Source: Arthrobacter sp. ISL-72 (lineage in GTDB: Bacteria > Actinomycetota > Actinomycetes > Actinomycetales > Micrococcaceae). Taken from it: DNA of 64,000 nt. Below the pieces are notes generated by a model. It worked only from the letters and a program-made list of their open reading frames with translations, had not been told where the DNA came from and ran no database searches. The stretch lies in contig NZ_JAGGPP010000015.1 of the NCBI RefSeq assembly GCF_018613755.1, positions 1 through 64,000 on the forward strand, given 5' to 3'. Made by a program: the position numbers and the translations under genes. Below are positions 1 through 64,000 of the stretch, piece by piece. The first letter of the stretch is position 1; the number at the start of each line of letters is the position of its first letter.

Positions 1-7
1 TGGACTG

Positions 8-127
8 CTAACCGGGGCCCAACCAGGCGCACTCGAAGCACGCCTGGATACATTCGGCGAGTTTGGCCTTGTCGACGCTGCCAAGGTCCTTCGGATAGGT
101 GTCCAGCATGGACTGTACGTGTGTCAT
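8..127 (-). pseudogene. Truncated four-helix copper-binding protein (DUF326-like) remnant
   Basis: The start is ATG at 127, preceded by a GAGAG-type ribosome-binding site. The 39-residue product matches the N-terminus of small Cys-rich copper-storage proteins of the DUF326 type and carries the typical ACFECA element. Family members are usually above 100 residues with many more Cys motifs. Here the homology stops directly after the first Cys pair and runs into WLGPG and a stop, so the gene has lost its body through a rearrangement. Family assignment rests on a short stretch and is moderately sure. Confidence 0.5.
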
Positions 128-349
128 TGTTCTCTCTCTTCGAATTTCTTGGGTGAATGAACAAGTTTCCGGGTCAGTCCCGCCCGAGGGCGGACCGGGA
201 TGGTTCACGCGGTATTGGAACATGCCCCTGCCGCCGGCGGTCGGGCATACGGGAGGCAGGGCGGGGGGCTTTCCGTGCCGGATGTATCAGGATCTCTGGC
301 CGTGGCCAAGCTGGAGCCGGGGAGTGCATGCGTCCAACACGCGGACGGT

Positions 350-841
350 TTACGTCCGGCTGATGGAGAGTTGGATGACCGTCAGGACCGGCAGGTCCGG
401 GTCCTGTGGCGTGACAGCGAAAAGACCGTCCCCGCCCGGGGAGGACGTGGGAGCACCCGCCGGAGGGGCCGGGGCCACGGTGCGCAGCGGAGCCGGTTCG
501 CTCCTGGGGGCGGGACGAGGCCCGCAGCAGTCATGCTCCCTTGTGTAGTCCCGGGCTGGTGACGCTACGGGAACTGCCGCTGCCGGGGCTGAGAAGGATT
601 CTTCAGCCGTGCTGGTCCGGTCAGCCCTGACGCCGGTCTCCGCTGGCAGGGATGTGCCGGGGGCTGTCAGGTAATCCAGCACAGCAGGCTTTGCCTGTGC
701 CGTAGCCAGGCCATACCGGGCTCCCTGGACATACGAGGCCGCTCCCACCACGAGAACCGCCAAAAGAAACCACGACAAGACGCTTCGCGGTGGCTTGCGC
801 CTGCGAAGCCTCCCCTGTAAACGCGAATACGGCCGGCCCAT
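350..841 (-). CDS. Hypothetical membrane-anchored or secreted protein
   Basis: I do not recognise this 163-residue protein. The ATG at 841 has a good GAGGAAGAG ribosome-binding site; upstream in-frame starts lack one. The N-terminus is Arg-rich (residues 1-20), followed by one hydrophobic segment (about residues 21-45) that could be a membrane anchor or uncleaved signal. The rest is Pro/Ala-rich and low in complexity, with a single CC pair near the middle. Such a tail suggests an extracytoplasmic, disordered region. It may equally be poorly conserved or non-functional. There is no operon partner. Confidence 0.4.
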   Translation of the reverse strand: MGRPYSRLQGRLRRRKPPRSVLSWFLLAVLVVGAASYVQGARYGLATAQAKPAVLDYLTAPGTSLPAETGVRADRTSTAEESFSAPAAAVPVASPARDYTREHDCCGPRPAPRSEPAPLRTVAPAPPAGAPTSSPGGDGLFAVTPQDPDLPVLTVIQLSISRT

Positions 842-1091
842 TGCCTCTTCCTCACGGACGGCACTTTTGACCAGCCTAGCCCGGCACACTGGAACGGACC
901 AGCATTGTGCCTCACTCCTGACGCGGTCCAGGCCGGGCATGAGGGTAATGGTTCAGACGCGCCTGGTGTCGAACTATCGGTGCCATAGGGGAAACGGAAC
1001 GCTCGGGCGACCAGCAAATCATGAGTTGGGTTAGGCCCGGTGCACTGCGAAACTGGTGTTGTTGCCAGCAGCTGCCGTGGCGATCACCATC

Positions 1092-1363
1092 CAGAAGGGC
1101 ACGAAGGCCCTCTTCTCCTGAAGAAGGGCCCGGTTCCCATGCGAGCTTCAGTACTGCCGTCTTTTATACGATCGCCCACTGTCAGCGCGTTCGAGCTTGG
1201 TCCGCTGACGATACGGTTCTATGCGCTCTGCATCGTGGCAGGAATCGTCGTGGGTACCTGGCTGGCGGCCCGCCGCCTCCGGGCCCCGGGCGGCACGACG
1301 CCGCAGGCCCTGGACATCTATCACGTCATCACAGACAACCAGCTGTATTTCGGGTCCGGCAAA
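1092..1363 (+). pseudogene. lgt fragment (relic of a duplicated island)
   Basis: This stretch matches the 5' end of the intact lgt gene at 6984-7949, including its upstream leader (AGGGC/GCCCT hairpin and the spacing to ATG, here at 1139). The translated match runs from the N-terminus to the YHVITDNQLYF region. Relative to the intact copy it lacks 14 codons (42 bases) just before YHVITD, and then breaks off. Directly to the right, sequence from the end of a MutS-like gene begins. It is a non-functional chimera that preserves both borders of a large deletion. Confidence 0.8.
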
Positions 1364-1367
1364 GACC

Positions 1368-1454
1368 CCGTAGCTGGTGCGGGGGGCTCGCCCGGGCGCA
1401 GCCTGAAGGTCCGCCTGCCGTTCTGCTTGTAGGAACAACGCGTCCGGCGGCGCC
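1368..1454 (-). pseudogene. 3'-end fragment of the MutS-like gene
   Basis: The sequence is nearly the same as 16477-16575, the C-terminal coding part of the second MutS-like ATPase, in the same orientation and with an 11-base internal deletion. On the minus strand it still encodes DALFLQAERQAD and RTSYG, both seen in the intact protein. It abuts the lgt fragment, so a single event appears to have removed everything that lies between lgt and mutS in the intact island. Homology stops at about 1454. Confidence 0.8.
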
Positions 1455-1527
1455 AAGCTCGTCCGCAGAGGGAGTACGGACCGCGCAGTATCCGAGCTTC
1501 CCGCCCCCGTCACCTGGCCAGACAGCC

Positions 1528-1566
1528 GCGGAGCCGACGGAAGACTTCCGGCTCCGCTGTTTCTCG
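1528..1566 (+). terminator. Possible intrinsic terminator hairpin
   Basis: GCGGAGCCG and CGGCTCCGC can form a nine-pair stem, with extra GGAA/TTCC pairing inside the loop, followed by TGTTTCTCG. The T-tract is weak. It lies between the chimeric relic and the convergent membrane-protein gene and could end transcription from either side. Confidence 0.35.
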
Positions 1567-1612
1567 TGCTACGAGGACATTGGGGCTGTGCTTTAGGCCG
1601 TCGAGTCGAATG

Positions 1613-2107
1613 TCAGTGGTCTGTCGTCGTGGGGCTTCGCATTCCGCTGTAGGCTGTCACGACTCCGACGAGGAAAATGAGGACGGCGAGGTAGATCAGG
1701 CCGAGGTGTCCAAGCGTCGCCAGACCCCATGGGTAGTGCGCGGGGAGGGCCACGGCGAGCCCGACGACCGGGACGATGACGGCCGTGGCGAAAGCCCAGC
1801 GTTCTCCCCGGCGCACCCCGTACCAGGACAGGCCTGCGACGGCCAGCCCGGTCGCAGCGATGAAGCCGCTGACCGCGATGTGCAGATGGCTGATGTAGTG
1901 ATAAAGCTGGGGGCTGAACGCCTCGATCTCCGCCTTCCCCTTATCGACTTGATCGGGGCCGATGCCCAGTTCGAGGAAGGTGTCCGTGAAATTGAGGATG
2001 AGGAAGATCGCGGCGTACGCCACGAAAGCCAGACCGGCCAGCGTCATGAGAGCAGCTCCCGTCCGGAGGCGGGACTGCTGTCCTTGGGGAGTTTGGATGG
2101 TGGACAT
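1613..2107 (-). CDS. Four-TM membrane protein of the ArsR-rhodanese regulon
   Basis: This 164-residue protein has four hydrophobic helices (about residues 20-40, 75-95, 103-122 and 132-152) and a short polar tail; I do not recognise the family. The ATG at 2107 follows an AAGGGGGTGG ribosome-binding site; a GTG three codons earlier is also possible. Immediately upstream lie two copies of the operator TATTCAAG-N6-CTTGAATA that also flank the ArsR-rhodanese regulator. The gene is therefore probably a third transcription unit of that regulon and may serve sulfur-species transport or membrane protection. Its function is unknown. Confidence 0.6.
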   Translation of the reverse strand: MSTIQTPQGQQSRLRTGAALMTLAGLAFVAYAAIFLILNFTDTFLELGIGPDQVDKGKAEIEAFSPQLYHYISHLHIAVSGFIAATGLAVAGLSWYGVRRGERWAFATAVIVPVVGLAVALPAHYPWGLATLGHLGLIYLAVLIFLVGVVTAYSGMRSPTTTDH

Positions 2108-2125
2108 AGCCACCACCCCCTTTCT

Positions 2126-2147
2126 TATTCAAGTAGGTACTTGAATA
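2126..2147. promoter_or_regulatory. ArsR-rhodanese operator A
   Basis: Perfect inverted repeat TATTCAAG-TAGGTA-CTTGAATA; the symmetry extends to 12 bases per arm (2124-2149). It sits 17 bases upstream of the start codon of the membrane-protein gene, where a bound repressor would block transcription. Confidence 0.7.
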
Positions 2148-2167
2148 AGACACCCGGGACGGGAGGC

Positions 2168-2189
2168 TTGTCAAGAGAACTCTTGAATA
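2168..2189. promoter_or_regulatory. ArsR-rhodanese operator B
   Basis: TTGTCAAG-AGAACT-CTTGAATA, the same 8-6-8 design as operator A with a weaker left arm. It begins 42 bases from operator A, close to four helical turns, so two dimers could bind on one DNA face. Confidence 0.6.
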
Positions 2190-2334
2190 GTAGGTGCAAG
2201 TGGGAAACCGCCAGAAAGGGAGGTGCTCTTCGTGCCCTCGTCGAAGCCGCCAGGGCGGGCAGCGCAGGAACCGGAACGCTGGACCCGCTGGGTTGCCCCT
2301 GCCCTACCGTCAGCCGGGAAACCCTTTTGCGCAT

Positions 2335-3003
2335 TTAGGGGCTGCGTCCCTCTGTGGGGAGGTGCGCGGCGGCCCATTCCGGGAAGCCGTCTTCGAGGCG
2401 TGCGGCTTCAAGGCCGTTGCCGGTCATGATCCGGACCGCGTCGTCGGCGTACACGCAGTAGGGACCGCGGCAGTAGGCCACCACCTCTGCATCTTCGGGA
2501 ATTTCGCCCAGGCGTGACGTCAGGTCGCTTACGGGGATGCTGATGGCGCCGCGGATGTGGCCGGCAGCGTACTCAGGGCCGGGCCGCACGTCGAGCACCA
2601 CCACATTGCCGTCACGGAGCCGGGCTTGGAGAGTGTCCCGCGTGATGGTGCGGAGCTGGCTCCGGTCCCCCACATAGTCGTCGACGATCTGCTGTAGTCC
2701 TGCCACGTGCTCTTCCGCGGACTGGCGCATGGCTCGCCACAGCTCGTGCACCACAGGGCCGGAAAGCGAATAGTAGACACTCGTTCCCTCGCGGCGGGTC
2801 TTGACCAACCCGGAGCGCAGCAGCCGTTGCAGATGCTGGGAGGTATTGGCCACGGTCTGGCCGATCTCGGTTGCGAGTTCCTCGACAGGCCGTTCGCCTT
2901 GGGCGAGGACGTCCACCAGCTCGGCGCGCCTTCCGTTCGACAGCGCCTTCGCCGCCTGGGCGAGTGCGTCGTAGAGCAACTCCTTAGCCGCATGATCTGA
3001 CAT
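2335..3003 (-). CDS. ArsR-family repressor fused to a rhodanese domain
   Basis: A 222-residue regulator. Residues 1-95 are an ArsR winged helix (ELATEIGQTVANTSQHLQRL recognition region). Residues 120-215 are a rhodanese domain with the loop YCRGPYC. The only cysteines in the protein are the two of this loop, so inducer sensing by persulfidation or a disulfide most likely happens in the rhodanese domain rather than at ArsR metal sites. ATG 3003 has a perfect GGAGGTGA ribosome-binding site. It is divergent from the DsrE-OsmC-dioxygenase operon, with two operators between them. It probably senses reactive sulfur species; this is inferred from context. Confidence 0.85.
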   Translation of the reverse strand: MSDHAAKELLYDALAQAAKALSNGRRAELVDVLAQGERPVEELATEIGQTVANTSQHLQRLLRSGLVKTRREGTSVYYSLSGPVVHELWRAMRQSAEEHVAGLQQIVDDYVGDRSQLRTITRDTLQARLRDGNVVVLDVRPGPEYAAGHIRGAISIPVSDLTSRLGEIPEDAEVVAYCRGPYCVYADDAVRIMTGNGLEAARLEDGFPEWAAAHLPTEGRSP

Positions 3004-3025
3004 GCCATCACCTCCACGATCATTA

Positions 3026-3047
3026 TATTCAAGTTTTCTCTTGACAA
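3026..3047. promoter_or_regulatory. ArsR-rhodanese operator C
   Basis: TATTCAAG-TTTTCT-CTTGACAA, 23 bases upstream of the regulator's own start; this indicates autoregulation. It has the same half-sites as operators A, B and D. Confidence 0.65.
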
Positions 3048-3066
3048 TACACTCCTCCAGGGTGTC

Positions 3067-3088
3067 TATTCAAGAAAACCATTGAATA
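3067..3088. promoter_or_regulatory. ArsR-rhodanese operator D
   Basis: TATTCAAG-AAAACC-ATTGAATA, 41 bases from operator C and 39 bases upstream of the DsrE start codon. The C-D pair repeats the A-B spacing and would control both divergent units. Confidence 0.65.
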
Positions 3089-3127
3089 GCACGGTGCTCT
3101 CGCAATCTGCCTACCAGGAGGATCAAG

Positions 3128-3491
3128 ATGGGCAACAAAGCAGTTATCAGCCTGACCACGGGACTTGAAGATTCCGAGAAGGTGACGGTTGCGTTTTGGT
3201 CACGGCGGGAGCGGCCAAAGCGGCCACCCTACCCTGATGTTCCTCACCAAGGAGGCGGTCCGGATCGCAGGCCCGGGCTTCTGGCATGCCATCGCATGCG
3301 ACGGTTGCCCTACCCTGGACGATCTCATGGGGCGGTTTGAGCAGGCCGGTGGCCGTTTCCTGATGTACCCCATCTGTTTCGACGCACACAAGATCGACAA
3401 GGGAAACCTGTTGTCCAACGCTGAACCGGGACGCACCTTTGCCATGTGGAACTGGATCGGCGACGACGGCGCCACCACTTTCAGTTACTGA
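3128..3491 (+). pseudogene. DsrE/DsrF-like protein, two frameshifts
   Basis: First gene of the sulfur operon. It starts at ATG 3128 after AGGAGGATCAAG. The N-terminal frame gives MGNKAVISLTTGLEDSEKV; the C-terminal frame (from about 3232) gives LMFLTKEAVRIAGPGF, CDGCP, PICF and the usual end ATTFSY. Between them two single bases seem to be missing (about 3200 and 3230), and a third frame carries the intervening LVTAGAAKAAT. Restored, it would be about 120 residues, the normal size of small DsrE proteins that carry persulfide on cysteine. The conserved cysteines remain. Whether the indels are genuine or sequence errors is open. Confidence 0.75.
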
Positions 3492-3531
3492 CCGCCGTAC
3501 GAGTTACAGCAGAAGAAAGAAGTTGAGTCAG

Positions 3532-4038
3532 ATGGGAAACAGGACGAAGTCGCGGGTTAACGGCATCAGCGTCGCGGGGTGGGAAGCTTTTCGCGACGAG
3601 GTACGAAAGGACGCCTCGGTGGCCGACAGGCGGCCTGCCGTCACAGCGCGCTGGGTCGGCGGATCACGGTCGCGGGTGGAATTTGAAGGAAAGACCATGC
3701 ACATCGGCGGCAATGAGGACTTCAATGCCATGCAGGCGCTTCTTGCGGCACTGGCCGCGTGCGACGTCGACCTTATCGCACTGCACGCTGCACTGCTCGG
3801 GCTCGAGGTCAAGGACCTGCGCGTCGAAGCCACTGGTCACTTCAACGTCCGGGCGTATCTGGGCCTTGAGGCACCGGGGTCGGGTTACACCGGGATCTCC
3901 TACAAAATCATTCTTAATGCTCCGGGTGCCAGTGACGAACAGATCCGCTTACTGCGCGAGCGCATCGAGCGCTCCTCTCCTGTCGGTGACTCCCTCGGCC
4001 GGTCCATCCCGCTGACGATCGAGTTCAACGCGAACTGA
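3532..4038 (+). CDS. OsmC-family protein
   Basis: A 168-residue OsmC/Ohr-fold protein. The family's first catalytic cysteine is present in LAALAACDVDL (about residue 81). At the position of the second cysteine, normally near CP in the C-terminal half, the sequence reads SSPVGDSLGR, so only one redox cysteine remains. This fits OsmC members that reduce or carry persulfides rather than classical two-Cys peroxidases, but that is an inference. ATG 3532 was chosen because homology starts near there and the upstream part of the open frame overlaps the DsrE gene. It is second in the sulfur operon. Confidence 0.8.
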   Translation: MGNRTKSRVNGISVAGWEAFRDEVRKDASVADRRPAVTARWVGGSRSRVEFEGKTMHIGGNEDFNAMQALLAALAACDVDLIALHAALLGLEVKDLRVEATGHFNVRAYLGLEAPGSGYTGISYKIILNAPGASDEQIRLLRERIERSSPVGDSLGRSIPLTIEFNAN

Positions 4039-4092
4039 CGGCGGTGGCACCGGCGCACACCTCAACAGACCCAAATACAGAGGAGTATCACC

Positions 4093-5463
4093 GTGAACCT
4101 GCATCTGATCCCCATTGTTGATGAGGGGCTGGGCAATTCCACCTACCTCCTGGACTTAGGCGCGGGACTGGCGCTGGCGGTCGATCCGGAGCGGGACGTG
4201 CGCCAAATACGGGCGGAGGCGCGCCGGCTCGGACTGACCATAGCGTTCGCCGCCGAAACACACCTGCACGCCGATTTCATCTCGGGGGTACGTGAACTGG
4301 CAGAAACCGAAGGAGCCACGGTTCTTGCGCCGGAAGCCGGCCCCCGCGGGTTCGCCCCCACCGGGTTGACGGACGGGGACCAGATCCACCTGGGGGCGTA
4401 TACCCTGCAAGCACTCGCGACACCGGGCCATTCGCCCGAGCACCTCTCATACTTGTTGCTCGACGGCGACGAGCTGGCCGGTGTCTTCACCGGCGGGTCC
4501 CTGATGGTAGGAACCGCGGGGCGGACAGACCTGGTCAGCCCGGACCTGACTGTGCCACTGGCCCGTGCCCAGTACCGTTCCCTGCAGCTGCTGATGGAAC
4601 TGCCCGACGAAACCCCGGTGTGGCCCACACACGGTGCCGGGTCCTTCTGCTCCGCCGGCTCACGGGCGGAACGGACGACGACGATCGGCCGGGAACGTGC
4701 CACGAATCCGCTCCTGCAGGTCACCGGCGGGGACGCATTCGTCGAGGCCCTGCTCAGCTCGCTTGGCACCTTCCCGGACTACTTCCTTCGGCTGGCGGAA
4801 GTAAATCTACACGGACCCGCCGCGCTGGCAGACGCCCCGGCTCTGACCCCGCTCTCCCTTGAGCAAGTACTCGAGCTCCAGGACCAGGGCGCCCAGATCG
4901 TGGACACCCGCCGGCCAGCGGACTTCGCTTCCGGCCATATTCCCGGCTCCCTGTCGATCGCACTCCGCCCAGTGTTTGCCACCTGGCTCGGCTGGCTGCT
5001 CGATCCCCGGCAGCCGGTGGTAATCGTGCGCAGTCCAGACCAGGATCCCGAGGACATCGCCTGGGCGGCAGCCAAGGTGGGCTTAGACACGCTCGCCGGA
5101 GAGCTCGACGTCGGCCTTCCTGCCTGGGGTGATGCCAGCAGAACAATGACGTCGTCTTTGATGGGGGCCGGGCGCCTCGTTACGGGCTCCCAAGTCTCCT
5201 CGTCCGTCGTCGATGTACGCCAGGCGGCAGAATTCAGGGCAGGTCACATCTCCAACGCCCGCCATATCGAACTGGGGGGACTCGTGCAACACCTTTCCGA
5301 GTTACCGGCCGGCCCCATTGTCCTGATGTGCCGGCACGGAGAGCGGGCCATGACGGCAGCAAGCATCCTTGAGCGCGCCGGCCGCACCGACGTTGCTGTG
5401 CTGGATGGGGGTGTTACGGACTGGGCGCACGCGGCCAACCGCTCCCTGGAAAGGGGACGATGA
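4093..5463 (+). CDS. Metallo-beta-lactamase-fold persulfide-dioxygenase-like enzyme with two rhodanese domains
   Basis: 456 residues, GTG start after AGAGGAG. Residues 1-215 are a metallo-beta-lactamase fold with the metal motif ETHLHADFISG, then GHSPEH, the arrangement of ETHE1-like glutathione-persulfide dioxygenases. Two rhodanese domains follow. The first (about 265-345) has IVDTRRPADF but no active cysteine. The second (about 370-450) has MCRHGERA with the cysteine. The protein would oxidise low-molecular-weight persulfides to sulfite and pass sulfane sulfur. Its stop overlaps the MFS start by ATGA. It is a central reason for calling this cluster a reactive-sulfur detoxification operon. 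Confidence 0.85.
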   Translation: MNLHLIPIVDEGLGNSTYLLDLGAGLALAVDPERDVRQIRAEARRLGLTIAFAAETHLHADFISGVRELAETEGATVLAPEAGPRGFAPTGLTDGDQIHLGAYTLQALATPGHSPEHLSYLLLDGDELAGVFTGGSLMVGTAGRTDLVSPDLTVPLARAQYRSLQLLMELPDETPVWPTHGAGSFCSAGSRAERTTTIGRERATNPLLQVTGGDAFVEALLSSLGTFPDYFLRLAEVNLHGPAALADAPALTPLSLEQVLELQDQGAQIVDTRRPADFASGHIPGSLSIALRPVFATWLGWLLDPRQPVVIVRSPDQDPEDIAWAAAKVGLDTLAGELDVGLPAWGDASRTMTSSLMGAGRLVTGSQVSSSVVDVRQAAEFRAGHISNARHIELGGLVQHLSELPAGPIVLMCRHGERAMTAASILERAGRTDVAVLDGGVTDWAHAANRSLERGR

Positions 5464-6746
5464 CCCGCCAGCCAAGCCCGCCAGCCCACAGCAAAGGCCC
5501 CGACGGCAAGATCGTCCTGGGCCTTCGGCAGAACCTCGCTCAATTCGTGCTGCTCGTGGCCGTCAACGCACTGGTGGGTGGAACTCTCGGCCAGGAACGG
5601 ACGGTGCTGCCGTTACTGGCAGCACAGGTGTACCACCTTGACCTTTACACCAGCGCCCTGACCTACATCATGGCCTTCGGCCTCGCCAAGGCCGCCACCA
5701 ACTACTTTGCCGGGGCCCTCTCGGACCGGTATGGCCGCAAACCCGTGCTGGTCGCCGGCTGGCTGATCGCCCTGCCCATACCGGTGATGCTGATCCTGGG
5801 ATCGTCGTGGGGCTGGATCGTGGCAGCGAACGTCGTCCTGGGCATCAGCCAGGGCCTGACCTGGTCCACCACAGTGATCATGAAGATGGACCTCGTCGGC
5901 CCGTCACGGCGCGGAATGGCCATGGGCCTGAACGAGGCCGCCGGCTACCTCGGTGTGGCCGGCACCGCCGTGGCCACCGGATACATCGCCGCCACCTACG
6001 GTCTCCGGCCGGGGCCGTTCCTGATGGGCGCCGCCTTCATCTCGGTCGGCCTGGGACTGTCCGTGCTGGCCGTGAAGGAAACCCGTCACCACGCCACGCT
6101 GGAAGCCGCCAGCCACACCAACGCGCGGACTGACGCCTACGCTGAGCTGGGCAACCGGCAGATTTTCACCCTGACCAGCTTCCGGGACAGATCCCTGTCC
6201 TCGATCAGCCAGGCCGGCATGGTCAACAACCTCAACGACGGGCTGGCCTGGGGCCTGTTCCCCATCCTCTTCGCCTCGGGCGGCCTGACGATCGAGAAGA
6301 TCGGCATCCTCGCCGCGGTCTACCCGGCTGTGTGGGGTGTCGGGCAGCTGGTGACCGGGACCCTGTCCGACAGATACGGGCGTAAGCCGCTGATCGTCGC
6401 CGGCATGCTGGTCCAGGCAGTTGCGCTGGCGATGGTCGCCGTCGGCACCGGTTTCGGGACCTGGCTGGTCGCCGCGGTAATGCTCGGGGCCGGGACCGCG
6501 ATGGTCTACCCGGCGCTGCTGGCCGCGGTCGGCGATGTCGCGCACCCGCGCTGGCGGGCCCGGTCTGTAGGAATTTACCGGCTGTGGCGCGACGGCGGAT
6601 TCGCCATCGGCGCACTGCTCTCCGGACTCCTCGCCGACGCCTACGGCATCCCCGCGGCCGTCACCTTCGTCGCCGCCCTCACGGCAGCATCCGGAATCCT
6701 CGTCGCTGTCCGAATGCGCGGCAGGGACCACAAACCAGCCATCTAA
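5460..6746 (+). CDS. MFS transporter of the sulfur operon
   Basis: 428 residues with 12 predicted membrane helices in two halves. Each half carries an MFS loop motif of the type LSDRYGRKP (about residues 82 and 304). It overlaps the upstream dioxygenase gene by four bases, so it is translated with it. Possible cargo is sulfite, thiosulfate or another product of persulfide oxidation; the sequence does not show which. There is no homologue of it elsewhere in the window. Confidence 0.8.
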   Translation: MTRQPSPPAHSKGPDGKIVLGLRQNLAQFVLLVAVNALVGGTLGQERTVLPLLAAQVYHLDLYTSALTYIMAFGLAKAATNYFAGALSDRYGRKPVLVAGWLIALPIPVMLILGSSWGWIVAANVVLGISQGLTWSTTVIMKMDLVGPSRRGMAMGLNEAAGYLGVAGTAVATGYIAATYGLRPGPFLMGAAFISVGLGLSVLAVKETRHHATLEAASHTNARTDAYAELGNRQIFTLTSFRDRSLSSISQAGMVNNLNDGLAWGLFPILFASGGLTIEKIGILAAVYPAVWGVGQLVTGTLSDRYGRKPLIVAGMLVQAVALAMVAVGTGFGTWLVAAVMLGAGTAMVYPALLAAVGDVAHPRWRARSVGIYRLWRDGGFAIGALLSGLLADAYGIPAAVTFVAALTAASGILVAVRMRGRDHKPAI

Positions 6747-6775
6747 GGAAGCAGCGCCGCACGAACCAGGCAGAG

Positions 6776-6827
6776 GCTGCAACATCGACGGGACCCAGCC
6801 AGCCTGGCCAGAGGGGCGCGTTGCAGC
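6776..6827 (+). terminator. Inverted repeat after the sulfur operon
   Basis: GCTGCAAC (6776-6783) and GTTGCAGC (6820-6827) form an eight-pair stem 30 bases downstream of the MFS stop, followed by TTCTCCC. It is a possible but weak terminator. The remaining space up to lgt also holds ACACA-N6-TGTGT near 6886-6901 and nothing else I can name. Confidence 0.3.
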
Positions 6828-6983
6828 TTCTCCCGTCGGAGTCCTCCCAATGAGGCCCGCGGTCCTGAGACACCGGTCCGGTCAACACAGATCATTGTGT
6901 ACCGATCAAGCATCCGCTGCCTTTGCGATTACGATCTAGAAGGGCGTGATGGCCCTCTTCTCCTAAACAAGGGACAGGCTCCC

Positions 6984-7949
6984 ATGCAAACTTCAGTACT
7001 ACCGGATTTCTTTATTCCGTCCCCGACGGTCAGCGCGTTCGAAATCGGGCCGCTGACGATACGGTTCTATGCGCTCTGCATTCTGGCAGGAATCGTCATA
7101 GGCGCCTGGCTGGCGGCCCGCCGCCTCCGGGCCCGGGGCGGCACGACGGCGCAGGCCTTGGACATCATCATGTGGGCGGTTCCGTTCGGCATCATCGGAG
7201 GCAGGCTCTATCACGTCATCACGGACAACCAGCTGTATTTCGGGCCCGGCAAGGACCTCTGGGGGGCGTTGCGGATCTGGGAAGGTGGCCTCGGGATCTG
7301 GGGCGCCGTCGCCCTCGGTCTTGTCGGTGCGGCGATCGGGGCCAAGCGTACCGGTGTCCGCTTGGCAACATTTGCCGACGCCGCCGCGCCTGGTCTGCTC
7401 CTGGCCCAAGGACTGGGCCGCTGGGGCAACTGGTTCAATAATGAGCTGTACGGGGAGCCGACGGACCTGCCATGGAAACTTCAGATCCACAACATGAACT
7501 CCGTCACCGGCCAGGCTGTGACCGCGGCCGATGGCACCCCGGAGATCCTCGGATATTTCCAGCCGACGTTCCTCTATGAGTCACTATGGTGCCTGGCCGC
7601 AGCGACCTTCCTACTGATGTTCCTGGACCGCCGGTACAGGCCCGGGGCCGGCTCCGTGTTCGCCCTCTACATCGTAGCCTACACCGCCGGCCGCTTTGCC
7701 TTCGAGCTGATGCGCTCCGACTATGCCAACACAATCATGGGATTGCGCATAAACACCTGGGTATCCGGCCTGCTGTTCCTTACCGGCTTCGGCCTCTTCC
7801 TGGCCCTGAGATCCCGCCCCCGGTCCGCAGTCATGACGGAAAACACCGGTTCCGGCGGCACCGTTGAAGCCGAGGACGACGGCCGCTCTCCCGAGCAGCA
7901 CCGCGAGGTACCGAACGGAAGAAACGATCGTCACCGGACGCAACAATGA
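6984..7949 (+). CDS. lgt: Prolipoprotein diacylglyceryl transferase
   Basis: A 321-residue membrane enzyme that moves diacylglycerol from phosphatidylglycerol to the lipobox cysteine of prelipoproteins. Seven membrane segments are visible. Diagnostic stretches are GGRLYHVITD, EGGLGIWGA, GRWGNWFNNELYG and GRFAFELMRSDYAN. The last ~45 residues are hydrophilic and variable. ATG 6984 is preferred over the upstream GTG because Lgt homology starts there. Its 5' leader holds an AGGGC/GCCCT hairpin that is kept in the relic at 1092. Lgt is a core enzyme, so a copy next to a fluoride island is probably a second one; no riboswitch precedes it. Confidence 0.92.
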   Translation: MQTSVLPDFFIPSPTVSAFEIGPLTIRFYALCILAGIVIGAWLAARRLRARGGTTAQALDIIMWAVPFGIIGGRLYHVITDNQLYFGPGKDLWGALRIWEGGLGIWGAVALGLVGAAIGAKRTGVRLATFADAAAPGLLLAQGLGRWGNWFNNELYGEPTDLPWKLQIHNMNSVTGQAVTAADGTPEILGYFQPTFLYESLWCLAAATFLLMFLDRRYRPGAGSVFALYIVAYTAGRFAFELMRSDYANTIMGLRINTWVSGLLFLTGFGLFLALRSRPRSAVMTENTGSGGTVEAEDDGRSPEQHREVPNGRNDRHRTQQ

Positions 7950-8068
7950 CCCCGCAGCTATTGCCACGAACCACCTCCTCGTTCGGCGGCCGGGCACTTC
8001 GGCCAGGACCGCCAAAATGCCCCTGAGAGGACTGCCGCGGCCGGTCGGGCAGGTCTACCCTTGGTATC

Positions 8069-8164
8069 ACGGTGATGGATCCCACCGGGACCGGCTGACG
8101 CCCGGTCCGCACTGCCAATTTGGCTGATGGTTCCTGCCCCGACTGTGAAGGGCAGGAGATTCGT
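8069..8164 (+). promoter_or_regulatory. Fluoride riboswitch 1
   Basis: The leader carries the conserved elements of the crcB-motif aptamer: GGTGATGG at 8071, a GC-rich stem with GACCG/CGGTC pairing, and GGCTGATGGTTCCTGCC at 8122. The expression platform is the hairpin CCTGCCC (8134-8140) with GGGCAGG (8150-8156). Its 3' arm contains the AGGAG ribosome-binding site of the downstream gene, so without fluoride the site would be sequestered and ligand binding should free it. Control is thus probably translational. Confidence 0.9.
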
Positions 8165-8165
8165 T

Positions 8166-9026
8166 ATGGCAGGAAATCGAAGCAGGCCCCGCGGCACGGA
8201 AACGCGGGAACGGGATATGCTCACCGGCGTTTTGGTGCCCATCGGCCCGCTGGAATTGTCTGCGGAGGAAGCGCGCCAACTGTGGTCTTTCATCCATGGG
8301 GACATCATGGACGGGAGTATGCGCCGGTTGCTGCGCGCCTCGCTGGGGTTGTGTCCCCGGCATGCCTGGGCGTACGCGGTAGTGGAGGTCGAGCTGTGGC
8401 AGGCCGGCGCGGGCGCCCGCGGAGGGCACCAGCCTTTTGATGTCACGATCCTGTATGAGGATCTCCTTGAACACGTCGCCGACGGGCTTGACCGGAAGAG
8501 TTCACTGGTGCACCGGCATCCGGACGAGGTGCTTCTCCCTATCGGACCGTGCCGGATCTGCCAGGATATGGCAGCCCCGGACCTGCCGGGTTTGCGGATG
8601 GGCTACGCGAACTCCAACACCGAAGCACTGACCCTTGAAGCGAACGCCATGGTCCACACCACAACCTGGTGCCTTGAGACGGTGGGCCTCTGGCGGGACA
8701 GGGTGTGCCCGGACTGTCATCCCGGTACCCCGGAGGGGGCCGGCGACCCGGTGTTGTTGTGCTGTTTCCACCTGGCGGCCCGGCGACCGCTGCCGGAGCA
8801 GCTGCGGCACGCCGTGGCTGCACGGCTGCGGGAGATCCGGGCACGGATGAGGCACCTGACCGAGTCCATGACGGACTACGGGGCCCCGGTGGGCGCCATG
8901 GAGAACACGTCCTGGATCGAGGCCATAGGCTTTTTCGCGGGCTGGGGTCTGCCCCTGTACCTGGCGACCGACCCGGAGGAGGCCTGGCCCGGACCGGACA
9001 GCCAGGATGCCGAACAGGGAGATTGA
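8166..9026 (+). CDS. Cys-rich hypothetical protein of the fluoride regulon
   Basis: A 286-residue soluble protein I cannot assign. It starts at ATG 8166, ten bases after the AGGAG that closes fluoride riboswitch 1; the longer frame starting at 8127 would begin inside the aptamer. Cys/His pairs are spread along the chain: LCPRHAW (about residue 59), PCRICQDM (about 128), VCPDCHP (about 180) and LCCFHLA (about 198), which suggests one or two structural zinc sites. The C-terminal 60 residues are rich in Trp and Phe. Its sole placement directly under the riboswitch makes it a candidate new fluoride-tolerance factor. Confidence 0.75.
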   Translation: MAGNRSRPRGTETRERDMLTGVLVPIGPLELSAEEARQLWSFIHGDIMDGSMRRLLRASLGLCPRHAWAYAVVEVELWQAGAGARGGHQPFDVTILYEDLLEHVADGLDRKSSLVHRHPDEVLLPIGPCRICQDMAAPDLPGLRMGYANSNTEALTLEANAMVHTTTWCLETVGLWRDRVCPDCHPGTPEGAGDPVLLCCFHLAARRPLPEQLRHAVAARLREIRARMRHLTESMTDYGAPVGAMENTSWIEAIGFFAGWGLPLYLATDPEEAWPGPDSQDAEQGD

Positions 9027-9075
9027 CCGCGTCATAGTGTGGCGGCCACCGCGGCTGTCCCTGTAGTCTCTGTTC

Positions 9076-9176
9076 ACGGTGATGGATCCCGCCGGAACAG
9101 CCCGCACGCAAGGTGCGGGGCGTTCGAACCGCCTCCTGGCTAATGGTTCCTACCTTTGCTGATCCGAAGGTAGGTG
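9076..9176 (+). promoter_or_regulatory. Fluoride riboswitch 2
   Basis: The aptamer starts with GGTGATGGATCC at 9078 and ends with GGCTAATGGTTCCTACC near 9138-9154. The expression platform is CCTACCTT (9149-9156) pairing with AAGGTAGG (9167-9174), whose 3' arm is the ribosome-binding site of the phosphoglycerate mutase gene (ATG 9181). A TAGTCT box at 9064 fits a -10 element just before the aptamer. It is the same translational design as riboswitch 1. Confidence 0.9.
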
Positions 9177-9180
9177 ACTC

Positions 9181-9936
9181 ATGCCCGCACGCGGCGCGCT
9201 CGTCCTCCTCCGCCATGGCCAGAGCGTCCTGAACGCCCAGGACCGGTTCACCGGCCTGCTCGACCCGCCCCTGACCCCGCTCGGGGAAAACGAAGCGGCC
9301 TGCTCCGGAGCCCTGCTGGCCTCATCATCCTTTTCCCCCGGCACGGTCTACACCTCCACGCTGACGCGCACCCGGGCCACCGCCCGCATCGTCCTTGATG
9401 TCCTGGGCGCCCTTGACGTGCCGGTCTTTGCGGCCTGGGAACTGAACGAGCGCAGTTACGGCTCCCTGACGGGCAGGGCCAGGAGCGAACTGCTCAGCGA
9501 GCTCGGGCCGGATGTCTTTCGTTTCTGGCGGCGCTCCTACTACGGGGCGCCGCCTCCGATGTCACGCGCCGAGCTGGGCGCGATCCGGCGCACCCGGGCG
9601 TTCGCGGGGTTGCCTCCCGAAGCGGTCCTGCCCACGGAATCGCTGTGCGGGGTGGTCAAACGTGTCCGGATCTTCTGGCACCAGCACCTTCGCCCCAGGA
9701 TCCGCGCGGGAGAGGATGTGCTGGTGAACGGGCACGGCAATTCGCTGCGGGCGCTGTGCCTTGTCCTGGACGGGCTCTCCCATGCCGAGGTCGAGGCCCT
9801 GAACATCCCCACCGGGCACCCGCTGGCCTATCGCTTCACCCCTGGCCTGGTGCCGGCGGTGCGGGGCGGGGAGTATCTGAACCCGCTGGCGGCGCGGACC
9901 GCCGCCGCCCTGGTCGCTGCCGCCGGCGGGACCTGA
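9181..9936 (+). CDS. gpmA: 2,3-bisphosphoglycerate-dependent phosphoglycerate mutase
   Basis: A 251-residue histidine-phosphatase-fold enzyme that interconverts 3- and 2-phosphoglycerate. The catalytic motif RHGQSVLNAQDRFTG is at residues 11-25, ELNERSYG near 89 and GHGNSLRAL near 185 with the second catalytic His. Length and motif order match GpmA. It lies seven bases after riboswitch 2 and directly upstream of enolase, so two successive glycolytic steps are fluoride-induced together. As enolase is the known fluoride target, this pair probably keeps lower glycolysis running during fluoride stress (inference). Confidence 0.88.
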   Translation: MPARGALVLLRHGQSVLNAQDRFTGLLDPPLTPLGENEAACSGALLASSSFSPGTVYTSTLTRTRATARIVLDVLGALDVPVFAAWELNERSYGSLTGRARSELLSELGPDVFRFWRRSYYGAPPPMSRAELGAIRRTRAFAGLPPEAVLPTESLCGVVKRVRIFWHQHLRPRIRAGEDVLVNGHGNSLRALCLVLDGLSHAEVEALNIPTGHPLAYRFTPGLVPAVRGGEYLNPLAARTAAALVAAAGGT

Positions 9937-9956
9937 GACAAGGAACGGAGAACATC

Positions 9957-11267
9957 ATGATGAATGACCTTCAGATCACCGGGGTGCGCGCCCTGCAGAT
10001 CCTGGACTCCCGGGGCTACCCCACGGTGAAAGTCTGGCTCACGACATCGGACGGCACGGTGTCGGTTGCGTCGGCGCCGTCCGGGGCATCCACCGGCGCG
10101 CATGAGGCGGTCGAGCTGCGCGACGGCGGCCAGAAGTACTCCGGCCGGGGCGTGCAGAAAGCCGTCACCAATGTCAGGACGGAAATGGCCGAGTTGCTCG
10201 CGTCCCGGAGCTGGCAGACCCTGGCGGACCTGGACCAGGCCCTGGTCGGGCTCGACGGAACCCCTGGCCGGTCCCGGCTCGGGGCCAACGCGATCGTCGC
10301 GGTGTCGATGGCCGCTGCCCGGGCTTTCGCGACGGCCGCCGGGACGCCTCTTCATGTCTGGATCGCCCAGGCGCTGGGCCGGGGCGGGCGGCTGCCGGTT
10401 CCGCACTTCAATGTCCTCAACGGCGGCCAGCACGCCGCGAACCCGCTGGAATTCCAGGAATTCATGATCGCTCCGGCCGGTGCGCCGTCCTTCGCCGATG
10501 CCTTGCGTTGGGGGTCCGACGTCTACCATGCCCTGTCCCGGCGCCTGCGCCGGCAGGGTCTGGCGACCGGTTTGGGTGATGAAGGCGGGTATGCCCCGGA
10601 CATCGCCCGCCCCGAGGAGGCACTGGATCTGATTGTCGCCGCCATCGAAGACGCCGGCTATACCCCGGGCAGGCACGGGGTCGCGATCGCCCTGGACCCT
10701 GCCGCGAACTCCTTCTACACCGACGGGACCTACACCGTCGCAGGCCAGTCCTACACACCGGAGAAGATGATCTCCTACTACGAGCGGCTCATCACCGATT
10801 ACCCGATCTGCAGCCTGGAGGATCCACTGGCCGAAGAAGACACCGAGGGTTGGACGGCTCTGACGGCATCGCTCGGGGACCGGGTTCAGGTCGTCGGGGA
10901 TGACCTGTTCGTCACCTCCGCGGACCGGGTCCGGGACGGCATCCGCGACCGCTCCGCGACAGCAGTGCTGATCAAACCGAACCAGGCCGGGACCGTGAGC
11001 GAAACCTTCGAAACCCTCACCGCCGCCTCCCAGGGTGGCTTCGGGGCGATGGTTTCGCATCGGTCCGGGGAAACCGATGATACGTTCGTGGCTGATCTTG
11101 TGGTCGGGTCCGGCTGCGGGCAGCTGAAATCCGGGGCGCCGGCCCGCGGGGAGCGCGTTGCCAAATACAACCGCCTCCTGGAAATCACCGATGAGGACCC
11201 GTCCCTGCCCTACGGGCCTACTGGAACGTACCTCAACGACGCCGACCCCGAACAGGAGCGCCCATGA
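9957..11267 (+). CDS. eno: Enolase, divergent fluoride-regulon copy
   Basis: 436 residues; converts 2-phosphoglycerate to phosphoenolpyruvate. Recognisable motifs are APSGASTGAHEAVELRDG, PHFNVLNGGQHA, GDEGGYAP, SLEDPLAEED, VVGDDLFVT, LIKPNQAGT (catalytic Lys) and SHRSGETDDT, so the active site is intact. It departs from housekeeping enolases at DSRGYPTVKV (usually DSRGNPTVEV) and GDEGGYAP (usually GDEGGFAP). The start ATG 9957 has GGAG seven bases before it. It overlaps the UspA start by ATGA. A second enolase under fluoride control is best read as a backup for the enzyme fluoride inhibits. Confidence 0.93.
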   Translation: MMNDLQITGVRALQILDSRGYPTVKVWLTTSDGTVSVASAPSGASTGAHEAVELRDGGQKYSGRGVQKAVTNVRTEMAELLASRSWQTLADLDQALVGLDGTPGRSRLGANAIVAVSMAAARAFATAAGTPLHVWIAQALGRGGRLPVPHFNVLNGGQHAANPLEFQEFMIAPAGAPSFADALRWGSDVYHALSRRLRRQGLATGLGDEGGYAPDIARPEEALDLIVAAIEDAGYTPGRHGVAIALDPAANSFYTDGTYTVAGQSYTPEKMISYYERLITDYPICSLEDPLAEEDTEGWTALTASLGDRVQVVGDDLFVTSADRVRDGIRDRSATAVLIKPNQAGTVSETFETLTAASQGGFGAMVSHRSGETDDTFVADLVVGSGCGQLKSGAPARGERVAKYNRLLEITDEDPSLPYGPTGTYLNDADPEQERP

Positions 11268-11815
11268 ATGAGCCAGCCAACGAGACCCGGCCCGCCACCG
11301 GGCCGACAGCTTATGTGCCGCGTCGGATCACCGGGCCGGTGCTGATGGGCGTCGTGCCCGGCCAGCCCCTGGCGGTCGCACACCGCGCCGCGGAACTGGC
11401 CTACAGCCTGAAGGTGAACCTGATCTGCGCCTATGTGGATGTCACCAGCTACCTCGTCAAGGAACCGGACGGCCGCGTCGAAGCCCTGCCGATTGATCCG
11501 GACGGAATTGATGATGACATCGAAGGGATCAGCGAGAGCATCAGGGAACGCCTGCAGGACGCGCTGGACAGCACCGGAATTGACTGGTCCTTCGTGATGC
11601 TCGCCGGGGACCCCGCCCGGGCCATGGGACGGCTGGCCGAGTCGGTGGACGCATCGGTCATTGTGGTGGGCATCAGGGAACGTGGCCTCGGGGCCCGGTT
11701 CGAGGAGCTGCTCGTCGGCTCCGTCGCGGTCCACCTCACCCACCGCCAGCACCGGCCCGTCCTGGTCGTCCCGCTCGCCCCCCACACGAAGCATCACCGG
11801 CAGGAGGGCCACTGA
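11264..11815 (+). CDS. Universal stress protein of the fluoride operon
   Basis: A 183-residue UspA-fold protein: strand GPVLMGVVPG at about residue 26, acidic loop region in the middle and VIVVGIRERGLGARFEELLVG near 133, which resembles the ATP-binding G-2X-G-9X-G pattern only loosely. It is translationally coupled to enolase (ATGA) and to the next gene (TGATG). A second paralogue lies at 20351 in the arsenic operon and shares the YLxxxPDG and HxQHxPxLxVP regions. UspA proteins are repeatedly linked to fluoride riboswitches; their role there is not established. Confidence 0.8.
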   Translation: MNEPANETRPATGPTAYVPRRITGPVLMGVVPGQPLAVAHRAAELAYSLKVNLICAYVDVTSYLVKEPDGRVEALPIDPDGIDDDIEGISESIRERLQDALDSTGIDWSFVMLAGDPARAMGRLAESVDASVIVVGIRERGLGARFEELLVGSVAVHLTHRQHRPVLVVPLAPHTKHHRQEGH

Positions 11816-12429
11816 TGGAGCCGATTCCCCCTGAGACCACAGCACCGGACCGCCCGGACGAAAGGATGGACGCCACCGGTGACAGGCAGCTGCCCATCGA
11901 CAGTGACCCGGCAGAGATAAACGAAGACGAGGACGATGCCGGGACGCTCGGGCAGGCGCGCGCCCACAGGCCGGTTCATCTGCACCCGGGGTTCGTGCTC
12001 GTCGTCATCATGGGAGGCGTGTTCGGGGCGTTGGCCCGGTATGGGCTCAGCGGGGCGCTGCCGTCACCGGGCGGGTGGCCGCTGCCGACCCTGGTCATCA
12101 ACCTCACCGGAGCGCTGCTGCTCGGGGCCCTGCTGGAAGCCCTGGTCCGGCGCGGCCCGGACGCCGGGCGGCTGAGGTTCATTCGGCTGCTCGCCGGGAC
12201 CGGCTTCATGGGCGCTTTCACGACCTACAGCGCCCTGGCCCTGGAAACGAACACCCTGATCGGAGCAGGACGGAGCACGGACGCTTTGATCTACCTTGCC
12301 GCCACGGTGATCGGCGGCGCCGCGGCAACAGTGACCGGGATCCGGGTGGCCTCCGGGCACCACTCCAGGATGAGCGCAAGGCGCCACGAGGCGACCCTTC
12401 GCCCCGACCGGAAGGGGGATCTCCCGTGA
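11815..12429 (+). CDS. crcB: Fluoride channel subunit CrcB/Fluc with acidic N-terminal extension
   Basis: 204 residues. The CrcB core begins near residue 60 and has four membrane helices with MGGVFGALARYGL, VINLTGALLLG (pore Asn) and GTGFMGAFTTYSALALE; the last shows Tyr where most Fluc proteins have Phe. The first ~58 residues are hydrophilic and rich in Asp/Glu/Pro, an unusual extension for this small family. It exports fluoride from the cytoplasm, acting as a dual-topology dimer or with the next gene, which overlaps it by GTGA. It is last but one in the riboswitch 2 operon. Confidence 0.92.
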   Translation: MEPIPPETTAPDRPDERMDATGDRQLPIDSDPAEINEDEDDAGTLGQARAHRPVHLHPGFVLVVIMGGVFGALARYGLSGALPSPGGWPLPTLVINLTGALLLGALLEALVRRGPDAGRLRFIRLLAGTGFMGAFTTYSALALETNTLIGAGRSTDALIYLAATVIGGAAATVTGIRVASGHHSRMSARRHEATLRPDRKGDLP

Positions 12430-12803
12430 ACGCGTTGACCGTTCTTTTACTTGGGCTGGCCGGCGGGCTCGGTGCCGGGACACGGTTCGTCGTCGATGGG
12501 CTGGTCCGCTCCAAAGTCCGTATCGCCCTGCCTGTGGGCACCATGGTCATCAACATCACCGGCTCCTTCCTCCTTGGACTGGTGGCAGGGGCCGTGATCG
12601 TCCACGCCGCACCTGCCCAGCTGCAGGCCATCGCGGGAACCGGGTTCTTGGGTGGATACACCACGTTCAGCACGGCCAGCTTCGAGACCGTCCGGCTCAT
12701 CCAGTCCCGCCGTACCGGGCTGGCCCTCCTGAACGGGATCGGCACAGCGGTCACGGCGGTAGCTGCCACGGCGGCGGGCCTGGCCCTGGCAGGAGCGGTG
12801 TAA
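12426..12803 (+). CDS. crcB: Fluoride channel subunit CrcB/Fluc
   Basis: A compact 125-residue CrcB. The start is GTG 12426, overlapping the preceding stop, after GAAGGGGGAT. Family motifs are all present: GLGAGTRFVVDG, MVINITGSFLLG and GTGFLGGYTTFSTASFE. Two adjacent, non-identical crcB genes usually encode a heterodimer with fixed opposite topology in Gram-positive bacteria. The gene ends the operon; the convergent MFS gene begins 64 bases further on. Confidence 0.92.
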   Translation: MNALTVLLLGLAGGLGAGTRFVVDGLVRSKVRIALPVGTMVINITGSFLLGLVAGAVIVHAAPAQLQAIAGTGFLGGYTTFSTASFETVRLIQSRRTGLALLNGIGTAVTAVAATAAGLALAGAV

Positions 12804-12867
12804 GGCAGGTAGCGAGCCGGGGCGTCCGGACTGTTGGCTGCTCGCCCGGTGTCTGTGCCCTGGCGTT

Positions 12868-14157
12868 TTAGGAGCCTGCCTGTGCCTTGTCCGGGGCGAG
12901 TGCGCGGGAGAAGAGGACGGAGGCAAGCATCCAGGCGGCAGCGTAGGTGAATGCAACGGCGGGTGAGAAGACGGCCCACAGGATCCCTGCGGTGACGGTG
13001 GCGCCGATGTCGCCGGCGGACTGGACGAGGCCAAGGACACCGAATCCGTTGCCGCGCAGTCTGTCCGGAAGTGCCAGAGCGACGGCGGTCGATTCGGCTG
13101 TCTCTGCGAAGCCGATGCCGATCCCGGCGAGAAGGAATCCTGCCAGCACCGGTCCCCAGGTGTGGGGGCTGAACGCGAAGAGCAGGTAGGCGCCGACATA
13201 GACCGTCCCGCCGGCGGCGAAGACCGGACGTGGCCCTGTCCGGTCCACGAGGTGACCTCCGATGAGGGAAGCGACGGTCGCTGCGCCATTGTGGGCTGCG
13301 TAGAAGAAGATGGCCAGGGCTGTCGCGGCGGCAGGGTCCCGGCCTTCTCCGGTGAGCAGATCCGTGGCGTGCAGGATCAGCATTGTCGTTGCCAGGTTGC
13401 CCAGTTCGAAAAAGGACACCGGGATCAGTGCCCGGGCGGCTCCGCTGCGGCGCAGTTCCCCGAGGTTGAAGCTGAGCTTGGTGCGCCCGGCAGGGGTGGT
13501 CAGGACGTGGCGGGCCTGACGGGCGGCCAGGGTGATAGCGGCGGCGGCCAGGATGCTGGGGATGAAGGAAAGCAGGATGGCTTCGCGCACGCCGATCAGT
13601 CCGACGAGCAGTCCGGCCAGCAGCGGCCCGGCGATCGCGCCGGCGTTGTCCCCGGCGCGTTCAATGCCCGCTGCCCGCCCGTAAGCCGCACGTGGCGTGA
13701 TGGAGACCAGCAGGGTGTCCCGGGCGGGTGAACGGATTCCGCGGGCTGCCCAGGCGAGGGCGCGAAGCACCGCGACCTGCCACACCATCGAGGCCGCGCC
13801 TATCAGCGCCGTCGCGGCGGCCGTGAGAAGGTAGCCGCCCGAAGCGATCCTGGCCCTGCGGGAAGGTTCAGCGGCGAGGGGGCCGCCGGCAAGCTTGCTC
13901 AGGCCCACCAACGCATCTGAGACTCCTTCGATGGCACCGAGGGCGGCCGGGCCCGCGTGCAGGGTCGATGTCAGGAAGGACGGAAGCAGGGAGGTCACCA
14001 GTTCGTGGCCGGCATCGCTGAAAAACGAGGCGGTGCCGACCCCGAGGATCCCCTTGTTCAGCCACGCTTCCTCATCCTCCCCTGGCGTGTCCTGCCCGGG
14101 GACCGCCTGCGGTTCCGGAACGTGATCCGGCGCGGGGATGTTTGCTTCGTCAGCCAC
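12868..14157 (-). CDS. MFS transporter of the fluoride operon
   Basis: 429 residues, GTG start at 14157 after a GAGG element. A 35-residue acidic/Pro-rich N-terminus precedes 12 membrane helices; the central loop is Arg-rich and HLVDRTGPRPVF marks the second half. It is the last gene of the pyrophosphatase-CrcB-like unit led by riboswitch 3. No substrate can be read from the sequence. Its position suggests that it relieves some effect of fluoride, for instance by moving an anion or metabolite. Confidence 0.75.
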   Translation of the reverse strand: MADEANIPAPDHVPEPQAVPGQDTPGEDEEAWLNKGILGVGTASFFSDAGHELVTSLLPSFLTSTLHAGPAALGAIEGVSDALVGLSKLAGGPLAAEPSRRARIASGGYLLTAAATALIGAASMVWQVAVLRALAWAARGIRSPARDTLLVSITPRAAYGRAAGIERAGDNAGAIAGPLLAGLLVGLIGVREAILLSFIPSILAAAAITLAARQARHVLTTPAGRTKLSFNLGELRRSGAARALIPVSFFELGNLATTMLILHATDLLTGEGRDPAAATALAIFFYAAHNGAATVASLIGGHLVDRTGPRPVFAAGGTVYVGAYLLFAFSPHTWGPVLAGFLLAGIGIGFAETAESTAVALALPDRLRGNGFGVLGLVQSAGDIGATVTAGILWAVFSPAVAFTYAAAWMLASVLFSRALAPDKAQAGS

Positions 14158-14202
14158 CGCGGCCTCGGCACAGGTCCCCGGCCGGGCACGCGGGACCCCG
14201 GT

Positions 14203-14559
14203 TCATGCCAGCCAGGCGGCAGCGCCGGCCCCTGCCCCGGCGAGCGAGAAGGCGAGGGACAAGAGGAGATGCGCAGCCGGGACGACGGGTGCGCGATCGG
14301 GTCTTTCCTGCCTCAGCCAGGACATGGCGAAGGCTGTTCCGGCATACGTGGTTAGCCCGGCGGCCGCGCCCATTGCCAGAGGCGCGGAGGACGGGCCTGA
14401 CCCGGTGGCCAGGACGACTCCGGTGATCAGGCCCAGGACAAGGGCCAGCGCGGACTCGGCGACCCATTCCGTTCGGGGACCGGTGGCTCCGGCAAGTGCG
14501 CGCTGAAGGAGGACGCGGAGCAATGATCCTGCCAGGGCGCCGATGGCGATGGTGAGCAT
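14203..14559 (-). CDS. Divergent CrcB-like membrane protein
   Basis: 118 residues, ATG 14559 after GCAGGAGGCGACA. Four hydrophobic helices and the elements GALAGSLLRVLLQ and GAAAGLTTYAGTAFAMSW place it near CrcB. The signature residues differ: the pore Asn of the VINxxG segment is replaced (AESALALVLGLITG), and the TTFST stretch reads TTYAGT. Such loss argues against a normal fluoride pore. It may be an accessory subunit or have taken on another role. It lies between pyrophosphatase and the MFS gene in the riboswitch 3 operon. Confidence 0.6.
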   Translation of the reverse strand: MLTIAIGALAGSLLRVLLQRALAGATGPRTEWVAESALALVLGLITGVVLATGSGPSSAPLAMGAAAGLTTYAGTAFAMSWLRQERPDRAPVVPAAHLLLSLAFSLAGAGAGAAAWLA

Positions 14560-14629
14560 GCCGATTATGTCGCCTCCTGCCGATGTTGTGAAAGGGAGCG
14601 TGGGTCTGCGTTCGTGACAGGAGGGGTGT

Positions 14630-15171
14630 TCATGGGTGCGCGCCGGTCTTTTGGTCCTGCCAGCGTTGGCTGCATTCGCCAACAATTGTGGCCGCTTCCT
14701 CCGGCGTCCCCCGCCCAAGGACGCGGGTGTGTGTTCCGGGCTGGAGGTCTTTGTAGTGGTTGAAGTGGTGGGTGATCTGTTCCTGCCACCTGGTGCCGAG
14801 GTCTTCGAGCGTGCTGATCCGGTTCCCGGCCTCGCGGTCATCTGCCGGGACGGCGATGATCTTATAGTATCCCCGTCGCGGAAGTTCAGGACGCCCAGTA
14901 TCCGGGCGTGGACGACCAGCCCGATGGGCAGCGGTTCGCGGGTCACGCACAGGATGTCCAGTTCGTCGCCGTCTTCATCCAGGGTTTGGGGAAGGAAGCC
15001 GTAATTCACGGGTTTGGCGAAGATCCCCAGATCGACGCGGTCCAGGTGGAAGAGGCCGGTGGTGCGGTCCCATTCGATCTTGTGGCTGGAGCCCATCGGG
15101 ATGGCAATGACGCCGACGACCAGACCGTTGAGGTAGTCCCCGCATCCAAGGAGCGCGTTGTAGTCGGTCAT
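14630..15171 (-). pseudogene. ppa: Inorganic pyrophosphatase (class I), single frameshift
   Basis: The N-terminal frame from ATG 15171 carries IPMGSSHKIEWD, VNYGFLPQT and the class I signature DEDGDELDILCV. At about 14869 one base appears to be missing: the frame must change from FRDGD to YKIIAVPADDREAGNRI, and then runs to TAG at 14630. The restored protein would be about 180 residues, normal for soluble pyrophosphatases, with all catalytic Asp residues. The enzyme hydrolyses PPi and is strongly inhibited by fluoride. Its start overlaps the leader mini-ORF by ATGA. Either the gene was recently disabled or a sequence error is present. Confidence 0.85.
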
Positions 15172-15281
15172 GACCGCGTTCCCCGTTCGGCATCTCCAGC
15201 ACCGGGGCGGGCAGGATTTTTTGGGGTCTGCGCGCTGGTGCGCTCATGTCGCTGGTGTGGGGTGGCGCCGGGATTTTGCAT
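15168..15281 (-). CDS. 37-codon leader mini-ORF coupled to ppa
   Basis: ATG 15281 is preceded by GGAG five bases away. The frame encodes a 37-residue basic, Pro-rich peptide (start MQNPGATPHQ, end AERGTRS) and its TGA overlaps the ppa ATG (ATGA). The first two bases of the start codon and the last base of GGAG lie inside the riboswitch 3 platform helix. Ribosomes admitted by fluoride would reach ppa by termination-reinitiation. A similar arrangement is found at 19474. The peptide itself need not be functional. Confidence 0.55.
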   Translation of the reverse strand: MQNPGATPHQRHERTSAQTPKNPARPGAGDAERGTRS

Positions 15282-15374
15282 AGTTCTCCGTCTGTGCGTG
15301 GCACTGAACAGGAACTATCAGCCGGGGCGGCGGTTCGGACGGTGTGGCCCGCCCCGGCGAGATCCATCACCGTT
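15282..15374 (-). promoter_or_regulatory. Fluoride riboswitch 3
   Basis: On the minus strand GGTGATGGATC (15371-15361) opens the aptamer, GGGGCGG/CCGCCCC form a stem, and GGCTGATAGTTCCTG (15323-15309) closes it. ATAGTTC (15318-15312) can pair with GAACTAT (15286-15280), which covers the start of the leader mini-ORF. Compared with the two plus-strand switches, the final loop reads GATAG rather than GATGG. It controls mini-ORF, ppa, the CrcB-like gene and an MFS transporter. Confidence 0.88.
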
Positions 15375-15512
15375 CCCCTGTAATGAACCACATCGCGGCA
15401 CCTGCTGGCAAGGAAACAGCGCAGCGAATGAGTTCCCGGTAAGGGTTCCGGGCCGCTGAACTGCCCTCACGGTTTCCAGGTGGGCCGATGAGCCGGAACA
15501 CCAGAAGTGCCG

Positions 15513-16396
15513 CTACGACGGCGCGGAGCCCGAGCCGGTACCGGATGCAGCGGTCTTTGGAGGGCGGTCCTGGATCAGGTCCGGGGGGTCAGCGACGGAG
15601 TTCAGGATCTGGTCCGGGCGGTAGGGGTAGATGGCGAGGTCGTCCTTGTGGGTGACGCCGCTGAGGACCAGCACGGTGTGTAGTCCGGCTTCGATGCCGG
15701 CGATGATGTCGGTGTCCATCCGGTCCCCGATGATCGCCGTGGTGCGTGCGTGGGCTTTGATCCGGTTCATCGCGGAGCGGCACATCATGGGGTTCGGTTC
15801 GCCCACGATGTAGGGTTTTCGTCCGGTGGCTGTGGTGATCAGTGCCGCTACGGCGCCGGTGCCGGGCACCCGTCCGGCGCCTGGAGGGGCCGGTGGCGTC
15901 CGGATTGGTGGCGATGAAGCGGGCGCCGGCCAGGATCAGCCGGATCGCCGCGCTGATCGCCTCGAAGGAGTACGTGCAGGTCCCGCCGAGGACCACAAAG
16001 TCCGGGTCCTGGTCGGTGAGGATGAAGCCTGCCTCGTGCAGCGCCGTCGTGAGCCCGGCTTCACCGATGGCGTAGGCAAGGTTTCCGGATTCCAGACCGT
16101 GGGTCTGGTCTGTGAGGAACTGGGCAGTGGCCAGCGCGGAGGTCCAGATATTTTCCTCCGGGACCTCCAAACCCGTATCACCAAGCATTGCTGCCAGGTC
16201 CCGGGGTGTGTAGATGGAGTTGTTCGTGACGATCATGAAAGCCGTGGAGGTCGCCGCCCAGTGACGGATCAGTTCCCGGGCTCCGGGGATCGCCTGGTTG
16301 TCGCGGACCAGTACACCGTCCAGGTCCGTCAGCCAGCACTCGATCCCCTGGCCGCTGCCGTCGGCGACGGTGCCGGGGCCTGCCAGATGCTGCCAT
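15513..16396 (-). pseudogene. NagD-like HAD-superfamily phosphatase, two frameshifts
   Basis: Third gene after the two MutS-like ATPases. A good AGGAGG precedes ATG 16396, but the HAD frame begins one base later: reading ATG-CAG would need loss of one G right after the start. The frame then gives CWLTDLDGVLV (nucleophile DxDG), MIVTNNS and FIATNPDATG. Near 15870 a second one-base shift is needed to continue into GTGAVAALI, VGEPNPMM and GDRMDTDI (the Mg-binding acidic motif). Restored, it is about 290 residues, typical for NagD/PGP phosphatases. The C-terminus is Pro-rich. Substrate unknown. Confidence 0.75.
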
Positions 16397-17954
16397 GGCG
16401 TGCCTCCTGGTGGGCCTGCGGTTCAGGGGACGCGTCCGGGACTGCCTGGCCGAAGACGCGGGTGTAGAGGTCGTCGCCGTAGCTGGTGCGGGTGGGTTCG
16501 CCCGGGTGCAGTTTGAAGGTCCGGCGCCCGTCGGCCTGGCGTTCTGCCTGAAGGAACAACGCGTCCGGCGGCGCCTGGGCGAAGAGGGAATGCGCCAGGT
16601 CGTACAGGTGGGTGACGATGAGGACGCGTACCCCGGCCTCGGTCAGGGACCGGATGATGTCGTAGCTGATGCTGGAGCCCTCACGTTCGTTTGTGGCTGC
16701 GAAGGATTCGTTGAACAGCACCATGGACCCGGGCATGAGGTGCCCGGCGATGCTGTTCATCCGGGACAGCTCCTCGTCGAGTTTTCCGCTGCGCAGTGCG
16801 GCGTCCTCTTCCCGTTTGAAGTGGGTGTAAAGGCCGTTGCAGGTGCTGGCGCTGAAGTATTCGGCGCAGACGAACATCCCGGCCTGCATCATCAGCTGCG
16901 CGGCACCTGTAGCGCGCAGGAAGGTTGATTTGCCGCCTTCGTTCGCGCCGGTGATCATGACCAGGCTCATGCCGTCCGCACCCAGATCGTTGCCCACGGC
17001 GGGCCGGTGCCCTGCCAGGGCCAGCGAAGGCTCATAGAGCCCCCGGGCGGACAGAACCGGTTCGCTGTTCACGGGCTCGGGTTCGGGTTTGGGCAGGCAG
17101 ATTTCCGTCCCGGTCGTGGTAAGCCGGTCGTGGAGGTTCAGGCAGGAGACGTAGAAACCGAGTTCGGCGCGGAGCAGTGCGAAGAAATCCAGGATGTGGT
17201 CATCGGACTGTGCCAGGGCGTTGGCGGCAAGATTCATGCCCCGGTCCCGCAGGTCCGACAGGGCCCGGTAGCCGCTTTCATCGCGGTCGCTGATGTGGAA
17301 GGACAGGACGGACCGGTCGCTGGTGAAGAAATCGGTGAAGAAGTTACACAGGGCCTGCCAGCGTGTCCGGTGCGGGGGCCGGCGCAGGGTGTATCCGGTG
17401 GCCTGGTTCCCGGGCCCGAGGCTTGCGCTGAGGAGCACGCCGGAGCGGAATTTCAGTTGTTTCAGGTGCGCAGTGACGCTCTGGAGGTAGACGGGTCCGA
17501 GTTCATCGGTGATCATGGCGAAAAAACGGGTGAAGCCGGGCGAGTGAAACGTCCCGGCCTCATCCGTGGCCAGCTCGTGCAGGCGCCGCAGCAGGGGCAT
17601 CAGGAAGGTCAGGGATTCGATGGCGCGGCGCAGTATCGCACCGGGGTAGTTGTTGAAAATTCCGCGGTAGATCTTCTTCTCGCCCTCGATGGCCTCCACC
17701 GTCAGTGCATACAGCCGGCGGACCGTGGCGGGGTTTTCCAGGCAATCGAGAAGGATCTGTTGGCGGTAGTGGATACTTTCGGGGTCGGTCAGGCTCCGGG
17801 CCAGGGTATCGGTGGCCGTGGTGAGGAGGAACTCGTCGCCCTTGGCCATGGCTTCCAGGACCGGGCGCAAGGCCAGGTCCCGGACCAGGTCGGCGGCGTT
17901 GGCCGGCAGTTCCGGTGTGGGTGATCCGGCGGGGGCAAGAAGGAAGGCCTTCAT
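16329..17954 (-). CDS. MutS-like ATPase 2 of the fluoride operon
   Basis: 541 residues with the MutS lever/clamp helices in the N-terminal two thirds and an ABC-type ATPase at the end: Walker A GANEGGKSTFLRA (about residue 335), Walker B SMVLFNESFAAT (about 405), switch VLIVTHLYD (about 445). No mismatch-recognition domain is visible, so it is not a standard mismatch-repair MutS. It overlaps the upstream mutS-like gene by ATGA. Its last 68 bases overlap the HAD gene in another frame. MutS-like genes are known companions of fluoride riboswitches, with unexplained function. Confidence 0.85.
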   Translation of the reverse strand: MKAFLLAPAGSPTPELPANAADLVRDLALRPVLEAMAKGDEFLLTTATDTLARSLTDPESIHYRQQILLDCLENPATVRRLYALTVEAIEGEKKIYRGIFNNYPGAILRRAIESLTFLMPLLRRLHELATDEAGTFHSPGFTRFFAMITDELGPVYLQSVTAHLKQLKFRSGVLLSASLGPGNQATGYTLRRPPHRTRWQALCNFFTDFFTSDRSVLSFHISDRDESGYRALSDLRDRGMNLAANALAQSDDHILDFFALLRAELGFYVSCLNLHDRLTTTGTEICLPKPEPEPVNSEPVLSARGLYEPSLALAGHRPAVGNDLGADGMSLVMITGANEGGKSTFLRATGAAQLMMQAGMFVCAEYFSASTCNGLYTHFKREEDAALRSGKLDEELSRMNSIAGHLMPGSMVLFNESFAATNEREGSSISYDIIRSLTEAGVRVLIVTHLYDLAHSLFAQAPPDALFLQAERQADGRRTFKLHPGEPTRTSYGDDLYTRVFGQAVPDASPEPQAHQEARHGSIWQAPAPSPTAAARGSSAG

Positions 17955-19477
17955 GAGGTGATCCTCTCCTTCAGTTCCGGGTAGGTCAGGCCCTGGTTGG
18001 CGGCCAGGATCTTCGCGTAGGCGAGCCCGTTGGCCGGTTGGCGCAGGATCTTGAAGGTCCGCACGGCCGGGTTAGCAGGGTCTACGGTGCTGACCATGCT
18101 CACGGTGGTGCGGCTGAGCCTGGAGAGCTCATCGATGAAGGTGACGCACACGCAGATCAGGTTCAGGTCGATGATGTGCTGCAGGATTTTGCCGCTGAGG
18201 AAGACGGCATCCTGCAGGGTGGTCGAGGTGAAAATTTCGTTCAGGATAATCACGCTCCGCGGCGTTGCCCCGCCGAGGATGTCGTGGACCCTGACCAGTT
18301 CATCGTGCAGCTTGCCGCGCAGGTCCGCCTGGTTCTCTTCCCGTTCAAAATGGGTGAAGATCCGGTCCGGCAGATACAGCATCGCACGGGAGGCGGGCAC
18401 CGGCAGACCGAGGGCGGCCAGGTAATGGAGCTGGCCGATGGTGCGGGCGAACGTCGTCTTCCCGCCCTGGTTCGGGCCCGAAACGACAAGGATACTCTCC
18501 GGCCCGCTCAGCTCAAAGTCATTTAGAACTACAGTCCTGCCCTCAGCCACGAGCGTGCCTGCCAGGGCCAGATCAAAAACGTCCGTGCCCGAGATGTCCT
18601 TCGACGTTGCTGAAACGATCGGGTAGGTGAAGACCAGCCCGGCGCGGCTCAGCTGGCCGATGTGGCGAAGATACGAGAGATAGAACTGGACTTCCCGGTC
18701 AAAACGAACGATGACAGGGTCCTGGAAGCCGGCATGCCGGTCACAAAACGCGGCAAGGTCGGTGAAAGTCCCGGAGAACAGTACCGCTACCCGGTCAAGG
18801 ATCATCGCCTCGACATGGTTCATCTCGTGCGAACTTCGGAGCGCGGACCGGTAATCCTTCGGATTGCCTTGCCGGAACCTGCGGAACGTCGCTTCGACTT
18901 CTGCCGTGTAATCGGGTTCGTTACCCCTCCGGCCCACCGAGATGTTGCCGCCGTCGATGTGCACCATATAGGAGATGCCGGCCAAGTCGTCGCGCAGCTT
19001 TCGGACTTCTTCCTCCAGGCCAAGGACCGCTTCGGACGAGAGGTAACTGCCCAGATAGTCCCTGACAGCGCGGAGACCCGATGACCTGGGCCCAGCCTCG
19101 GACAGGCCGGCAGCGAGCGAGGAGACGGCAGCCAAATACTGCTCGACGGCAGTGAGGAAAACTTCCATCTTCTGGTACCGGTAATGCAGGCTTCCCGCCG
19201 AAGCGAGGGTCTCCCGGACCCCGCGCATGGCAACGGAAAACTCCTCCACAGCCTCCCGCACCGCGCTGGTCTCCAGATCCCTGCAGATCCATTGCCGATA
19301 AGCGACTGTGCCCTCATCCACTTGCGGAGCGTGGAAGACCGGCTTCAGCCCGTATTCCTGATAACCGGCAGTGACAGCCTCGATGATCTGTTCAAGCTGC
19401 AGGTCAGACAGGGTCCCGGGCAGAGGAGAGTCACCGGGCGGGTTTTCGGAGTCGTAAAGGACGCTAAGAAAAGTCAT
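17951..19477 (-). CDS. MutS-like ATPase 1 of the fluoride operon
   Basis: 508 residues; helical N-terminal region and MutS ATPase domain with Walker A GPNQGGKTTFAR (about residue 330), Walker B SVIILNEIFTST (about 405) and VTFIDELSR (about 450). As in its partner, the mismatch-binding domain is absent. ATG 19477 has its own GGAGGGG site and overlaps the stop of a 28-codon leader ORF. The two ATPases are probably partners in a heterodimer, as tandem non-identical MutS-type proteins often are (inference). Confidence 0.85.
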   Translation of the reverse strand: MTFLSVLYDSENPPGDSPLPGTLSDLQLEQIIEAVTAGYQEYGLKPVFHAPQVDEGTVAYRQWICRDLETSAVREAVEEFSVAMRGVRETLASAGSLHYRYQKMEVFLTAVEQYLAAVSSLAAGLSEAGPRSSGLRAVRDYLGSYLSSEAVLGLEEEVRKLRDDLAGISYMVHIDGGNISVGRRGNEPDYTAEVEATFRRFRQGNPKDYRSALRSSHEMNHVEAMILDRVAVLFSGTFTDLAAFCDRHAGFQDPVIVRFDREVQFYLSYLRHIGQLSRAGLVFTYPIVSATSKDISGTDVFDLALAGTLVAEGRTVVLNDFELSGPESILVVSGPNQGGKTTFARTIGQLHYLAALGLPVPASRAMLYLPDRIFTHFEREENQADLRGKLHDELVRVHDILGGATPRSVIILNEIFTSTTLQDAVFLSGKILQHIIDLNLICVCVTFIDELSRLSRTTVSMVSTVDPANPAVRTFKILRQPANGLAYAKILAANQGLTYPELKERITS

Positions 19478-19560
19478 GACGCACCCCTCCTGCCATCAAC
19501 AGGTCCAGGGCCGGGGTGTTGCCAGGCGGACCGGGTCCGCCTGTAATGGGAAATGTTCAT
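19474..19560 (-). CDS. 28-codon leader mini-ORF coupled to mutS-like gene
   Basis: ATG 19560 follows CAGGAG by seven bases. The frame encodes MNISHYRRTRSAWQHPGPGP and eight more residues and ends in a TGA that overlaps the ATG of MutS-like ATPase 1. The CAGGAGC containing the ribosome-binding site is one arm of the riboswitch 4 platform helix. The peptide is basic with Gly-Pro repeats and is not similar to the ppa leader, so position rather than sequence seems conserved. Confidence 0.55.
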   Translation of the reverse strand: MNISHYRRTRSAWQHPGPGPVDGRRGAS

Positions 19561-19656
19561 TTGGCCGCTCCTGCCTGCCGCAACATCGGACAGGAGCCAT
19601 AAGCCGGGAGGCTGTTGGAACCGGATCAACCGGTTCAGGCGGGATCCATCGCCTTC
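19561..19656 (-). promoter_or_regulatory. Fluoride riboswitch 4
   Basis: Minus strand GGCGATGGATCCCGCC (19653-19638), an AACCGG/CCGGTT stem and GGCTTATGGCTCCTG (19604-19591) form the crcB-motif aptamer. GCTCCTG (19597-19591) can pair with CAGGAGC (19573-19567), hiding the ribosome-binding site of the leader ORF. A TAGAAT -10 box lies at about 19670, so transcription would start just before the aptamer. It governs the two MutS-like ATPases and the HAD gene. Confidence 0.85.
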
Positions 19657-19778
19657 CCATATTCTAGGCACAGAACCACCCTTTGGAAGATCAGAAACCC
19701 ATTCAGCCCATCGCCACCCTGTCTGATAGCTAAAACGCCCTGCTGGTCACAGGGCGGCCCCTGTCCCACACTGGCTTC

Positions 19779-20129
19779 ATGCCCGTCGTTAGTCTTTCGA
19801 TTGCCGAGCTCGCCCAGGATCCCATCGACCGCAGCCGGCCCTATCTGGACCCTGAGCGGGTGTCGTATTACGTGGACCATCTGGATGACTCCACCCCGGT
19901 GGTCGTTTTCGATATTGATGGCGCCTTGCTCCTCGCCGACGGGTACCACCGCGTCGAAGCGGCCAAGCAGCTTGGACGGACGACCATTGCAGCAGAAGTG
20001 CGACAGGGCCAGCGAAGCGATGCCTTGCAGTTCGCGATCGACATGGCTCAACGCCAACAGGCTCCGACGAAAAACCAAATCTTCGATGCCATCGCCCAAC
20101 GTGGACAACGCCCTGAAGAACATACATAA
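19779..20129 (+). CDS. ParB-like nuclease-domain protein
   Basis: 116 residues, essentially a lone ParB/Srx fold: ERVSYYVDHLD, a DIDGALLLADGYHRVEAAKQLG core (the conserved DG-HR motif, residues 46-67) and a helical C-terminus that ends QRPEEHT. Full ParB proteins have an additional HTH and dimer domain, absent here. No clear ribosome-binding site precedes ATG 19779, so the mRNA may be leaderless. It is divergent from the riboswitch 4 operon. Its role is unknown; single ParB-like domains occur in mobile regions and as DNA-modification partners. Confidence 0.65.
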   Translation: MPVVSLSIAELAQDPIDRSRPYLDPERVSYYVDHLDDSTPVVVFDIDGALLLADGYHRVEAAKQLGRTTIAAEVRQGQRSDALQFAIDMAQRQQAPTKNQIFDAIAQRGQRPEEHT

Positions 20130-20350
20130 CTCTCCCCAGCGCACCCGTGCCGGGGGGATCCTGCTCCAGGGTCCGGGGTCACGGACCTGAGCGTCACCGG
20201 CAGCCGGGCACCCCAAATTGTTCGCCAAGCCGCGACCACCCGAAACCCTCAATCTCACGGTTACTGGATCGTGTTCAGGAGCACCTACAAGGCTGGAGGC
20301 CTGTCCTGGGCAGTGGTGGGACGGTTCCATCTGCCCGCAGAAAATCGCCA
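20130..20350. other. Intergenic, no gene recognised
   Basis: 221 bases between the ParB-like gene and the convergent UspA gene. No coding frame with conserved motifs, riboswitch or strong hairpin was seen. Confidence 0.4.
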
Positions 20351-20827
20351 TTATTTGTTGTCGGGGACTATGAGGATTGGATGCTGCTGACCGTGGGTGA
20401 GGGATGCCGATACGGATCCTTCAAGGAGTCTGTCCATCCTTGCCAGGGATCCTGGTCGGTCAGCCCCCACGATGAGCAAGGAAGCTTCTGTGTTTTCGGC
20501 CAGGCGGCTGAGTGCCTTGGAAACGTCGCCGTTGAGCACGCGGAAGGACCATTGTTCTCCGGGTTGCCCGAGAATGGATTCCAGGCGGCGCAGGAGTTCG
20601 TCGGCGGGATATTCGGCCTCTTCGTTGACGGCCGGATCGAGTGAACGGGCTGTCCGTGAGCCGTCCGGTTCCCATTCAATGAGGTAGCCGGCGGGGTCCA
20701 CGAAGGCACAAATTAGATGCTGTCCCAGATTGGCCCCGAGGTCCGCTGCGGTCCGTACCAGGTGCTCTGGAAAGTCCCAACCGACGCCGACCAGGATTGG
20801 CCCGTCCAGACCTCGCTCATCGAACAT
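20351..20827 (-). CDS. Universal stress protein of the arsenic operon
   Basis: 158 residues; strand GPILVGVGWDF at the N-terminus and LLIVGADRPGSLARMDRLLEGSV near 120, which fits the UspA nucleotide-binding loop. It is similar to the UspA of the fluoride operon in the YLIEWEPDG region and the HGQQHPILIVP end. The ATG at 20827 lies eight bases after the stop of the upstream arsC-like gene, so it closes the arsenic operon. The link of the same stress protein type to both islands is notable. Confidence 0.8.
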   Translation of the reverse strand: MFDERGLDGPILVGVGWDFPEHLVRTAADLGANLGQHLICAFVDPAGYLIEWEPDGSRTARSLDPAVNEEAEYPADELLRRLESILGQPGEQWSFRVLNGDVSKALSRLAENTEASLLIVGADRPGSLARMDRLLEGSVSASLTHGQQHPILIVPDNK

Positions 20828-20835
20828 GGGACCGG

Positions 20836-21270
20836 CTAGTTCCCGGTGAGTTCCGTGTAGAGCTTCTGGACGCGGTTCTTGATGTCGTCCCGGACCAGGC
20901 GCATGCGTTCCATGCCTTCGATGCCGCGTTCGGAGGGCTCGTCCGTTTCCCAGATTTCGAAGCGTGTGCCTTCGTGGGGTTCGAGTTTGGCTTCGGTGCC
21001 GAGGATGATGACGGCGTCCGCGGCCTCCAGTACCTCGTCGGTGACGGGTTTGGGGTGTTCGCCTGTGATGTCGATGCCGAGTTCGGTCAGGGACTCGACG
21101 GCTTGGGGATTGAGGGAGTTGCCCGGCTTGGTGCCAGCGGAGTACACGGTGACATCGCCGTGGGCGAGCTGGTTCATCAGCCCGGCGGCGAGCTGGGACT
21201 TCCCGCCGTTCTTGCTGCACACGAAGAGCACGGCAGGTGTCTTGGCTGCGCTGGTGTTGTCGTCGGTCAT
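20836..21270 (-). CDS. ArsC-like low-molecular-weight phosphatase, CX5K loop
   Basis: 144 residues of the LMW-PTP/ArsC fold. The P-loop reads VCSKNGGKSQLA: catalytic Cys present, but Lys sits where CX5R has Arg. This variant is seen in a subgroup of actinobacterial ArsC-like proteins, where activity is less certain. The general-acid segment (WETDEP near 108) is present. It overlaps the upstream ArsC by ATGA. It probably acts in arsenate reduction or as a mycothiol-linked partner. Confidence 0.75.
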   Translation of the reverse strand: MTDDNTSAAKTPAVLFVCSKNGGKSQLAAGLMNQLAHGDVTVYSAGTKPGNSLNPQAVESLTELGIDITGEHPKPVTDEVLEAADAVIILGTEAKLEPHEGTRFEIWETDEPSERGIEGMERMRLVRDDIKNRVQKLYTELTGN

Positions 21271-21929
21271 GGGAGTTCTGTTTCCTTTGTGAGCAGGGAG
21301 GTGACCAGGGTTTTGACCCGGTCGTGGATCTGGTCCCGGATGTCGCGGATCGTGTCGAGGGGTTGGCCGGCGGGGTCCGTCAGGTCCCAGTCTTCGTAGC
21401 GTTTGCCCGGGTAGATCGGGCAGGAATCACCGCATCCCATCGTGATCACCACGTCGGAGGCGCGCACGACGTCGTCGGTCAGCGGCTTCGGGTAGTCCTT
21501 GGTGAGGTCCAGCCCCATTTCGGACATCACGGTCAGGACGGCGGGGTCGAGTTCGGCCGCCGGCAGGGACCCGGCGGAGCGGACATGGATCCTGCCCTTG
21601 GCTTCGACGGTGAGCAGGGCGGCGGCCATCTGGGACCATCCGGCGTTTTGTACGCAGACGAACAGCACTTCGGGCGCTTTGCTGGCGGTGGCGCCCTTGG
21701 ACTTGGCCAGGGCGGCCAGCCGGTCGTTCGCGAAGTGTTCGGTCGTGGCAGGGAGGTAGGCGGTGATCTTGGCGGTCCGGGCCAGTGCGGTGTAGGACTC
21801 GAAGACGTAGCGTTCGACGGTTTCGGTCGCGAAGATCCCGGTGAACCGGTCCGCGAGGCGGTTGCTGATGCGGTGCAGGAGTTCGGTGTTGTCCTGCAGT
21901 CCCAGGCCTGTTTCACGGTTTTCAGTCAT
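21267..21929 (-). CDS. ArsC-type arsenate reductase with N-terminal helical domain, P-loop Arg replaced by Trp
   Basis: 220 residues, ATG 21929 after TTGGAG. Residues 1-75 form the three-helix domain found in many actinobacterial arsenate reductases (LADRFTGIF, VERYVFESY). The ArsC domain starts at about 85. Its P-loop is VCVQNAGWSQMA: the CX5R arginine that binds the oxyanion is Trp, the result of a single CGG to TGG change. The rest, including VVITMGCGDSCPIYPGKRY and EDWDLTDPAG, is normal. As written the enzyme should bind arsenate poorly, so the change is either inactivating or a base error. Confidence 0.8.
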   Translation of the reverse strand: MTENRETGLGLQDNTELLHRISNRLADRFTGIFATETVERYVFESYTALARTAKITAYLPATTEHFANDRLAALAKSKGATASKAPEVLFVCVQNAGWSQMAAALLTVEAKGRIHVRSAGSLPAAELDPAVLTVMSEMGLDLTKDYPKPLTDDVVRASDVVITMGCGDSCPIYPGKRYEDWDLTDPAGQPLDTIRDIRDQIHDRVKTLVTSLLTKETELP

Positions 21930-21967
21930 GAGCACTCCAATGGTCGTGTCTTGCTGGCGGTTTCGGG

Positions 21968-23353
21968 TCAGTTGTTGCCGGAGCGGCCGTGGGCCAGGCC
22001 TGTGGGGAAGCCGATCAGGACCGGTTCGGGTGCTGCGCAGCATCCGCTCTCCGTGGACGCTTCGGCTGCTTTCCCGGAAGGTGCCGGGACGTCGCAGCTG
22101 GTGCCGGCGTCGGTGGAGCAGACACCGGTTTCGGGGAGCTCGAGGTGGACGGTGTCGGCGGCCTCGCGGTCACCGGCGAGGGCGGCCGTGACGGAGCGGA
22201 CCTGTTCGTAGCCGGTGGCCAGCAGGAAGGTCGGTGCCCGGCCGTAGGACTTCATCCCCACGATGTAGAAGTCCTTGTCCGGGTGGGCGAGGAGCTTTGC
22301 GCCGTGGGGCGGGACGGTGCCGCAGGAGTGGAATTCGGGGTCGATCAGGGGGCCGAGTTCCAGCGGCGCCTCGACGGCGGGGTCGAGGTTGAGCCGGAGT
22401 TCGCGCAGGATGTCCAAGTCTGGCCGGAAGCCTGTGCAGGGTACGACGACGTCGGCTTCGACGGTGCGGCCGTCCACAGCACTGATGGTGACCGAAGAGT
22501 CCAGCGCTTTGAAGGAGTTGATGCCGAAGCCGGTGTGCAGTTCGATTTTTCCGGCCTCCACGAGTCGGCGGAGTCGGGAGCCGAGCTGGCCGCGGGCGGG
22601 CAGGCCGTCGGCGTCGCCGCCGCCGTAGACCTTCTCCGCTGACGGGCCTCGGACTGCCCAGAGGATTCGGGTGTCCGGTTCCTCCTTGGCCAGGTCGGCG
22701 AGGTTGATCAGGGTGTTGGCGGCGGAGTGGCCTGCGCCAACGACCAGGACGCGGCGTCCGGCGAAGGCTGCGCGGTCGCGGCCGGTGACGTCAGGAAGTG
22801 GTGCGGAAATCCGGGAGCCGGCGGTGTCTTCGCCGATGGCAGGCAGTCCGGAGGTGCCGAGCGGGTTGCGGGTGGACCAGGTGCCGGAGGCGTCGATGAC
22901 CGCGGCGACGGTGTGGTCGCGGGTCTCGCCGTTCGCATGCAGCACCCGGACGGTGAAGGGTGTAGTGTCTCGGTCCTTGACGTGGGTCTTGTCCAGGCCC
23001 TGCCGGGTCACGGCCACGACCCGTGCGCCGGTCTCCAGGCGCGACGCGATCTGGGGCAGCGCGGCCAAAGGCGCGAGGTAGTTGTCGATGAGTTCCCCGC
23101 CGTACGGAAGTGCGGTGGGCCGGGGCGTTTCCCAGCCAGTGGCTTCGAGGAGCCGGACTGCGGCGGCGTCGGTATTGAACCGCCAGGGTGAGAACAGCCG
23201 GATGTGGCGCCACTGCTCGATCGCTGCGCCCGCGCTCGGGCCTGCCTCAAAGACCAGGGGCTCCAGGCCGCGTTCGAGCAGGTGGGCCGCGGCGGCCAAC
23301 CCGACGGGGCCTGCTCCGATCACTGCAACGGGAAGGCTTGTGGCTGATTCCAT
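21968..23353 (-). CDS. FAD/NAD(P)-dependent oxidoreductase of arsenic operons (ArsO-like)
   Basis: 461 residues. FAD site VAVIGAGPVGLAAAAHL at the N-terminus, NAD(P) site VLVVGAGHSAANTLIN near 205, and VVVPCTGFRPD near 310, as in flavin monooxygenase-type enzymes. The C-terminus carries extra cysteines (GVCSTDAGTSCD and SGCCAAPEP), apt for binding As(III). Such flavoproteins recur in actinobacterial arsenic operons, but their reaction is not settled. It lies between the two ArsC genes and the Cys-pair peptide, and its start ATG 23353 follows AGGAGAGAAGAGG. Confidence 0.75.
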   Translation of the reverse strand: MESATSLPVAVIGAGPVGLAAAAHLLERGLEPLVFEAGPSAGAAIEQWRHIRLFSPWRFNTDAAAVRLLEATGWETPRPTALPYGGELIDNYLAPLAALPQIASRLETGARVVAVTRQGLDKTHVKDRDTTPFTVRVLHANGETRDHTVAAVIDASGTWSTRNPLGTSGLPAIGEDTAGSRISAPLPDVTGRDRAAFAGRRVLVVGAGHSAANTLINLADLAKEEPDTRILWAVRGPSAEKVYGGGDADGLPARGQLGSRLRRLVEAGKIELHTGFGINSFKALDSSVTISAVDGRTVEADVVVPCTGFRPDLDILRELRLNLDPAVEAPLELGPLIDPEFHSCGTVPPHGAKLLAHPDKDFYIVGMKSYGRAPTFLLATGYEQVRSVTAALAGDREAADTVHLELPETGVCSTDAGTSCDVPAPSGKAAEASTESGCCAAPEPVLIGFPTGLAHGRSGNN

Positions 23354-23429
23354 GCTGTCCTCTTCTCTCTCCTGGTTCTTGTGGGTGGGGTGACCTGTCG
23401 GCCCGGTTGGGGCCGGCAGGCAGCGGGGG

Positions 23430-23489
23430 TCAGCAGCAGTCCTGATCGTCGTCGCAGCAGCCTGAGTCGCTGCAGCAGCCTGTCGTCAT
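23430..23489 (-). CDS. 19-residue peptide with three Cys-Cys pairs
   Basis: The frame ATG 23489 to TGA 23430 encodes MTTGCCSDSGCCDDDQDCC. GGAGGTGA, an exact complement of the 16S rRNA tail, lies five bases before the ATG, so translation is very likely. Six of 19 residues are Cys in three vicinal pairs and five are Asp. Vicinal thiols bind As(III) tightly, and the gene lies inside the arsenic operon between thioredoxin reductase and the flavoprotein. A metal-buffering or metallochaperone micro-protein is the natural reading. No known family is recognised. Confidence 0.65.
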   Translation of the reverse strand: MTTGCCSDSGCCDDDQDCC

Positions 23490-23518
23490 TGAGCTCACCT
23501 CCGCCCCTGCCCGGGGGT

Positions 23519-24532
23519 TTAGGCGTGGGTGGGTTCCTCCACCAGGGCGGTGGCGATGCTGTCCGCGTCCTCTAACGCGGCGAGGTAACGTTCGGCGTCC
23601 AGGGCGGCGGCGCAGCCGGTGCCGGCGGCGGTGATGGCCTGGCGGTAGCGGTGGTCCACGGCATCCCCACAGGCAAACACGCCGGTCAGGTTGGTGCAGG
23701 TGGTGGGCGAGTCGACCTTGATGTAGCCGTCCGAGTCGAGCTCCACCTGCCCTGCCACCAGTTCGGTGCGGGGCATGTGCCCGATCGCCACGAAGAGCCC
23801 GGTGGCGGCCTGTTCCCGTGTTTCGCCGGTGCGGGTGTCCTTCAGCGTCACGCCGCTGACCTTGCCGTCACCGTGGATGGCGCTGACGGCCGAGTGCCAG
23901 GCGAAGCTGATCTTCGGGTTGTCCTTGGCCCGCTGCGCCATGATGCGGGAGGCCCGCAGCTCGCCCTTGCGGACCACGACGGTGACGGTCTTGCCGAAGC
24001 GCGTCAGGAAGGTGGCTTCCTCCATGGCGGAGTCGCCGCCGCCGACGACGATGATGTCCTGGTCGCGGAAGAAAAAGCCGTCGCACGTGGCACACCAGGA
24101 GACCCCGTGGCCGCTGAACTTCTTCTCCTCAGCCAGGCCGAGTTCCTTGTACGCGGAGCCGGTGGCCAGGATGACGGCCGGGGCCTCGTAGGTCTCGCCG
24201 CCGCCGGTGACCACGCGCTTGAGGTGACCCTTCAGCTGGACCTCGGTGGCGTCGTCGAACACCACCTGCGCGCCGAACTTCTCCGCCTGCTGCTGCAGGC
24301 CGTCCATGAGCTCCGGGCCTTGGATGCCCTCCGGGAACCCGGGGAAGTTCTCCACTTCCGTGGTGTTCATCAGCGCTCCACCGGCAGTGACCGAGCCGGC
24401 AAGGACCAGGGGCTTCAGGCCGGCGCGGGCGGCGTAGGTCGCCGCAGTGTAGCCGGCCGGGCCCGAGCCGATGATGATCAGCTGTTCGGTGTTGACTGCC
24501 TTGGGGCTCTTGGCGCTGTCTTTGGTGCTCAC
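23519..24532 (-). CDS. trxB: Thioredoxin reductase
   Basis: 337 residues. FAD site IIIGSGPAGYTAATYAARAG, redox motif SWCATCDGFFFRD (CATC), NADPH site IIVVGGGDSAMEEA and FACGDAVDHRYRQA near the end match low-molecular-weight thioredoxin reductases along the full length. It reduces thioredoxin with NADPH and so can supply electrons for arsenate reductases. It sits directly after arsC in the operon (gap 30 bases). Another thioredoxin gene exists at 40364. Confidence 0.93.
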   Translation of the reverse strand: MSTKDSAKSPKAVNTEQLIIIGSGPAGYTAATYAARAGLKPLVLAGSVTAGGALMNTTEVENFPGFPEGIQGPELMDGLQQQAEKFGAQVVFDDATEVQLKGHLKRVVTGGGETYEAPAVILATGSAYKELGLAEEKKFSGHGVSWCATCDGFFFRDQDIIVVGGGDSAMEEATFLTRFGKTVTVVVRKGELRASRIMAQRAKDNPKISFAWHSAVSAIHGDGKVSGVTLKDTRTGETREQAATGLFVAIGHMPRTELVAGQVELDSDGYIKVDSPTTCTNLTGVFACGDAVDHRYRQAITAAGTGCAAALDAERYLAALEDADSIATALVEEPTHA

Positions 24533-24562
24533 GTGGTGCTCCTGGGAGTCGGGAGGGGCGTT

Positions 24563-24985
24563 TTACTTGGCGGCGGGGGCCAGGGAGTCGATCAGGCCCT
24601 CGATGCGGGTCTTGATCTCGTCGCGGATCGGTCGAACGGACTCCACGCCCTTGCCGGCCGGATCCTCCAGGACCCAGTCCTCGTAGCGCTTGCCGGGGAA
24701 GTAGGGGCATTCGTCGCCGCAGCCCATCGTGATCACGACATCGGATTCCTTGACGGCCTCGGTGGTGAGGACCTTCGGGACCTCGGCGGACATGTCGATG
24801 CCCAGCTCTGCCATGGCCTCGACCGCGGCCGGGTTGATCTTGTCGGCGGGCTGGGAACCGGCGGAGCGGACCTCGATCTCACCCTTGCCCAGGGTGGTCA
24901 GAAAGGCGGCGGCCATCTGGGAGCGGCCGGCGTTGTGGACGCAGACGAACAGGACGGAGGGCTTCTTGGCGGTTTCGGTACTCAC
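24563..24985 (-). CDS. arsC: Arsenate reductase ArsC
   Basis: 140 residues with an intact P-loop VCVHNAGRSQMA (CX5R) and the general-acid region VVITMGCGDECPYFPGKRYEDW, as in mycothiol/thioredoxin-type ArsC. Reduces As(V) to As(III). The GTG at 24985 follows AGGAGAATCCCC; the longer frame starting at 25123 runs through the operators and was rejected. First gene of the long minus-strand arsenic operon; two ArsR boxes lie upstream. Confidence 0.9.
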   Translation of the reverse strand: MSTETAKKPSVLFVCVHNAGRSQMAAAFLTTLGKGEIEVRSAGSQPADKINPAAVEAMAELGIDMSAEVPKVLTTEAVKESDVVITMGCGDECPYFPGKRYEDWVLEDPAGKGVESVRPIRDEIKTRIEGLIDSLAPAAK

Positions 24986-25070
24986 GGGGATTCTCCTGAT
25001 GTTGATGTTGATAACGGTCGGGTAGTACTGGCCTCGTTGATGTCTCCGTGCTCGCCGTCGACCATCGAAT

Positions 25071-25090
25071 ATATTGATGATGGTCGATAT
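25071..25090. promoter_or_regulatory. ArsR box 1
   Basis: ATATTGATGATGGTCGATAT: imperfect palindrome ATATTGA-N6-TCGATAT upstream of the arsC-trxB operon. It matches box 3 in front of arsR at 27100. Confidence 0.6.
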
Positions 25091-25106
25091 ATGGAGTATC
25101 ACCGCG

Positions 25107-25126
25107 ACATTGATGGATGTCAATAT
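25107..25126. promoter_or_regulatory. ArsR box 2
   Basis: ACATTGATGGATGTCAATAT with perfect arms ATTGA-N6-TCAAT, 36 bases from box 1 in the space between the arsC operon and the ArsR-ArsC fusion gene. Confidence 0.6.
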
Positions 25127-25163
25127 TTGGTTTCAAGCCGCTTCGCCTGGGGGTGAGCGGAGG

Positions 25164-25838
25164 TCAGGCCGCGGTAAGGCGCGGCACGAGGTCATCGATG
25201 CGGTGGGAGATGTCCTCGTAGGCGTGCTCGAAGGCTTCCGGGGTTCCCAGCCGGACGGGATCGGGGACGGACCAATGCACGCCGCCGAGGCCGGTCAGTT
25301 CCTCGTGGGCGTTGTCGCACACGGTCACGATGAAGTCCCCTTCCCCCAAGACCTGGTCGAGGCGGCGAGGTGCCGCGTCCGGCAGGTTGAGGCCGTGGCG
25401 GCTGGCGACACCGATGGCGCCCGGGGCGATCCGGTCCGCGGGATGTGTTCCCGCGGAGGCGGAGGGGATTTCACTGACCTGCTGCCAGAGCGCGGCAGCC
25501 AGCTGGGACCGGGCGCTGTTTCGGGTGCAGACGAAAACAATGCGGCGGGTGCCGTATTCAGCCCCCGGGACCAGCCCGTCCAGGGCGCCGACGGCGAGCC
25601 GGATGTAGCTTCGGCGCCTGTCCGCCTCCGAGCGGTGCCGGGTCACCAGCTGCGCGTCCTCCAGGGTGCGCAGATGGTGGGAGAGCAGGTTCGACGCCAT
25701 TCCCAGCTCGGCCTGAAGCTCCGTCGGGGACAGGTCCCCCAGAGTCAGCAGGTCCACGATGCGCAGGCGTGCTGCGTCAGACAGGGCAGCATGCTTGGCG
25801 ACCCGCGCCCCGAACTGGTCCATCCGCTCAGTATCCAT
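25164..25838 (-). CDS. ArsR regulator fused to an ArsC-type phosphatase domain
   Basis: 224 residues, ATG 25838. Residues 1-85 are an ArsR winged helix (LSPTELQAELGMASNLLSHHLRTLED) without the usual As-binding Cys motif. Residues 95-224 are an ArsC/LMW-PTP domain with P-loop FVCTRNSARSQLA (CX5R). Fusions of this type suggest a repressor that senses arsenic through the phosphatase fold or couples regulation to reduction. Divergent from the aquaglyceroporin gene, with the palindrome CCTCA-N8-TGAGG between them as a likely operator of its own, different from the ArsR boxes nearby. Confidence 0.85.
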   Translation of the reverse strand: MDTERMDQFGARVAKHAALSDAARLRIVDLLTLGDLSPTELQAELGMASNLLSHHLRTLEDAQLVTRHRSEADRRRSYIRLAVGALDGLVPGAEYGTRRIVFVCTRNSARSQLAAALWQQVSEIPSASAGTHPADRIAPGAIGVASRHGLNLPDAAPRRLDQVLGEGDFIVTVCDNAHEELTGLGGVHWSVPDPVRLGTPEAFEHAYEDISHRIDDLVPRLTAA

Positions 25839-25840
25839 TG

Positions 25841-25858
25841 CCTCAAGTTTGACTGAGG
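25841..25858. promoter_or_regulatory. Palindrome between ArsR-ArsC fusion and aquaglyceroporin
   Basis: CCTCA-AGTTTGAC-TGAGG, perfect arms, three bases from the fusion gene's start codon and 26 bases before the aqpS-like ATG. TTGACT at 25849 could be part of a -35 element. Probably the operator for this divergent pair. Confidence 0.5.
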
Positions 25859-25883
25859 TAATCCTTTGCGTCAAGCTGGTTCC

Positions 25884-26624
25884 ATGAATTCCTCCCAGCC
25901 GCCGCTGTGGCGCCGTGCCATCGCCGAACTGCTCGGCACCAGCCTTCTCGTGACCATCGTCGTCGGCTCCGGGATCGCCGCCGAACAGCTCTCTCCGGGC
26001 GACGTCGGCCTGCAGCTGCTCGAAAACAGCACCGCCACCGTATTCGGCCTGACCGTGCTGATTCTGGTGCTCGGACCGGTCAGCGGCGCCCACTTCAACC
26101 CCGTGGTCTCACTGGCCGACTGGATCCTCGGTCGGCGCAGCGGCGCGGGGCTGACCCTGCCGGAGCTCGGCACGTACGTGGCCGCCCAGACCGTCGGCGC
26201 GGTCAGCGGCAGCGTGCTCGCTAACGCCATGTTCGACGTGGGAACCTCCATGTCCAGCAAGGAGCGCGTGACCGGCGGGCATCTTCTCGGCGAGGTCGTC
26301 GCCACCGCCGGGCTGATCCTTCTGATCTTGGCCCTGGCCCGCACCTCCCGCGGCGTCCTCGCGGCCCCGGCTGTCGGTGCCTACATCGGAGCCGCCTACT
26401 GGTTCACGTCCTCGACCTCGTTCGCGAACCCGGCCGTGACCGTTGGCCGCATGTTCAGCGACACCTTCGCCGGCATCGCACCGGGCTCCGTGCCGGGCTT
26501 CGTCCTCGCACAGCTGATCGGCGCGGCCGCGGGAATGGGTCTGCTGCTTCTCCTGTTCCCGTCCGCGGGCCGCTCCGCCGACGATGTTGTCATTCCCCAT
26601 CACGCCGAAAAGTCCGGCTCATGA
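25884..26624 (+). CDS. Aquaglyceroporin of the arsenic island (AqpS-like)
   Basis: 246 residues with six membrane helices and the two MIP half-helix motifs HFNPVVS (NPV, about residue 73) and FANPAVTVGRMF (NPA, about 185). In arsenic loci such channels let As(III) leave the cell down its gradient after ArsC reduction. NPV instead of NPA in the first loop is a small deviation. The ATG at 25884 has no strong ribosome-binding site. The stop overlaps the next arsC-like gene by ATGA. Confidence 0.85.
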   Translation: MNSSQPPLWRRAIAELLGTSLLVTIVVGSGIAAEQLSPGDVGLQLLENSTATVFGLTVLILVLGPVSGAHFNPVVSLADWILGRRSGAGLTLPELGTYVAAQTVGAVSGSVLANAMFDVGTSMSSKERVTGGHLLGEVVATAGLILLILALARTSRGVLAAPAVGAYIGAAYWFTSSTSFANPAVTVGRMFSDTFAGIAPGSVPGFVLAQLIGAAAGMGLLLLLFPSAGRSADDVVIPHHAEKSGS

Positions 26625-27028
26625 CCGGCGGCTCCGTGGGCAAACAAGTCATCCTGTTCCTGTGTGAGCACAACGCGGGCCGCTCCCAGCTCGCCTCAGC
26701 CCTCATGGCACACCGGACCAACGACCGGTTCGAGGTCCGCTCCGCCGGCACCGACCCGTCCGAACAGGTCAGCGAAGCCGTGGCCGCCTCACTGGGCGAA
26801 CTCGGCATCGACATCAGCGGCCGCATCCCGCGGCGCGTCACCGAAGCCGACCTGCGCGAGGCCGACCTCGTCGTGACAATGAAGCCCGGACTCAGACTCC
26901 CGGCCACGCCGGCCGGACGGCTGGTCGGCTGGTCCTTCCCGGACCCGCTGGGCTGGGACATTGACGGCGTCCGGCCGCTGCGGGACCAGATCGACGCCGC
27001 CGTCCAGGAACTCGCCAGCCAGCTCTGA
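26621..27028 (+). CDS. ArsC-like arsenate reductase/LMW phosphatase
   Basis: 135 residues with P-loop FLCEHNAGRSQLA (CX5R), ADLVVTM and a C-terminal WSFPDPLGWDIDGVR that supplies the Asp-Pro general acid. It is translated with the channel gene (ATGA). An aqpS-arsC pair is enough in principle for reduction plus exit of arsenic. Confidence 0.85.
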   Translation: MTGGSVGKQVILFLCEHNAGRSQLASALMAHRTNDRFEVRSAGTDPSEQVSEAVAASLGELGIDISGRIPRRVTEADLREADLVVTMKPGLRLPATPAGRLVGWSFPDPLGWDIDGVRPLRDQIDAAVQELASQL

Positions 27029-27062
27029 AGAAGCTGGCGCGCCCGCCCCCGCTCCACCTCGT

Positions 27063-27082
27063 ATATTGATGAAGGTCAATGT
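27063..27082. promoter_or_regulatory. ArsR box 3
   Basis: ATATTGATGAAGGTCAATGT, arms ATTGA-N6-TCAAT, 18 bases upstream of arsR. It matches boxes 1 and 2, so this ArsR probably controls both its own unit and the minus-strand arsC operon. Confidence 0.65.
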
Positions 27083-27099
27083 GGAGGCATAATGGGGAC

Positions 27100-27447
27100 A
27101 TGAACTCATCGCAGGCAGTAGCACCGGAGCTGGATGCCTCCTGCTGCCCGCCGCCGGCAGCCGCGTTGAGCGCGGAGGACGCGCGGCAGAAAGCCCTCGT
27201 CTTCAAGGCACTATCCGATCCGAACCGTTTGCGGCTGCTCTCCTTCGTCAAGGCAGATGAATCCGGTGAGTCCTGCGTGTGCGACCTGACAGAACCGCTC
27301 GATCTTGGCCAGCCCACCGTCTCACACCATTTGAAGATCCTGGTCGACGCAGGCCTGCTGCACCGCCAAAAACGCGGCACCTGGGCCTACTACTCCCTCG
27401 TCCCGGGCGCGCTGGAGCGGGCCGCCGGACTCCTCACCGGCCTGTGA
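27100..27447 (+). CDS. arsR: Arsenic-responsive repressor ArsR
   Basis: 115 residues; winged helix with SDPNRLRLLSFV and the As(III) site SCVCDLTEPLDLGQPTVSHHL (CxC in the DNA-binding helix). A further vicinal pair (CCPPP, residue 15) lies in the N-terminus. ATG 27100 is preferred because ArsR box 3 overlaps the GTG at 27079. Overlaps the acetyltransferase gene by GTGA. Confidence 0.9.
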   Translation: MNSSQAVAPELDASCCPPPAAALSAEDARQKALVFKALSDPNRLRLLSFVKADESGESCVCDLTEPLDLGQPTVSHHLKILVDAGLLHRQKRGTWAYYSLVPGALERAAGLLTGL

Positions 27448-27995
27448 CCGCCCCGGCCCCGCAGGGGGCAGCCGCACCCGGCACGCCAGTTGCTGTCCCG
27501 CCCATGCGCGCCGAGGATTGGGAGGCCATCCGCTCCATCTACGCTGCCGGTATCGCCACCGGACAGGCGACCTTCGAAAGCGAACCGCCAACAGGGGAGG
27601 CCTTCGACGCCGGCCGGCTCTGCGGCCACCGGCTCGTCGCCGAAGACCTGGGCCTGGTTCTGGGCTGGGCCGCGGTCTCCCCGGTTTCCGCCCGGGAGGT
27701 GTGCCGGGGCGTCGTGGAGCACTCCATCTACATCGCACCCCAGGCCCGCGGACGCGGCGTAGGGCGGATCCTGCTCGGGGCACTGATCGACTCGACCGAG
27801 GCCGGCGGGATCTGGACCATCCAGTCCAGCATCTTGCCCGAAAACACCGCCAGCCTGTTCCTGCACGAGCGGCTCGGGTTCCGCGTCGTCGGCGTCCGGG
27901 AGAAGATTGCCCGCATGGGCCACGGCCCGAACGCCGGGCACTGGCAGGACACGCTGCTCCTGGAACGGCGCAGCGCGCTCACCGGCACCCAATGA
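27444..27995 (+). CDS. arsN: GNAT acetyltransferase, ArsN/phosphinothricin type
   Basis: 183 residues. MRAEDWEAIRSIYAAGI, TFESEPPT, HSIYIAPQARGRGVGRILL (acetyl-CoA loop) and ILPENTASLFLHERLGF are the hallmark of phosphinothricin acetyltransferase-like GNATs; ArsN members occur in arsenic operons and acetylate arsinothricin. The context (arsR upstream, overlapping) supports ArsN. The GTG start overlaps the arsR stop; the first 15 residues are Pro/Ala-rich. Confidence 0.78.
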   Translation: MTAPAPQGAAAPGTPVAVPPMRAEDWEAIRSIYAAGIATGQATFESEPPTGEAFDAGRLCGHRLVAEDLGLVLGWAAVSPVSAREVCRGVVEHSIYIAPQARGRGVGRILLGALIDSTEAGGIWTIQSSILPENTASLFLHERLGFRVVGVREKIARMGHGPNAGHWQDTLLLERRSALTGTQ

Positions 27996-28648
27996 GCGAC
28001 CGGCCCCGCGGCGGCCTGGCCGCCCTGTGCATCGCACAGACCACCAGCTGGGGGCTGCTGTACTACTCACTTCCCGTCTCCATCCGCCCGATCACCGACG
28101 ACACCGGCTGGTCCGACACCGCCATCACGGCAGCGTTTTCCGCCGGGCTGATCGTCTCGGCCCTGGCCGGAATCCGGGTCGGGCGGATCCTGGACCGCCA
28201 CGGCCCGCGCCTGGTCATGACCGCCGGCGCCGTGCTCGGCACCGCGGCCCTCGTCCTGGTCGGCACCGCCCCGGCCCTGCCCTGGTTCATCGCCGCCTGG
28301 CTGGTCGCCGGTCCGTCCGCTGACCGCCCCGACCTTGGTGGCAGGCTTCGCCGCCACGGTGTTCGCGCCGCCGACCGCCACCTCAACGAACAGCTCGGCT
28401 GGCGTGGGACCTACCTTGTGCTCGCCGGGATCATGGCCGCCGTCACAGTCCCGTTACACTGGTTCTTCCTCAACGCCCGCTGGTCCCACTCCCCGCGCAG
28501 GGACATCACCAGCGCCATGCACCAAAGTTACAACGCTGCCGCTACGGCTTCGATCGGCCACGAGCCCTCTTCTACCTACACGCTCCAGGCCGCTCACTCG
28601 TCCTTGAAAAGCAGCACGCGCCCGCCCTTGGCATCACAGGTCCAGTAG
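27992..28648 (+). pseudogene. Truncated MFS transporter of the arsenic operon
   Basis: ATG 27992 overlaps the arsN stop. The N-terminal five helices are intact (WGLLYYSLPVSIRPI, VGRILDRHGPRLVMTAG). Near 28305 a deletion and two frame changes break the protein: one frame holds TLVAGFAATVFAPPTA, the next LNEQLGWRGTYLVLAG. Homology ends near 28490 (HWFFLNARWS), so the second half of the 12-helix transporter is missing and the frame drifts to a stop at 28648. Similar full-length MFS genes accompany arsR/arsN and may export organoarsenicals. Confidence 0.8.
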
Positions 28649-29550
28649 TAGGGGCCTTCGGCGCCGAGGCAGTGGCCAACCTCGGGTACCCGAACTTTCC
28701 GGACTTCTTTCAAGCCCTGCCGTGTGGCCTCGAGGACGGCGATCGTGGTGCCCGGGTCGCTGCGGACGTAGAAGTGGTTGCGCTCAGATGAGTACGCCGG
28801 CAGGGATTCCCCGCCACCGAGCGCGTACTCATCGATCAGGTGCCCGTCGGAGGTGTCCAGCAGCGTCACCTTACCGTCCTTTGCGCAGCTGGCCAGCACG
28901 AGGCCGTCGCGTTCATCGACGCGCGGGAATCCGTGGGTCCCGTTGCACCCGCTGGGCCAACGTGCGGTCACCGTCCGCGTTGCGGTGTCGATCTTGGCCA
29001 CCTCGTCGCCGGCATGCGTGTAGGCCGTGGACCCGTCCACGGTGAGGGTGAGTCCCTCGGCTCCGCCGGGGACGGGGATGAAGTCGGTCCGGTGGGGTGC
29101 GTCATCGAGGGTCTCACCCACAGCGAAGATCTCGATACGTTCCTCGGCGGGTTCGCTGACCCACAGCTCCCTGGTGGCCGCGACGTAGCGGAGGTAGTCC
29201 GGTCGAGCGGAAGGCGTGACCGAAGACTTTACCTGGCCGCCAGGATCGAGGACCTGGATTCGAGGTCCGGACCGATCCAGCACGAAGAGCGCTCCGGCTC
29301 CGGCGTCCACCGAATCAGCGCTGCCGTCGTACTGCACGCGTGTGGCTTTCGCAGCGGCGGGGTCAACGCGGTAGAGCCCTTCGCCTCGGGCGGGAACGAG
29401 GACCTGGCCCAGCTCCGGGGAGTACACCACGTCGTCGAAATCCACGCTACTGCCTGCTTCCGGTAGTTCGATCACCCGAGCCGAGGGATCAACTGGAGTG
29501 TTCGAGCTGCATCCACTCAGGCCCAGAGCCATCGCTGTCGACCCGACCAA
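28594..29550 (-). CDS. Beta-propeller lipoprotein
   Basis: 318 residues. A lipobox LSGCSS at residues 11-16 is followed by blades of a YVTN/NHL-like propeller (VDFDDVVYSPELGQVLVP, SVDAGAGALFVLD, KIDTATRTVTARW, GKVTLLDTSDGH). The open frame begins with TTG 29550 and has no positively charged n-region. One base to the side, ATG 29567 after GGGAGACCAAG would give MRMTRH, an ideal start, so a one-base indel near 29552 is likely. An extracellular binding or scaffold role is probable; no ligand can be named. Confidence 0.7.
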   Translation of the reverse strand: MVGSTAMALGLSGCSSNTPVDPSARVIELPEAGSSVDFDDVVYSPELGQVLVPARGEGLYRVDPAAAKATRVQYDGSADSVDAGAGALFVLDRSGPRIQVLDPGGQVKSSVTPSARPDYLRYVAATRELWVSEPAEERIEIFAVGETLDDAPHRTDFIPVPGGAEGLTLTVDGSTAYTHAGDEVAKIDTATRTVTARWPSGCNGTHGFPRVDERDGLVLASCAKDGKVTLLDTSDGHLIDEYALGGGESLPAYSSERNHFYVRSDPGTTIAVLEATRQGLKEVRKVRVPEVGHCLGAEGPYYWTCDAKGGRVLLFKDE

Positions 29551-29733
29551 TGACGTGTCATGCGCATCTTGGTCTCCCTTTGAATACCGGCCCCGCCACT
29601 CTCTCCTCCAACGAGGAGGGTGTCAAGGGACACAAGCATCGTCCTCCTGCGTCGACTCGCCTATCTAACCGGTCACGCGCCGAGCTCCAAAAGTACCCTT
29701 CATGGGATGGAGAGGTCTGCCGATGTCGAATCC

Positions 29734-29763
29734 AACTCAGTTCCAGATTCCTGGAACTGAGTT
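29734..29763. repeat. 13-bp perfect inverted repeat
   Basis: AACTCAGTTCCAG-ATTC-CTGGAACTGAGTT. It lies between the lipoprotein gene and a recombinase remnant; no T-tract follows. It may be a recombination site or the end of a lost element. Confidence 0.5.
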
Positions 29764-29812
29764 CCATAAGGGCTTTCCAGCATCGACAGCACACCGGGCA
29801 TCTACCGTGATA

Positions 29813-29920
29813 TTAGCTTTTGGCCGTCCGGGCGGGTTCGCCTGCAGGCGAGACATGCCTGTAGAGGGTTTGTCGGGTGATGCCGAGTTCGCCACGAACG
29901 CGGACACCGTCAGGGCCACC
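29813..29920 (-). pseudogene. C-terminal remnant of a serine recombinase (resolvase/invertase)
   Basis: Minus-strand reading gives VRVRGELGITRQTLYRHVSP and AGEPARTAKS before a TAA at 29813. This is the typical helix-turn-helix end of Tn3-type resolvases and invertases. The catalytic domain is gone. Together with the inverted repeat at 29734 and the IS630 piece at 35844 it shows past mobile-element activity. Confidence 0.55.
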
Positions 29921-29972
29921 AGCCCCAAAGGGTGCGGTGCGCCGATCACGCTGGTCCCGCCGGCCGTAGTAG

Positions 29973-30518
29973 CTACTGCTCGAGGCGGATGTCGACCTCG
30001 CGCTCGACGAAAGTCCATTCCTCGGTCGCTCGGAGCATGGTGACCAGTTCGTCGAACCCAGCTTCCTCGGCAGGGGCGAACTCGAACCACGTCAGGAAAT
30101 CGAACGGCTCACCGAGGTCCCTGCTGTGGTGGAGCCGGCGTGCCACGGCCGGCAGGTACTTCAAGCCGATGGCAATGTGCTGGGAGTGTTCCTCGACGAT
30201 CGCCCGCCGCTCGTCTTGTGAAAGCGCCCACCACGCCTGCGATTTCTTGATCGGGATGAGGGCGGCGCGGGTCGCCTCTCGCCGCCCGAGGCGCGGCGAA
30301 CGGGACACCAGTTCGTCGTGCTCCCGCTTCGTGACGTACCTCTCGTGACTGACCACGCCGCGCAGCGCCCAGGCAGCTGCCTCAGGAGCGGCCCGCCCGC
30401 CCTCGAGGACCGCGACACGCTCGACCGTCGGAAGAGGCGCCCCCTGCACTGCGGAGGTACCACGCACGCGCCAGGCGCCCTCGTGGCCTCCTGCGAACAC
30501 AACCGGAAGAATGGGCAT
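29973..30518 (-). CDS. Chlorite dismutase-family protein
   Basis: 181 residues. The C-terminal half has GLKYLPAVARRLHHSRDLGE and PFDFLTWFEFAP, the haem-ligand region (His in RRLHH) and following strand of the Cld/EfeB/HemQ superfamily. The length is that of short clade-2 type proteins. Not part of an operon. Function could be chlorite or peroxide handling or only haem binding; the key Arg of true chlorite dismutases cannot be placed with certainty here. Confidence 0.7.
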   Translation of the reverse strand: MPILPVVFAGGHEGAWRVRGTSAVQGAPLPTVERVAVLEGGRAAPEAAAWALRGVVSHERYVTKREHDELVSRSPRLGRREATRAALIPIKKSQAWWALSQDERRAIVEEHSQHIAIGLKYLPAVARRLHHSRDLGEPFDFLTWFEFAPAEEAGFDELVTMLRATEEWTFVEREVDIRLEQ

Positions 30519-30975
30519 GCCTCATAGTAGGGGCAAGCGGCCGCCGACACCCAAACAGCTGCGGCCGGCGGTGGTGGACGCCCTCTTAGGAACGCGTATT
30601 TTCTGCGAATGATCAAACAACCCCGAAGTGTGTCCGATTCATCCCTGGTCGACTCCGCTAACGTTCAGCCCCGCGCCGTCCACAGGAGCCGCCCGCCCGG
30701 GTCGGCAGGGTCATCGAGCAGCCATGGACATGGCCGCACCCGAACCGGTAGAGGAGGCGATTTTGTTCCCCCCGAACCCGCTGCAGCATAATCAGATAAC
30801 TCACCCTGCACGGTGTCGGGAAAATCCACCACTTGGCGGGGCGTAACCAGCATGGAAGGTAGGGGGAACACTGCTGCCGATCACTGACGAACCACACACC
30901 ACACCACCGGCACAGGCCCGTGACCGCGGCGCCGGGAACCGGCGGATACTGCGCCGTCTGGACAAGCCCGCAGAC
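30519..30975. other. Intergenic region before the TDT transporter
   Basis: About 450 bases without a supported gene. The frame of the TDT protein is open from 30847 on and a GTAGGGGGA sequence precedes a CTG at 30872, so the real start might lie upstream of 30976. Confidence 0.35.
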
Positions 30976-32049
30976 GTGTTCGCCAACCTGGCCCCTAACT
31001 GGTTCGCTTCCATCATGGGCACCGGTATCGTCGCCACGGCGGCCGCGACACTTCCCTTGCAGTTCCCCGGTCTGCGCACCGGAGCCACAATCGTGTGGGC
31101 ATTGGCCTCCACGCTGCTGGTCCTGCTGATCGCTGCCACCGGGGTGCACTGGATCCGGCACCCGGTCACCGCCAGAAGCCACCACAGCCACCCAGTAACG
31201 GCGCATTTCTACGGCGCACCGCCCATGGCCCTGCTCACCGTCGGCGCCGGAACCCTCCTGCTGGGCCAGGACATCCTGGGCGAACAGCTCGCCGTCGGCA
31301 TCGATGCGGTGCTGTGGATCGCCGGTACCGTGCTGGGCCTGGCCAGCGCGGCCGCCGTCCCGTACCTGCAGTTCACCCGGCACCAAGTCACACAGGACAG
31401 CGCGTTCGGCGGCTGGCTGATGCCCGTCGTCCCCCCGATGGTCTCGGCTTCCACCGGGGCCCTGCTGCTGCCCTACGTCCCCGCCGGTCAGCCGCGGCTG
31501 ACCCTGCTGATGGCCTGCTACGCGATGTTCGGACTGAGCCTGCTGCCCTCCATCATCATCACCACCCTGATCTGGAACCGGCTCGCCGCACACAAAACCG
31601 GCGCCGCCGCGGCCGTACCCACCCTATGGATCGTCCTGGGACCCCTGGGACAATCCATCACCGCAGCCAACCTCCTGGGCGGAAACGCCCACCTCGCCAC
31701 CTCCGGAGCCCTGGCCCAGGCGATGGAAGCCTTCGGTGTCCTCTACGGGGTTCCGGTCCTGGGCTTCGCCCTCATGTGGGCCGTCATTGCAACCGCCATC
31801 ACCATCCGCACCGCCCGCCAGGGCCTGCCCTTCTCCCTGACGTGGTGGTCCTTCACCTTCCCCATCGGAACCTGCGTCACCAGCCTGAGCGGGCTCGCCG
31901 CCCACACACACCTGGCCGTGTTCGAAGGTATGGCCGTCGCCAGCTACGCACTCCTCGTCGCCGCCTGGGCCATCGTCGCCGCCCGGACCTTCCACGGAAG
32001 CATCCTCCAAGGCACCCTCTTCCAGAAGCCCCCCACGACCGCGCTGTGA
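30976..32049 (+). CDS. TDT-family (TehA/SLAC1-like) transporter
   Basis: 357 residues with ten membrane helices. FANLAPNWFASIMGTGIV at the N-terminus and repeated Gly/Phe-rich helices are typical of tellurite-resistance/dicarboxylate transporters, some of which export sulfite. GTG 30976 is the first usual start codon. The frame is open further upstream without ATG, so a CTG start giving about 35 more residues is possible. No neighbours point to a substrate. Confidence 0.8.
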   Translation: MFANLAPNWFASIMGTGIVATAAATLPLQFPGLRTGATIVWALASTLLVLLIAATGVHWIRHPVTARSHHSHPVTAHFYGAPPMALLTVGAGTLLLGQDILGEQLAVGIDAVLWIAGTVLGLASAAAVPYLQFTRHQVTQDSAFGGWLMPVVPPMVSASTGALLLPYVPAGQPRLTLLMACYAMFGLSLLPSIIITTLIWNRLAAHKTGAAAAVPTLWIVLGPLGQSITAANLLGGNAHLATSGALAQAMEAFGVLYGVPVLGFALMWAVIATAITIRTARQGLPFSLTWWSFTFPIGTCVTSLSGLAAHTHLAVFEGMAVASYALLVAAWAIVAARTFHGSILQGTLFQKPPTTAL

Positions 32050-32197
32050 GGGGCCGCTGCGGAGCTCTTGAGGTATTGTATTTGGCCCGGCGGCGGCCCT
32101 GGTTCTCTAGTCTTGGGGTTCAGTGTCAGCGCCCGTGCGTTTATCAGGGACTTCGAATCCTCTGGTCCTTGTGCCTGTGTAGGCGTATATTCCGTCC

Positions 32198-32545
32198 ATG
32201 GAGAACGATCCCGCTGCGACGAATCCGGAAAACTACCGAGTGGCCTTTGAAAACGAACGCGTCCGTGTGCTTGAGTACAACGACGCGCCCGGGCACACGA
32301 CCACGGAGCATAGCCACTCCGACAGCGTAATGATTACGGTGAGTGCCTTCCGTCGCCGTATTTCCTCCAACGAAAAGCTCGTGGATGTGGAGCTACCCGC
32401 CGGAGTCGCCCGGTGGTTGCCGGCGCAGCACCATTCCGGAAAAAACATTGGAGAAACAAATACCCACACGTTCTTCGTTGAGCTCAAGGAATCCGCGCGG
32501 CCTGCAGGCGACGAGACGGAGAAACTGGGACCAAGCGACTCCTAG
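32198..32545 (+). CDS. Small cupin-domain protein
   Basis: 115 residues forming one cupin barrel: RVRVLEYNDAPGHTTTEHSH with the His-Xn-His metal motif and a second His in THTFFVELKE. ATG 32198 is the likely start. Single-domain cupins of this type bind a metal and a small ligand; a substrate is not visible. It stands alone. Confidence 0.75.
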   Translation: MENDPAATNPENYRVAFENERVRVLEYNDAPGHTTTEHSHSDSVMITVSAFRRRISSNEKLVDVELPAGVARWLPAQHHSGKNIGETNTHTFFVELKESARPAGDETEKLGPSDS

Positions 32546-33086
32546 GAGATGTTCCCCGGCCCTCCCAACCCTGCCCCTCATGCCCTAATGAAACGTGCAG
32601 CTTTACACCTGGCCCACGGGTTGGTGCTCGCCATTGCCAGATGCACGGCACCGCCGCCGGCACCCCGCCGGGTGCGACCCCGAGGAGATCTGCAGCTACC
32701 TCTGACCCCCGACGCGGCAAAGGCGGCCCGGCCCGAAGAGTGGTGTGACACCTGGCCGAGGCACCCTCGAATGCGGAGATCCGCCCTGCGCGGGGTCCTG
32801 CCGCCCACTCTTGACAGGACGGCCCACGAAGCGCCCAATGTTCCTAGACTGCGCACGCAACTGAGCGCCGCGGTACGTATAGATGCGCCGGATATGGCTG
32901 GGGGTCCTGTTCGTCCCGGAAGAGCAGCATGCTTGGGCGGGACGACGCTCTGCGCCGCCGGATTTCGGCGGCGGAGGGCTCCACGGCCTGCAGCCAGCAC
33001 TCTGGGACCGCGGTCCGCCCCTCGGGCCGGGCTTGGCGCCAAGCGGGCTCACCTTTCAATCAGACTGGAGAATTTGCCAGGAAACC
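32546..33086. other. Intergenic, hairpin only
   Basis: About 540 bases with no convincing gene on either strand. A strong hairpin CGCCGCCG-GATTT-CGGCGGCG spans 32953-32973. Several open frames cross it but lack motifs and start sites. Confidence 0.4.
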
Positions 33087-33633
33087 ATGCGCAAACTCCT
33101 TTCCCTTTTGATTGCCATACCGCTCCTCGTGTTCGCCGCTGGACCGGCCGGCGCCGCCGCCGCAAAGGGTTCCTTCGAATATCACGTGGGCGATGCCCTC
33201 ATCCAGGACTTCGGAGGCCCGGTCGGCAAGCAGGCCATAGCCCAAAACGGCGACATCGTCACCATCGTCGCAACAGGCACCTTTGACACCATCAAGCGAA
33301 CAGCCACGGGAGGCGGAACATTCGCCCACCACGTCGCCGCCACGGGACAGACCATCACAGGGACATTCACCACGACCGGGCTCGTCAGTTTCCAGTCCTA
33401 CGGGGATGCAACCCCGCAGGGACTGCCCGCCTCGTTCTTTGGCGGAAAGCTGATGCTCTCGATTGTTGCCACGCCAGACGCTGCCCCGAACGTGCATCTG
33501 CCTGCGACCCTGACCGTCGAATGCGCTCTGGGAAAGGTACCAGCAGGGGCAGAGGAGGGCATCCGACTCAACGTCAAGGACGTGATCAACTTCAACAAGA
33601 CAGTGCGGCGAGAACATCTACATCCTCCTGTAG
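33087..33633 (+). pseudogene. Secreted hypothetical protein with C-terminal frameshift
   Basis: ATG 33087 opens a clear Sec signal peptide (MRKLLSLLIAIPLLVFAAGP, cleavage after AGA near residue 25). The mature part is about 155 residues with beta-rich composition and Thr/Gly repeats (ATGTFDTIKRTATGGGTF). At 33605 the frame passes its natural end: one base off, GENIYILL followed by TAG at 33633 is the likely authentic C-terminus, while the written frame continues into 60 unrelated residues. So one base is gained or lost. Function unknown. Confidence 0.6.
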
Positions 33634-33712
33634 GCCTGCATAAGGAGGCGCTGGACAAACGGGCAAGACAGCCAGCGGCGCATCTGCTCCCGGCGGCAGA
33701 CCAGAGGAAGGC

Positions 33713-34104
33713 TCATCCTTCTGCCGGGGCGAGGACGCCACACGGGCCATTAACGCGGTCAAGGTGGACCCGGGCCTGGCCGATCCGGAACACCGTGCGG
33801 CGCTTCCGTACGCGACCGCACCCGCTGTAGGCCAGCGCCAGGACCGGTCGCAGCCCGTCAGGGTCGGAGGTCTCCGAATGGACGTAGAACGACGTCTTCG
33901 GGCCGAGTTCATCAGCCCTGCGGTAGTAGATCAGCACGCCGCGGTCATCACGGAGAGCCCGGAGCTTGAGCCGGCCGCCCGGGCAGGAGAGAACGTGTCG
34001 TCCTGCACAACGGCCTCTGGTCCCGCGTCTGCCAGCGCCGCGACAACCGGCAGCACGGTTTCGAGACTGTCCACACGCGCTTTGATCTCAACATTTGTCG
34101 GCAT
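33713..34104 (-). pseudogene. CYTH-domain protein, frameshifted and truncated
   Basis: ATG 34104 begins MPTNVEIKARVDSLETVLPV, the CYTH signature ExExK-like start. After DDTF (about 33988) a missing base shifts the frame; the next frame continues CPGGRLKLRALRDDRGVLIYY and RRADELGPKTSFYVHSETSD and ends GQARVHLDRV. The family's C-terminal third is absent and the frame runs to 33713. CYTH proteins act on triphosphates or as class IV adenylyl cyclases; this copy is dead as written. Confidence 0.75.
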
Positions 34105-34327
34105 GAGCCCACTCAATCACGACCGACCATCGACATGGCCTGAGCGCGCCGCGGACACCAGCCCGGACACTGTTCCGGGGGACTGCCGGTGGCGAGATTG
34201 GACCCCACCAGCCACCGTCGCCTGAGGCTGGCGCGAGATGCAGAGAAGGGCTGAATGAGGGCCGCCGCCCTGCTGGTCGATCAGCCATGGGCAGGTGCCG
34301 TGACCCGGCGCTCGACTTTTTGCCGGA

Positions 34328-34738
34328 TCAGAGCGCCACGAGGCCGGCAGTCGTCGGGTCGGAATCAGATCGGACGTAGAAGCCGGCGAGGTGGGGCTCG
34401 CAGTCGACATGGAGCCATCTCGCTCCGCGGCCCCTGGTTTCGAGTGCGGCCGCCTTGACCAGCTCGATGCCGAGGCCTATCCGGCGGGCCTCGGGGCGCG
34501 CCGTCGTATCGAGGATGACCGCGTGCACGCCGCCGTCGCCTGCGACGTTGACGAACCCGACGAGCTGGCCCCGTTCCTGCTCACCCACCCACCCACAGGA
34601 ACGCCCGAGTACCGGAGCGAACGATCTCGTCTCATAGTCGTGCCACGACGCTGCGAAAAGATCGTTCAGTTCGTCGTCGCCGAGTTGGCGACACACGGCG
34701 AGGGGGGTAGCATTCCCCGGGGTTGAATCTTGTAGCAC
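34328..34738 (-). CDS. GNAT-family acetyltransferase
   Basis: 136 residues. WVGEQERGQLVGFVNVAGDGG, HAVILDTTARPEARRIGLGIELV (acetyl-CoA loop, with ARRIGLG in place of the usual RGxGxG) and LHVDCEPHLAGFY are GNAT elements. The start is a GTG at 34738 or the GTG 14 codons later; neither has a strong ribosome-binding site. It is divergent from a monooxygenase-like gene. Substrate unknown. Confidence 0.7.
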   Translation of the reverse strand: MLQDSTPGNATPLAVCRQLGDDELNDLFAASWHDYETRSFAPVLGRSCGWVGEQERGQLVGFVNVAGDGGVHAVILDTTARPEARRIGLGIELVKAAALETRGRGARWLHVDCEPHLAGFYVRSDSDPTTAGLVAL

Positions 34739-34860
34739 CGTCTAAGGTTCAAGACCGACGCCTTCGTAATTCCCTGCACGTGACAGGGATCTGACCCGGC
34801 GCCACCTGCCGCATCCTTCCTCCCTGGTCTCCGTCCCAACGTCCCGCGGAAAGGCCGACG

Positions 34861-35190
34861 ATGGGCAATGATTGTCGGGTGATCACTGAACATGCATTGC
34901 TCTCAGTCCGGCCGGGCACGGACGCCGAGTTCGAGATCGCCTTCAACAAGGCAAAATCGATCATTTCCTCCATGCGCGGATTTCACGGCCTCACCCTCTC
35001 ACGCTGCATGGAAAACGCAGAAACCTACCTGCTCTTGGTGGAGTGGGAACGGCTGGAGGACCATACCGAGGGCTTCAGGGGATCCGAGGAGTACCAGGAA
35101 TGGCGCAGGCTGCTGCATCATTTTTACTCCCCGATTCCGACCGTTGAGCACTACGAGCATGTTTTTGTCGTACCAGCCCTGTCCCATTAG
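34861..35190 (+). CDS. Antibiotic biosynthesis monooxygenase-domain protein
   Basis: 109 residues, a single ABM ferredoxin-like fold: EHALLSVRPGTDAEFEIAFNKA, GFHGLTLSRCMENAETYLLLVEWERLEDH, RLLHHFYSPIPTVEHYEHV. Such small dimeric proteins act on quinones or haem-like substrates without cofactor. ATG 34861 has a GGAAAGG element 8 bases upstream. It overlaps the convergent hydrolase gene by four bases. Confidence 0.8.
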   Translation: MGNDCRVITEHALLSVRPGTDAEFEIAFNKAKSIISSMRGFHGLTLSRCMENAETYLLLVEWERLEDHTEGFRGSEEYQEWRRLLHHFYSPIPTVEHYEHVFVVPALSH

Positions 35191-35807
35191 CTGTGGTTGC
35201 CGCTGAGCGCGTCGATGAACGTCGCGGACGTGACCACCTCGGCGATCATCGGGAGGATCTGCGTCATCGAGAACGCCTGCCACTCGTCCGACACGCTCTC
35301 GCAGCAGTCCGAGAGGATGACTACCCGGTAGCCGCGGTCGGAGGCCTCGCGCGCCGTGCCTTCCACCGCGAAGTTCGTGATGCTGCCGGCCAATGCGACG
35401 GTCGAAACGTCCCGGACCCGCAGTAGTCGCTCGAGCTCGGTGCCTGCGAATGCGCTCACAGCCCGCTTTCGCACCACTAGTTCCTCAGGATGTGGGGCGA
35501 CCGGCTCGTAGAACTCAACCCCCCAGGTGCCCTCGGTTGAGCGCCCGGCTCCCTTGGCGGCGACCATCCACGGCGCGTGGGGATTGATATCGGGGTGGCC
35601 GCCTCGCCAGGCATTGCCGACGTGCACGATCGCGATCGGCGCCTCCCGCGCCGCCTTAAGAGCTTCCGCCGTGCGCGTAAGCGACGGTGCGAGCCGCTGG
35701 ACAGCCTCGGGCATTTGTGACATCCAGTAGCCGTCGGGATGGACGGTGTAGTTCTGAAGGTCGAGCAGCACCAGGGCGGTGCGGTCCACGTCGAGTTGGA
35801 GGGGCAC
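35187..35807 (-). CDS. Isochorismatase-family hydrolase, Ala at the nucleophile position
   Basis: 206 residues. Catalytic Asp in TALVLLDLQNYT and Lys in ELVVRKRAVSAFAGTELE are present. The segment that normally reads TxxCVExTAR is SITNFAVEGTARE here, with Ala where the cysteine nucleophile sits; DCCES follows 20 residues later. Related sequences with such a change exist, so it may not be a plain cysteine hydrolase. No close relation to the isochorismatase-PRC protein at 44567. Downstream and upstream genes are unrelated. Confidence 0.75.
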   Translation of the reverse strand: MPLQLDVDRTALVLLDLQNYTVHPDGYWMSQMPEAVQRLAPSLTRTAEALKAAREAPIAIVHVGNAWRGGHPDINPHAPWMVAAKGAGRSTEGTWGVEFYEPVAPHPEELVVRKRAVSAFAGTELERLLRVRDVSTVALAGSITNFAVEGTAREASDRGYRVVILSDCCESVSDEWQAFSMTQILPMIAEVVTSATFIDALSGNHS

Positions 35808-35843
35808 GGGTTAATACTGCCATCACCGCCTGACGCGCCGCTA

Positions 35844-36300
35844 GCGTCGCGCGACTGAATCTCGTTTACGGGTGGCGTCGGGCAGGATCTCGTCGGCCGT
35901 CTCGGTCGAGGTGAAGGGGTGGCAGCGTTCGTTCCAGTCCAGATCGCTTGGCGGGTGATGATGCCGACGAACACCTCTACGAGGTTGAGTCAGGACCGGG
36001 ACGTGGGTGTGAAGTGCAAGCTCACTTGGGGGTTCTTGGCCAGCCAGGCGTTGATGTCGTCGCGCTTGCGGGTGTGGTCGTTGTCCAGCGCCACGTGCAG
36101 CTCGCGGCGCCGGTAGGCCTTGGCGACCTTCTTGAGAAAGTCGAGGAACTCGGCCTTGCCGTGGCGCTCGTAGCACGGGTCAGTCACTTTCCCAGTGGCG
36201 ACCTTGAGCGCGGCAGACAGCGCGGTGGTCCGCTTGCCCTTGTAGTCGTGGGTCGCCTTCTCCGGCAACCCTGGGCGCAGCGGAAGGATCGGGGCGGTGG
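35844..36300 (-). mobile_element. IS630-family transposase remnant
   Basis: Three frames together give the C-terminal half of an IS630 transposase: PILPLRPGLPEKATHDYKGK, ALKVATGKVTDPCYERHG, LHVALDNDHTRKRDDINAWL, then SLHFTPTS, VFVGIITRQAI and WNERCHPF, ADEILP. At least two frameshifts and an internal deletion are needed, and the N-terminal half and inverted ends are missing. It is immobile now. Confidence 0.75.
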
Positions 36301-36570
36301 CGGAACACGATTCTCTGCGAATCGCGGCCTTAAGACCGTCGGCGTGACCTTACCCGGGATGCAGGAACTTCACCAGCCGGGGCAGGCATTGTGTGTTCGA
36401 GATCGCAGAAGCCCGGCAGCTGTCGCCCTATCGTGATGGCTACAGAACAAGCATCATTTCGGTGCATCGGGAATCCGTTCCACCAACGCAATGGGATCCG
36501 ATCTACCGGGTGATATGGACGTTGTACTCGCCGCGTCCGGGTCAATCAGAAACGGTGAAAGGTAAAGAAT

Positions 36571-36855
36571 ATGGTCAGGGCTATCTGGAACGGGAAAGTC
36601 ATTGCCGAGTCCGAGGACACGGTGATGGTTGAGGGCAACCATTATTTTCCCCGTGAGGCGGTGAATCCTCAGTACCTCAGGGACAGCGACATGTATTCCG
36701 TCTGCCCGTGGAAGGGGCAGGCCGGCTATCACACCCTTGACGTTGATGGCCAGGTCAACGTGGACGCGGCGTGGTTCTACAGTGAACCCAAAAAGCGGGC
36801 TGCGCCGATCAGTGACCGCATCGCTTTCTGGCGGGGAGTGACGATTGAAGCATGA
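36571..36855 (+). CDS. DUF427 protein 1
   Basis: 94 residues. MVRAIWNGKVIAESEDTVMV, EGNHYFPREAVN, CPWKGQAGYHTLDVDG and AWFYSEPKKRA follow the DUF427 pattern throughout. These small beta-barrel proteins have no agreed function. GAAAGG precedes ATG 36571. It lies beside merR; two further DUF427 genes occur at 42243 (tandem, broken) and 43462. Confidence 0.88.
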   Translation: MVRAIWNGKVIAESEDTVMVEGNHYFPREAVNPQYLRDSDMYSVCPWKGQAGYHTLDVDGQVNVDAAWFYSEPKKRAAPISDRIAFWRGVTIEA

Positions 36856-36877
36856 ACCGTGGGGTGCGTAGGGATGG

Positions 36878-37267
36878 TCAGAGGTAGCTGCAGACCCTGG
36901 ACTGATCACAGGTTGCCGGGTTGCCTGCTGCAACGGCCTCATACGAGGCGGCCACACCTGCCCGCAGGGCGGTCAGTTCCGCGATTTTCTGGTCGAGCTC
37001 GGCCAGTTGGCCCGCCAGGATGTCCTGCACATGTGCACAGGGAGCGTTGCCGGGCTCCCTGACGGCAAGGATGTTCCGGATCTGGCTCACGGACAGTCCC
37101 GCGGCCCGGCCCCGGGCAATAAAGTCAAGCCGGGCTACGCTGTCATCGCCGTACTGCCGATATCCATTGAGGCCCCGCTGAGCAGGTGGAAGCAGTCCTT
37201 GCTCTTCGTAGAACCGAAGGGTCTTCGGCGTCATCCCTGCAGCTTTGGCAACTTCACCGATAAGCAT
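36878..37267 (-). CDS. merR: Mercury-type MerR regulator
   Basis: 129 residues. MerR winged helix (LIGEVAKAAGMTPKTLRFYEEQGLLPPAQR) and coiled dimer helix. Cys 77 (NAPCAHV), Cys 120 and Cys 126 (ATCDQSRVCSYL) match the three-thiolate Hg(II) site. ATG 37267 was chosen by homology; the open frame extends further without support. It is divergent from merA, with a classical dyad between the two. Represses and, with Hg(II), activates the mer promoter. Confidence 0.88.
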   Translation of the reverse strand: MLIGEVAKAAGMTPKTLRFYEEQGLLPPAQRGLNGYRQYGDDSVARLDFIARGRAAGLSVSQIRNILAVREPGNAPCAHVQDILAGQLAELDQKIAELTALRAGVAASYEAVAAGNPATCDQSRVCSYL

Positions 37268-37399
37268 CACTGACCTCACTTCCAGCACCTTAGGCCGCGG
37301 GAGTTTCCGGCGGTCCCCGGTGACCTGCAGGTTCCAGTATAGGTAAAGGTTCCCCAAGGAGTCCTGACACACCAATGAATGCCGGGGGATTGCATTCCC

Positions 37400-37424
37400 T
37401 TGACCTTCCCCCACGGGGGAAGGT
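37400..37424 (+). promoter_or_regulatory. mer operator-promoter
   Basis: TTGACC (-35) at 37400 overlaps the perfect dyad ACCTTCCCCC-AC-GGGGGAAGGT (37403-37424). A dyad placed in an over-long spacer between -35 and -10 is typical of MerR-activated promoters. It precedes merA by 90 bases. Confidence 0.7.
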
Positions 37425-37513
37425 GCAGGCTGGGGAGGAAGAACGTCATGCGGGTCCATCGGGGAGCCGCCGTTCGACCCAGGGACAGGTTCCCTTCTAC
37501 TGGCGGAGGTTTC

Positions 37514-38959
37514 GTGGCTGTAACACAGGAGTTTGACTTTGATCTGGCGATCATCGGTTCAGGCGGGGGCGCCTTCGCTGCGGCCATCCGGGCAACCAAC
37601 CTGGGCAAAAGTGTCCTGATGGTCGAGCGCTCGACAGTTGGCGGGACCTGCGTGAACACCGGATGCGTGCCCTCCAAAGCGTTGCTCGCAGCAGCCGAGG
37701 CCCGCCACGTGGCCTTGGATGCCGGCGACAGGTTCCCCGGCATCACTGCAGCCGCAGGGCCCGTGGACATGCCTGGCCTGATCGGCGGGAAGCGGGCCCT
37801 GGTGGAGGGGATGCGCTCGGAGAAGTACGTTGACCTGATCGCTGATTACGGATGGGACTTCAAGCACGGGGATGCGGCGTTCGCCGGGACACCGGAGGAC
37901 CCGGTGCTGGAAATCACCTCGTCCGACGGCGTGCGGGAGTCGGTGACTGCGGCCCGCTACCTGGTGGCCACCGGCTCGGCGCCCTGGACTCCCCCGGTCC
38001 CGGGACTTCGGGAAACGGATTATCTGACCTCCACCACCGCGATGGAACTGGAAGAGGTCCCGGAATCCCTGCTGGTGGTCGGCGGCGGCTACGTGGCCCT
38101 GGAGCAGGCCCAGTTGTTTGCGCGCCTGGGATCCAAAGTGACCATGCTGGTCCGGTCCCGCCTCGCCTCGGCGGAAGAACCCGAAGTCTCGTTGGCACTG
38201 ATGAGCGTCTTCGCCGATGAAGGCATCCGCGTCATCCGCCGGGCCACCCTGGCCTCGGTCGGGAAAGATGAGGACACCGGTGGCGTGAAGGCTGTCGCGG
38301 ACATCGCCGGCGGTCAGGAGAAGTTCCGGGCCGCACGGCTGCTGATGGCCACCGGGCGGCGCGCCGTTACCGAAGGACTGAACCTGGACACGGTCGGGGT
38401 GAAAACCGGGGACCGGGGCGAGGTCCTGGTGCAGAACACGCTTGCCAGCACCAACCCCAGGATCTGGGCCGCCGGCGATGTGACCGGGCACAGGGAATTC
38501 GTTTACGTCGCATCCGCCCACGGCGCCCTCGCCGTCGAAAACGCCTTCAACAACGCCGGCCGCGAAGTCGACTACCGGCACCTGCCACGGGTGGCGTTCA
38601 CCAGCCCTGCGATGGCCGCCGTCGGCCTGACCGACCAGGAGGCAAACGGCGGGGGCATCAGCTGCGAATGCCGTGTTCTACCGCTGGAGTACGTTCCGCG
38701 CGCTCTGGTGAACAGGGATACGCGGGGCTTCATCAAGCTCGTGGCCGAGAACGGGACCGGCAGGATCCTCGGGCTCACCGCCGTCGGCAGAGAAGCCGGC
38801 GACATTGCCGCGGCAGGGGTGTACATCCTGGAGGCAGGCATGACTGTCGAGCAGGTCGCTAACCTGTGGAGCCCCTACCTGACGATGGCCGAGGGCATCA
38901 AAATCGCCGCCCAGTCCTACACCACCGATATCTCCCGGCTCTCCTGCTGCGCAACCTGA
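37514..38959 (+). CDS. merA: Mercuric reductase
   Basis: 481 residues; reduces Hg(II) to volatile Hg(0) with NADPH. FAD site LAIIGSGGGAFAAAIRA, redox loop GGTCVNTGCVPSKALL, NAD(P) site LLVVGGGYVALEQAQLFARLG and the C-terminal vicinal pair SCCAT, which distinguishes MerA from dihydrolipoamide dehydrogenases. The N-terminal HMA (NmerA) domain is absent. GTG 37514 after GGAGG is preferred; ATG 37448, also with GGAGG, would add 22 residues that look non-coding. No merT, merP or merB is present nearby. Confidence 0.93.
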   Translation: MAVTQEFDFDLAIIGSGGGAFAAAIRATNLGKSVLMVERSTVGGTCVNTGCVPSKALLAAAEARHVALDAGDRFPGITAAAGPVDMPGLIGGKRALVEGMRSEKYVDLIADYGWDFKHGDAAFAGTPEDPVLEITSSDGVRESVTAARYLVATGSAPWTPPVPGLRETDYLTSTTAMELEEVPESLLVVGGGYVALEQAQLFARLGSKVTMLVRSRLASAEEPEVSLALMSVFADEGIRVIRRATLASVGKDEDTGGVKAVADIAGGQEKFRAARLLMATGRRAVTEGLNLDTVGVKTGDRGEVLVQNTLASTNPRIWAAGDVTGHREFVYVASAHGALAVENAFNNAGREVDYRHLPRVAFTSPAMAAVGLTDQEANGGGISCECRVLPLEYVPRALVNRDTRGFIKLVAENGTGRILGLTAVGREAGDIAAAGVYILEAGMTVEQVANLWSPYLTMAEGIKIAAQSYTTDISRLSCCAT

Positions 38960-39002
38960 CCACGCCTCAGGGATGCCTACTCACTAGGAAAGGGAGGAAC
39001 TG

Positions 39003-40367
39003 ATGGAGGAACACTTTGATGTCGCCGTTCTCGGCATGGGACCGGGGGGCGAGGTGGCGGCGAGCCGGCTGCTGAAGGCCGGCAAAAAGGTCGCCGTGAT
39101 CGAACGTGAACTGATCGGCGGCGAATGCGCATACTGGGCATGCGTGCCCTCCAAAACACTCCTGCGGCCACCGGAAGCCAGGACCGCGGCAACCAGGGTG
39201 GCCGGCGTCACCGGAGCCGAACTGGACTGGGCCGCGGCCAGCGACTACCGGGACTACATGATCCGACACCTCGACGACAAAGCGCAGGTCGATGGCTATA
39301 ACGGGCAGGGCGCCACCGTGATCAAGGCCGAGGCCAGAATCACCGGGCCGGGCACGCTGCAGGCAGAAGGTACCACCATCCACGCAGATCACATCATCAT
39401 CGCCACCGGCTCCGAGGCCGTCGTCCCCGAGCTGGAAGGGGCAGAAAACGTCACCATCTGGACCAACAGGGATACGTTCACGGCCACCGCCTTGCCGCGG
39501 CGTGCGGTGGTCATCGGAGGCAGCGCGGTGGGCACCGAAACCGCCACGTTCCTGGCCCGCTTCGGCGTGGATGTCACCCTGGTGCACCGCGGTAAGAGCC
39601 TGATGGAACGCGAGGAGCCCCGCGTCGGCGAACTGACGCGGCTCTATCTCGAAGAGGCCGGCGTGAAGGTGCGGCTGGCGTCCAACGCCGTGCGTGCCAG
39701 GCGTGAGGGGAACAGCAGTTCGCTGGAGCTCGACGACGGCACATCAATGAGCACCGACGTCGTCATTTTCGCAACGGGACGCAGGCCCCGGAGCAAGGAT
39801 CTGGGCTTTGAGGCAGCAGGTGTGAAGCTTGACCCCAAGGGCGGGGTGGTGATCGACGAGCAGTGCCGGGCCGGTAACAACGTGTGGGCGATCGGGGATA
39901 TCACAGCGGTCATGCCCTTCACCCATGTGGCCAAGTACCAGGGCCGTATCGTGGCAGACGCCATCCTTGGCCGCGCAAGGCCGGCCACCTATGGCGGCAT
40001 CCCCAGGGTGGTCTTCGGGGACCCTCAGATCGCGGCCGCGGGGATCACCCAGGCCCAGGCCGATGAGCAGGGCCTGTCAACCGCTTTCGCCGAACTGGAC
40101 CTGGCCGAATCGCTCACCCGCCCCTGGACCTACGAACAGAAACCCCGCGGACACCTCGGGCTGCTGACCGACACCGACAAAGGCACTCTCATCGGGGCAT
40201 GGGCCGTATCCCCAATGGCCGGGGAATGGATCCACCAGGCCTCCCTCGCGATCCGGGCCCGGATCCCCATGGCGGTCCTGCACGACCAGGTCGCCCAGTT
40301 CCCCAGCTACAGCGAGGCCTTCCAAATGGCCCTCGATAACCTCAAATACCGAAAGGAATTGTTATGA
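39003..40367 (+). CDS. Pyridine nucleotide-disulfide oxidoreductase (dihydrolipoamide dehydrogenase-like)
   Basis: 454 residues, ATG 39003 after GGAAAGGGAGGAAC. FAD site VAVLGMGPGGEVAASRLL, unusual redox loop GGECAYWACVPSKTLL (Cys-X4-Cys with Tyr-Trp inside), NAD(P) site AVVIGGSAVGTETATFLARFG and VWAIGDITAVMPFTHVAKYQG. The C-terminus lacks a Cys pair, so it is not a MerA. Overlap with trx by ATGA suggests that it feeds electrons to that thioredoxin or another thiol in the mercury response. Confidence 0.85.
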   Translation: MEEHFDVAVLGMGPGGEVAASRLLKAGKKVAVIERELIGGECAYWACVPSKTLLRPPEARTAATRVAGVTGAELDWAAASDYRDYMIRHLDDKAQVDGYNGQGATVIKAEARITGPGTLQAEGTTIHADHIIIATGSEAVVPELEGAENVTIWTNRDTFTATALPRRAVVIGGSAVGTETATFLARFGVDVTLVHRGKSLMEREEPRVGELTRLYLEEAGVKVRLASNAVRARREGNSSSLELDDGTSMSTDVVIFATGRRPRSKDLGFEAAGVKLDPKGGVVIDEQCRAGNNVWAIGDITAVMPFTHVAKYQGRIVADAILGRARPATYGGIPRVVFGDPQIAAAGITQAQADEQGLSTAFAELDLAESLTRPWTYEQKPRGHLGLLTDTDKGTLIGAWAVSPMAGEWIHQASLAIRARIPMAVLHDQVAQFPSYSEAFQMALDNLKYRKELL

Positions 40368-40690
40368 CCAGCGCAAGGGATGTCACCGACAGCACGTTTG
40401 AACAGGAGGTCCTGCGATCAAACAAGCCGGTGATCGTCGATTTTTGGGCGGAATGGTGCGGGCCCTGCAGGATGGTCTCCCCCGTCCTGGACCAGCTCGC
40501 GGCCGAGCACGCCGGAAAAGTGGACGTAGTTAAGGTCAACATCGATGAAAACCCCCGGGTAGCGGCGGAATTTGGCATCACCTCTATCCCCGCCATCTAC
40601 CTGTTCAAAGACGGCGCCCTGAAATCCGCCGTGGTCGGTGCCCGGCCCAAGCAATACCTCGAGAAGGAATTCGCGGAATACCTGCACTGA
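40364..40690 (+). CDS. trxA: Thioredoxin
   Basis: 108 residues, canonical: VIVDFWAEWCGPCRMVSPVLDQLA with WCGPC, DENPRVAAEFGITSIPAIYLFKDG with cis-Pro. Overlaps the upstream oxidoreductase gene. Provides reducing power under metal stress, probably to the neighbours in this unit. Confidence 0.95.
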   Translation: MTSARDVTDSTFEQEVLRSNKPVIVDFWAEWCGPCRMVSPVLDQLAAEHAGKVDVVKVNIDENPRVAAEFGITSIPAIYLFKDGALKSAVVGARPKQYLEKEFAEYLH

Positions 40691-40770
40691 CTGCCTGCGT
40701 CCACACAGCAGGCACAACCGGTGCAGGAAATCCTGCACCACAATCCAACCAACACGGAAGGGAAAATCCG

Positions 40771-41487
40771 ATGGGATCCAAAGATGACAATCTGCAAACA
40801 CCGACCATGGAACGGATGAACTCACTGGCGACAGTCAAAGCCGCCGCGGAAAAACTGAAATCCGCAGGCACATCGACAGCTGCCTACGGCCAGCAACAGC
40901 GCGTGCCGCTGGAGACCGCCCAGTCCATCGTCGATCACTGGCCCGCGGCACCGAAAATGACGGCAGCCCAGCTTTTGGAGCACTACGGCCCCCCACACGA
41001 AGCCACACCGAGCAAACTCTTCTGGTACGCAACAGGCCCCTGGGCCAAGATGGAACTAACGGCGGACCACGTGCTGCACAACTTTCCCACTCCGCACGTG
41101 GATTACTTCACACAGTTCGTCAGCTACCAGGTGCCCCCTCACAGGGCCAGCGACCTGGCAGCCTTCGACGGCAGTGTCATCGTGGACCGGACTGCCGGGC
41201 AGTTGGGTTCCCGCTGCGACCATGAAGCGTTCAACACCCTTACGCTGAACCTTGCGGTGGAGATCATTGAAGGAACACGAAGCGTCGAAGATGCCAGGGA
41301 CCTTTACGCCCAGACGGCCGCCGCCTATGTGATGGGCCGGGACGCGCCCTATGCCGAGCGGCTCCTGTTCACGCCCGCTGCCGGTGGCGCCGCCGATCCT
41401 GATGAGGCCGTGATCGCCCCGGCCATGGCCGAACAGATGATCGAAAAGGTCAAAGATGCCTTCGGGGCAGGCGACACACCACAGTAG
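40771..41487 (+). CDS. Conserved hypothetical protein of the mercury unit
   Basis: 238 residues, soluble, ATG 40771 after GGAAGGGAAAA. I do not recognise a named family. The central part (YGPPHEATPSKLFWY, GPWAKMELTADHVLHNFPTP, DLAAFDGSVIVDRTAGQLGSRCDHEAFNTL, RSVEDARDLY) is regular and looks well conserved in character. It has a single Cys and several His, not the Cys pattern of MerB. Co-directional with trx, gap 80 bases. Confidence 0.7.
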   Translation: MGSKDDNLQTPTMERMNSLATVKAAAEKLKSAGTSTAAYGQQQRVPLETAQSIVDHWPAAPKMTAAQLLEHYGPPHEATPSKLFWYATGPWAKMELTADHVLHNFPTPHVDYFTQFVSYQVPPHRASDLAAFDGSVIVDRTAGQLGSRCDHEAFNTLTLNLAVEIIEGTRSVEDARDLYAQTAAAYVMGRDAPYAERLLFTPAAGGAADPDEAVIAPAMAEQMIEKVKDAFGAGDTPQ

Positions 41488-41561
41488 ACAGGGCCTGCCC
41501 ATCCGGAACCTTCGGACGGGCAGGCCATCCCCGGTAAGAACGAACGAAAGGAGAAGCGTGT

Positions 41562-42203
41562 ATGAAACCCTCAACCATTGTTTTCGACGTCAACGAGACC
41601 CTGTCGGACATGTCCCCCATGGGACAACGGTTCGTCGAGGTCGGCGCATCCGCATACTTGGCAAAGCTCTGGTTCGCGACCCTGCTGCGGGACGGCTTCG
41701 CCCTCACCGCAGCGGGAGATAACGGCACCTTCGCCGAAATCGGCGCCGAAGCTTTACGCGGCCTGTTCACCGGCATGGAGCTGAACCGGGACATCGAGCC
41801 CGCCGTCCAGCACGTCATGGCCGGCCTGTCCGGTCTTGGCCTGCACCCGGATGTCGTCCCCGGCGTTAAGGCCCTGCACGCTGCCGGATACCGGCTCGCC
41901 ACCTTGACGAACGGCTCCACTCAGGTCGCTGAGAAGCTGTTCACCGATGCGGGCATCCGCGACAACTTCGACCTGCTGCTCTCCGTGGAGGACGCCCCGG
42001 CCTGGAAACCCGACAAAGCCTCCTACGAGTACGCGGCAGCTGCCTTCGGGACCACGCCCGAGCAGATGCTCCTGGTCGCCGTTCACCCCTGGGATATCCA
42101 CGGCGCATCCCGCGCCGGCCTTGCCACCGCCTGGATCAACCGCGCCGGGGCCCATATCCAAACTATTTCCAGGCGCTGGATCAGCTGTCTCCGCCCTTCC
42201 TGA
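41562..42203 (+). CDS. Haloacid dehalogenase type II
   Basis: 213 residues. FDVNETLSDM (nucleophile Asp), LTNGSTQVAEK (Thr/Asn motif), SVEDAPAWKPDKASYEYAA (catalytic Lys) and HPWDIHGASRAGLATAWINR match L-2-haloacid dehalogenases. After AGAH (about 42148) the frame departs from the family: one base over, YPNYFQALDQLSPPFLI is the expected end (stop near 42205). The active site is complete, so the enzyme may still work. AAAGGAGAAGC precedes ATG 41562. Confidence 0.85.
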   Translation: MKPSTIVFDVNETLSDMSPMGQRFVEVGASAYLAKLWFATLLRDGFALTAAGDNGTFAEIGAEALRGLFTGMELNRDIEPAVQHVMAGLSGLGLHPDVVPGVKALHAAGYRLATLTNGSTQVAEKLFTDAGIRDNFDLLLSVEDAPAWKPDKASYEYAAAAFGTTPEQMLLVAVHPWDIHGASRAGLATAWINRAGAHIQTISRRWISCLRPS

Positions 42204-42242
42204 TCTGATCCCGGCCGTGGCCGGAGGAAGCTGAGGTCAGGT

Positions 42243-43024
42243 ATGGCTGTTCGATTGAGCCCGGAAATGCGGGCGCTGGCGCACCGCCTGCGCTACGAGC
42301 CAACGCCGCGCAGGACCAGAGCGGACGCCGGGGGAGGACGGTTGTCGATTCACAGGACGCATTCCTTGTTTTCGAGCCACGGAAGCTGACCCCGGTGTTC
42401 GCGGTACCGGAAGCGGACATCGCCGCAGATCTCCTCCCCTCATCCCCGGGCAGGGCGGGCGGGGGCACCCGTTCGCACTTCGCCAACCACACAACCGAGG
42501 GTCAGGAACCGACCGTGAGGAGCGGCGGGCTGGAACTGCCGGCGGCCGCCTTCCGGCTTTCTGACCCGGACCTGGCCGGCCGAGTGCTGCTGGACTTCGG
42601 GGCCTTTGACCAGTGGCGTTAAGAAGACGAGGTGATAGAAGGCCATCCCCGGGACCCGTTCCACCGGGTGGATGCGCGCGCCTCATCACGGCGCGTCGGT
42701 GTGCGCTTCGGGGCGACGGTCGTGGCCAAAAGCACACGGCCGGTCTTCGTTTACGAAACGATGCTGCCCGTGCGGACCTACCTGCCGCGCGAGGACGTCG
42801 ACTTCGGGCTGCTGGAGCGCACCTCACACAGCACGGTCTGCCCCTACAAAGGCACGGCGTCGTACTGGACCCTCACCGGCGCCGGTACCCGGGGCGAGAA
42901 CATCGCATGGAGCTACGAACAGCCTCTCAAGGACGCAACACAGATCACAGGCCTAATCGCCTTCTACGACGAACGGACCACCAACGTCGAGGGCAATCCG
43001 GCAGCGCCCGATCACAGCCGATAG
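42243..43024 (+). pseudogene. Tandem DUF427 protein, frameshift and nonsense codon
   Basis: ATG 42243 (MAVRLSPEMRALAHRLRYEP) starts a protein with two DUF427 domains. Near 42333, in a run of Gs, a base is lost; the next frame reads VVDSQDAFLVFEPRKLTPVF to LLDFGAFDQWR. An in-frame TAA at 42620 (probably from GAA) interrupts before EDEVIEGHPRDPFHRVDARA, and the second domain continues intact to 43024 (VCPYKGTASYWTL, IAFYDERT). Two independent lesions make real decay more likely than a single sequence error. Confidence 0.8.
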
Positions 43025-43074
43025 CCCGAAGTTCGAAACAGGACCGACCAGTATTTGCCGGGATTCCCTGTCAC

Positions 43075-43350
43075 CGGATGCCGCTTCTGTCGCCAGACCC
43101 AAGCTGGAGGGCGCCGGCGCAGCAGCCTCCAGTCGCTTCTCCCGGTTATCGCTCATGTGCACCCTTAAGGACGCGGACGGCGACAACAGCCAGGATGACC
43201 CCGTAGAGGGACCAACTGGCGGTCGCATCGATCATGAACAGGGGCATGCCAAGCATCATGGGCATAATGAGCAGCGGCCCGAGCACCACCAGATCGCCCC
43301 AAATGCCAGGCCGATCAGCACAGCCCGTCCAAAGGACCGGGTGGCTTCTG
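43075..43350 (-). pseudogene. Degraded duplicate of the crp/membrane-protein junction
   Basis: The left part (43075-43156) resembles the start of the Crp gene (MSDNREKRLEAA versus MSDNWEKGLEAA) and the right part resembles the C-terminal half of the membrane protein at 47175 (SFGRAVLIGLAFGAIWW, LGPLLIMPMMLGMPLFMID, YGVILAVVAVRVLKGAHER). A base is missing near 43298 and an internal piece is lost. Order and overlap of the two parts equal those at 47080-47340, so this is a relic of a segmental duplication. Confidence 0.75.
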
Positions 43351-43407
43351 GATAAAGATGCAGCAAGGCTCAAGGGGCGATGCAGACGGTGTGTGTTCCA
43401 GATTGCG

Positions 43408-43431
43408 GTAGGCGGGCCTCCGCCCGCCTAC
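43408..43431 (+). promoter_or_regulatory. Leader hairpin before DUF427 protein 2
   Basis: GTAGGCGGGC-CTCC-GCCCGCCTAC: perfect ten-pair stem with a four-base loop, ending 30 bases before the ATG. No T-tract follows, so it may stabilise mRNA or attenuate. Confidence 0.45.
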
Positions 43432-43461
43432 CGTGGGACTAAAACAACGGGAAGGGACGCC

Positions 43462-43806
43462 ATGTACCGGGCCATCTGGAACGACGCTGTACTCGCCGAG
43501 TCCGATCACACAGAAATTGTGGAAGGGCATCATTACTGCAGGCGGGAGTCACTGCATACTGAGTTTTTTAGCGCTTCTCCCACTACCTCCCAGTGTTACT
43601 GGAAAGGCTCGGCGAACTATTACACCATTACGGTCAACGGAAAAGTCAACAAGGACGCCGCCTGGTACTACGCCCAGCCGAGCCGGGCAGCTGGGAACAT
43701 TCGCGATCACGTGGCTTTCTGGAAGGGCGTGCGCGTTGTCGAAGTATCAGAAGCCGGATATCCTTCCCAGCCCGGCCGGCAGGATAGTGGCAGAGGTGGA
43801 AACTGA
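43462..43806 (+). CDS. DUF427 protein 2
   Basis: 114 residues, ATG 43462 after GGGAAGGGACGCC. MYRAIWNDAVLAESDHTEIVEG, CYWKGSANYYTITVNGKVNKDAAWYYAQPS and DHVAFWKGVRV match DUF427 protein 1 closely. The last 18 residues are a polar extension. Two bases separate it from the flavodoxin-like reductase gene, forming an operon. Confidence 0.85.
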   Translation: MYRAIWNDAVLAESDHTEIVEGHHYCRRESLHTEFFSASPTTSQCYWKGSANYYTITVNGKVNKDAAWYYAQPSRAAGNIRDHVAFWKGVRVVEVSEAGYPSQPGRQDSGRGGN

Positions 43807-43807
43807 C

Positions 43808-44545
43808 ATGGCGGCATCTGAGGACACCCAAGGCCGGGACCTGGATTTCAGCGGATTGAATGCGGTTTTCTTCAATTGCACGCTGAAACGCAGCCCTGAA
43901 CTAAGCCATACGGCCGGACTGGCGGAACTCAGCGCAGGTCTGATGAGACGCCATGGAGTAACAGTGGAGATCATCCGCCCGGTTGATCACCCCCTGGCCA
44001 CCGGAGTGTATGCAGATATGACCCAGCACGGATGGGCTGAGGACGCGTGGCCGGACCTGTTCAAGAAGGTCAAGAAGGCCGATATCCTCGTTCTGGCGGG
44101 CCCCATCTGGCTGGGCGACAACAGTTCAGTGACGAAACAAGTCATAGAGCGCCTGTATGCGATGTCTGACACCCTCAATGAGCGCGGCCAGTACGTGTAC
44201 TACGGCAAGGTCGGCGGAGCTCTCGTGACCGGCAATGAGGACGGCGTCAAGCACTGCGCGATGAACATTCCCTATAGCCTGCAGCACATCGGCCTCACCA
44301 TCCCACCGGCAGCCGATGCAGGTTGGATTGGGGAAGTCGGACCGGGCCCCAGCTACCTCGACGAAGGCTCAGGCGGACCCGAGAACGACTTCACCAACCG
44401 CAACACCACGTTTGTGACCTGGAACCTGCTCCACATGGCCCGGATCCTCAGACAGGCCGGAGGCATCCCGGCCTGGGGCAACCTGCCCGAGCTCTGGAAA
44501 AAAGGCGAACACTTCGGGCTGTATCGGAATCCCGATCACCCGTAA
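43808..44545 (+). CDS. NADPH-dependent FMN reductase/flavodoxin-fold protein
   Basis: 245 residues. AVFFNCTLKRSPELSHTAGL (phosphate loop position), ADILVLAGPIWLGDNSSVTKQVIERL and GKVGGALVTGNEDGVKHCAMNI are FMN-binding elements of the NADPH-dependent FMN reductase family. The C-terminal 50 residues (FTNRNTTFVTWNLLHMARIL) add a helical lobe. Coupled to DUF427 protein 2. Confidence 0.82.
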   Translation: MAASEDTQGRDLDFSGLNAVFFNCTLKRSPELSHTAGLAELSAGLMRRHGVTVEIIRPVDHPLATGVYADMTQHGWAEDAWPDLFKKVKKADILVLAGPIWLGDNSSVTKQVIERLYAMSDTLNERGQYVYYGKVGGALVTGNEDGVKHCAMNIPYSLQHIGLTIPPAADAGWIGEVGPGPSYLDEGSGGPENDFTNRNTTFVTWNLLHMARILRQAGGIPAWGNLPELWKKGEHFGLYRNPDHP

Positions 44546-44566
44546 GGGACTGGTTGGGCTAATGCA

Positions 44567-45607
44567 TCACCGCGGGCCGGTGGGATTGAAGCTTCCGTAC
44601 AGGGCGGACACCTGGGACTTGGCCTCGCCGTACTTTTCCTGCTGCGTACCTTGCCCGGAAGGCTCAGTCCAGGGAAGTTTTCCGATCACCAGCTTGGGAA
44701 CATTGACATACACCCGTCCATCGATCCGGTGGGAAACAGCGTCAAGAGGTATGTACGTGTCCTTGTCAAAGACCAGTCCGCGCTTGACCAGCAGGTAACC
44801 GGGTGTACCCGTACCTGCGGCTACGACTTCTTCGACCTTACCGATCTCCCCACGGTCCGATCCGATGACCTGATCCCCGATCTGGAACTCACCCACGTTC
44901 GCCGCGGCCGGCTGGATCCCCGCAAGGAACTCATCCACTTCCATGACTGCATTCCCGACCAGCGGATAGTTCACGTGGATGGAGGCTTCGTAAGCAGGGA
45001 GGCTTTCAGCACCGATAGCGTCGGAGAGGTAGGTGACCGGGTAACCGTGTTCAGTCGCATGCCGCCCCGTCGACTCGCAGCACAGGTTAGCGGTCATGCC
45101 CGCGATCACCAGCTGCTGCGTCCCCAGCCGTTCCAAGTGGGACGGGAGATCTGTTTCGAATACGTCTGTTCCCTTGTGCGGCTCCAGGATCACATCGCCG
45201 GCCTCGGGTTGCAGGTCCGGGTGAAAATCTGCGCCCCACGAGCCTGCCAGGAACATCTTGTTTTCGAACATCAGGCGATTAATGCCACTGCGCTTCTGAA
45301 GACCGTCCTGCGCATAATCTTCCTCGGTGTACGCCATGGGTGCGAACAGCACCGGCACCCCGGCGGCGCGGGAACCAGCAATCAGGCGTTGCAGCTGGCC
45401 AACCACATTGTTCTTCTTCACGGTGGATTTGGTCATCTCCCACGCTGCTCCGCCTTCAGAGAGAAAATCGTTCACCGGATCGATCACCAGCAATGCCGTC
45501 TGCGCCGAATTGAAACCTGCACGGACCCCGGCAGTTGCCGCCGCTTGCGGAATCTCGCCCAGGTTTGCTCCCGGTTCTCCGGCCGTGCCTGATGGTGTTG
45601 ACGTCAT
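44567..45607 (-). CDS. Isochorismatase-type hydrolase with C-terminal PRC-barrel domain
   Basis: 346 residues. Residues 35-235 are a cysteine hydrolase: Asp in TALLVIDPVNDF, Lys in EPHKGTDVFETD and nucleophile in AGMTANLCCESTGRHA. Residues 245-320 form a PRC-barrel-like domain (FQIGDQVIGSDRGEIGKVEEVV, GYLLVKRGLVFDKDTYIPLDAV). The fusion suggests a regulated or membrane/ribosome-tethered hydrolase. A shorter, frameshifted relative is at 59012. ATG 45607 follows AAGGAGGAATGCA. Confidence 0.85.
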   Translation of the reverse strand: MTSTPSGTAGEPGANLGEIPQAAATAGVRAGFNSAQTALLVIDPVNDFLSEGGAAWEMTKSTVKKNNVVGQLQRLIAGSRAAGVPVLFAPMAYTEEDYAQDGLQKRSGINRLMFENKMFLAGSWGADFHPDLQPEAGDVILEPHKGTDVFETDLPSHLERLGTQQLVIAGMTANLCCESTGRHATEHGYPVTYLSDAIGAESLPAYEASIHVNYPLVGNAVMEVDEFLAGIQPAAANVGEFQIGDQVIGSDRGEIGKVEEVVAAGTGTPGYLLVKRGLVFDKDTYIPLDAVSHRIDGRVYVNVPKLVIGKLPWTEPSGQGTQQEKYGEAKSQVSALYGSFNPTGPR

Positions 45608-45742
45608 TGCATTCCTCCTTGATGGGGCTGAACGTGTCCTTTGACACTGGCCCTGAACGCGTCAGGGGTCAAGCGTGCACCTTGCCCGGAGAGGCGCCCT
45701 GAGACCGGACGGAACCGGTCATCGGGGGCACCTCTCCGGGGG

Positions 45743-46291
45743 CTAAGTGCTCAGGGCCGGTGCGGCCGGGACGTCCAGCTCTGTCCTTGCGTAGTGGTTG
45801 AAGTAGTTCGTGAAGAGGTTCGCGGCAATGTGTGCGAAGGCTTCGGTGAGCTCTTCGTCGGTCCAGCCGGTGTCGAGTGCTGCCTGCCAGACAGGGTCGG
45901 AGACGTTCCCGGTCCGTGCCGCGGCCTCTCGGGCCGCTTCGGTGATGGCGGCCAGCTTCGGATCAAAGTCCACCTCGCCTGCGCGTATTGCGAGGATCTG
46001 GTCGTCGGTGAGCCCTGATTTGCGTGCCGAGACTGTGTGCGCGGCCTGGCAATAGTCACAGCCGTTCTGGTTGCCCACGGCAAGGGCAATGGCTTCCTTG
46101 GTCCGGGCGTCGAAGGACCCGTGGTCTGCGATGGCCGTCGAGATGCCGCCGTAGGCGCCGATCACGGCCGGTGAGTGGGCCATGCCGGCATGGATGTTCA
46201 GGAACTTTCCCATTCGCCGTTGCAGATGGGTGGCTATGTCCTTGGATCCGTGGGGAGCGCTGTCGAGGGTGTGGGCAGGGATGCGGGGCAT
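45743..46291 (-). CDS. AhpD/carboxymuconolactone decarboxylase-family protein
   Basis: 182 residues, all-helical. GNQNGCDYCQAAHTVSARKSG carries the CxxC and following His of AhpD-like peroxidases. The C-terminal helices (TGWTDEELTEAFAHIAANLFTNYFNHYART) complete the fold. It probably reduces peroxides or quinone-like compounds. AAGGAGCC precedes ATG 46291. Confidence 0.85.
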   Translation of the reverse strand: MPRIPAHTLDSAPHGSKDIATHLQRRMGKFLNIHAGMAHSPAVIGAYGGISTAIADHGSFDARTKEAIALAVGNQNGCDYCQAAHTVSARKSGLTDDQILAIRAGEVDFDPKLAAITEAAREAAARTGNVSDPVWQAALDTGWTDEELTEAFAHIAANLFTNYFNHYARTELDVPAAPALST

Positions 46292-46396
46292 GGTGGCTCC
46301 TTGGTTTTCGTTTCATGTGTCAGATCGCTGAAGGCTTTCGGTCTGGGCGGGGTCCCCTGCTCATGCAACCTGCCCGGCCTCCGGGTTGATTCCCGG

Positions 46397-47185
46397 TCAC
46401 ACGACGGTACTGCCAGCCGCTGCCCGCAAAGCCGCCGGGTTCTGGATGGTGATGCGGCCGCGGCCTTGACGGATGATTCCTTTGGCTGCGAAGTCGGCCA
46501 GGGCTTTACTGGTGGCTTCCCGGGTTGCGCCTAGAAGTCCGGCGATCTGTTCGTGGGTGAGCCGGATGGCCCGGCTTTGCCCGAACCTGCCACTGGGCGC
46601 AGCAGCATCGAGGCTGATCAGGATTGACGCGGTGCGGGCCGAGAGCGGACGCAATGCCAGGTCCGTCAGGCGTTCCTCGAGTCGGCCCACTTGCTCCCCC
46701 AGCAGCCGTGAGATGCGGATCGCGATCCGAGGGTCGGAGATCAGGTACGTCTCGACGTCCTCGACCCCCAGCTGGCAGATGGCGGAGTCCTCGATGGCCT
46801 CTGCATAGTTGTCATACATGCGCTGGCCCACCAGCATCATTTCCCCGAAGACGGCTCCCGGCTCCAGGATGGCCATCGTGAGGGCTTTACCGTCCTCGGC
46901 TACCCGGAATACCCGTATCCTGCCTGATTTGAGGATAAAGAGCGCCGTGACGGGCTGGGACTGACTAAAGACGAGCTCCCCACGACGGAACATCCGCGCC
47001 GGGGCCATCATGTCCATCGCATGCATCTCTTCAGCGGAAAGGTCAGCGAAAAGGTCAACTTCGTTCAGGCAGGTGAAGGGGTCCTCCGGCCCTGACGTGA
47101 GGGGATACGGTTCGCGTTGGGCCGGAGACCAAGGCTGGAGGCCGCCCACGGCGGCTTCCAGCCCTTTTTCCCAGTTATCGCTCAT
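46397..47185 (-). CDS. Crp/Fnr-family regulator
   Basis: 262 residues. Residues 45-165 are a cyclic nucleotide-binding fold (FRRGELVFSQSQPVTALFIL, GAVFGEMMLVGQ). Residues 175-250 are a Crp helix-turn-helix (TRLTHEQIAGLLGATREATSKALAD-like). The Arg/Ser pair that binds cAMP is not evident and no Fnr Cys cluster is present, so the signal is unknown. Start overlaps the upstream membrane-protein gene by 11 bases, so they form one unit. A degraded copy of its start lies near 43075. Confidence 0.85.
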   Translation of the reverse strand: MSDNWEKGLEAAVGGLQPWSPAQREPYPLTSGPEDPFTCLNEVDLFADLSAEEMHAMDMMAPARMFRRGELVFSQSQPVTALFILKSGRIRVFRVAEDGKALTMAILEPGAVFGEMMLVGQRMYDNYAEAIEDSAICQLGVEDVETYLISDPRIAIRISRLLGEQVGRLEERLTDLALRPLSARTASILISLDAAAPSGRFGQSRAIRLTHEQIAGLLGATREATSKALADFAAKGIIRQGRGRITIQNPAALRAAAGSTVV

Positions 47186-47636
47186 GAGCGGACTTCAGGA
47201 TGCGGAAGGCCACCGGGGCCAGGATGACGCCGTAGATCAGGTGGCCCATGAGGGACAGTCCTGCGGCCGCATCAATCATGAACAGGGGCATGCCCAGCAT
47301 CATGGGCATGATCAGCAGGGGGCCCAGTACCCACCAGAGTGCCCCGTATGCAAGGCCGATCAGCGCAGCCCGGCCATAGGAGGTCAGGAGACCGGCGAAG
47401 GGCACGGTCAGGCCCCAGCCGATCAGGATTGAGATCACGAGGTGGATTCCAAAACCCACCACGGCAGAATCTGAACCGACCATCGAGGCAATCATGGGCA
47501 GCATGCCCATCATGGTCATAAGAACGCCGAAGACCAGGCCACCTGCAATACCGCCGATGGCACCCGCGGCGATGCGCCGGGCGAGATGATGAGTGAAGGC
47601 GTGTGGCTGGTGTGCCACGGGAGATGTAGCGGACAT
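47175..47636 (-). CDS. Membrane protein of the Crp unit
   Basis: 153 residues, four membrane helices with Gly/Met-rich packing motifs (GAIGGIAGGLVFGVLMTMMG, LGPLLIMPMMLGMPLFMIDA). ATG 47636 is chosen by its GAAAGG element; the upstream part of the frame is unlikely to be coding. I know no function. It is the first gene of the unit with the Crp-type regulator; GTTCTGTGAAC at 47703-47713, upstream of it, is a candidate operator. Confidence 0.65.
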   Translation of the reverse strand: MSATSPVAHQPHAFTHHLARRIAAGAIGGIAGGLVFGVLMTMMGMLPMIASMVGSDSAVVGFGIHLVISILIGWGLTVPFAGLLTSYGRAALIGLAYGALWWVLGPLLIMPMMLGMPLFMIDAAAGLSLMGHLIYGVILAPVAFRILKSAHER

Positions 47637-47780
47637 CGTCGTGCTGCCTTTCGTTGAAACAGAACTGCTTACCCTAGAAAGGTAGGCCTCTGGTCGCTCC
47701 TTGTTCTGTGAACGCGGACACATAACGTGCGCCGGTTCTGCTTCTCCCGCCACTTGGGCGCCGGGCTGCTCCCTCCGGGT

Positions 47781-47969
47781 TCAGTCCACTTTTTCCATGC
47801 TGTGTCCGCAGCAGCAGACCGGGTCCTGGTCTCCGCCGTGACCCGGGGCTGCCCCTTTGGTGACCGTTATTTCACACCCGCAGGCGGTATCCGGGCAGCG
47901 GTAGACCTCTCCTTCTTGCAGGGCCATGGCCATCTCCTTCACTTCGTTTATGGTTGCTGATACTTTCAC
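47781..47969 (-). CDS. Small Cys-rich metal-binding protein
   Basis: 62 residues. YRCPDTACGCEITVTKGAAP and DPVCCCGHSMEKVD give six Cys plus His, apt for a zinc ribbon or metallothionein-like cluster. GTG 47969 overlaps the TGA of the ABC ATPase gene (GTGA) and has GGAAGG before it, which supports this start over the internal ATGs. It closes the radical SAM/ABC operon. Confidence 0.65.
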   Translation of the reverse strand: MKVSATINEVKEMAMALQEGEVYRCPDTACGCEITVTKGAAPGHGGDQDPVCCCGHSMEKVD

Positions 47970-49060
47970 GCTAAAACCTTCCAGTCAGGGGAAGTCAAGG
48001 GCGCACTTCGGTGTTCTGACGTCCCGCCGACTACTGCCAATTCGGGCGTGGGAAGTTGGATACGGACGGCATCCCCTGTGGCGAGGGCGGGGCTGGCGGT
48101 TGCTTCTGCATGCAGGTTCACTCCGGCGGCTTCCATAGTGACCAGCTTCCGGGGCCCGCGGTTGCGGATGCCGGTGACCACCGCTGGCAGGCCCGGGCTG
48201 TGTTCGTCCAGGAGGATGATGCGTTCCTGGCGGATGACCATCGTGGCGGGTCCCTCCGGCCATTGGTGGTTTCCGGGCAGCGCGTGGGCGCCCAGTGCGG
48301 AGTAGTGCACGCCATCACGTACTGTTCCTGGTATCTCGTTGGTCCCGCCCATGAGGCGGCTGACCTGGAGTGAGGCGGGCCGGGTGTACATCTCTTGGAC
48401 AGTGCTGTGCTGGAGCAGCTTGCCTTCACTGATCACGGCGAGATGGTCGGCCACTGCCGCAGCCTCGTCCCGGTCGTGGGTGACCATCAGGATCGTGGGG
48501 TTCAGTTTCTCCCGCACCTGTGCCAGCAGTTCGTGCATGGCTGAGCGCAGTTCGGGGTCCAGGGCGCTAAAGGGTTCATCCAGAAGCAGCACCTCGGGGC
48601 GGGCGGCCAGGCCGCGGGCAATAGCCACCCGCTGCTGCTGGCCTCCGGACAAGTCAGAAACTACCCGCTTGCCCGTCCCTTCCATCTGGACCAGGTCGAG
48701 AAAAGCTTCCGCATCCGCGCGGGCCCGCCGCCGCGGAACACCACGGATTGTCGCGGCGAAAGCCACATTGTCAAGAACGTTCAGGTGCGGGAAAAGCAGC
48801 GGCCGCTGGAAAACCATCGCCATCCCCCGGCGTTCGGGTCGGACCGCTGCAAGATCCTGGCCGTCCAGCAGAACACTGCCGCGGTCCGGAATCTCCAGGC
48901 CCGCCACCGTCCGCAGGAGCGTGCTCTTACCGGACCCGGACGGCCCCAGTACCGCGGTGCAGGAACCGGGCGCCAGCGAAAGGCTGAACTCCTCGAGTGC
49001 GGGCACAGGCGATCCCTTGAACGACTTTGAAAGCCCCTGCAGATCTAGACCCTGCCTCAT
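47966..49060 (-). CDS. ABC transporter ATPase of the radical SAM operon
   Basis: 364 residues. Walker A LGPSGSGKSTLL, Q-loop MVFQRPLLFPHL, signature LSGGQQQRVAIARGLA, Walker B VLLLDEPFSALDP, H-loop MVTHDRDEA. The C-terminal 110 residues are a TOBE-type regulatory domain. This layout belongs to importers of the iron/thiamine/spermidine class. ATG 49060 overlaps the upstream permease stop. Confidence 0.9.
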   Translation of the reverse strand: MRQGLDLQGLSKSFKGSPVPALEEFSLSLAPGSCTAVLGPSGSGKSTLLRTVAGLEIPDRGSVLLDGQDLAAVRPERRGMAMVFQRPLLFPHLNVLDNVAFAATIRGVPRRRARADAEAFLDLVQMEGTGKRVVSDLSGGQQQRVAIARGLAARPEVLLLDEPFSALDPELRSAMHELLAQVREKLNPTILMVTHDRDEAAAVADHLAVISEGKLLQHSTVQEMYTRPASLQVSRLMGGTNEIPGTVRDGVHYSALGAHALPGNHQWPEGPATMVIRQERIILLDEHSPGLPAVVTGIRNRGPRKLVTMEAAGVNLHAEATASPALATGDAVRIQLPTPELAVVGGTSEHRSAPLTSPDWKVLA

Positions 49061-49917
49061 GACCAGCCTCCCCGCCGTCGTCGTCCTGTCAGACCCAGCA
49101 ACAGTCCCAGCGGGGGCACCAGCGCCATCACGGACAGCACCGCCACGATACCGTCGTTGCCGGCCCCCGACGCGGCGGATGCCACCAGCAACGGCACGGT
49201 CACCAGCGAACCGCCGCCGATCAGAAGGGTGACCAGGTAGTCGCTCCATCCAACCAAGAAGGCCAGGAAAGCCGCTCGGGCCAGGGCCGGTGCGATCAGG
49301 GGGAATTGGACCCGAAGGAACACCTGGCCCTGGGTGGCTCCTAGGGTGCAGGCCTCTTCGTCGAAACCGATGTCATGGGCTGCATACGCCAGTCGCATGA
49401 CGTACGTCGTGTAGGGCAGGGCATAGACCGTCAGGACAAGGACGACGCCGGCGTAGGAGGGAACCTGCAGGCGGACCAGCAGGACATTCAGCCCGAAGAC
49501 CGCGACGAATGCCGGCAGTGCCAGCGGGGCGAACAACAGGGCACTGACCGGCGCCGACCACCGGGAAGGGTGGAACGCCAGGCTCCGGGCGGCCAGGACA
49601 CCAAGCGGTGTGGCAACGGCGCTGACCACCAGACCCAGGCCCAGTGAGCCGGCAAACGCCGTGGCCGCACCTCGGGACAGGGCGGAGTCAACGTTCTGCA
49701 GTCCCCAGTCCTGGGGCAGCGGCGCGGGGTAGGACCAGCGGTCCGCGAAGACCCAGAGACCCAACGGTACCAGCGGCAGCACAAACCACACCGCAAGGGC
49801 CCCGGCAGTTGCCGACCGCAGGATCCGGCCGCCGGCACGGGAACGCGTCAGCCCGCTCTGCGCCGCGTCTTTCGGCAGGGTCTGCTGGTTGAGCCCCGGC
49901 GGCAGCGTTATCGCCAT
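49057..49917 (-). CDS. ABC transporter permease 2
   Basis: 286 residues with six to seven membrane helices. The EAA loop reads HDIGFDEEACTLGATQGQVFLRVQFPLIAPALARA. ATG 49917 overlaps the preceding gene's stop by ten bases. Forms the membrane pore with permease 1. The YnjBCD-like set of binding protein, permeases and ATPase is complete, although the binding protein is interrupted. Confidence 0.87.
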   Translation of the reverse strand: MAITLPPGLNQQTLPKDAAQSGLTRSRAGGRILRSATAGALAVWFVLPLVPLGLWVFADRWSYPAPLPQDWGLQNVDSALSRGAATAFAGSLGLGLVVSAVATPLGVLAARSLAFHPSRWSAPVSALLFAPLALPAFVAVFGLNVLLVRLQVPSYAGVVLVLTVYALPYTTYVMRLAYAAHDIGFDEEACTLGATQGQVFLRVQFPLIAPALARAAFLAFLVGWSDYLVTLLIGGGSLVTVPLLVASAASGAGNDGIVAVLSVMALVPPLGLLLGLTGRRRRGGWS

Positions 49918-50810
49918 AGCGGGATCTTTCGAAGGCAAGCGAGTGCCACGAGTGCTGCGCCCAGGGACACCACAGCCGTAACGACGGCGACGGCGGCCGC
50001 CTCAGGCCGGGCAGTGAGAGTCACCGAGTTGTACAGGCGCAGGGCCATGACGGGCAGCGGCTCGGGATAGGGCCGGCCCAGAAGCCAGGCAACTTCATAG
50101 GAACCGAAACTGTAGATGAACGCGATCGTCCCGGAAATAATCAGGGCGGGCAGGCTCAAAGGCAGCAGCACGTGGCGCAAGCGACCGAGCCGCCCGGCGC
50201 CCAAGAGGGCGGCGGTTTCCTCGTAATCCACGGACCGGGTTGCCAGCGTGCCGGCCACGACGAGTCCCACGAACGCTGACTCCTTCCATGCGTACTCAAA
50301 AATGACGGCCAGCCACCACTGACCTCCCACGACGTCGGGCCAACGCTCTGCTGCACCAAAAACCCTGGCCAGCAGCCCGGAATCGGCCAGCAGCAAACCT
50401 GCCGTGGCTGCCCCCACAATGTGGGGAACGGGGATGGACAGTGAGCTCATGGCCGCCACGAGCTTTCCGCACCACCTGCCCTGCATCATGATCAGGGCTG
50501 CCGCGAACCCGATCAGGCACGCCAGGACAGTGGACGCTCCAGCGATGGCCAGCGAGAGCCCCACTCCAACCAGGAGGTCACCGCCATGGGCCGTGTAGGC
50601 CGCCGTCGAAAGTTCCGGCCTGCCAACCAGCGGCATCAGCCCCAGACTCTGGGCCGCGACCATGGCTGACCCGCCAACCACCACGAAGGCGACAAGCAGG
50701 ACAGCGGGGACCGCAAGGAGCAGCCCCTGGACGCGGGCCTTAGTCCCGTGACCGGCCGCCGTCCGCGGCCGGGGCCGGGTCCGGGCTGTCAGGACCTCAG
50801 CCGCCGGCAA
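49908..50810 (-). CDS. ABC transporter permease 1
   Basis: 300 residues, six membrane helices, EAA loop RSVDYEETAALLGAGRLGRLRHVLLPLSLPALI. TTG 50810 is chosen: GGAGG lies seven bases upstream and it overlaps the binding-protein gene by only 14 bases, whereas ATG 50834 has no ribosome-binding site. The basic N-terminus (TARTRPRPRTAAGHG) precedes the first helix. Confidence 0.82.
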   Translation of the reverse strand: MPAAEVLTARTRPRPRTAAGHGTKARVQGLLLAVPAVLLVAFVVVGGSAMVAAQSLGLMPLVGRPELSTAAYTAHGGDLLVGVGLSLAIAGASTVLACLIGFAAALIMMQGRWCGKLVAAMSSLSIPVPHIVGAATAGLLLADSGLLARVFGAAERWPDVVGGQWWLAVIFEYAWKESAFVGLVVAGTLATRSVDYEETAALLGAGRLGRLRHVLLPLSLPALIISGTIAFIYSFGSYEVAWLLGRPYPEPLPVMALRLYNSVTLTARPEAAAVAVVTAVVSLGAALVALACLRKIPLWR

Positions 50811-52038
50811 GGATCTGCCTCCGCCAGGCCTCATCCAGAGCAGGCACCCACTCAGCGGCAAGCTCCGGGTTCGCGTTCTTTGACAGCACTTCATAGCCCG
50901 GCACCACGGGTGATGTCGGGAGCTGTTCGAACAGGGCACGGCCCTCAGGGCTGAGTGCGTCGGAATCAAGGACGGGGAACTGTCCCCAGATCCTGGGGTC
51001 CGCCTTTGTGGCCTGCTGCTCCTCTGACAAGGCGATATTGGCCACTACCATGGCTCCGGAGCGCTGGCCCGAGGTTGAAGGAATGGCCAGAAAGCTTGCA
51101 TTGCCGACGGTTCCCTCGTCCAGGGTGAGCACTTTGGTCGTAGCCGGGTATGTTCCATCCGCCACCAGCTTGGTCAGCGTCGCCGGCCCGTACGTCATGG
51201 TGGAATCCACCTGTCCCCCTGCATAAAGCGCATCAAGCTCACCGGAAGACTTCGGGTAGGTGGATCCCTGCCGCCAGAGGGATGGTTTCAGGTCTTCAAG
51301 TTCGTTCAGGAGGGCGGGACTGAGCCTGTCAAATGCGTCCTGGTCAAAGGCCAGCGGCACCTTGGCGTAGCCACCGGATACGCTATAGAGCACTTCCCGC
51401 GTAAAGACGGAGCCAGTGAAGTCCGGCGGCGCCGGGTATGTGAAGCGTCCCGGGTTCGCCCTGACCTACTCAAGCAGGCCGGCGAGGGTGGTCGGTGGCT
51501 CGGGGACGGCCGCGGAGTTGTACACGATGGTAAATTGCGCTTTGCTCCAGGGGGCTTCGCAGCCGTCCACCGGAGTCCCAAAGTCCTCCGAGAGCAGCGG
51601 ATCCGCCGGGTTGGTGAGTTCCATGTTGGGCAGCAGCGAGGTCCAGCCGCAGTCCCACGCCCCGGCCTCCTTGCCGGTGCCGAAGTTGTTTCCGTTGACC
51701 CAGACGAGGTCCACCTCGCCGTCGGTGGTGCCGGACTGGATCTCGGTCAGGACACGGTTCAGGGCGTCCTTGGTGTCAGCTACCGGGACGCGTTCCAGCG
51801 TGATGCCTTCATCGGCGGCAGCAGGGATGAGGTGCTCGTCCACGTAGGAATTGCCTTGTGTGTCACCGCCGTACATCCACAGCTTGACTGTTTGTCCCTT
51901 CGCGGCGGAGGCGACCTCGTCCCAGTTCTCGGGTTCCGATTGTTCTGCGGGTACCGCCGCGCAACTGCTCAGGAGCAGCAGTCCAGCTGCAGCCGCCGCG
52001 AGCAGGGTCCGGTGGCGAACGAGGAGGGCTGGCTTCAA
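50797..52038 (-). pseudogene. ABC substrate-binding lipoprotein with in-frame TAG
   Basis: ATG 52038 begins a lipoprotein signal (MKPALLVRHRTLLAAAAAGL, lipobox LLSSCAA). The binding protein continues (VKLWMYGGDTQGNSYVDEHL, VDLVWVNGNNF) to LAGLLE, where TAG at 51468-51466 interrupts; the same frame resumes VRANPGRFTYPAPPDFTGSV and runs to 50797. A Trp codon TGG was probably lost. Without the stop it would be 413 residues, normal for YnjB-type binding proteins. Substrate unknown; the radical SAM partner hints at a modified cofactor precursor. Confidence 0.85.
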
Positions 52039-53540
52039 GGTTCTGTCCTGACTTTGGGGGTGAGGGGGAGCAGTTTGCGCAGGCCTGCGTTTTCGGCCGG
52101 GTCCAGCACCGAATGCTGGACGCAGGCAGGGACGAGCTGGCCGGTTTCGGGATGGCTCATGGTGTACATGCAGGCGCCCAGCCGTTCCTGGACTTCACGG
52201 ATTTTTGGGTCTTCACTGGCCACGCCCTTGCCCATCAGGTCCCAGGCGGGCGCGACGTCGGCTGCGTCCATGAAGTTATGGACGACGAATGTTCTGAAGG
52301 CCAACCGGCCTGCCCGGGCAGCAGCGAGGATTCGGCGCAGGCCGCCGGCGCGGCTGGCCAGACGCTGACCGAGACCAAGAATCACGGGGACGTCGCGGGG
52401 GTGGGCCAGCAAGGCCCTGATGACTTTTACGGCGACGATCCAGTGTGGCGTCCCGCCGAAATACATTCCGCCGAAGTGGGCCAGCAGCCGGTCCCGTGCG
52501 TCGAGGTCCTTGTGGTCGGCCGGATCCAGCAGCGGGGCCTGGTTTTCCCCGGCCCGTAAAACCACGGCGGTCCGGTTGCAGCGCACATCGCCGAACTGGG
52601 TGCCCTGCCAGGGAATCCGCTGCCCGGCGCCCTCCTCGATCCGGTCCCAGACGGCGTCGATGGTGACGTCGGTGAAGCCCTTCCCCCATCTCCTGTCATC
52701 GCCGATGTAGGCGGCTGGCTGGAAGGACAGCATGTCGAAAGGCATGTCGAGCACGGCGGTTGTTACCCCGGCCACAAGGTCAATGTTGGCCGGGGTGACG
52801 GTCATGTTGTGGGCGATGTAGGAGCTGATCCCGTGGTCCCTTTTAAGGTCCGTGAACATCGCGGCGAACCGTTCGCGGAACGGGTTTAGCTCAGCCTCGG
52901 TCAGCGGACGGGGCACTCCCCTGCGGCCACGCATCAGGGAATCAAAATGGGCGGCAAACGATACCTTCCGAAACCGCGCCCTGCCGGTCGGCTCCAGCGC
53001 AACATCCAGCAGGTACTGGTAATCGAAGTCTCCGTGCGTCATGGACATCGGTTCCCGTCCGGCGGCACGCATGGCAAGCAGGGCAGCTGCATGGTCCCCG
53101 GCGGGCAGCAGACTTACTTCGCCGCCGATCAGCTGGGCGTGGCCGCGGGGTCCGCGCAGACGGCGGAGGAACGCCAGCTGTTCCTTCACTCCCCGCACGG
53201 TGTGGCCGCCGTCGATCGGCACTTTGTTCGCATCTGCTGAGTGGTAACACGGGGTGCAGGTCAGGTTGCATTTGGGAAAGACGCCATGGGTTCCTTCGCA
53301 TCCCACCGCTGTCCTGCCCAGCAGCTGGGCAGGGGTTTTTACGTGCTCGGGCAGCTCGGACCAGCGCCGGTCCAGCGCGGCACGGCTCTCCGGATGGACA
53401 GGTCTGGTCCCCAGTTCAAGGCTGCGAAGCAGCGCGGCGATCTTCCCCGCAGCTGCTGTTCCACGCCGCACTCCCCTGCCGGCACGGCGGCTCAGCCAGG
53501 GCTTGGGCACATGGTGCGGGACGGTGGCTTCCGGAGTCAT
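52035..53540 (-). CDS. Radical SAM protein
   Basis: 501 residues. The cluster motif is KCNLTCTPCYHSAD (CX3CX2C, about residue 93), followed by GGEVSLLP, the SAM-binding GGE. A long C-terminal part holds more Cys (GDVRCNRT, LGACMYTMSHPETGQLVPACVQHS), possibly a further metal site. First gene of a six-gene operon with an ABC importer and a small Cys-rich protein; each junction overlaps. The reaction is unknown; ATG 53540 was chosen over upstream starts by context. Confidence 0.87.
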   Translation of the reverse strand: MTPEATVPHHVPKPWLSRRAGRGVRRGTAAAGKIAALLRSLELGTRPVHPESRAALDRRWSELPEHVKTPAQLLGRTAVGCEGTHGVFPKCNLTCTPCYHSADANKVPIDGGHTVRGVKEQLAFLRRLRGPRGHAQLIGGEVSLLPAGDHAAALLAMRAAGREPMSMTHGDFDYQYLLDVALEPTGRARFRKVSFAAHFDSLMRGRRGVPRPLTEAELNPFRERFAAMFTDLKRDHGISSYIAHNMTVTPANIDLVAGVTTAVLDMPFDMLSFQPAAYIGDDRRWGKGFTDVTIDAVWDRIEEGAGQRIPWQGTQFGDVRCNRTAVVLRAGENQAPLLDPADHKDLDARDRLLAHFGGMYFGGTPHWIVAVKVIRALLAHPRDVPVILGLGQRLASRAGGLRRILAAARAGRLAFRTFVVHNFMDAADVAPAWDLMGKGVASEDPKIREVQERLGACMYTMSHPETGQLVPACVQHSVLDPAENAGLRKLLPLTPKVRTEP

Positions 53541-53654
53541 GGCCTGCCTTTCGTCTCGCTGCTGTGATGCCGCGGTGATACCGGCAACCCTACGGCCCCG
53601 CCGCAGCACGGTTAAGTAATCTGGGGCACACAGGGCGCGCTCCTTCGCAAGTGT

Positions 53655-54308
53655 TCAGGAAAGGGCCCCCCGGAGCGTGCCCGCGCGGATCTGCAGATGT
53701 CCTGCCCGGGCTGAGTCCCGAATGAGGCCGGTGCAGTCCTCCTCGACGGCCTGCCAGGGGTGTGCTGCTATGTCCGCGCCGCCCAGGGCACAGGCTGCCC
53801 GTGCCAAGGGAGTGAGCAGCCGGGCCCATCCCACCGGCTCCTGCATGTCCACCACGGCCACCCTGGCATCATCGCGCAGCAGCTCTCTCAGATTGGCCCA
53901 GGCTTTCCGCCATTCCGGCATCAGCGAGAGCGAATAGGTGGCCAGGGCTGCATCGGAGGTCCCGGATCCTCCCTGCCCTTGGATCGTGGCGCGGACGGCT
54001 GCCGGATCCAGGAGAAGGGCGTCGGCTTGGATGAGGATGACGTTGTCCCATCCAGCCTTGATGGCGCGTCGGCGGGCCTGCTCCAGCATCCGGGCGCTGC
54101 GGTCGATTCCTACTATCGTTCCCAAAGGACCTACCCGGTCCTGGAGCAACGGAAAATTGAGCCCGGTTCCGCAGCCCAGGTCCAGGACCTGCTCCCCTGG
54201 CTGTGGCGTCAGCGCGCCGATTCCGCGGACCCTTCCGGCACGGTAAACGGGATATTCGCCGGAGAGGGCATCGTAAAACGGCGCGAATGCTGTGTACTTG
54301 TCGGGGAT
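53655..54308 (-). CDS. SAM-dependent methyltransferase, non-standard start
   Basis: 217 residues. PFYDALSGEYPVYRAG, SAM motif VLDLGCGTGLNFPLL, IVGIDRSARMLEQARRRA, ALATYSLSLMPEWRKA. The frame has no ATG, GTG or TTG before the SAM motif. AAGGAG lies six bases before an ATC codon (54308) exactly where family alignment expects the start (ATC-CCC-GAC for ATG-CCC-GAC). So either ATG was mutated or misread, or AUC is used. Located upstream of and co-directional with the radical SAM gene. Confidence 0.75.
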   Translation of the reverse strand: MPDKYTAFAPFYDALSGEYPVYRAGRVRGIGALTPQPGEQVLDLGCGTGLNFPLLQDRVGPLGTIVGIDRSARMLEQARRRAIKAGWDNVILIQADALLLDPAAVRATIQGQGGSGTSDAALATYSLSLMPEWRKAWANLRELLRDDARVAVVDMQEPVGWARLLTPLARAACALGGADIAAHPWQAVEEDCTGLIRDSARAGHLQIRAGTLRGALS

Positions 54309-54395
54309 GACTCGCTCCTTGGATCAAGGGAATACACCGGGCATGCCGGGAGTCCTCCATGGCAGCAGGCGGCAACGACCGTAAGGATCTTCATC

Positions 54396-55853
54396 ATGGC
54401 ACCCACTGACCGAATTATTGACTTCCTGGTCCTCGGCGGAGGCACAGCGGGAATCGTCGGGGCCAAGACCGCAGCCGGTTTCGGTGCCCGCACCGTCCTG
54501 GTGGAGCAGGAGCGCACGGGCGGTGACTGCCTGTGGACCGGCTGCGTCCCTTCCAAGACGCTCCTCTCCGCTGCGGCGCCGGCGAGGACCTTGCGGATGC
54601 AGGCCGGCCAGGAACCGGATTTCCCCGCAGTGCGGGAACGCATCGCCACGGCAATCCGGACCATCGAGCCCGTGGATACACCGGAGGCTCTGGAACAAGC
54701 CGGCGTCGAAGTCCTCTCGGGGCGGGTGACCTTCACCGGTCCCGGGACCGCCGACCTGGACGGACGCCCCCTCCGGTTCCGGCAGGCCCTGATAGCAACC
54801 GGCGGGGAGCCCGCCCGGCCAGGCATTCCCGGATTAGACCCTGCCCTGACCGTCACCTCCGAAACGGTCTGGGACCTCGCCGCGCTGCCGGACCGGCTTG
54901 CCATCCTCGGCGGCGGACCGAGTGCCTGTGAACTGGGCCAGGCCTTCGCCCGGCTGGGATCTGATGTCACCATGATCGTCCGCTCCCGGATCCTGGCCAA
55001 AGAGATCCCGGAGGCGGTGGACATTGTGCGGGAAAGCCTGAAGGCCGACGGCGTGAAGATCCTGGAAAACACGACCTTCACCAAGGCAACCAGCCTCGGG
55101 GACGGTGTGCGGCTGCAGCTGGCGGACGGAACTGCTTTGGATGTTTCCACCGTGCTGCTGGCAACGGGCCGCACCCCGCGGACCGTTAACCTTAGGCTCG
55201 AACGCGTGGGCGTCAGCCTCGATGACCGCGGGCATGTGATCACTGATTCACACATGCGGACCTCTAATCCCCTGATCTGGGCGGCAGGAGATGTCACCAC
55301 ACACCCGCAGTTCACGCATCTGGCCGGCGTCCACGCCAGCGTGGCAGCATCCAATGCGGTGCTCGGCCTCCGACGACGGATCAGCACCGCGGTCCCACGG
55401 GTCACCTACACCTCACCCGAAATCGCCGCCGTGACAAGCACCGCATCCGAGGAGGGGCAGTCAGAAGTATCCCGGACCGTGTGGCATTCACATCTGGACC
55501 GGGCCATCACCGAGGACAGGACCGACGGTTTCACACGCCTTTTGGTGGGGCGCGGCGGCCGTGTCATCGGAGGTACGATCGTGGGCCCCCGGGCAGGGGA
55601 ATCCCTTGCCGAGCTGTCCCTGGCCGTACACAAGAAGCTGCGGACCTCAGACATCGCCGGTGCCACCCACGCCTACCCCACCTACTCCGACGGTGTGTGG
55701 AACGCCGCCGTTTTGGATGTCCGGGAACGCCTGGCTTCCCCGCTCACGGGCACTGCCATAAAGGTGTTGAGCAGGATCCGGCGGCTGGCCATCGACGGCC
55801 GCCGGATCAGCCCAAAGCCCGGTACCCTGCCAGGATCCGGTGGGCAGCACTGA
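54396..55853 (+). CDS. MerA-like pyridine nucleotide-disulfide oxidoreductase
   Basis: 485 residues. FAD site FLVLGGGTAGIVGAKTAAGF, redox loop GGDCLWTGCVPSKTLL, NAD site LAILGGGPSACELGQAFARLG, VWAAGDVTTHPQF-like segment and dimer domain with HAYPTYSDG. It lacks the terminal Cys pair of MerA. The C-terminus (IKVLSRIRRLAIDGRRISP) is a basic tail. Third enzyme of this class in the window. Overlaps tail to tail with the phosphatidyltransferase gene by 47 bases. Confidence 0.85.
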   Translation: MAPTDRIIDFLVLGGGTAGIVGAKTAAGFGARTVLVEQERTGGDCLWTGCVPSKTLLSAAAPARTLRMQAGQEPDFPAVRERIATAIRTIEPVDTPEALEQAGVEVLSGRVTFTGPGTADLDGRPLRFRQALIATGGEPARPGIPGLDPALTVTSETVWDLAALPDRLAILGGGPSACELGQAFARLGSDVTMIVRSRILAKEIPEAVDIVRESLKADGVKILENTTFTKATSLGDGVRLQLADGTALDVSTVLLATGRTPRTVNLRLERVGVSLDDRGHVITDSHMRTSNPLIWAAGDVTTHPQFTHLAGVHASVAASNAVLGLRRRISTAVPRVTYTSPEIAAVTSTASEEGQSEVSRTVWHSHLDRAITEDRTDGFTRLLVGRGGRVIGGTIVGPRAGESLAELSLAVHKKLRTSDIAGATHAYPTYSDGVWNAAVLDVRERLASPLTGTAIKVLSRIRRLAIDGRRISPKPGTLPGSGGQH

Positions 55854-56442
55854 CCCCAACCAGAAGGGCCCAGACGGCGGCGATCACCCAGGCGAACTCC
55901 GGGAAGATCAGCCACAGGCTGTGCACCACCACGGTCTCAGCCCCCTCAGCCAGTCCGCCCAGAAAGGACAGTGAGCGGCCATCGTCGAGCTGGCGTCCGG
56001 TCTTCTCGGCGATTGAGGAGAACGCAAGGAAAACTGCTCCGTTGATGTAGTAGGCGAAGAGGACCAGCAGGAACGGCAGCCACGGCGAGCCGAAGGCCGA
56101 CGTGGCGCCTATGCCCACCCCGACGACGGTGGAGCCGTAGACGACGAAGTCCGCGCTGATGTCCCAGAACCCGCCCTGACCAGGATCTTCCTTACCTGAC
56201 CGTCGGCGCCTGAGCCGGGCAAGCGGCCCGTCCAGGCCGTCAGCCAGCCGGCATAACAGCCACGCAGCCAGCGCCGGAAGCCACCACTGCGTTGCGGCCA
56301 GCCCGGCACTGGCCAGGCCCATCACCAGGTTCAGCCCTGTAAGCCGGTCCGGGGTGATCCATGGGCGATCCATGGCAGGCGCCATCCGGTCCAGAACGGG
56401 GGCTATCCGGGGCCGCAGCGCAGCATCAAACATTTCGAGCAT
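55807..56442 (-). CDS. CDP-alcohol phosphatidyltransferase
   Basis: 211 residues, about six membrane helices. Catalytic signature LADGLDGPLARLRRRRSGKE then GGFWDISADF corresponds to DG-x2-AR-xn-G-x3-D-x3-D with a longer spacer than usual. Transfers a phosphatidyl group to an alcohol in membrane lipid synthesis. Overlaps the VTT gene by 17 bases and the convergent oxidoreductase gene by 47. Confidence 0.82.
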   Translation of the reverse strand: MLEMFDAALRPRIAPVLDRMAPAMDRPWITPDRLTGLNLVMGLASAGLAATQWWLPALAAWLLCRLADGLDGPLARLRRRRSGKEDPGQGGFWDISADFVVYGSTVVGVGIGATSAFGSPWLPFLLVLFAYYINGAVFLAFSSIAEKTGRQLDDGRSLSFLGGLAEGAETVVVHSLWLIFPEFAWVIAAVWALLVGVSAAHRILAGYRALG

Positions 56443-57088
56443 CCTTCCGTCGCCGGCGGACAGCTGTTATCAGCCCGACAAGAGTCAGCAGTCCCAGTGC
56501 CGCCGCAGCGGCCTGGACCTGCCATCCGAGCTGCAGGCCGAAGGCGCCCAGCGTCACGAAGCTGACCGTGCCGGGGAGGATGCCGATGGCGGTGCCGAAG
56601 AAGTAAGGCCGCCATGTAACTGAGGTGAGACCGGCCATATAGTTGATCGCTGTGAACGGCAGCACCGGTACGAGCCGGACACCGACCACCGCGGCGAATC
56701 CCCGCCGGCGGAGCACTTCGTCCAGTTTCTGCACCTTGACTCCGGTGAATTTTTCCATGACTTCCCGCCCCAACTAGCGACCGAGCCAAAAGGCTGCGGT
56801 GGATCCGAGCAAGGCAGCAGCAATGACCACTCCAATTCCGGCAGCGAAGCCAAAGACCGCCCCGGCGCCTATGGACAGGACATTCTTGGGTACGGGCGAG
56901 AGGGTCAGCACGGCGTACCCAAGGACAAAGAGGACTGGACCCCATCGGGTGTTCGAGAAATAGCCCTGCAGTTCTCCGAGGGACGGGAGCGGGAACAACC
57001 AGGCAGCGGCGGCCGCAACCGCGATGAAGATTACCAGCGCCGCAAAGCGATATATGGCCCGCCGTTGTTCCCTTGTGACGTCCCCCAC
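56426..57088 (-). pseudogene. TVP38/VTT-domain membrane protein with in-frame TAG
   Basis: GTG 57088. First half: YFSNTRWGPVLFVLGYAVLT, KNVLSIGAGAVFGFAAGIGV, AAFWLGR. TAG at 56776-56774 interrupts; the same frame goes on LGREVMEKFTGVKV, GFAAVVGVRLVPVLPFTAIN, YMAGLTSVTWRPYFFGTAIG, which is the VTT core. Total 221 codons, normal for the family. Second in-frame amber in this region besides the binding-protein gene. VTT/DedA proteins work in lipid transport. Confidence 0.82.
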
Positions 57089-57091
57089 GCC

Positions 57092-58948
57092 TTAGCCGCG
57101 TGCTCCGCTGACGCCGGACTTCCCGGACTGGCGGTCCTTGTCCTCGGCCCGGCTGATTGCCCAGGCTGCGTTGACCAGTCCGATGTGGCTGTACGCCTGT
57201 GGGAAATTTCCCAGTAGCTCGCTGCTGTCGGCAGCGACCTCTTCAGACAGTAAGCCCAGCCCCGTAGCGAAGCCCGCAGCGCATTCAAAGACCGCCCGGG
57301 CCCGCTGAACCGACCCGGCAAGGGCGAGGGCATGGGCGAGCCAGAATGTACATATCAGGAAAGTGCCTTCGCTTCCGGGGAGACCGTCTTCACCGGCGTA
57401 GCGGTACACTAGGCCTCGCCCGTCGGTCAGATGCCGCTCGATCGCGTCAATGGTTGCCAGCATCCTGGGGTCATCAGCAGGCAGGAATCCCACGATGGAG
57501 AGCATCAGTGCCGAAGCATCAAGCTCATCGGAGCCGAACGCCTGGGTGTAGGCGTTGGCAGTCTCACTCCAGCCTTCGGCTTGTATCGCCGAGGCAATCC
57601 GTTTCCGGGCATCCTGCCAGTGCGGAACCCGGTCCCTGGCGTCGAGGAGGTCTGCAATGGCAATGGCGCGGTCCACGGCGACCCAGCACATGAGCTTGGA
57701 GTAGAGGTAGTGGCGTGGCTCGTCCCGGACCTCCCAGATCCCCTGGTCTGGGGATTGCCATCGTGACGCGGCAGCGTCGGCGACATCGGCAAGGAACCTG
57801 CGGGTGTCCGGGTCCATGTCGGCGAGATACTCAGGGAGCGTCGCGGCGGCGTCGAGCAGTTCCCCATAGACGTCGAGCTGGCGCTGCCGCCAGGCAGCGT
57901 TCCCTACCCGGACCGGCGCACTTGAACGCCACCCCGGAAGGTGGGGCAGTTCACGTTCTGACAGGTCACGTTCACCACCGACCCCGTACATGATCTGCAG
58001 CTCTTCACCCTCCCCCAGCTGCCCGGAGCCAGCCGTCGCCAGAAAACGGAAAAACTTCCCGGCCTCGTCCGGGCAGGCGGAAACCCATAGCGCCTGCAGC
58101 GTCATGCTTGCGTCCCGAACCCATGTATAGCGGTAGTCCCAGTTGCGCTGGCCCCCGGTGACCTCTGGCAGAGACGTGGTGGGGGCGGCCACGATCGCCC
58201 CGGTGGGGTGGAACGTCAGAGCCTGCAGCACCCTTCCGCTCAGAGCGACCAGGTCCTGCCAGGGGCCGGTGTAGTTCTGGTGCACCTTGGACCAGCTTGT
58301 CCAGCCCTGCACGGTGTCAGCAAGCCGTCGGGAGATTTCCTCCTGCGTCCAGAATGATGGTGCGTCCTCCCAGCTGTGTGAGTGATGGAGGGCAAATCCC
58401 AGGACATCACCCTCACGCAGGGCCATGCGGGCATGTGCGACGTCGCCGTCGACGGTGAATGGGACGGAGGTAGAAAAGAACAGAACGTCGGCACCGCCCC
58501 TGACGAGAATCCCGTCTGGTCCTGTGCGGACGAACGGCCGGATCAGACCATATTCCGGTCGCGGGGCAAAGACGACGTCAAGCTCGACGGTTCCCTGGGC
58601 GCAGGAGACCCGCCGTAATAATGCGCCCGGTGATCCTGCACCAAGGTCATGCTCCCTGTTCCCGTCCCCGAGAGCCAGCGCGTCGGTCACGGTAACGGAC
58701 CCCTCGGCCGTGCGAAAAGATGTCTCGAGGACCATCGTGGGACCGGAATACCGCCGTGTTGATGTGAATTCCGCAACGGGACGGATGAACCAGAAACCTG
58801 CTTCATCACCTAACAGGCGACCAAAAACCGAGGGACTGTCAAAGCGTGGCAGGCACAGCCAGTCCACAGACCCTGCAGCACTTACCAAGGCCGCTGAGCG
58901 GCAGTCAGAGAGCAGTCCGTAGTCTGCTATGGGTCTACTGGTCATCAT
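57092..58948 (-). CDS. GH15 family glycoside hydrolase (trehalase/glucoamylase-like)
   Basis: 618 residues. N-terminal super-sandwich (SRPIADYGLLSDCRSAALVS, GSVDWLCLPRFDSPSVFGRL) and catalytic (alpha/alpha)6 barrel with RNWDYRYTWVRDASMTL, QGIWEVRDEPRHYLYSK (general acid Glu) and GSEGTFLICTFWLAHALAL. These marks fit actinobacterial GH15 trehalases and glucoamylases. ATG 58948 or 58945 after AAGGGTG. First gene of the unit with the VTT and phosphatidyltransferase genes. Confidence 0.92.
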   Translation of the reverse strand: MMTSRPIADYGLLSDCRSAALVSAAGSVDWLCLPRFDSPSVFGRLLGDEAGFWFIRPVAEFTSTRRYSGPTMVLETSFRTAEGSVTVTDALALGDGNREHDLGAGSPGALLRRVSCAQGTVELDVVFAPRPEYGLIRPFVRTGPDGILVRGGADVLFFSTSVPFTVDGDVAHARMALREGDVLGFALHHSHSWEDAPSFWTQEEISRRLADTVQGWTSWSKVHQNYTGPWQDLVALSGRVLQALTFHPTGAIVAAPTTSLPEVTGGQRNWDYRYTWVRDASMTLQALWVSACPDEAGKFFRFLATAGSGQLGEGEELQIMYGVGGERDLSERELPHLPGWRSSAPVRVGNAAWRQRQLDVYGELLDAAATLPEYLADMDPDTRRFLADVADAAASRWQSPDQGIWEVRDEPRHYLYSKLMCWVAVDRAIAIADLLDARDRVPHWQDARKRIASAIQAEGWSETANAYTQAFGSDELDASALMLSIVGFLPADDPRMLATIDAIERHLTDGRGLVYRYAGEDGLPGSEGTFLICTFWLAHALALAGSVQRARAVFECAAGFATGLGLLSEEVAADSSELLGNFPQAYSHIGLVNAAWAISRAEDKDRQSGKSGVSGARG

Positions 58949-59011
58949 CACACCCTTACTGACTCGGTCAGGATCAGCAAGGTGCAAGGCACCCGCCGGA
59001 CACGCCTCGAG

Positions 59012-59661
59012 TCAAATAGCCAGTTCGCGGACTGCATCTTCTGTGGACAGCACCGCCCCGGCAATGTAGTTGAAATTAACGAGGGCAGCTTCATATCCGT
59101 CGCCCAGCTCAGGGTGCTGCGCGGCGGCCGTAGCGTCGGCCACGACAGCTACTTCAAAGCCCTGTTCGAGCAGTTCGCGGAGGTGGCTTTCAACGCAAAG
59201 GTTGGCGGACATTCCTGCCAGGATAACTTGGCTGATCCCGCGTTTACGCAGCTGAAGGACAAGGTCGTTCTGCTCAGGGCCGTAAACCTCGTGAGGGCTG
59301 CATACAACGGTCCTTCCATCCTGCAGATAGGGCTTGAATCGGTCGAGCCAGTCAGCACCTGAATCCTTGAAACCCTCCAAGTCCAAGGGACCGGGACGGT
59401 CAAACATCCCGATCTCATGCATCTTCTTTCCCAGCGTTCCGCCAAATTCCCACTGGTGGTCGTGCGGAAGTAATAGTGGGGAGATACAAACACCTCATAG
59501 CCACCTGACTTGGCGCTGACAAGCAACTGCTCGATATGTTCGACCGTGTTGTTCTTCTCAACGCTCTTCCCCACCAGCTCCCAGGTCACGCCCTCGGGGC
59601 TGAGGAAATCATTCTGCGGATCAGTCAAAACAAGGGCTGTCGTGGAGCTATTGAACTGCAT
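59012..59661 (-). pseudogene. Isochorismatase-family hydrolase, single frameshift
   Basis: ATG 59661 starts MQFNSSTTALVLTDPQNDFL (catalytic Asp). After VFVSPHYYF (about 59478) one C seems missing; the other frame continues PHDHQWEFGG, MHEIGMFDRPGPLDLEGF, VCSPHEVYG, then the nucleophile in LAGMSANLCVESHLRELLEQ. Restored, about 216 residues with a complete active site. Similar to the hydrolase domain at 44567. Confidence 0.82.
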
Positions 59662-60419
59662 GGAAGCCTCCTCATCGAAGCGGGAACGTGCAACTGCACG
59701 CCTGTCGTTTCAACCTAGGCGCGCTCAAGATGTTGGTCTGTAATCTGGCGCACAAAAGAGCCAGCCCTACATTCACCCTGCTGTTGTCATGAAGGGCGTT
59801 CAGGCGGGTGGGGTAGCCAGCATGCTAATGCTTTGCCGGTGCGGCGCTATCGCGTCTGCCCTGGCGTCGTCGCCTCCGGTTGGAGGACAGCCGGACTTGA
59901 ATCCGCCGGTCATCGCCTTTGAATTCTTCTCTAGCTGGCGGCCGCTTCCTCAGGAGTGGTACTGCCGGTCGCGTACGATCCGCTTCGACCTGATGACGAA
60001 CGCGGACTTCTCGATTACCAACAGACGCAGTCCGTGCTCTGGAATGAGCAGACGCTTGCGCGCGTCATAGAGGCAACGATGCCCACTTGGGGATTTTCTC
60101 TGCCCCAGGGAGCTTCAAGGGAGCCTTGGTCCGACCGTGATGTCAGCCGCTGAGCAACTGCAGGTTCGTGGAACAGCAGTATGCGCCGACGGTGGGCTCC
60201 TCTCCCCAAGGTGCGACTCTCAAGGGCCGCGGCCCGATGCCGGTCAGCAGAAGTTCGCGGGCCGGTTGAAGTCTCGACGGCGCATCGAATACCCAAAATT
60301 GAACATTGGTGGTCACAAACTATTTGCCCGAGATGGGTAGGACAAATGGCTTTGATCTGCGGAAATGCGCGAAATTGCCCCGATTTGAACCCATGTAATT
60401 TCCAGATTTTCTTGCCGGA
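59662..60419. other. Intergenic, no gene recognised
   Basis: About 750 bases. A plus-strand frame at 59956-60153 (DYQQTQSVLWNEQTLARVIE) has coding-like composition but no start site or family. GTTCAAATC on the minus strand near 60382 recalls a tRNA arm but has no matching stem. Confidence 0.4.
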
Positions 60420-60611
60420 GACGGCTGTCAGGTGTGTCAGGGAGGTGGTGGTCATGACCGAGCTGAACAGTGGCAAGTTGCGGGACCGGTCCCCCAGCAC
60501 CATCCCCTCCAGCAGGCTGCCCGGCTCTCCTGGAACCTCGCGGCTGCGACCCAGGAACACGAGGCGGATGTCCCGGAGGAACAGCTGAAGGCGACTGGGC
60601 TCGGCGGACAT
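60420..60611 (-). pseudogene. comEC (competence DNA channel) fragment
   Basis: The frame gives FLGRSREVPGEPGSLLEGMV, LGDRSRN and TTTSLTHLTAVSG. LxxGMVxGD followed by SGLTHLTAVSG-like sequence is the hallmark of the ComEC competence domain. Only about 60 of more than 700 residues remain. The homologous part ends near 60420, and the frame then drifts. It marks a recombination border. Confidence 0.6.
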
Positions 60612-60614
60612 CGC

Positions 60615-61089
60615 TCACATACTTCCGCGCGATCCTAGCTGTTCTGACCCGGCTCCGTCGATGAGCGCAGCGAACTGGGAGTTACTGAGCACCTTCAGCC
60701 CGAACTCCTCCGCTTTGTCTCGAACTGCCTCATCGCCCGTGACGACAAACCACTCCGGTGCCAATAGGTACTGGCTGTCGTGTTCTTGGCCCTCCAGGGC
60801 GCATGCGATGACCAGCGGGTCGGCGTTGCCGAGGTTGGCATAAAGGTTGACCAGCCGCGTGTCGGTGTCCGGCACCGTGGCCATGACTTCGACCAGCAGT
60901 TGAAGCACCCTTGGCGTCGTCGGATGGACGTTGTCTCGCAGAGATTTGATGTCTGGAAAACCATTAGCCTCGCGCAGTACAGCCTCTGGTATGACGGCAC
61001 TCTCCAGAAAATACTCGCTCGCTCGTCGCTGCCTCCCAAGCTGGCTGAGAGCGCGTGTCGACAACGTACCGTCGCCCGAAATCGCTCAT
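60615..61089 (-). pseudogene. PIN-domain protein, frameshift near the start
   Basis: ATG 61089 overlaps the upstream gene's stop (ATGA) and reads MSDFGRRYVVDTR, the PIN start with its first catalytic Asp. At about 61048 the frame changes to ALSQLGRQRRASEYFLESAV and runs to 60615 (NADPLVIACALEG and WFVVTGDEAVRDKAEEFGLK carry the other acidic residues). One base is missing. About 157 residues when restored, similar to DUF4411-type PIN ribonucleases. It forms a pair with the ImmA-like gene, as in toxin-antitoxin-like modules. Confidence 0.7.
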
Positions 61090-62264
61090 CCGAGAGCCCG
61101 CCTGAGGTCGTCGATCTGGGATGGCTTGAGGTGGTTCAAGCAAACTGCACGGCAGAACTCACCTGGTGAGATGCTCTGATTATCGAGCGCGTGCAGCATT
61201 CGCAGACTGAGCTCCTTCCCGTTGTACTTGCGAACAGCGTTCTCAGGGAGAATCCGATTTCGAGGACCGCCCTTGGGGAGGCTCCGAAACTCCTCTCGCA
61301 ACTGCGCAAGGTAGCCGGTCGCGGTCTCAGCACTGATCGTTCCCAGCCTCATCGCGCGTACCGCGACGGCGCTGGGAGTGACCTTGAACTCGTCCGACGC
61401 GATCCTCATGTCGTCGGGCGACCTGGGTCCAATCGCCTCAAACCGCTCGCGGGGCATCAGCATTGCACCAGCGATATCGTACTCCCGCCCGGGATCCGTC
61501 TCAGCGCTGCCGCCGTCCCAAGTCATTGGAGCAAATATTCTTCGAGCTACCAGCACCGTCATCAGCGCAAGAGTAAAGAGGGTCCGACCGTCAGGCTCCT
61601 GGTCGTCCCCGTGGTCTCCTCCTGCCAGAAAGATAAACGGGACCTTGTTGTCTCGGATCGTCATGCCACTGAACTTGACGTGCGTCAAGCGCTGCGGCAT
61701 GTAGTGCTGGACACTTCGCGACACCAAGACTTGGCTGGCTTCGAGACGGTCGATCATGAGATCGAGCGCCTTCTCCTTGCTTTTGCAAGCACGGACTGCC
61801 TCGTGAGAAAGGCCTATGGCCGCCATAAGCCGTGCTGCGTCAGCCTCGATCGATGTGCCGTCATCACGGAGCACGCCCACAATTTTGTTCCGCTGGAGCG
61901 ACTCATCGTGCTTCCGGATGAGCTGCTGCTTTCGGATCAGGTCCTTGACGATCAGTTCGACATCCCGCAGCTCCACCTTGGAGCGCGACCCTAGCGAGAA
62001 CGTGTCTTTGCTCAGTCCCGCGAGCAACTTCTCGGTCTTCTTCTTTACTTGCTCCTGAACCAGAGCAAACGGAGCGAAAAACAGGGAATATGGGATGTCG
62101 CCTTTATCGGCAAGCCAAACGAGGTCGGCGAACTTGATTCGGTGCGAATCGAGCGCCTTCTCATAGCCCTTGTAGGTTCCCGCCACCGAATTGTCGAGAA
62201 GCGTCCTGAACACCGCCTCGTCGACCGGGACGGCCTTTCCATCCAAAAGGACGTCGATTGCCAT
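61086..62264 (-). CDS. ImmA/IrrE-like protein with degenerate metal site
   Basis: 392 residues, ATG 62264 (GTG 62267 is possible). The second half has the layout of COG2856/ImmA proteins: DNKVPFIFLAGGDHGDD, RTLFTLALMTVLVARRIF, YDIAGAMLMPRERFEA, FKVTPSAVAVRAMRLG. The expected HExxH stands as LALMTVLVA, so the zinc protease site is lost. The N-terminal half (LADKGDIPYSLFFAPFALVQ) resembles the HTH-linked region of this family. Coupled to the PIN gene. Probably a non-catalytic antitoxin-type partner. Confidence 0.72.
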   Translation of the reverse strand: MAIDVLLDGKAVPVDEAVFRTLLDNSVAGTYKGYEKALDSHRIKFADLVWLADKGDIPYSLFFAPFALVQEQVKKKTEKLLAGLSKDTFSLGSRSKVELRDVELIVKDLIRKQQLIRKHDESLQRNKIVGVLRDDGTSIEADAARLMAAIGLSHEAVRACKSKEKALDLMIDRLEASQVLVSRSVQHYMPQRLTHVKFSGMTIRDNKVPFIFLAGGDHGDDQEPDGRTLFTLALMTVLVARRIFAPMTWDGGSAETDPGREYDIAGAMLMPRERFEAIGPRSPDDMRIASDEFKVTPSAVAVRAMRLGTISAETATGYLAQLREEFRSLPKGGPRNRILPENAVRKYNGKELSLRMLHALDNQSISPGEFCRAVCLNHLKPSQIDDLRRALG

Positions 62265-62267
62265 CAC

Positions 62268-63035
62268 AGATCACCCCCGAGTGAACATCGTATTACTCGC
62301 CGTGCATCCCCGATAGGTTCCACTTTGAGCCGAATATCGGGATCAGCCGCGGTACAGCACCGAGCTGCTGAGCAGCCCGATCTGGAACACCCGAGTACCG
62401 CTGATCATGCGAGGGGTATCCCCCAGGCGCGCGCGGGCCGGCCCCCGCTTCCTCGAACGGACGAACCGTCTCACGGGCAAGACGATCCATCCGTTCTGCA
62501 CCTACGCGATGAGTCCAGGCTCGGTCTTTGAAGACTACGAGAGCTTCTGCCCAGACTCCGCCGTCGGGAAGGGCCTCGGGATCCGAGTAGAGGACGCCCA
62601 AAGTTCAGCACGCCAGGCCCAGACGCGACTGCTGGCAAGTCAGCGATCCGAACTCGACCATCTGGCGGCAGGCCTGTCATCGTTCGCTCCTCGCACGTCT
62701 CCATCGCCTGCTCCTATCGATCGAGCCAGTCCAGATAGACGCGCCAACCATGACCGCACACGCCGCACGGCATGCGCCGGGCGCGCGAGAAGTCGATCCG
62801 CTGTCCCGCCGGCTCAATCCTCCCGTCGCACTGGGCAAATCCACGAAAGTAGAACGAGAAGAAGCATGAACCCTTCACGATCGCGCAGGCCTCCTGCGAC
62901 GCCATCAAACCTTCCGCAGGAGGCAGCCAACTTCTAGCCTCGTGTGGCGGCGAGCCTTACCAGGCAGCTCAGGACACAGGACGGATCAACATGAGTCGGA
63001 CACGTACCGGCCACTACTCCATCACCGTGAACAGC
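62268..63035. other. Region of uncertain coding content
   Basis: Two minus-strand frames, 62471-62704 (MTGLPPDGRVRIADLPAVAS) and 62293-62601 (VWAEALVVFKDRAWTHRVGA), could be one gene with a frame change near 62605. Coding-like composition, but no family and no sure start, so not called as a gene. Confidence 0.35.
62714..62908 (-). CDS. Possible small zinc-ribbon protein
   Basis: 64 residues ending CDGRIEPAGQRIDF and MPCGVCGHGWRVYLDWLDR. The CxxC pair and a further Cys suggest a zinc ribbon. The first 25 residues look non-coding, so the true start may be later or lost. No neighbours in the same unit. Confidence 0.3.
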   Translation of the reverse strand: MMASQEACAIVKGSCFFSFYFRGFAQCDGRIEPAGQRIDFSRARRMPCGVCGHGWRVYLDWLDR

Positions 63036-63071
63036 AAGTGCCCCGCCAGGCCGAAGCCTGACGGGGCACTT
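63036..63071. terminator. Terminator hairpin downstream of aconitase
   Basis: AAGTGCCCCG and CGGGGCACTT form a perfect ten-pair stem, with AGGC/GCCT adding pairs inside, 74 bases beyond the aconitase stop. No long T-run on either side; could act in both directions with the minus-strand operon. Confidence 0.55.
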
Positions 63072-63144
63072 GTGCGAGACTCTAGTGTGACCGCCGGTGA
63101 AAGCGAGTCAGCGACCAGATTCTCTGGTATCCGAGCCAATCAGC

Positions 63145-64000
63145 TCAAGAACCGCTAATTTGCCGAAGCACGTACTGCAGGATGCCGCCGTTGCGGTAGT
63201 AGTCGGCTTCACCCGGGGTATCGATGCGCAGGACCGCGTCGAAGGACTTGGCCGAGCCGTCTTCTGCCGTGGCCGTCACCTTGAGCGTCTTCGGCGTGGT
63301 TCCCTCGTTCAGGGCGGTGACGCCCTCAACTGCGAACGTTTCCGTGCCGGTCAGTCCCAGGGTGGCAGCGGACTCGCCGGCCGGGAACTGCAGCGGCAGG
63401 ACGCCCATGCCGATCAGGTTGGAGCGGTGGATGCGCTCGTAGCTTTCGGCGATGACTGCCTTGACGCCCAGGAGCGCGGTGCCCTTGGCTGCCCAGTCAC
63501 GGGACGAGCCGGAGCCGTACTCCTTGCCTGCCAGAACCACCAGCGGGGTGCCGGCAGCCTGGTAGTTCTGGGCTGCGTCGTAGACGTAGGCCTGCGGGCC
63601 GTCCGCCTGGGTGAAATCGCGGGTGAAGCCACCCTCGACGCCGTCCAGCAGCTGGTTCTTGATCCGGATGTTCGCGAACGTACCGCGGATCATGACTTCG
63701 TGGTTGCCACGGCGTGAGCCGTAGGAGTTGAAGTCCTTGCGGTCCACGCCGTTGGCCAGCAGGTACTGGCCGGCCGGGGTGTCCGACTTGAAAGAGCCCG
63801 CCGGGGAGATGTGGTCGGTGGTGACCGAATCGCCGAGCTTGAGCAGCACGCGGGCGCCGGTGATGTCCTTGACGGGCTCCGGCTGGGCCTGCATGCCCTC
63901 GAAGTACGGGGGCTTCCGGACGTACGTGGACTTCTCATCCCAGGCGAACGTGTCGCCGGCCGGCGTGTCGAGTGCCTTCCAGCGCTCGTCGCCATCGAAG
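63145..64000 (-). CDS. acnA: Aconitate hydratase, C-terminal part (runs off the window)
   Basis: About 285 C-terminal residues of aconitase A; the N-terminal two thirds lie beyond the right edge. [51 protein letters not shown] and [20 protein letters not shown] are the swivel-domain substrate-binding stretches (key Arg and Ser residues). Isomerises citrate to isocitrate in the TCA cycle. The only clear core-metabolism gene here, so the accessory region probably ends near 63 kb. Confidence 0.95.

Follow-up and report, generated by a model that had tools for sequence, protein, structure and literature searches.

Short open reading frames between fluoride riboswitches and the starts of ppa and mutS1 in Arthrobacter: candidate gated adaptors

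Introduction

In a stretch of 64,000 nucleotides from Arthrobacter sp. ISL-72 (contig NZ_JAGGPP010000015.1; hereafter the window), two fluoride riboswitches on the minus strand hide not the start of the enzyme gene behind them but that of a short open reading frame (ORF). An earlier note on this DNA had drawn attention to these mini-ORFs of 37 and 28 codons, and its description holds: each ends in a TGA that overlaps the ATG of the next gene, ppa in one case and mutS1 in the other. Why should a riboswitch gate a short ORF rather than the gene it precedes, and does the same layout occur elsewhere?

Results

Both aptamers, A ahead of ppa and B ahead of mutS1 (Table 1), keep the invariant columns of a 35-member alignment that includes them. 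In the 35-sequence alignment, the pseudoknot that joins the first loop to the 3′ tail is paired in 99.4% of cells, and both sides have changed in 3 of its 5 pairs. The platform helices of A and B are both present in minimum-energy folds, and one arm of each was correctly read by the earlier note as the ribosome-binding site or start codon of the short ORF. In switch B, CAGGAGC holds the Shine–Dalgarno (SD) sequence; in switch A, GAACTAT covers the end of the SD GGAG (15289–15286) as well as the AT of the mini-ORF A start codon. The SD-pairing strand adjoins, and in part coincides with, the 3′ strand of the covarying pseudoknot, and the two pairings exclude one another, so the mini-ORF start should open when the aptamer binds fluoride. 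The genes around the switches are of the fluoride-resistance type (pyrophosphatase, HAD, MutS-like, enolase and crcB-like, the last below the Pfam cut-off).

Table 1 Features of the window, in window positions
Feature	Position	Strand	Details
Mini-ORF A, MQNPGATPHQRHERTSAQTPKNPARPGAGDAERGTRS	15168–15281	−	ATG 15281–15279, 37 codons, TGA 15170–15168
Mini-ORF B, MNISHYRRTRSAWQHPGPGPVDGRRGAS	19474–19560	−	ATG 19560–19558, 28 codons, TGA 19476–19474
ATGA, ppa start and mini-ORF A stop	15168–15171	−	ppa ATG 15171–15169
ATGA, mutS1 start and mini-ORF B stop	19474–19477	−	mutS1 ATG 19477–19475
AGGAGG, mutS1 SD within mini-ORF B	19486–19491	−	Sequence
mutS1, MutS domain V protein, 508 aa, intact	17951–19477	−	PF00488, 9e-17
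mutS2, 541 aa	16329–17954	−	PF00488; ATGA overlap with mutS1 at 17954–17951
HAD-IIA hydrolase remnant, frameshifted	15513–16331 (approximate limits)	−	PF13344 and PF13242 in different frames
ppa, inorganic pyrophosphatase, frameshifted near 14870	14633–15171	−	PF00719 in two frames
CrcB-like gene 3′ of ppa	14203–14559	−	PF02537, 2.5e-5, 25 bits (cut-off 32.9)
Fluoride riboswitch aptamer A	15302–15380	−	RF01734, 35.3 bits, above gathering score 34
Fluoride riboswitch aptamer B	19584–19662	−	RF01734, 29.9 bits, E 2.9e-5, below gathering score 34
Platform helix B, 5′ arm GCTCCTG	19591–19597	−	Sequence, fold; GGCTCC is also the pseudoknot 3′ strand
Platform helix B, 3′ arm CAGGAGC	19567–19573	−	Contains mini-ORF B SD AGGAG, 19572–19568
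Platform helix A, 5′ arm ATAGTTC	15312–15318	−	Sequence, predicted fold
Platform helix A, 3′ arm GAACTAT	15280–15286	−	Sequence, predicted fold
Comparison fluoride riboswitch	8062–8143	+	Platform hides SD of first gene itself, start 8166
Comparison fluoride riboswitch	9069–9159	+	Platform hides SD of pgm-like gene itself, start 9181

In the ORF listing, frame B is open across the aptamer, as far upstream as a GTG at 19671; position 19560 is the start with an SD site inside this longer frame. As had been claimed, the peptides are not related, and neither has a convincing relative: searches against plasmids gave no match, and those against the fetched loci found no homologue (best E 0.024, unconvincing). 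When the DNA of the mini-ORF A region was searched against 198 genomes of the genus, 18 matched, its own among them. Matches in the others fell only on the aptamer (query about 27–92) or on a stretch within the ppa-coding part (299–367), with no mini-ORF match outside the own genome. Judgeable relatives of mutS1 likewise yielded no homologue of mini-ORF B. The earlier note had looked to homologous loci for a conserved or a broken frame; no broken frame was found there, nor was a homologous mini-ORF at either site. Three ppa relatives have no switch. In three island-type relatives the ATG of ppa is followed by C (MPE, MPD and MPD) and a fourth, distant one starts MKE; the window ppa, with MTD, supplies the A of the junction. 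That the two mini-ORFs were gained separately, or kept for their position, fits the judgeable mutS1 relatives, which have no mini-ORF, and the NTGA junction shared by unrelated switches.

We lean towards the reading that each mini-ORF is a fluoride-gated adaptor, which hands ribosomes to the next gene by termination and reinitiation. With fluoride, the aptamer pseudoknot would capture the SD-pairing segment and so free the mini-ORF start. Ribosomes would then read 28 or 37 codons of arbitrary meaning, terminate at the TGA within ATGA and reinitiate at the mutS1 (or ppa) ATG that this stop overlaps, aided by that gene's own SD, and mutS2 would be tied to mutS1 through a second ATGA. The position and stop of the mini-ORF would count, and its peptide would not. 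From the layout we infer that the mini-ORFs are translated, that ribosomes reinitiate at the junction and that the process depends on fluoride.

The layout recurs in other bacteria above chance. Our census of fluoride switches took in SD-bearing starts whose SD is able to pair with the aptamer tail; under heuristic rules, 71 of 131 gated junctions hide the gene's own start and 60 lead to another ORF. A gated short ORF was defined as one of 8–74 codons with the main start downstream, which drops mis-called main genes such as those at two-gene crcB junctions. The rules for gate and main start are heuristics set during the analysis, and the gate was defined after the junctions had been seen, so that the following test is not fully blind: an exact 4-nt overlap ends 9 of the 37 gated short ORFs, compared with 1.09 ± 1.01 in shuffles, none of 5,000 reaching 9 and the highest reaching 7. 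The other 28 end otherwise. Without the window and its genus, exact overlaps number 6 in 31 against a null of 0.86 or 1.37, a count reached in 2 of 20,000 shuffles and in 13 of 20,000 under the harsher null; five of these six outside loci are metagenome bins. Before counting, 12 of 192 junctions were removed as terminator-like. Matches below 20 bits in one search and below 17.5 bits in another were omitted, as were L061:1-38 (cut off), L085 and L072:13186. Also uncounted are L108 and L114, in which weak starts go with a 4-nt overlap and a T run, and 4-nt overlaps at starts not chosen by the main-start rule (for example, L132:2497, L152 and L215).

The genes that follow the 4-nt junctions include mutS, usp, an NADH-dehydrogenase-like gene and a dynamin-like GTPase. 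Unrelated switches elsewhere precede different mini-ORFs and the same NTGA junction. An A directly after the start codon is not common otherwise, occurring in just 19 of 115 directly gated genes. In L095, one of the outside metagenome bins, the open mutS frame continues upstream past the chosen start. Pairing between aptamer tail and SD ranges from 7.0 to 11.0 across the nine 4-nt junctions (mean 8.67), compared with a mean of 6.32, and 7.00 in the best of 20 swaps, when tails were exchanged among loci; switch A, with 7.0, has one of the weakest pairings of the nine.

The mini-ORFs could alternatively be relics or incidental: a deletion or rearrangement would have put the switch before a foreign start, so that the mini-ORF would derive from a former first gene, or from no gene at all, with mutS1 and ppa using their own SDs and fluoride control loose or absent. 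The genes' own SDs and the codon use of the mini-ORFs point this way. The AGGAGG of mutS1 and the GGGGAA ahead of ppa make initiation possible without the mini-ORF, which counts against an adaptor. Shuffling the upstream sequence leaves these SDs no less occluded (z −0.5 and −0.2), though their opening costs exceed those at 23 and 26 of the 30 ORF starts compared in the window, a set that may include both genes. For the mutS1 SD, designed occlusion by a CACCCC/GGGGTG hairpin was considered and rejected, the opening cost not exceeding that of shuffled controls. In codon use the mini-ORFs are not gene-like, with signals of −0.34 and −0.37 against 0.22 to 0.57 for window genes.

Frameshifts in the neighbourhood also favour a relic. 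Both ppa and the neighbouring HAD gene are frameshifted although the assembly looks sound, and they are probably pseudogenes. For ppa, tblastn with two relatives places a frame change near 14870, and the ORFs of 9 of 14 relatives split there; the frameshifted reading of ppa shares its frame with the CrcB-like gene, in one ORF of 322 codons (14203–15171). The position of the ppa start is backed by relatives that begin MPEYN or MPDYN. The HAD frameshift rests on Pfam halves in two frames; a frame-split match was given by 1 of 11 queries and is weak evidence alone, because the antisense of intact genes also gives splits (6 of 78, 1 of 53 and 1 of 100 queries). Sequencing error behind these frameshifts is unlikely, given that none of 108 PF00005 matches contains an internal stop and 4 are partial (150 of 185 candidates scored). 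As ppa is itself frameshifted, coupling at this gene may no longer matter.

Stubs of a deleted first gene also occur in the genus, where a switch is followed by 10–112 codons, many with a pgm-like beginning such as VPAPGPVFLP, and then by usp. The usp start is reached in 14 of 15 such loci, by 4 nt in five, by 8 nt in five and in frame in four; at locus G1051 a 197-codon fused ORF ends 22 nt before usp. Since 36 of 42 possible frames are open at these loci, with p = 0.066 for all 14 short stubs reaching usp by chance, the count is weak evidence, and with G1051 also stopping short we do not take selection on the usp junctions as proven. Against a relic stand the excess of exact 4-nt overlaps at unrelated loci and the lack of convincing likeness between either mini-ORF and anything in the fetched loci. 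We regard this explanation as unlikely, if still a serious one.

A transcriptional role is improbable. Translation of the mini-ORF would shield the leader from Rho or uncouple the polymerase, mutS1 mRNA would be complete only with fluoride, and the overlap would be secondary. The predicted fold of leader A has an unpaired C-rich stretch, a review reports that the fluoride switch increases transcription of the genes downstream (PMC11139923), and Rho-dependent termination without translation of the upstream ORF (uORF) was considered for ppe2 of Mycobacterium tuberculosis (PMC11260477). The authors of that study, however, came to the conclusion that Rho does not explain the effect at ppe2, and a transcriptional reading has no need of an exact overlap.

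Very little probability attaches to a frame error, in which mini-ORF B is really an in-frame N-terminal extension of mutS1 and its separate frame a product of sequencing error or a frameshifting site. Seven relatives' copies have gated in-frame extensions, a one-base change near the junction would fuse the frames, and two further frameshifts lie close by. Nonetheless, a TGA interrupts the mutS1 frame seven codons upstream of the ATG, the genome has no general frameshift problem, and mutS1 starts behind a complete SD at the same residue as its best-matching relative, G115.

That the mini-ORFs are sensing leader peptides, adding a second signal by attenuation or stalling, is scarcely credible: three Acidobacteria bins do have, after a fluoride switch, a uORF of 40–43 codons whose ends are conserved (VK..V.K ... 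VRRC), all upstream of one gene family, but the two window peptides are mutually unrelated, without convincing relatives in the loci and plasmids searched, and neither is conserved or codon-biased as an attenuating leader would be.

Discussion

The gated adaptor thus remains the reading we prefer for mini-ORFs A and B. A gated start could be linked in two ways to a gene whose own start is retained, by an adaptor mini-ORF or by an in-frame N-terminal extension. The second is the case in all eight mutS loci of the family that could be judged, whose gated start shares the mutS frame. It is quite possible, though we advance it tentatively, that gated adaptor ORFs are general and have evolved repeatedly as a means of linking a riboswitch to such a gene. 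The start codon under control would lie at a set distance from the switch, and evolution would bridge the stretch up to the gene either in frame, by extending the N terminus, or with a mini-ORF in another frame ending on NTGA. Where the first gene of an operon is lost, adaptors would arise at once, as from pgm-like stub to usp in this genus, because coupling-ready starts are already present.

If this is true, riboswitch annotation that seeks only hidden gene starts overlooks one kind of target, and a single device underlies many of the N-terminal extensions and short leader ORFs that follow switches. It would also offer a route by which a riboswitch is rewired to a new gene after a deletion, with promoter and SD unchanged. 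The genus offers a series in which this could be followed: the intact operon (pgm-eno-usp) and its 4-nt, 8-nt and in-frame versions.

A literature search with coverage mostly outside subscription journals returned no description of a fluoride switch that gates a uORF. Short leader ORFs near gene starts were described in Actinobacteria and other phyla by Korolev et al. (2016), who proposed that reinitiation raises translation; there the leader genes do not overlap the structural gene, with a peak at 10–11 bp, and the word riboswitch is absent from the main text (PMC4833913). In their aptamer, pseudoknot and post-core platform pairing, switches A and B are like other Rfam RF01734 fluoride (crcB) switches, which, unlike A and B, more often hide the gene's own start. 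The 4-nt junction itself is also that of operon-internal NTGA overlaps such as mutS1-mutS2 and eno-usp, but those join two full genes, while in A and B a switch-controlled ORF of 28 or 37 codons takes the upstream place.

The closest precedent, an experimental one, is the leader of M. tuberculosis ppe2 (PMC11260477). There the platform of a B12 OFF riboswitch partially masks the SD of the uORF uPPE2, whose stop overlaps the ppe2 start as AUGA; ppe2 itself lacks an obvious SD, and its expression needs translation of the uORF, mainly through termination and reinitiation. The window leaders share the masking of a short-ORF SD by the platform, as judged from sequence and predicted fold, and the NTGA formed by uORF stop and gene start. 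Coupled translation, as the earlier note had suggested, is the best-supported function of the mini-ORFs; the likeness fails in that mutS1 and ppa both have their own SD. The window switches also differ in ligand and expected sign, being fluoride switches that are expected to be ON, and, unlike at ppe2, the uORFs differ from one another and similar junctions occur in several phyla.

A predicted switch-gated mini-ORF precedes ppa and mutS1

The window belongs to a fluoride-resistance island in an actinobacterial genome, in which a search found six fluoride riboswitches, four of them inside the window. At both plus-strand switches, the platform masks the Shine-Dalgarno site (SD) of the first gene itself. 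A second fluoride switch pair lies elsewhere in the genome, at G000:C54:290646-291743, upstream of pgm and of a further gene of the 8166 type (named for the gene that starts at 8166 in the window). On the minus strand, the mini-ORF coordinates and codon counts of the earlier note proved exact, and the ATGA overlap that it described between mini-ORF and gene is present at both ppa and mutS1.

Features of the fluoride island in the window
Feature	Position	Strand	Description
Fluoride riboswitch	8062-8143	+	before 286-codon gene
Fluoride riboswitch	9069-9159	+	before pgm-like gene, enolase, usp
Switch A	15302-15380	-	then mini-ORF A, ppa, crcB-like gene, MFS gene
Switch B	19584-19662	-	then mini-ORF B, mutS1, mutS2, HAD remnant
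Mini-ORF A	from 15281	-	37 codons
Mini-ORF B	from 19560	-	28 codons
Tail-SD pairing, switch A		-	ATAGTTC with GAACTAT (sequence, predicted fold)
Tail-SD pairing, switch B		-	GCTCCTG with CAGGAGC (sequence, predicted fold)
GGCAGGAG	19568-19575	-	before mini-ORF B start
GGCAGGAG	19487-19494	-	before mutS1 start
Palindrome CAGGCGGACCCGGTCCGCCTG	19523-19543	-	in mini-ORF B; 21 nt, near-perfect; 9-bp hairpin without T run
Open frame left by ppa frameshift	14203-15171	-	one open frame, 322 codons, continuing in frame into crcB-like gene
HAD-IIA gene	15513-16396	-	two halves in different frames
ATG with good SD	16396	-	apparently also out of frame with HAD motif

In an alignment of 35 aptamers, the loop-to-tail pseudoknot was kept in 99.4% of cells, with both sides changed at 3 of its 5 pairs. 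The strand that pairs with the mini-ORF SD lies directly 3' of the pseudoknot tail strand and is partly identical to it. Pseudoknot and tail-SD pairing are mutually exclusive: with fluoride bound, the pseudoknot would take the tail strand and free the mini-ORF start. On the basis of sequence, predicted folds and covariation, the switch should control this start. Across the nine junctions with a 4-nt overlap, tail-SD pairing ranged from 7.0 to 11.0 (mean 8.67), compared with a mean of 6.32 for tails exchanged among the loci (7.00 at best in 20 swaps). Gates had been chosen with a minimum helix of 5.5, which gives the real pairs some advantage.

The start of ppa is backed by three relatives with N-termini MPEYN or MPDYN; their second codon begins with C, while that of the window begins with A, which forms the ATGA. 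The mutS1 start agrees with that of relative G115 (MTFQSIL). Both genes possess their own SD, and the GGCAGGAG shared by mini-ORF B and mutS1 possibly reflects a duplicated start region. Opening the two gene starts costs 11.5 and 12.0 kcal/mol, more than at 23/30 and 26/30 window ORF starts; neither cost was above that of controls with shuffled upstream sequence. Mini-ORF codon use differs from that of the window genes.

Aligned with relatives, ppa falls into two frames; the HAD gene is likewise split. Because 108 ABC-transporter domains in the same genome contain no internal stop and include only 4 partial matches, these frameshifts are probably real and both genes probably true pseudogenes; the gene behind mini-ORF A may thus be defunct. 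Since the frame stays open, ribosomes translating the frameshifted ppa would run into the crcB-like gene unstopped.

Gated short ORFs with 4-nt overlaps recur in unrelated loci

We surveyed 234 distinct switch sequences from 80 mutS loci of named genomes, from family, genus, order and class search loci and from plasmid records. Homology backed the first gene for 192; by rule, a gated start (one whose SD can pair with the aptamer tail) was in frame with this gene in 71 and opened another ORF in 60, while 12 were terminator-like and 49 had no gated start. In 37 of the 60, the gated ORF was short (8-74 codons) and lay upstream of the chosen gene start. Nine of these overlapped the gene by exactly 4 nt at the stop and 28 did not, against 1.09 ± 1.01 expected from shuffled leaders in random frame (nine reached in 0/5,000); gene starts were picked heuristically, and the gate was defined after an initial inspection of the data. 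Excluding the window and its genus left 6/31 exact overlaps versus 0.86 expected (2/20,000 shuffles), or 1.37 when the base that actually follows the start codon was retained (13/20,000); five of these six loci are metagenome bins.

Besides the two window junctions, the nine comprise L086 (NADH dehydrogenase family, PF00146), L072 and L196 (assigned by resemblance to the L086 gene), L133 (dynamin-like GTPase, PF00350), L101 (no Pfam match), L095 (mutS, whose frame is open upstream as well) and L206 (usp, from the window's genus). Before crcB in one genus of the order, gated starts are in frame at L157 and L159, out of frame with ATGA at L168, and stopped about 20 nt short at L153 and L156. Separately, three Acidobacteria bins (L118:5599-5661, L135:5595-5657, L123:409-471) carry a uORF of 40-43 codons about 70 nt upstream of a conserved gene. 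Its ends (VK..V.K, VRRC) are conserved, and conservation peaks at second codon positions; it probably encodes a leader peptide that is translated downstream of a fluoride switch.

Homologous mutS loci favour in-frame gating

The best mutS1 match among named genomes was Arthrobacter terrae (55% identity), which suggests a source close to Arthrobacter; 11/295 family genomes had a match, own genome included. Across eight other genomes, we inspected the regions upstream of eleven mutS copies and judged eight, leaving out two at contig ends and one without a recognisable switch. The gated ATG of G115 is that of mutS itself; G113, G052, G291 (two copies), G202, G229 and G015 have a gated start that extends mutS in frame at its N-terminus. 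When frame and overlap were compared in homologous loci, a check that the earlier note had named, no gated frame stopped short of mutS (0/8 judgeable copies), and the out-of-frame mini-ORF was absent from them; the window's version is thus derived or local. The mutS1-mutS2 pair itself overlaps by 4 nt in 4/4 plasmid records inspected (L230-L233; Rubrobacter, Rhodococcus, Mycobacterium branderi, Alicyclobacillus). Searching with the 82-residue C-terminal part of ppa placed three other genomes of 295 (G052, G291, G202) far above the remaining matches; no switch was found near their island-type ppa.

Apparent erosion of pgm generates similar junctions

Switches occur in 27/196 same-genus genomes, own genome included. 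We examined 28 of the 37 switch positions listed for the other genomes: the gene behind the switch is of the 8166 type in eleven and pgm in three, and the other 14 have a stub (10-112 codons) or in-frame fused start followed by usp. As the start of most stubs resembles that of pgm (MPA or VPA; VPAPGPVFLP in several), they look like the 5' remnant of a deleted pgm; the RHGQ motif is kept only in the G187 stub. Five overlap usp by 4 nt (G1029, G1172, G1054, G1114 and G1179, the last read by eye, its usp frame not fitting by tblastn), five by 8 nt (G1017, G1060, G282, G039 and G187, the last by arithmetic) and four are in frame (G1102, G1031, G1039, G1024). None of the 14 stops upstream of usp. 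G1051, counted among the eleven of the 8166 type, is itself a fusion, with a 197-codon ORF ending in enolase sequence and stopping 22 nt before usp, so that 14/15 of all such deletions reach the usp start. The usp start reads NTGANTGA in 9/14, where both other frames are stopped within 8 nt. With 36/42 frames open, because stubs are GC-rich and short, the chance of 14/14 is 0.066. The series is better evidence for the origin of such junctions than for selection on them.

Comparison with the ppe2 leader

Under the proposed mechanism, ribosomes leaving the mini-ORF would reinitiate on mutS1. A direct precedent is the M. tuberculosis ppe2 leader (PMC11260477); there, a riboswitch platform partly masks the uORF SD, uORF stop and gene start overlap as AUGA, expression is severely diminished without the uORF start or SD, and termination-reinitiation is the main route. 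Relative to ppe2, the window system differs in ligand class and expected sign; these are new, and so are its recurrence at unrelated loci, the in-frame alternative and an origin that can be followed through operon erosion.
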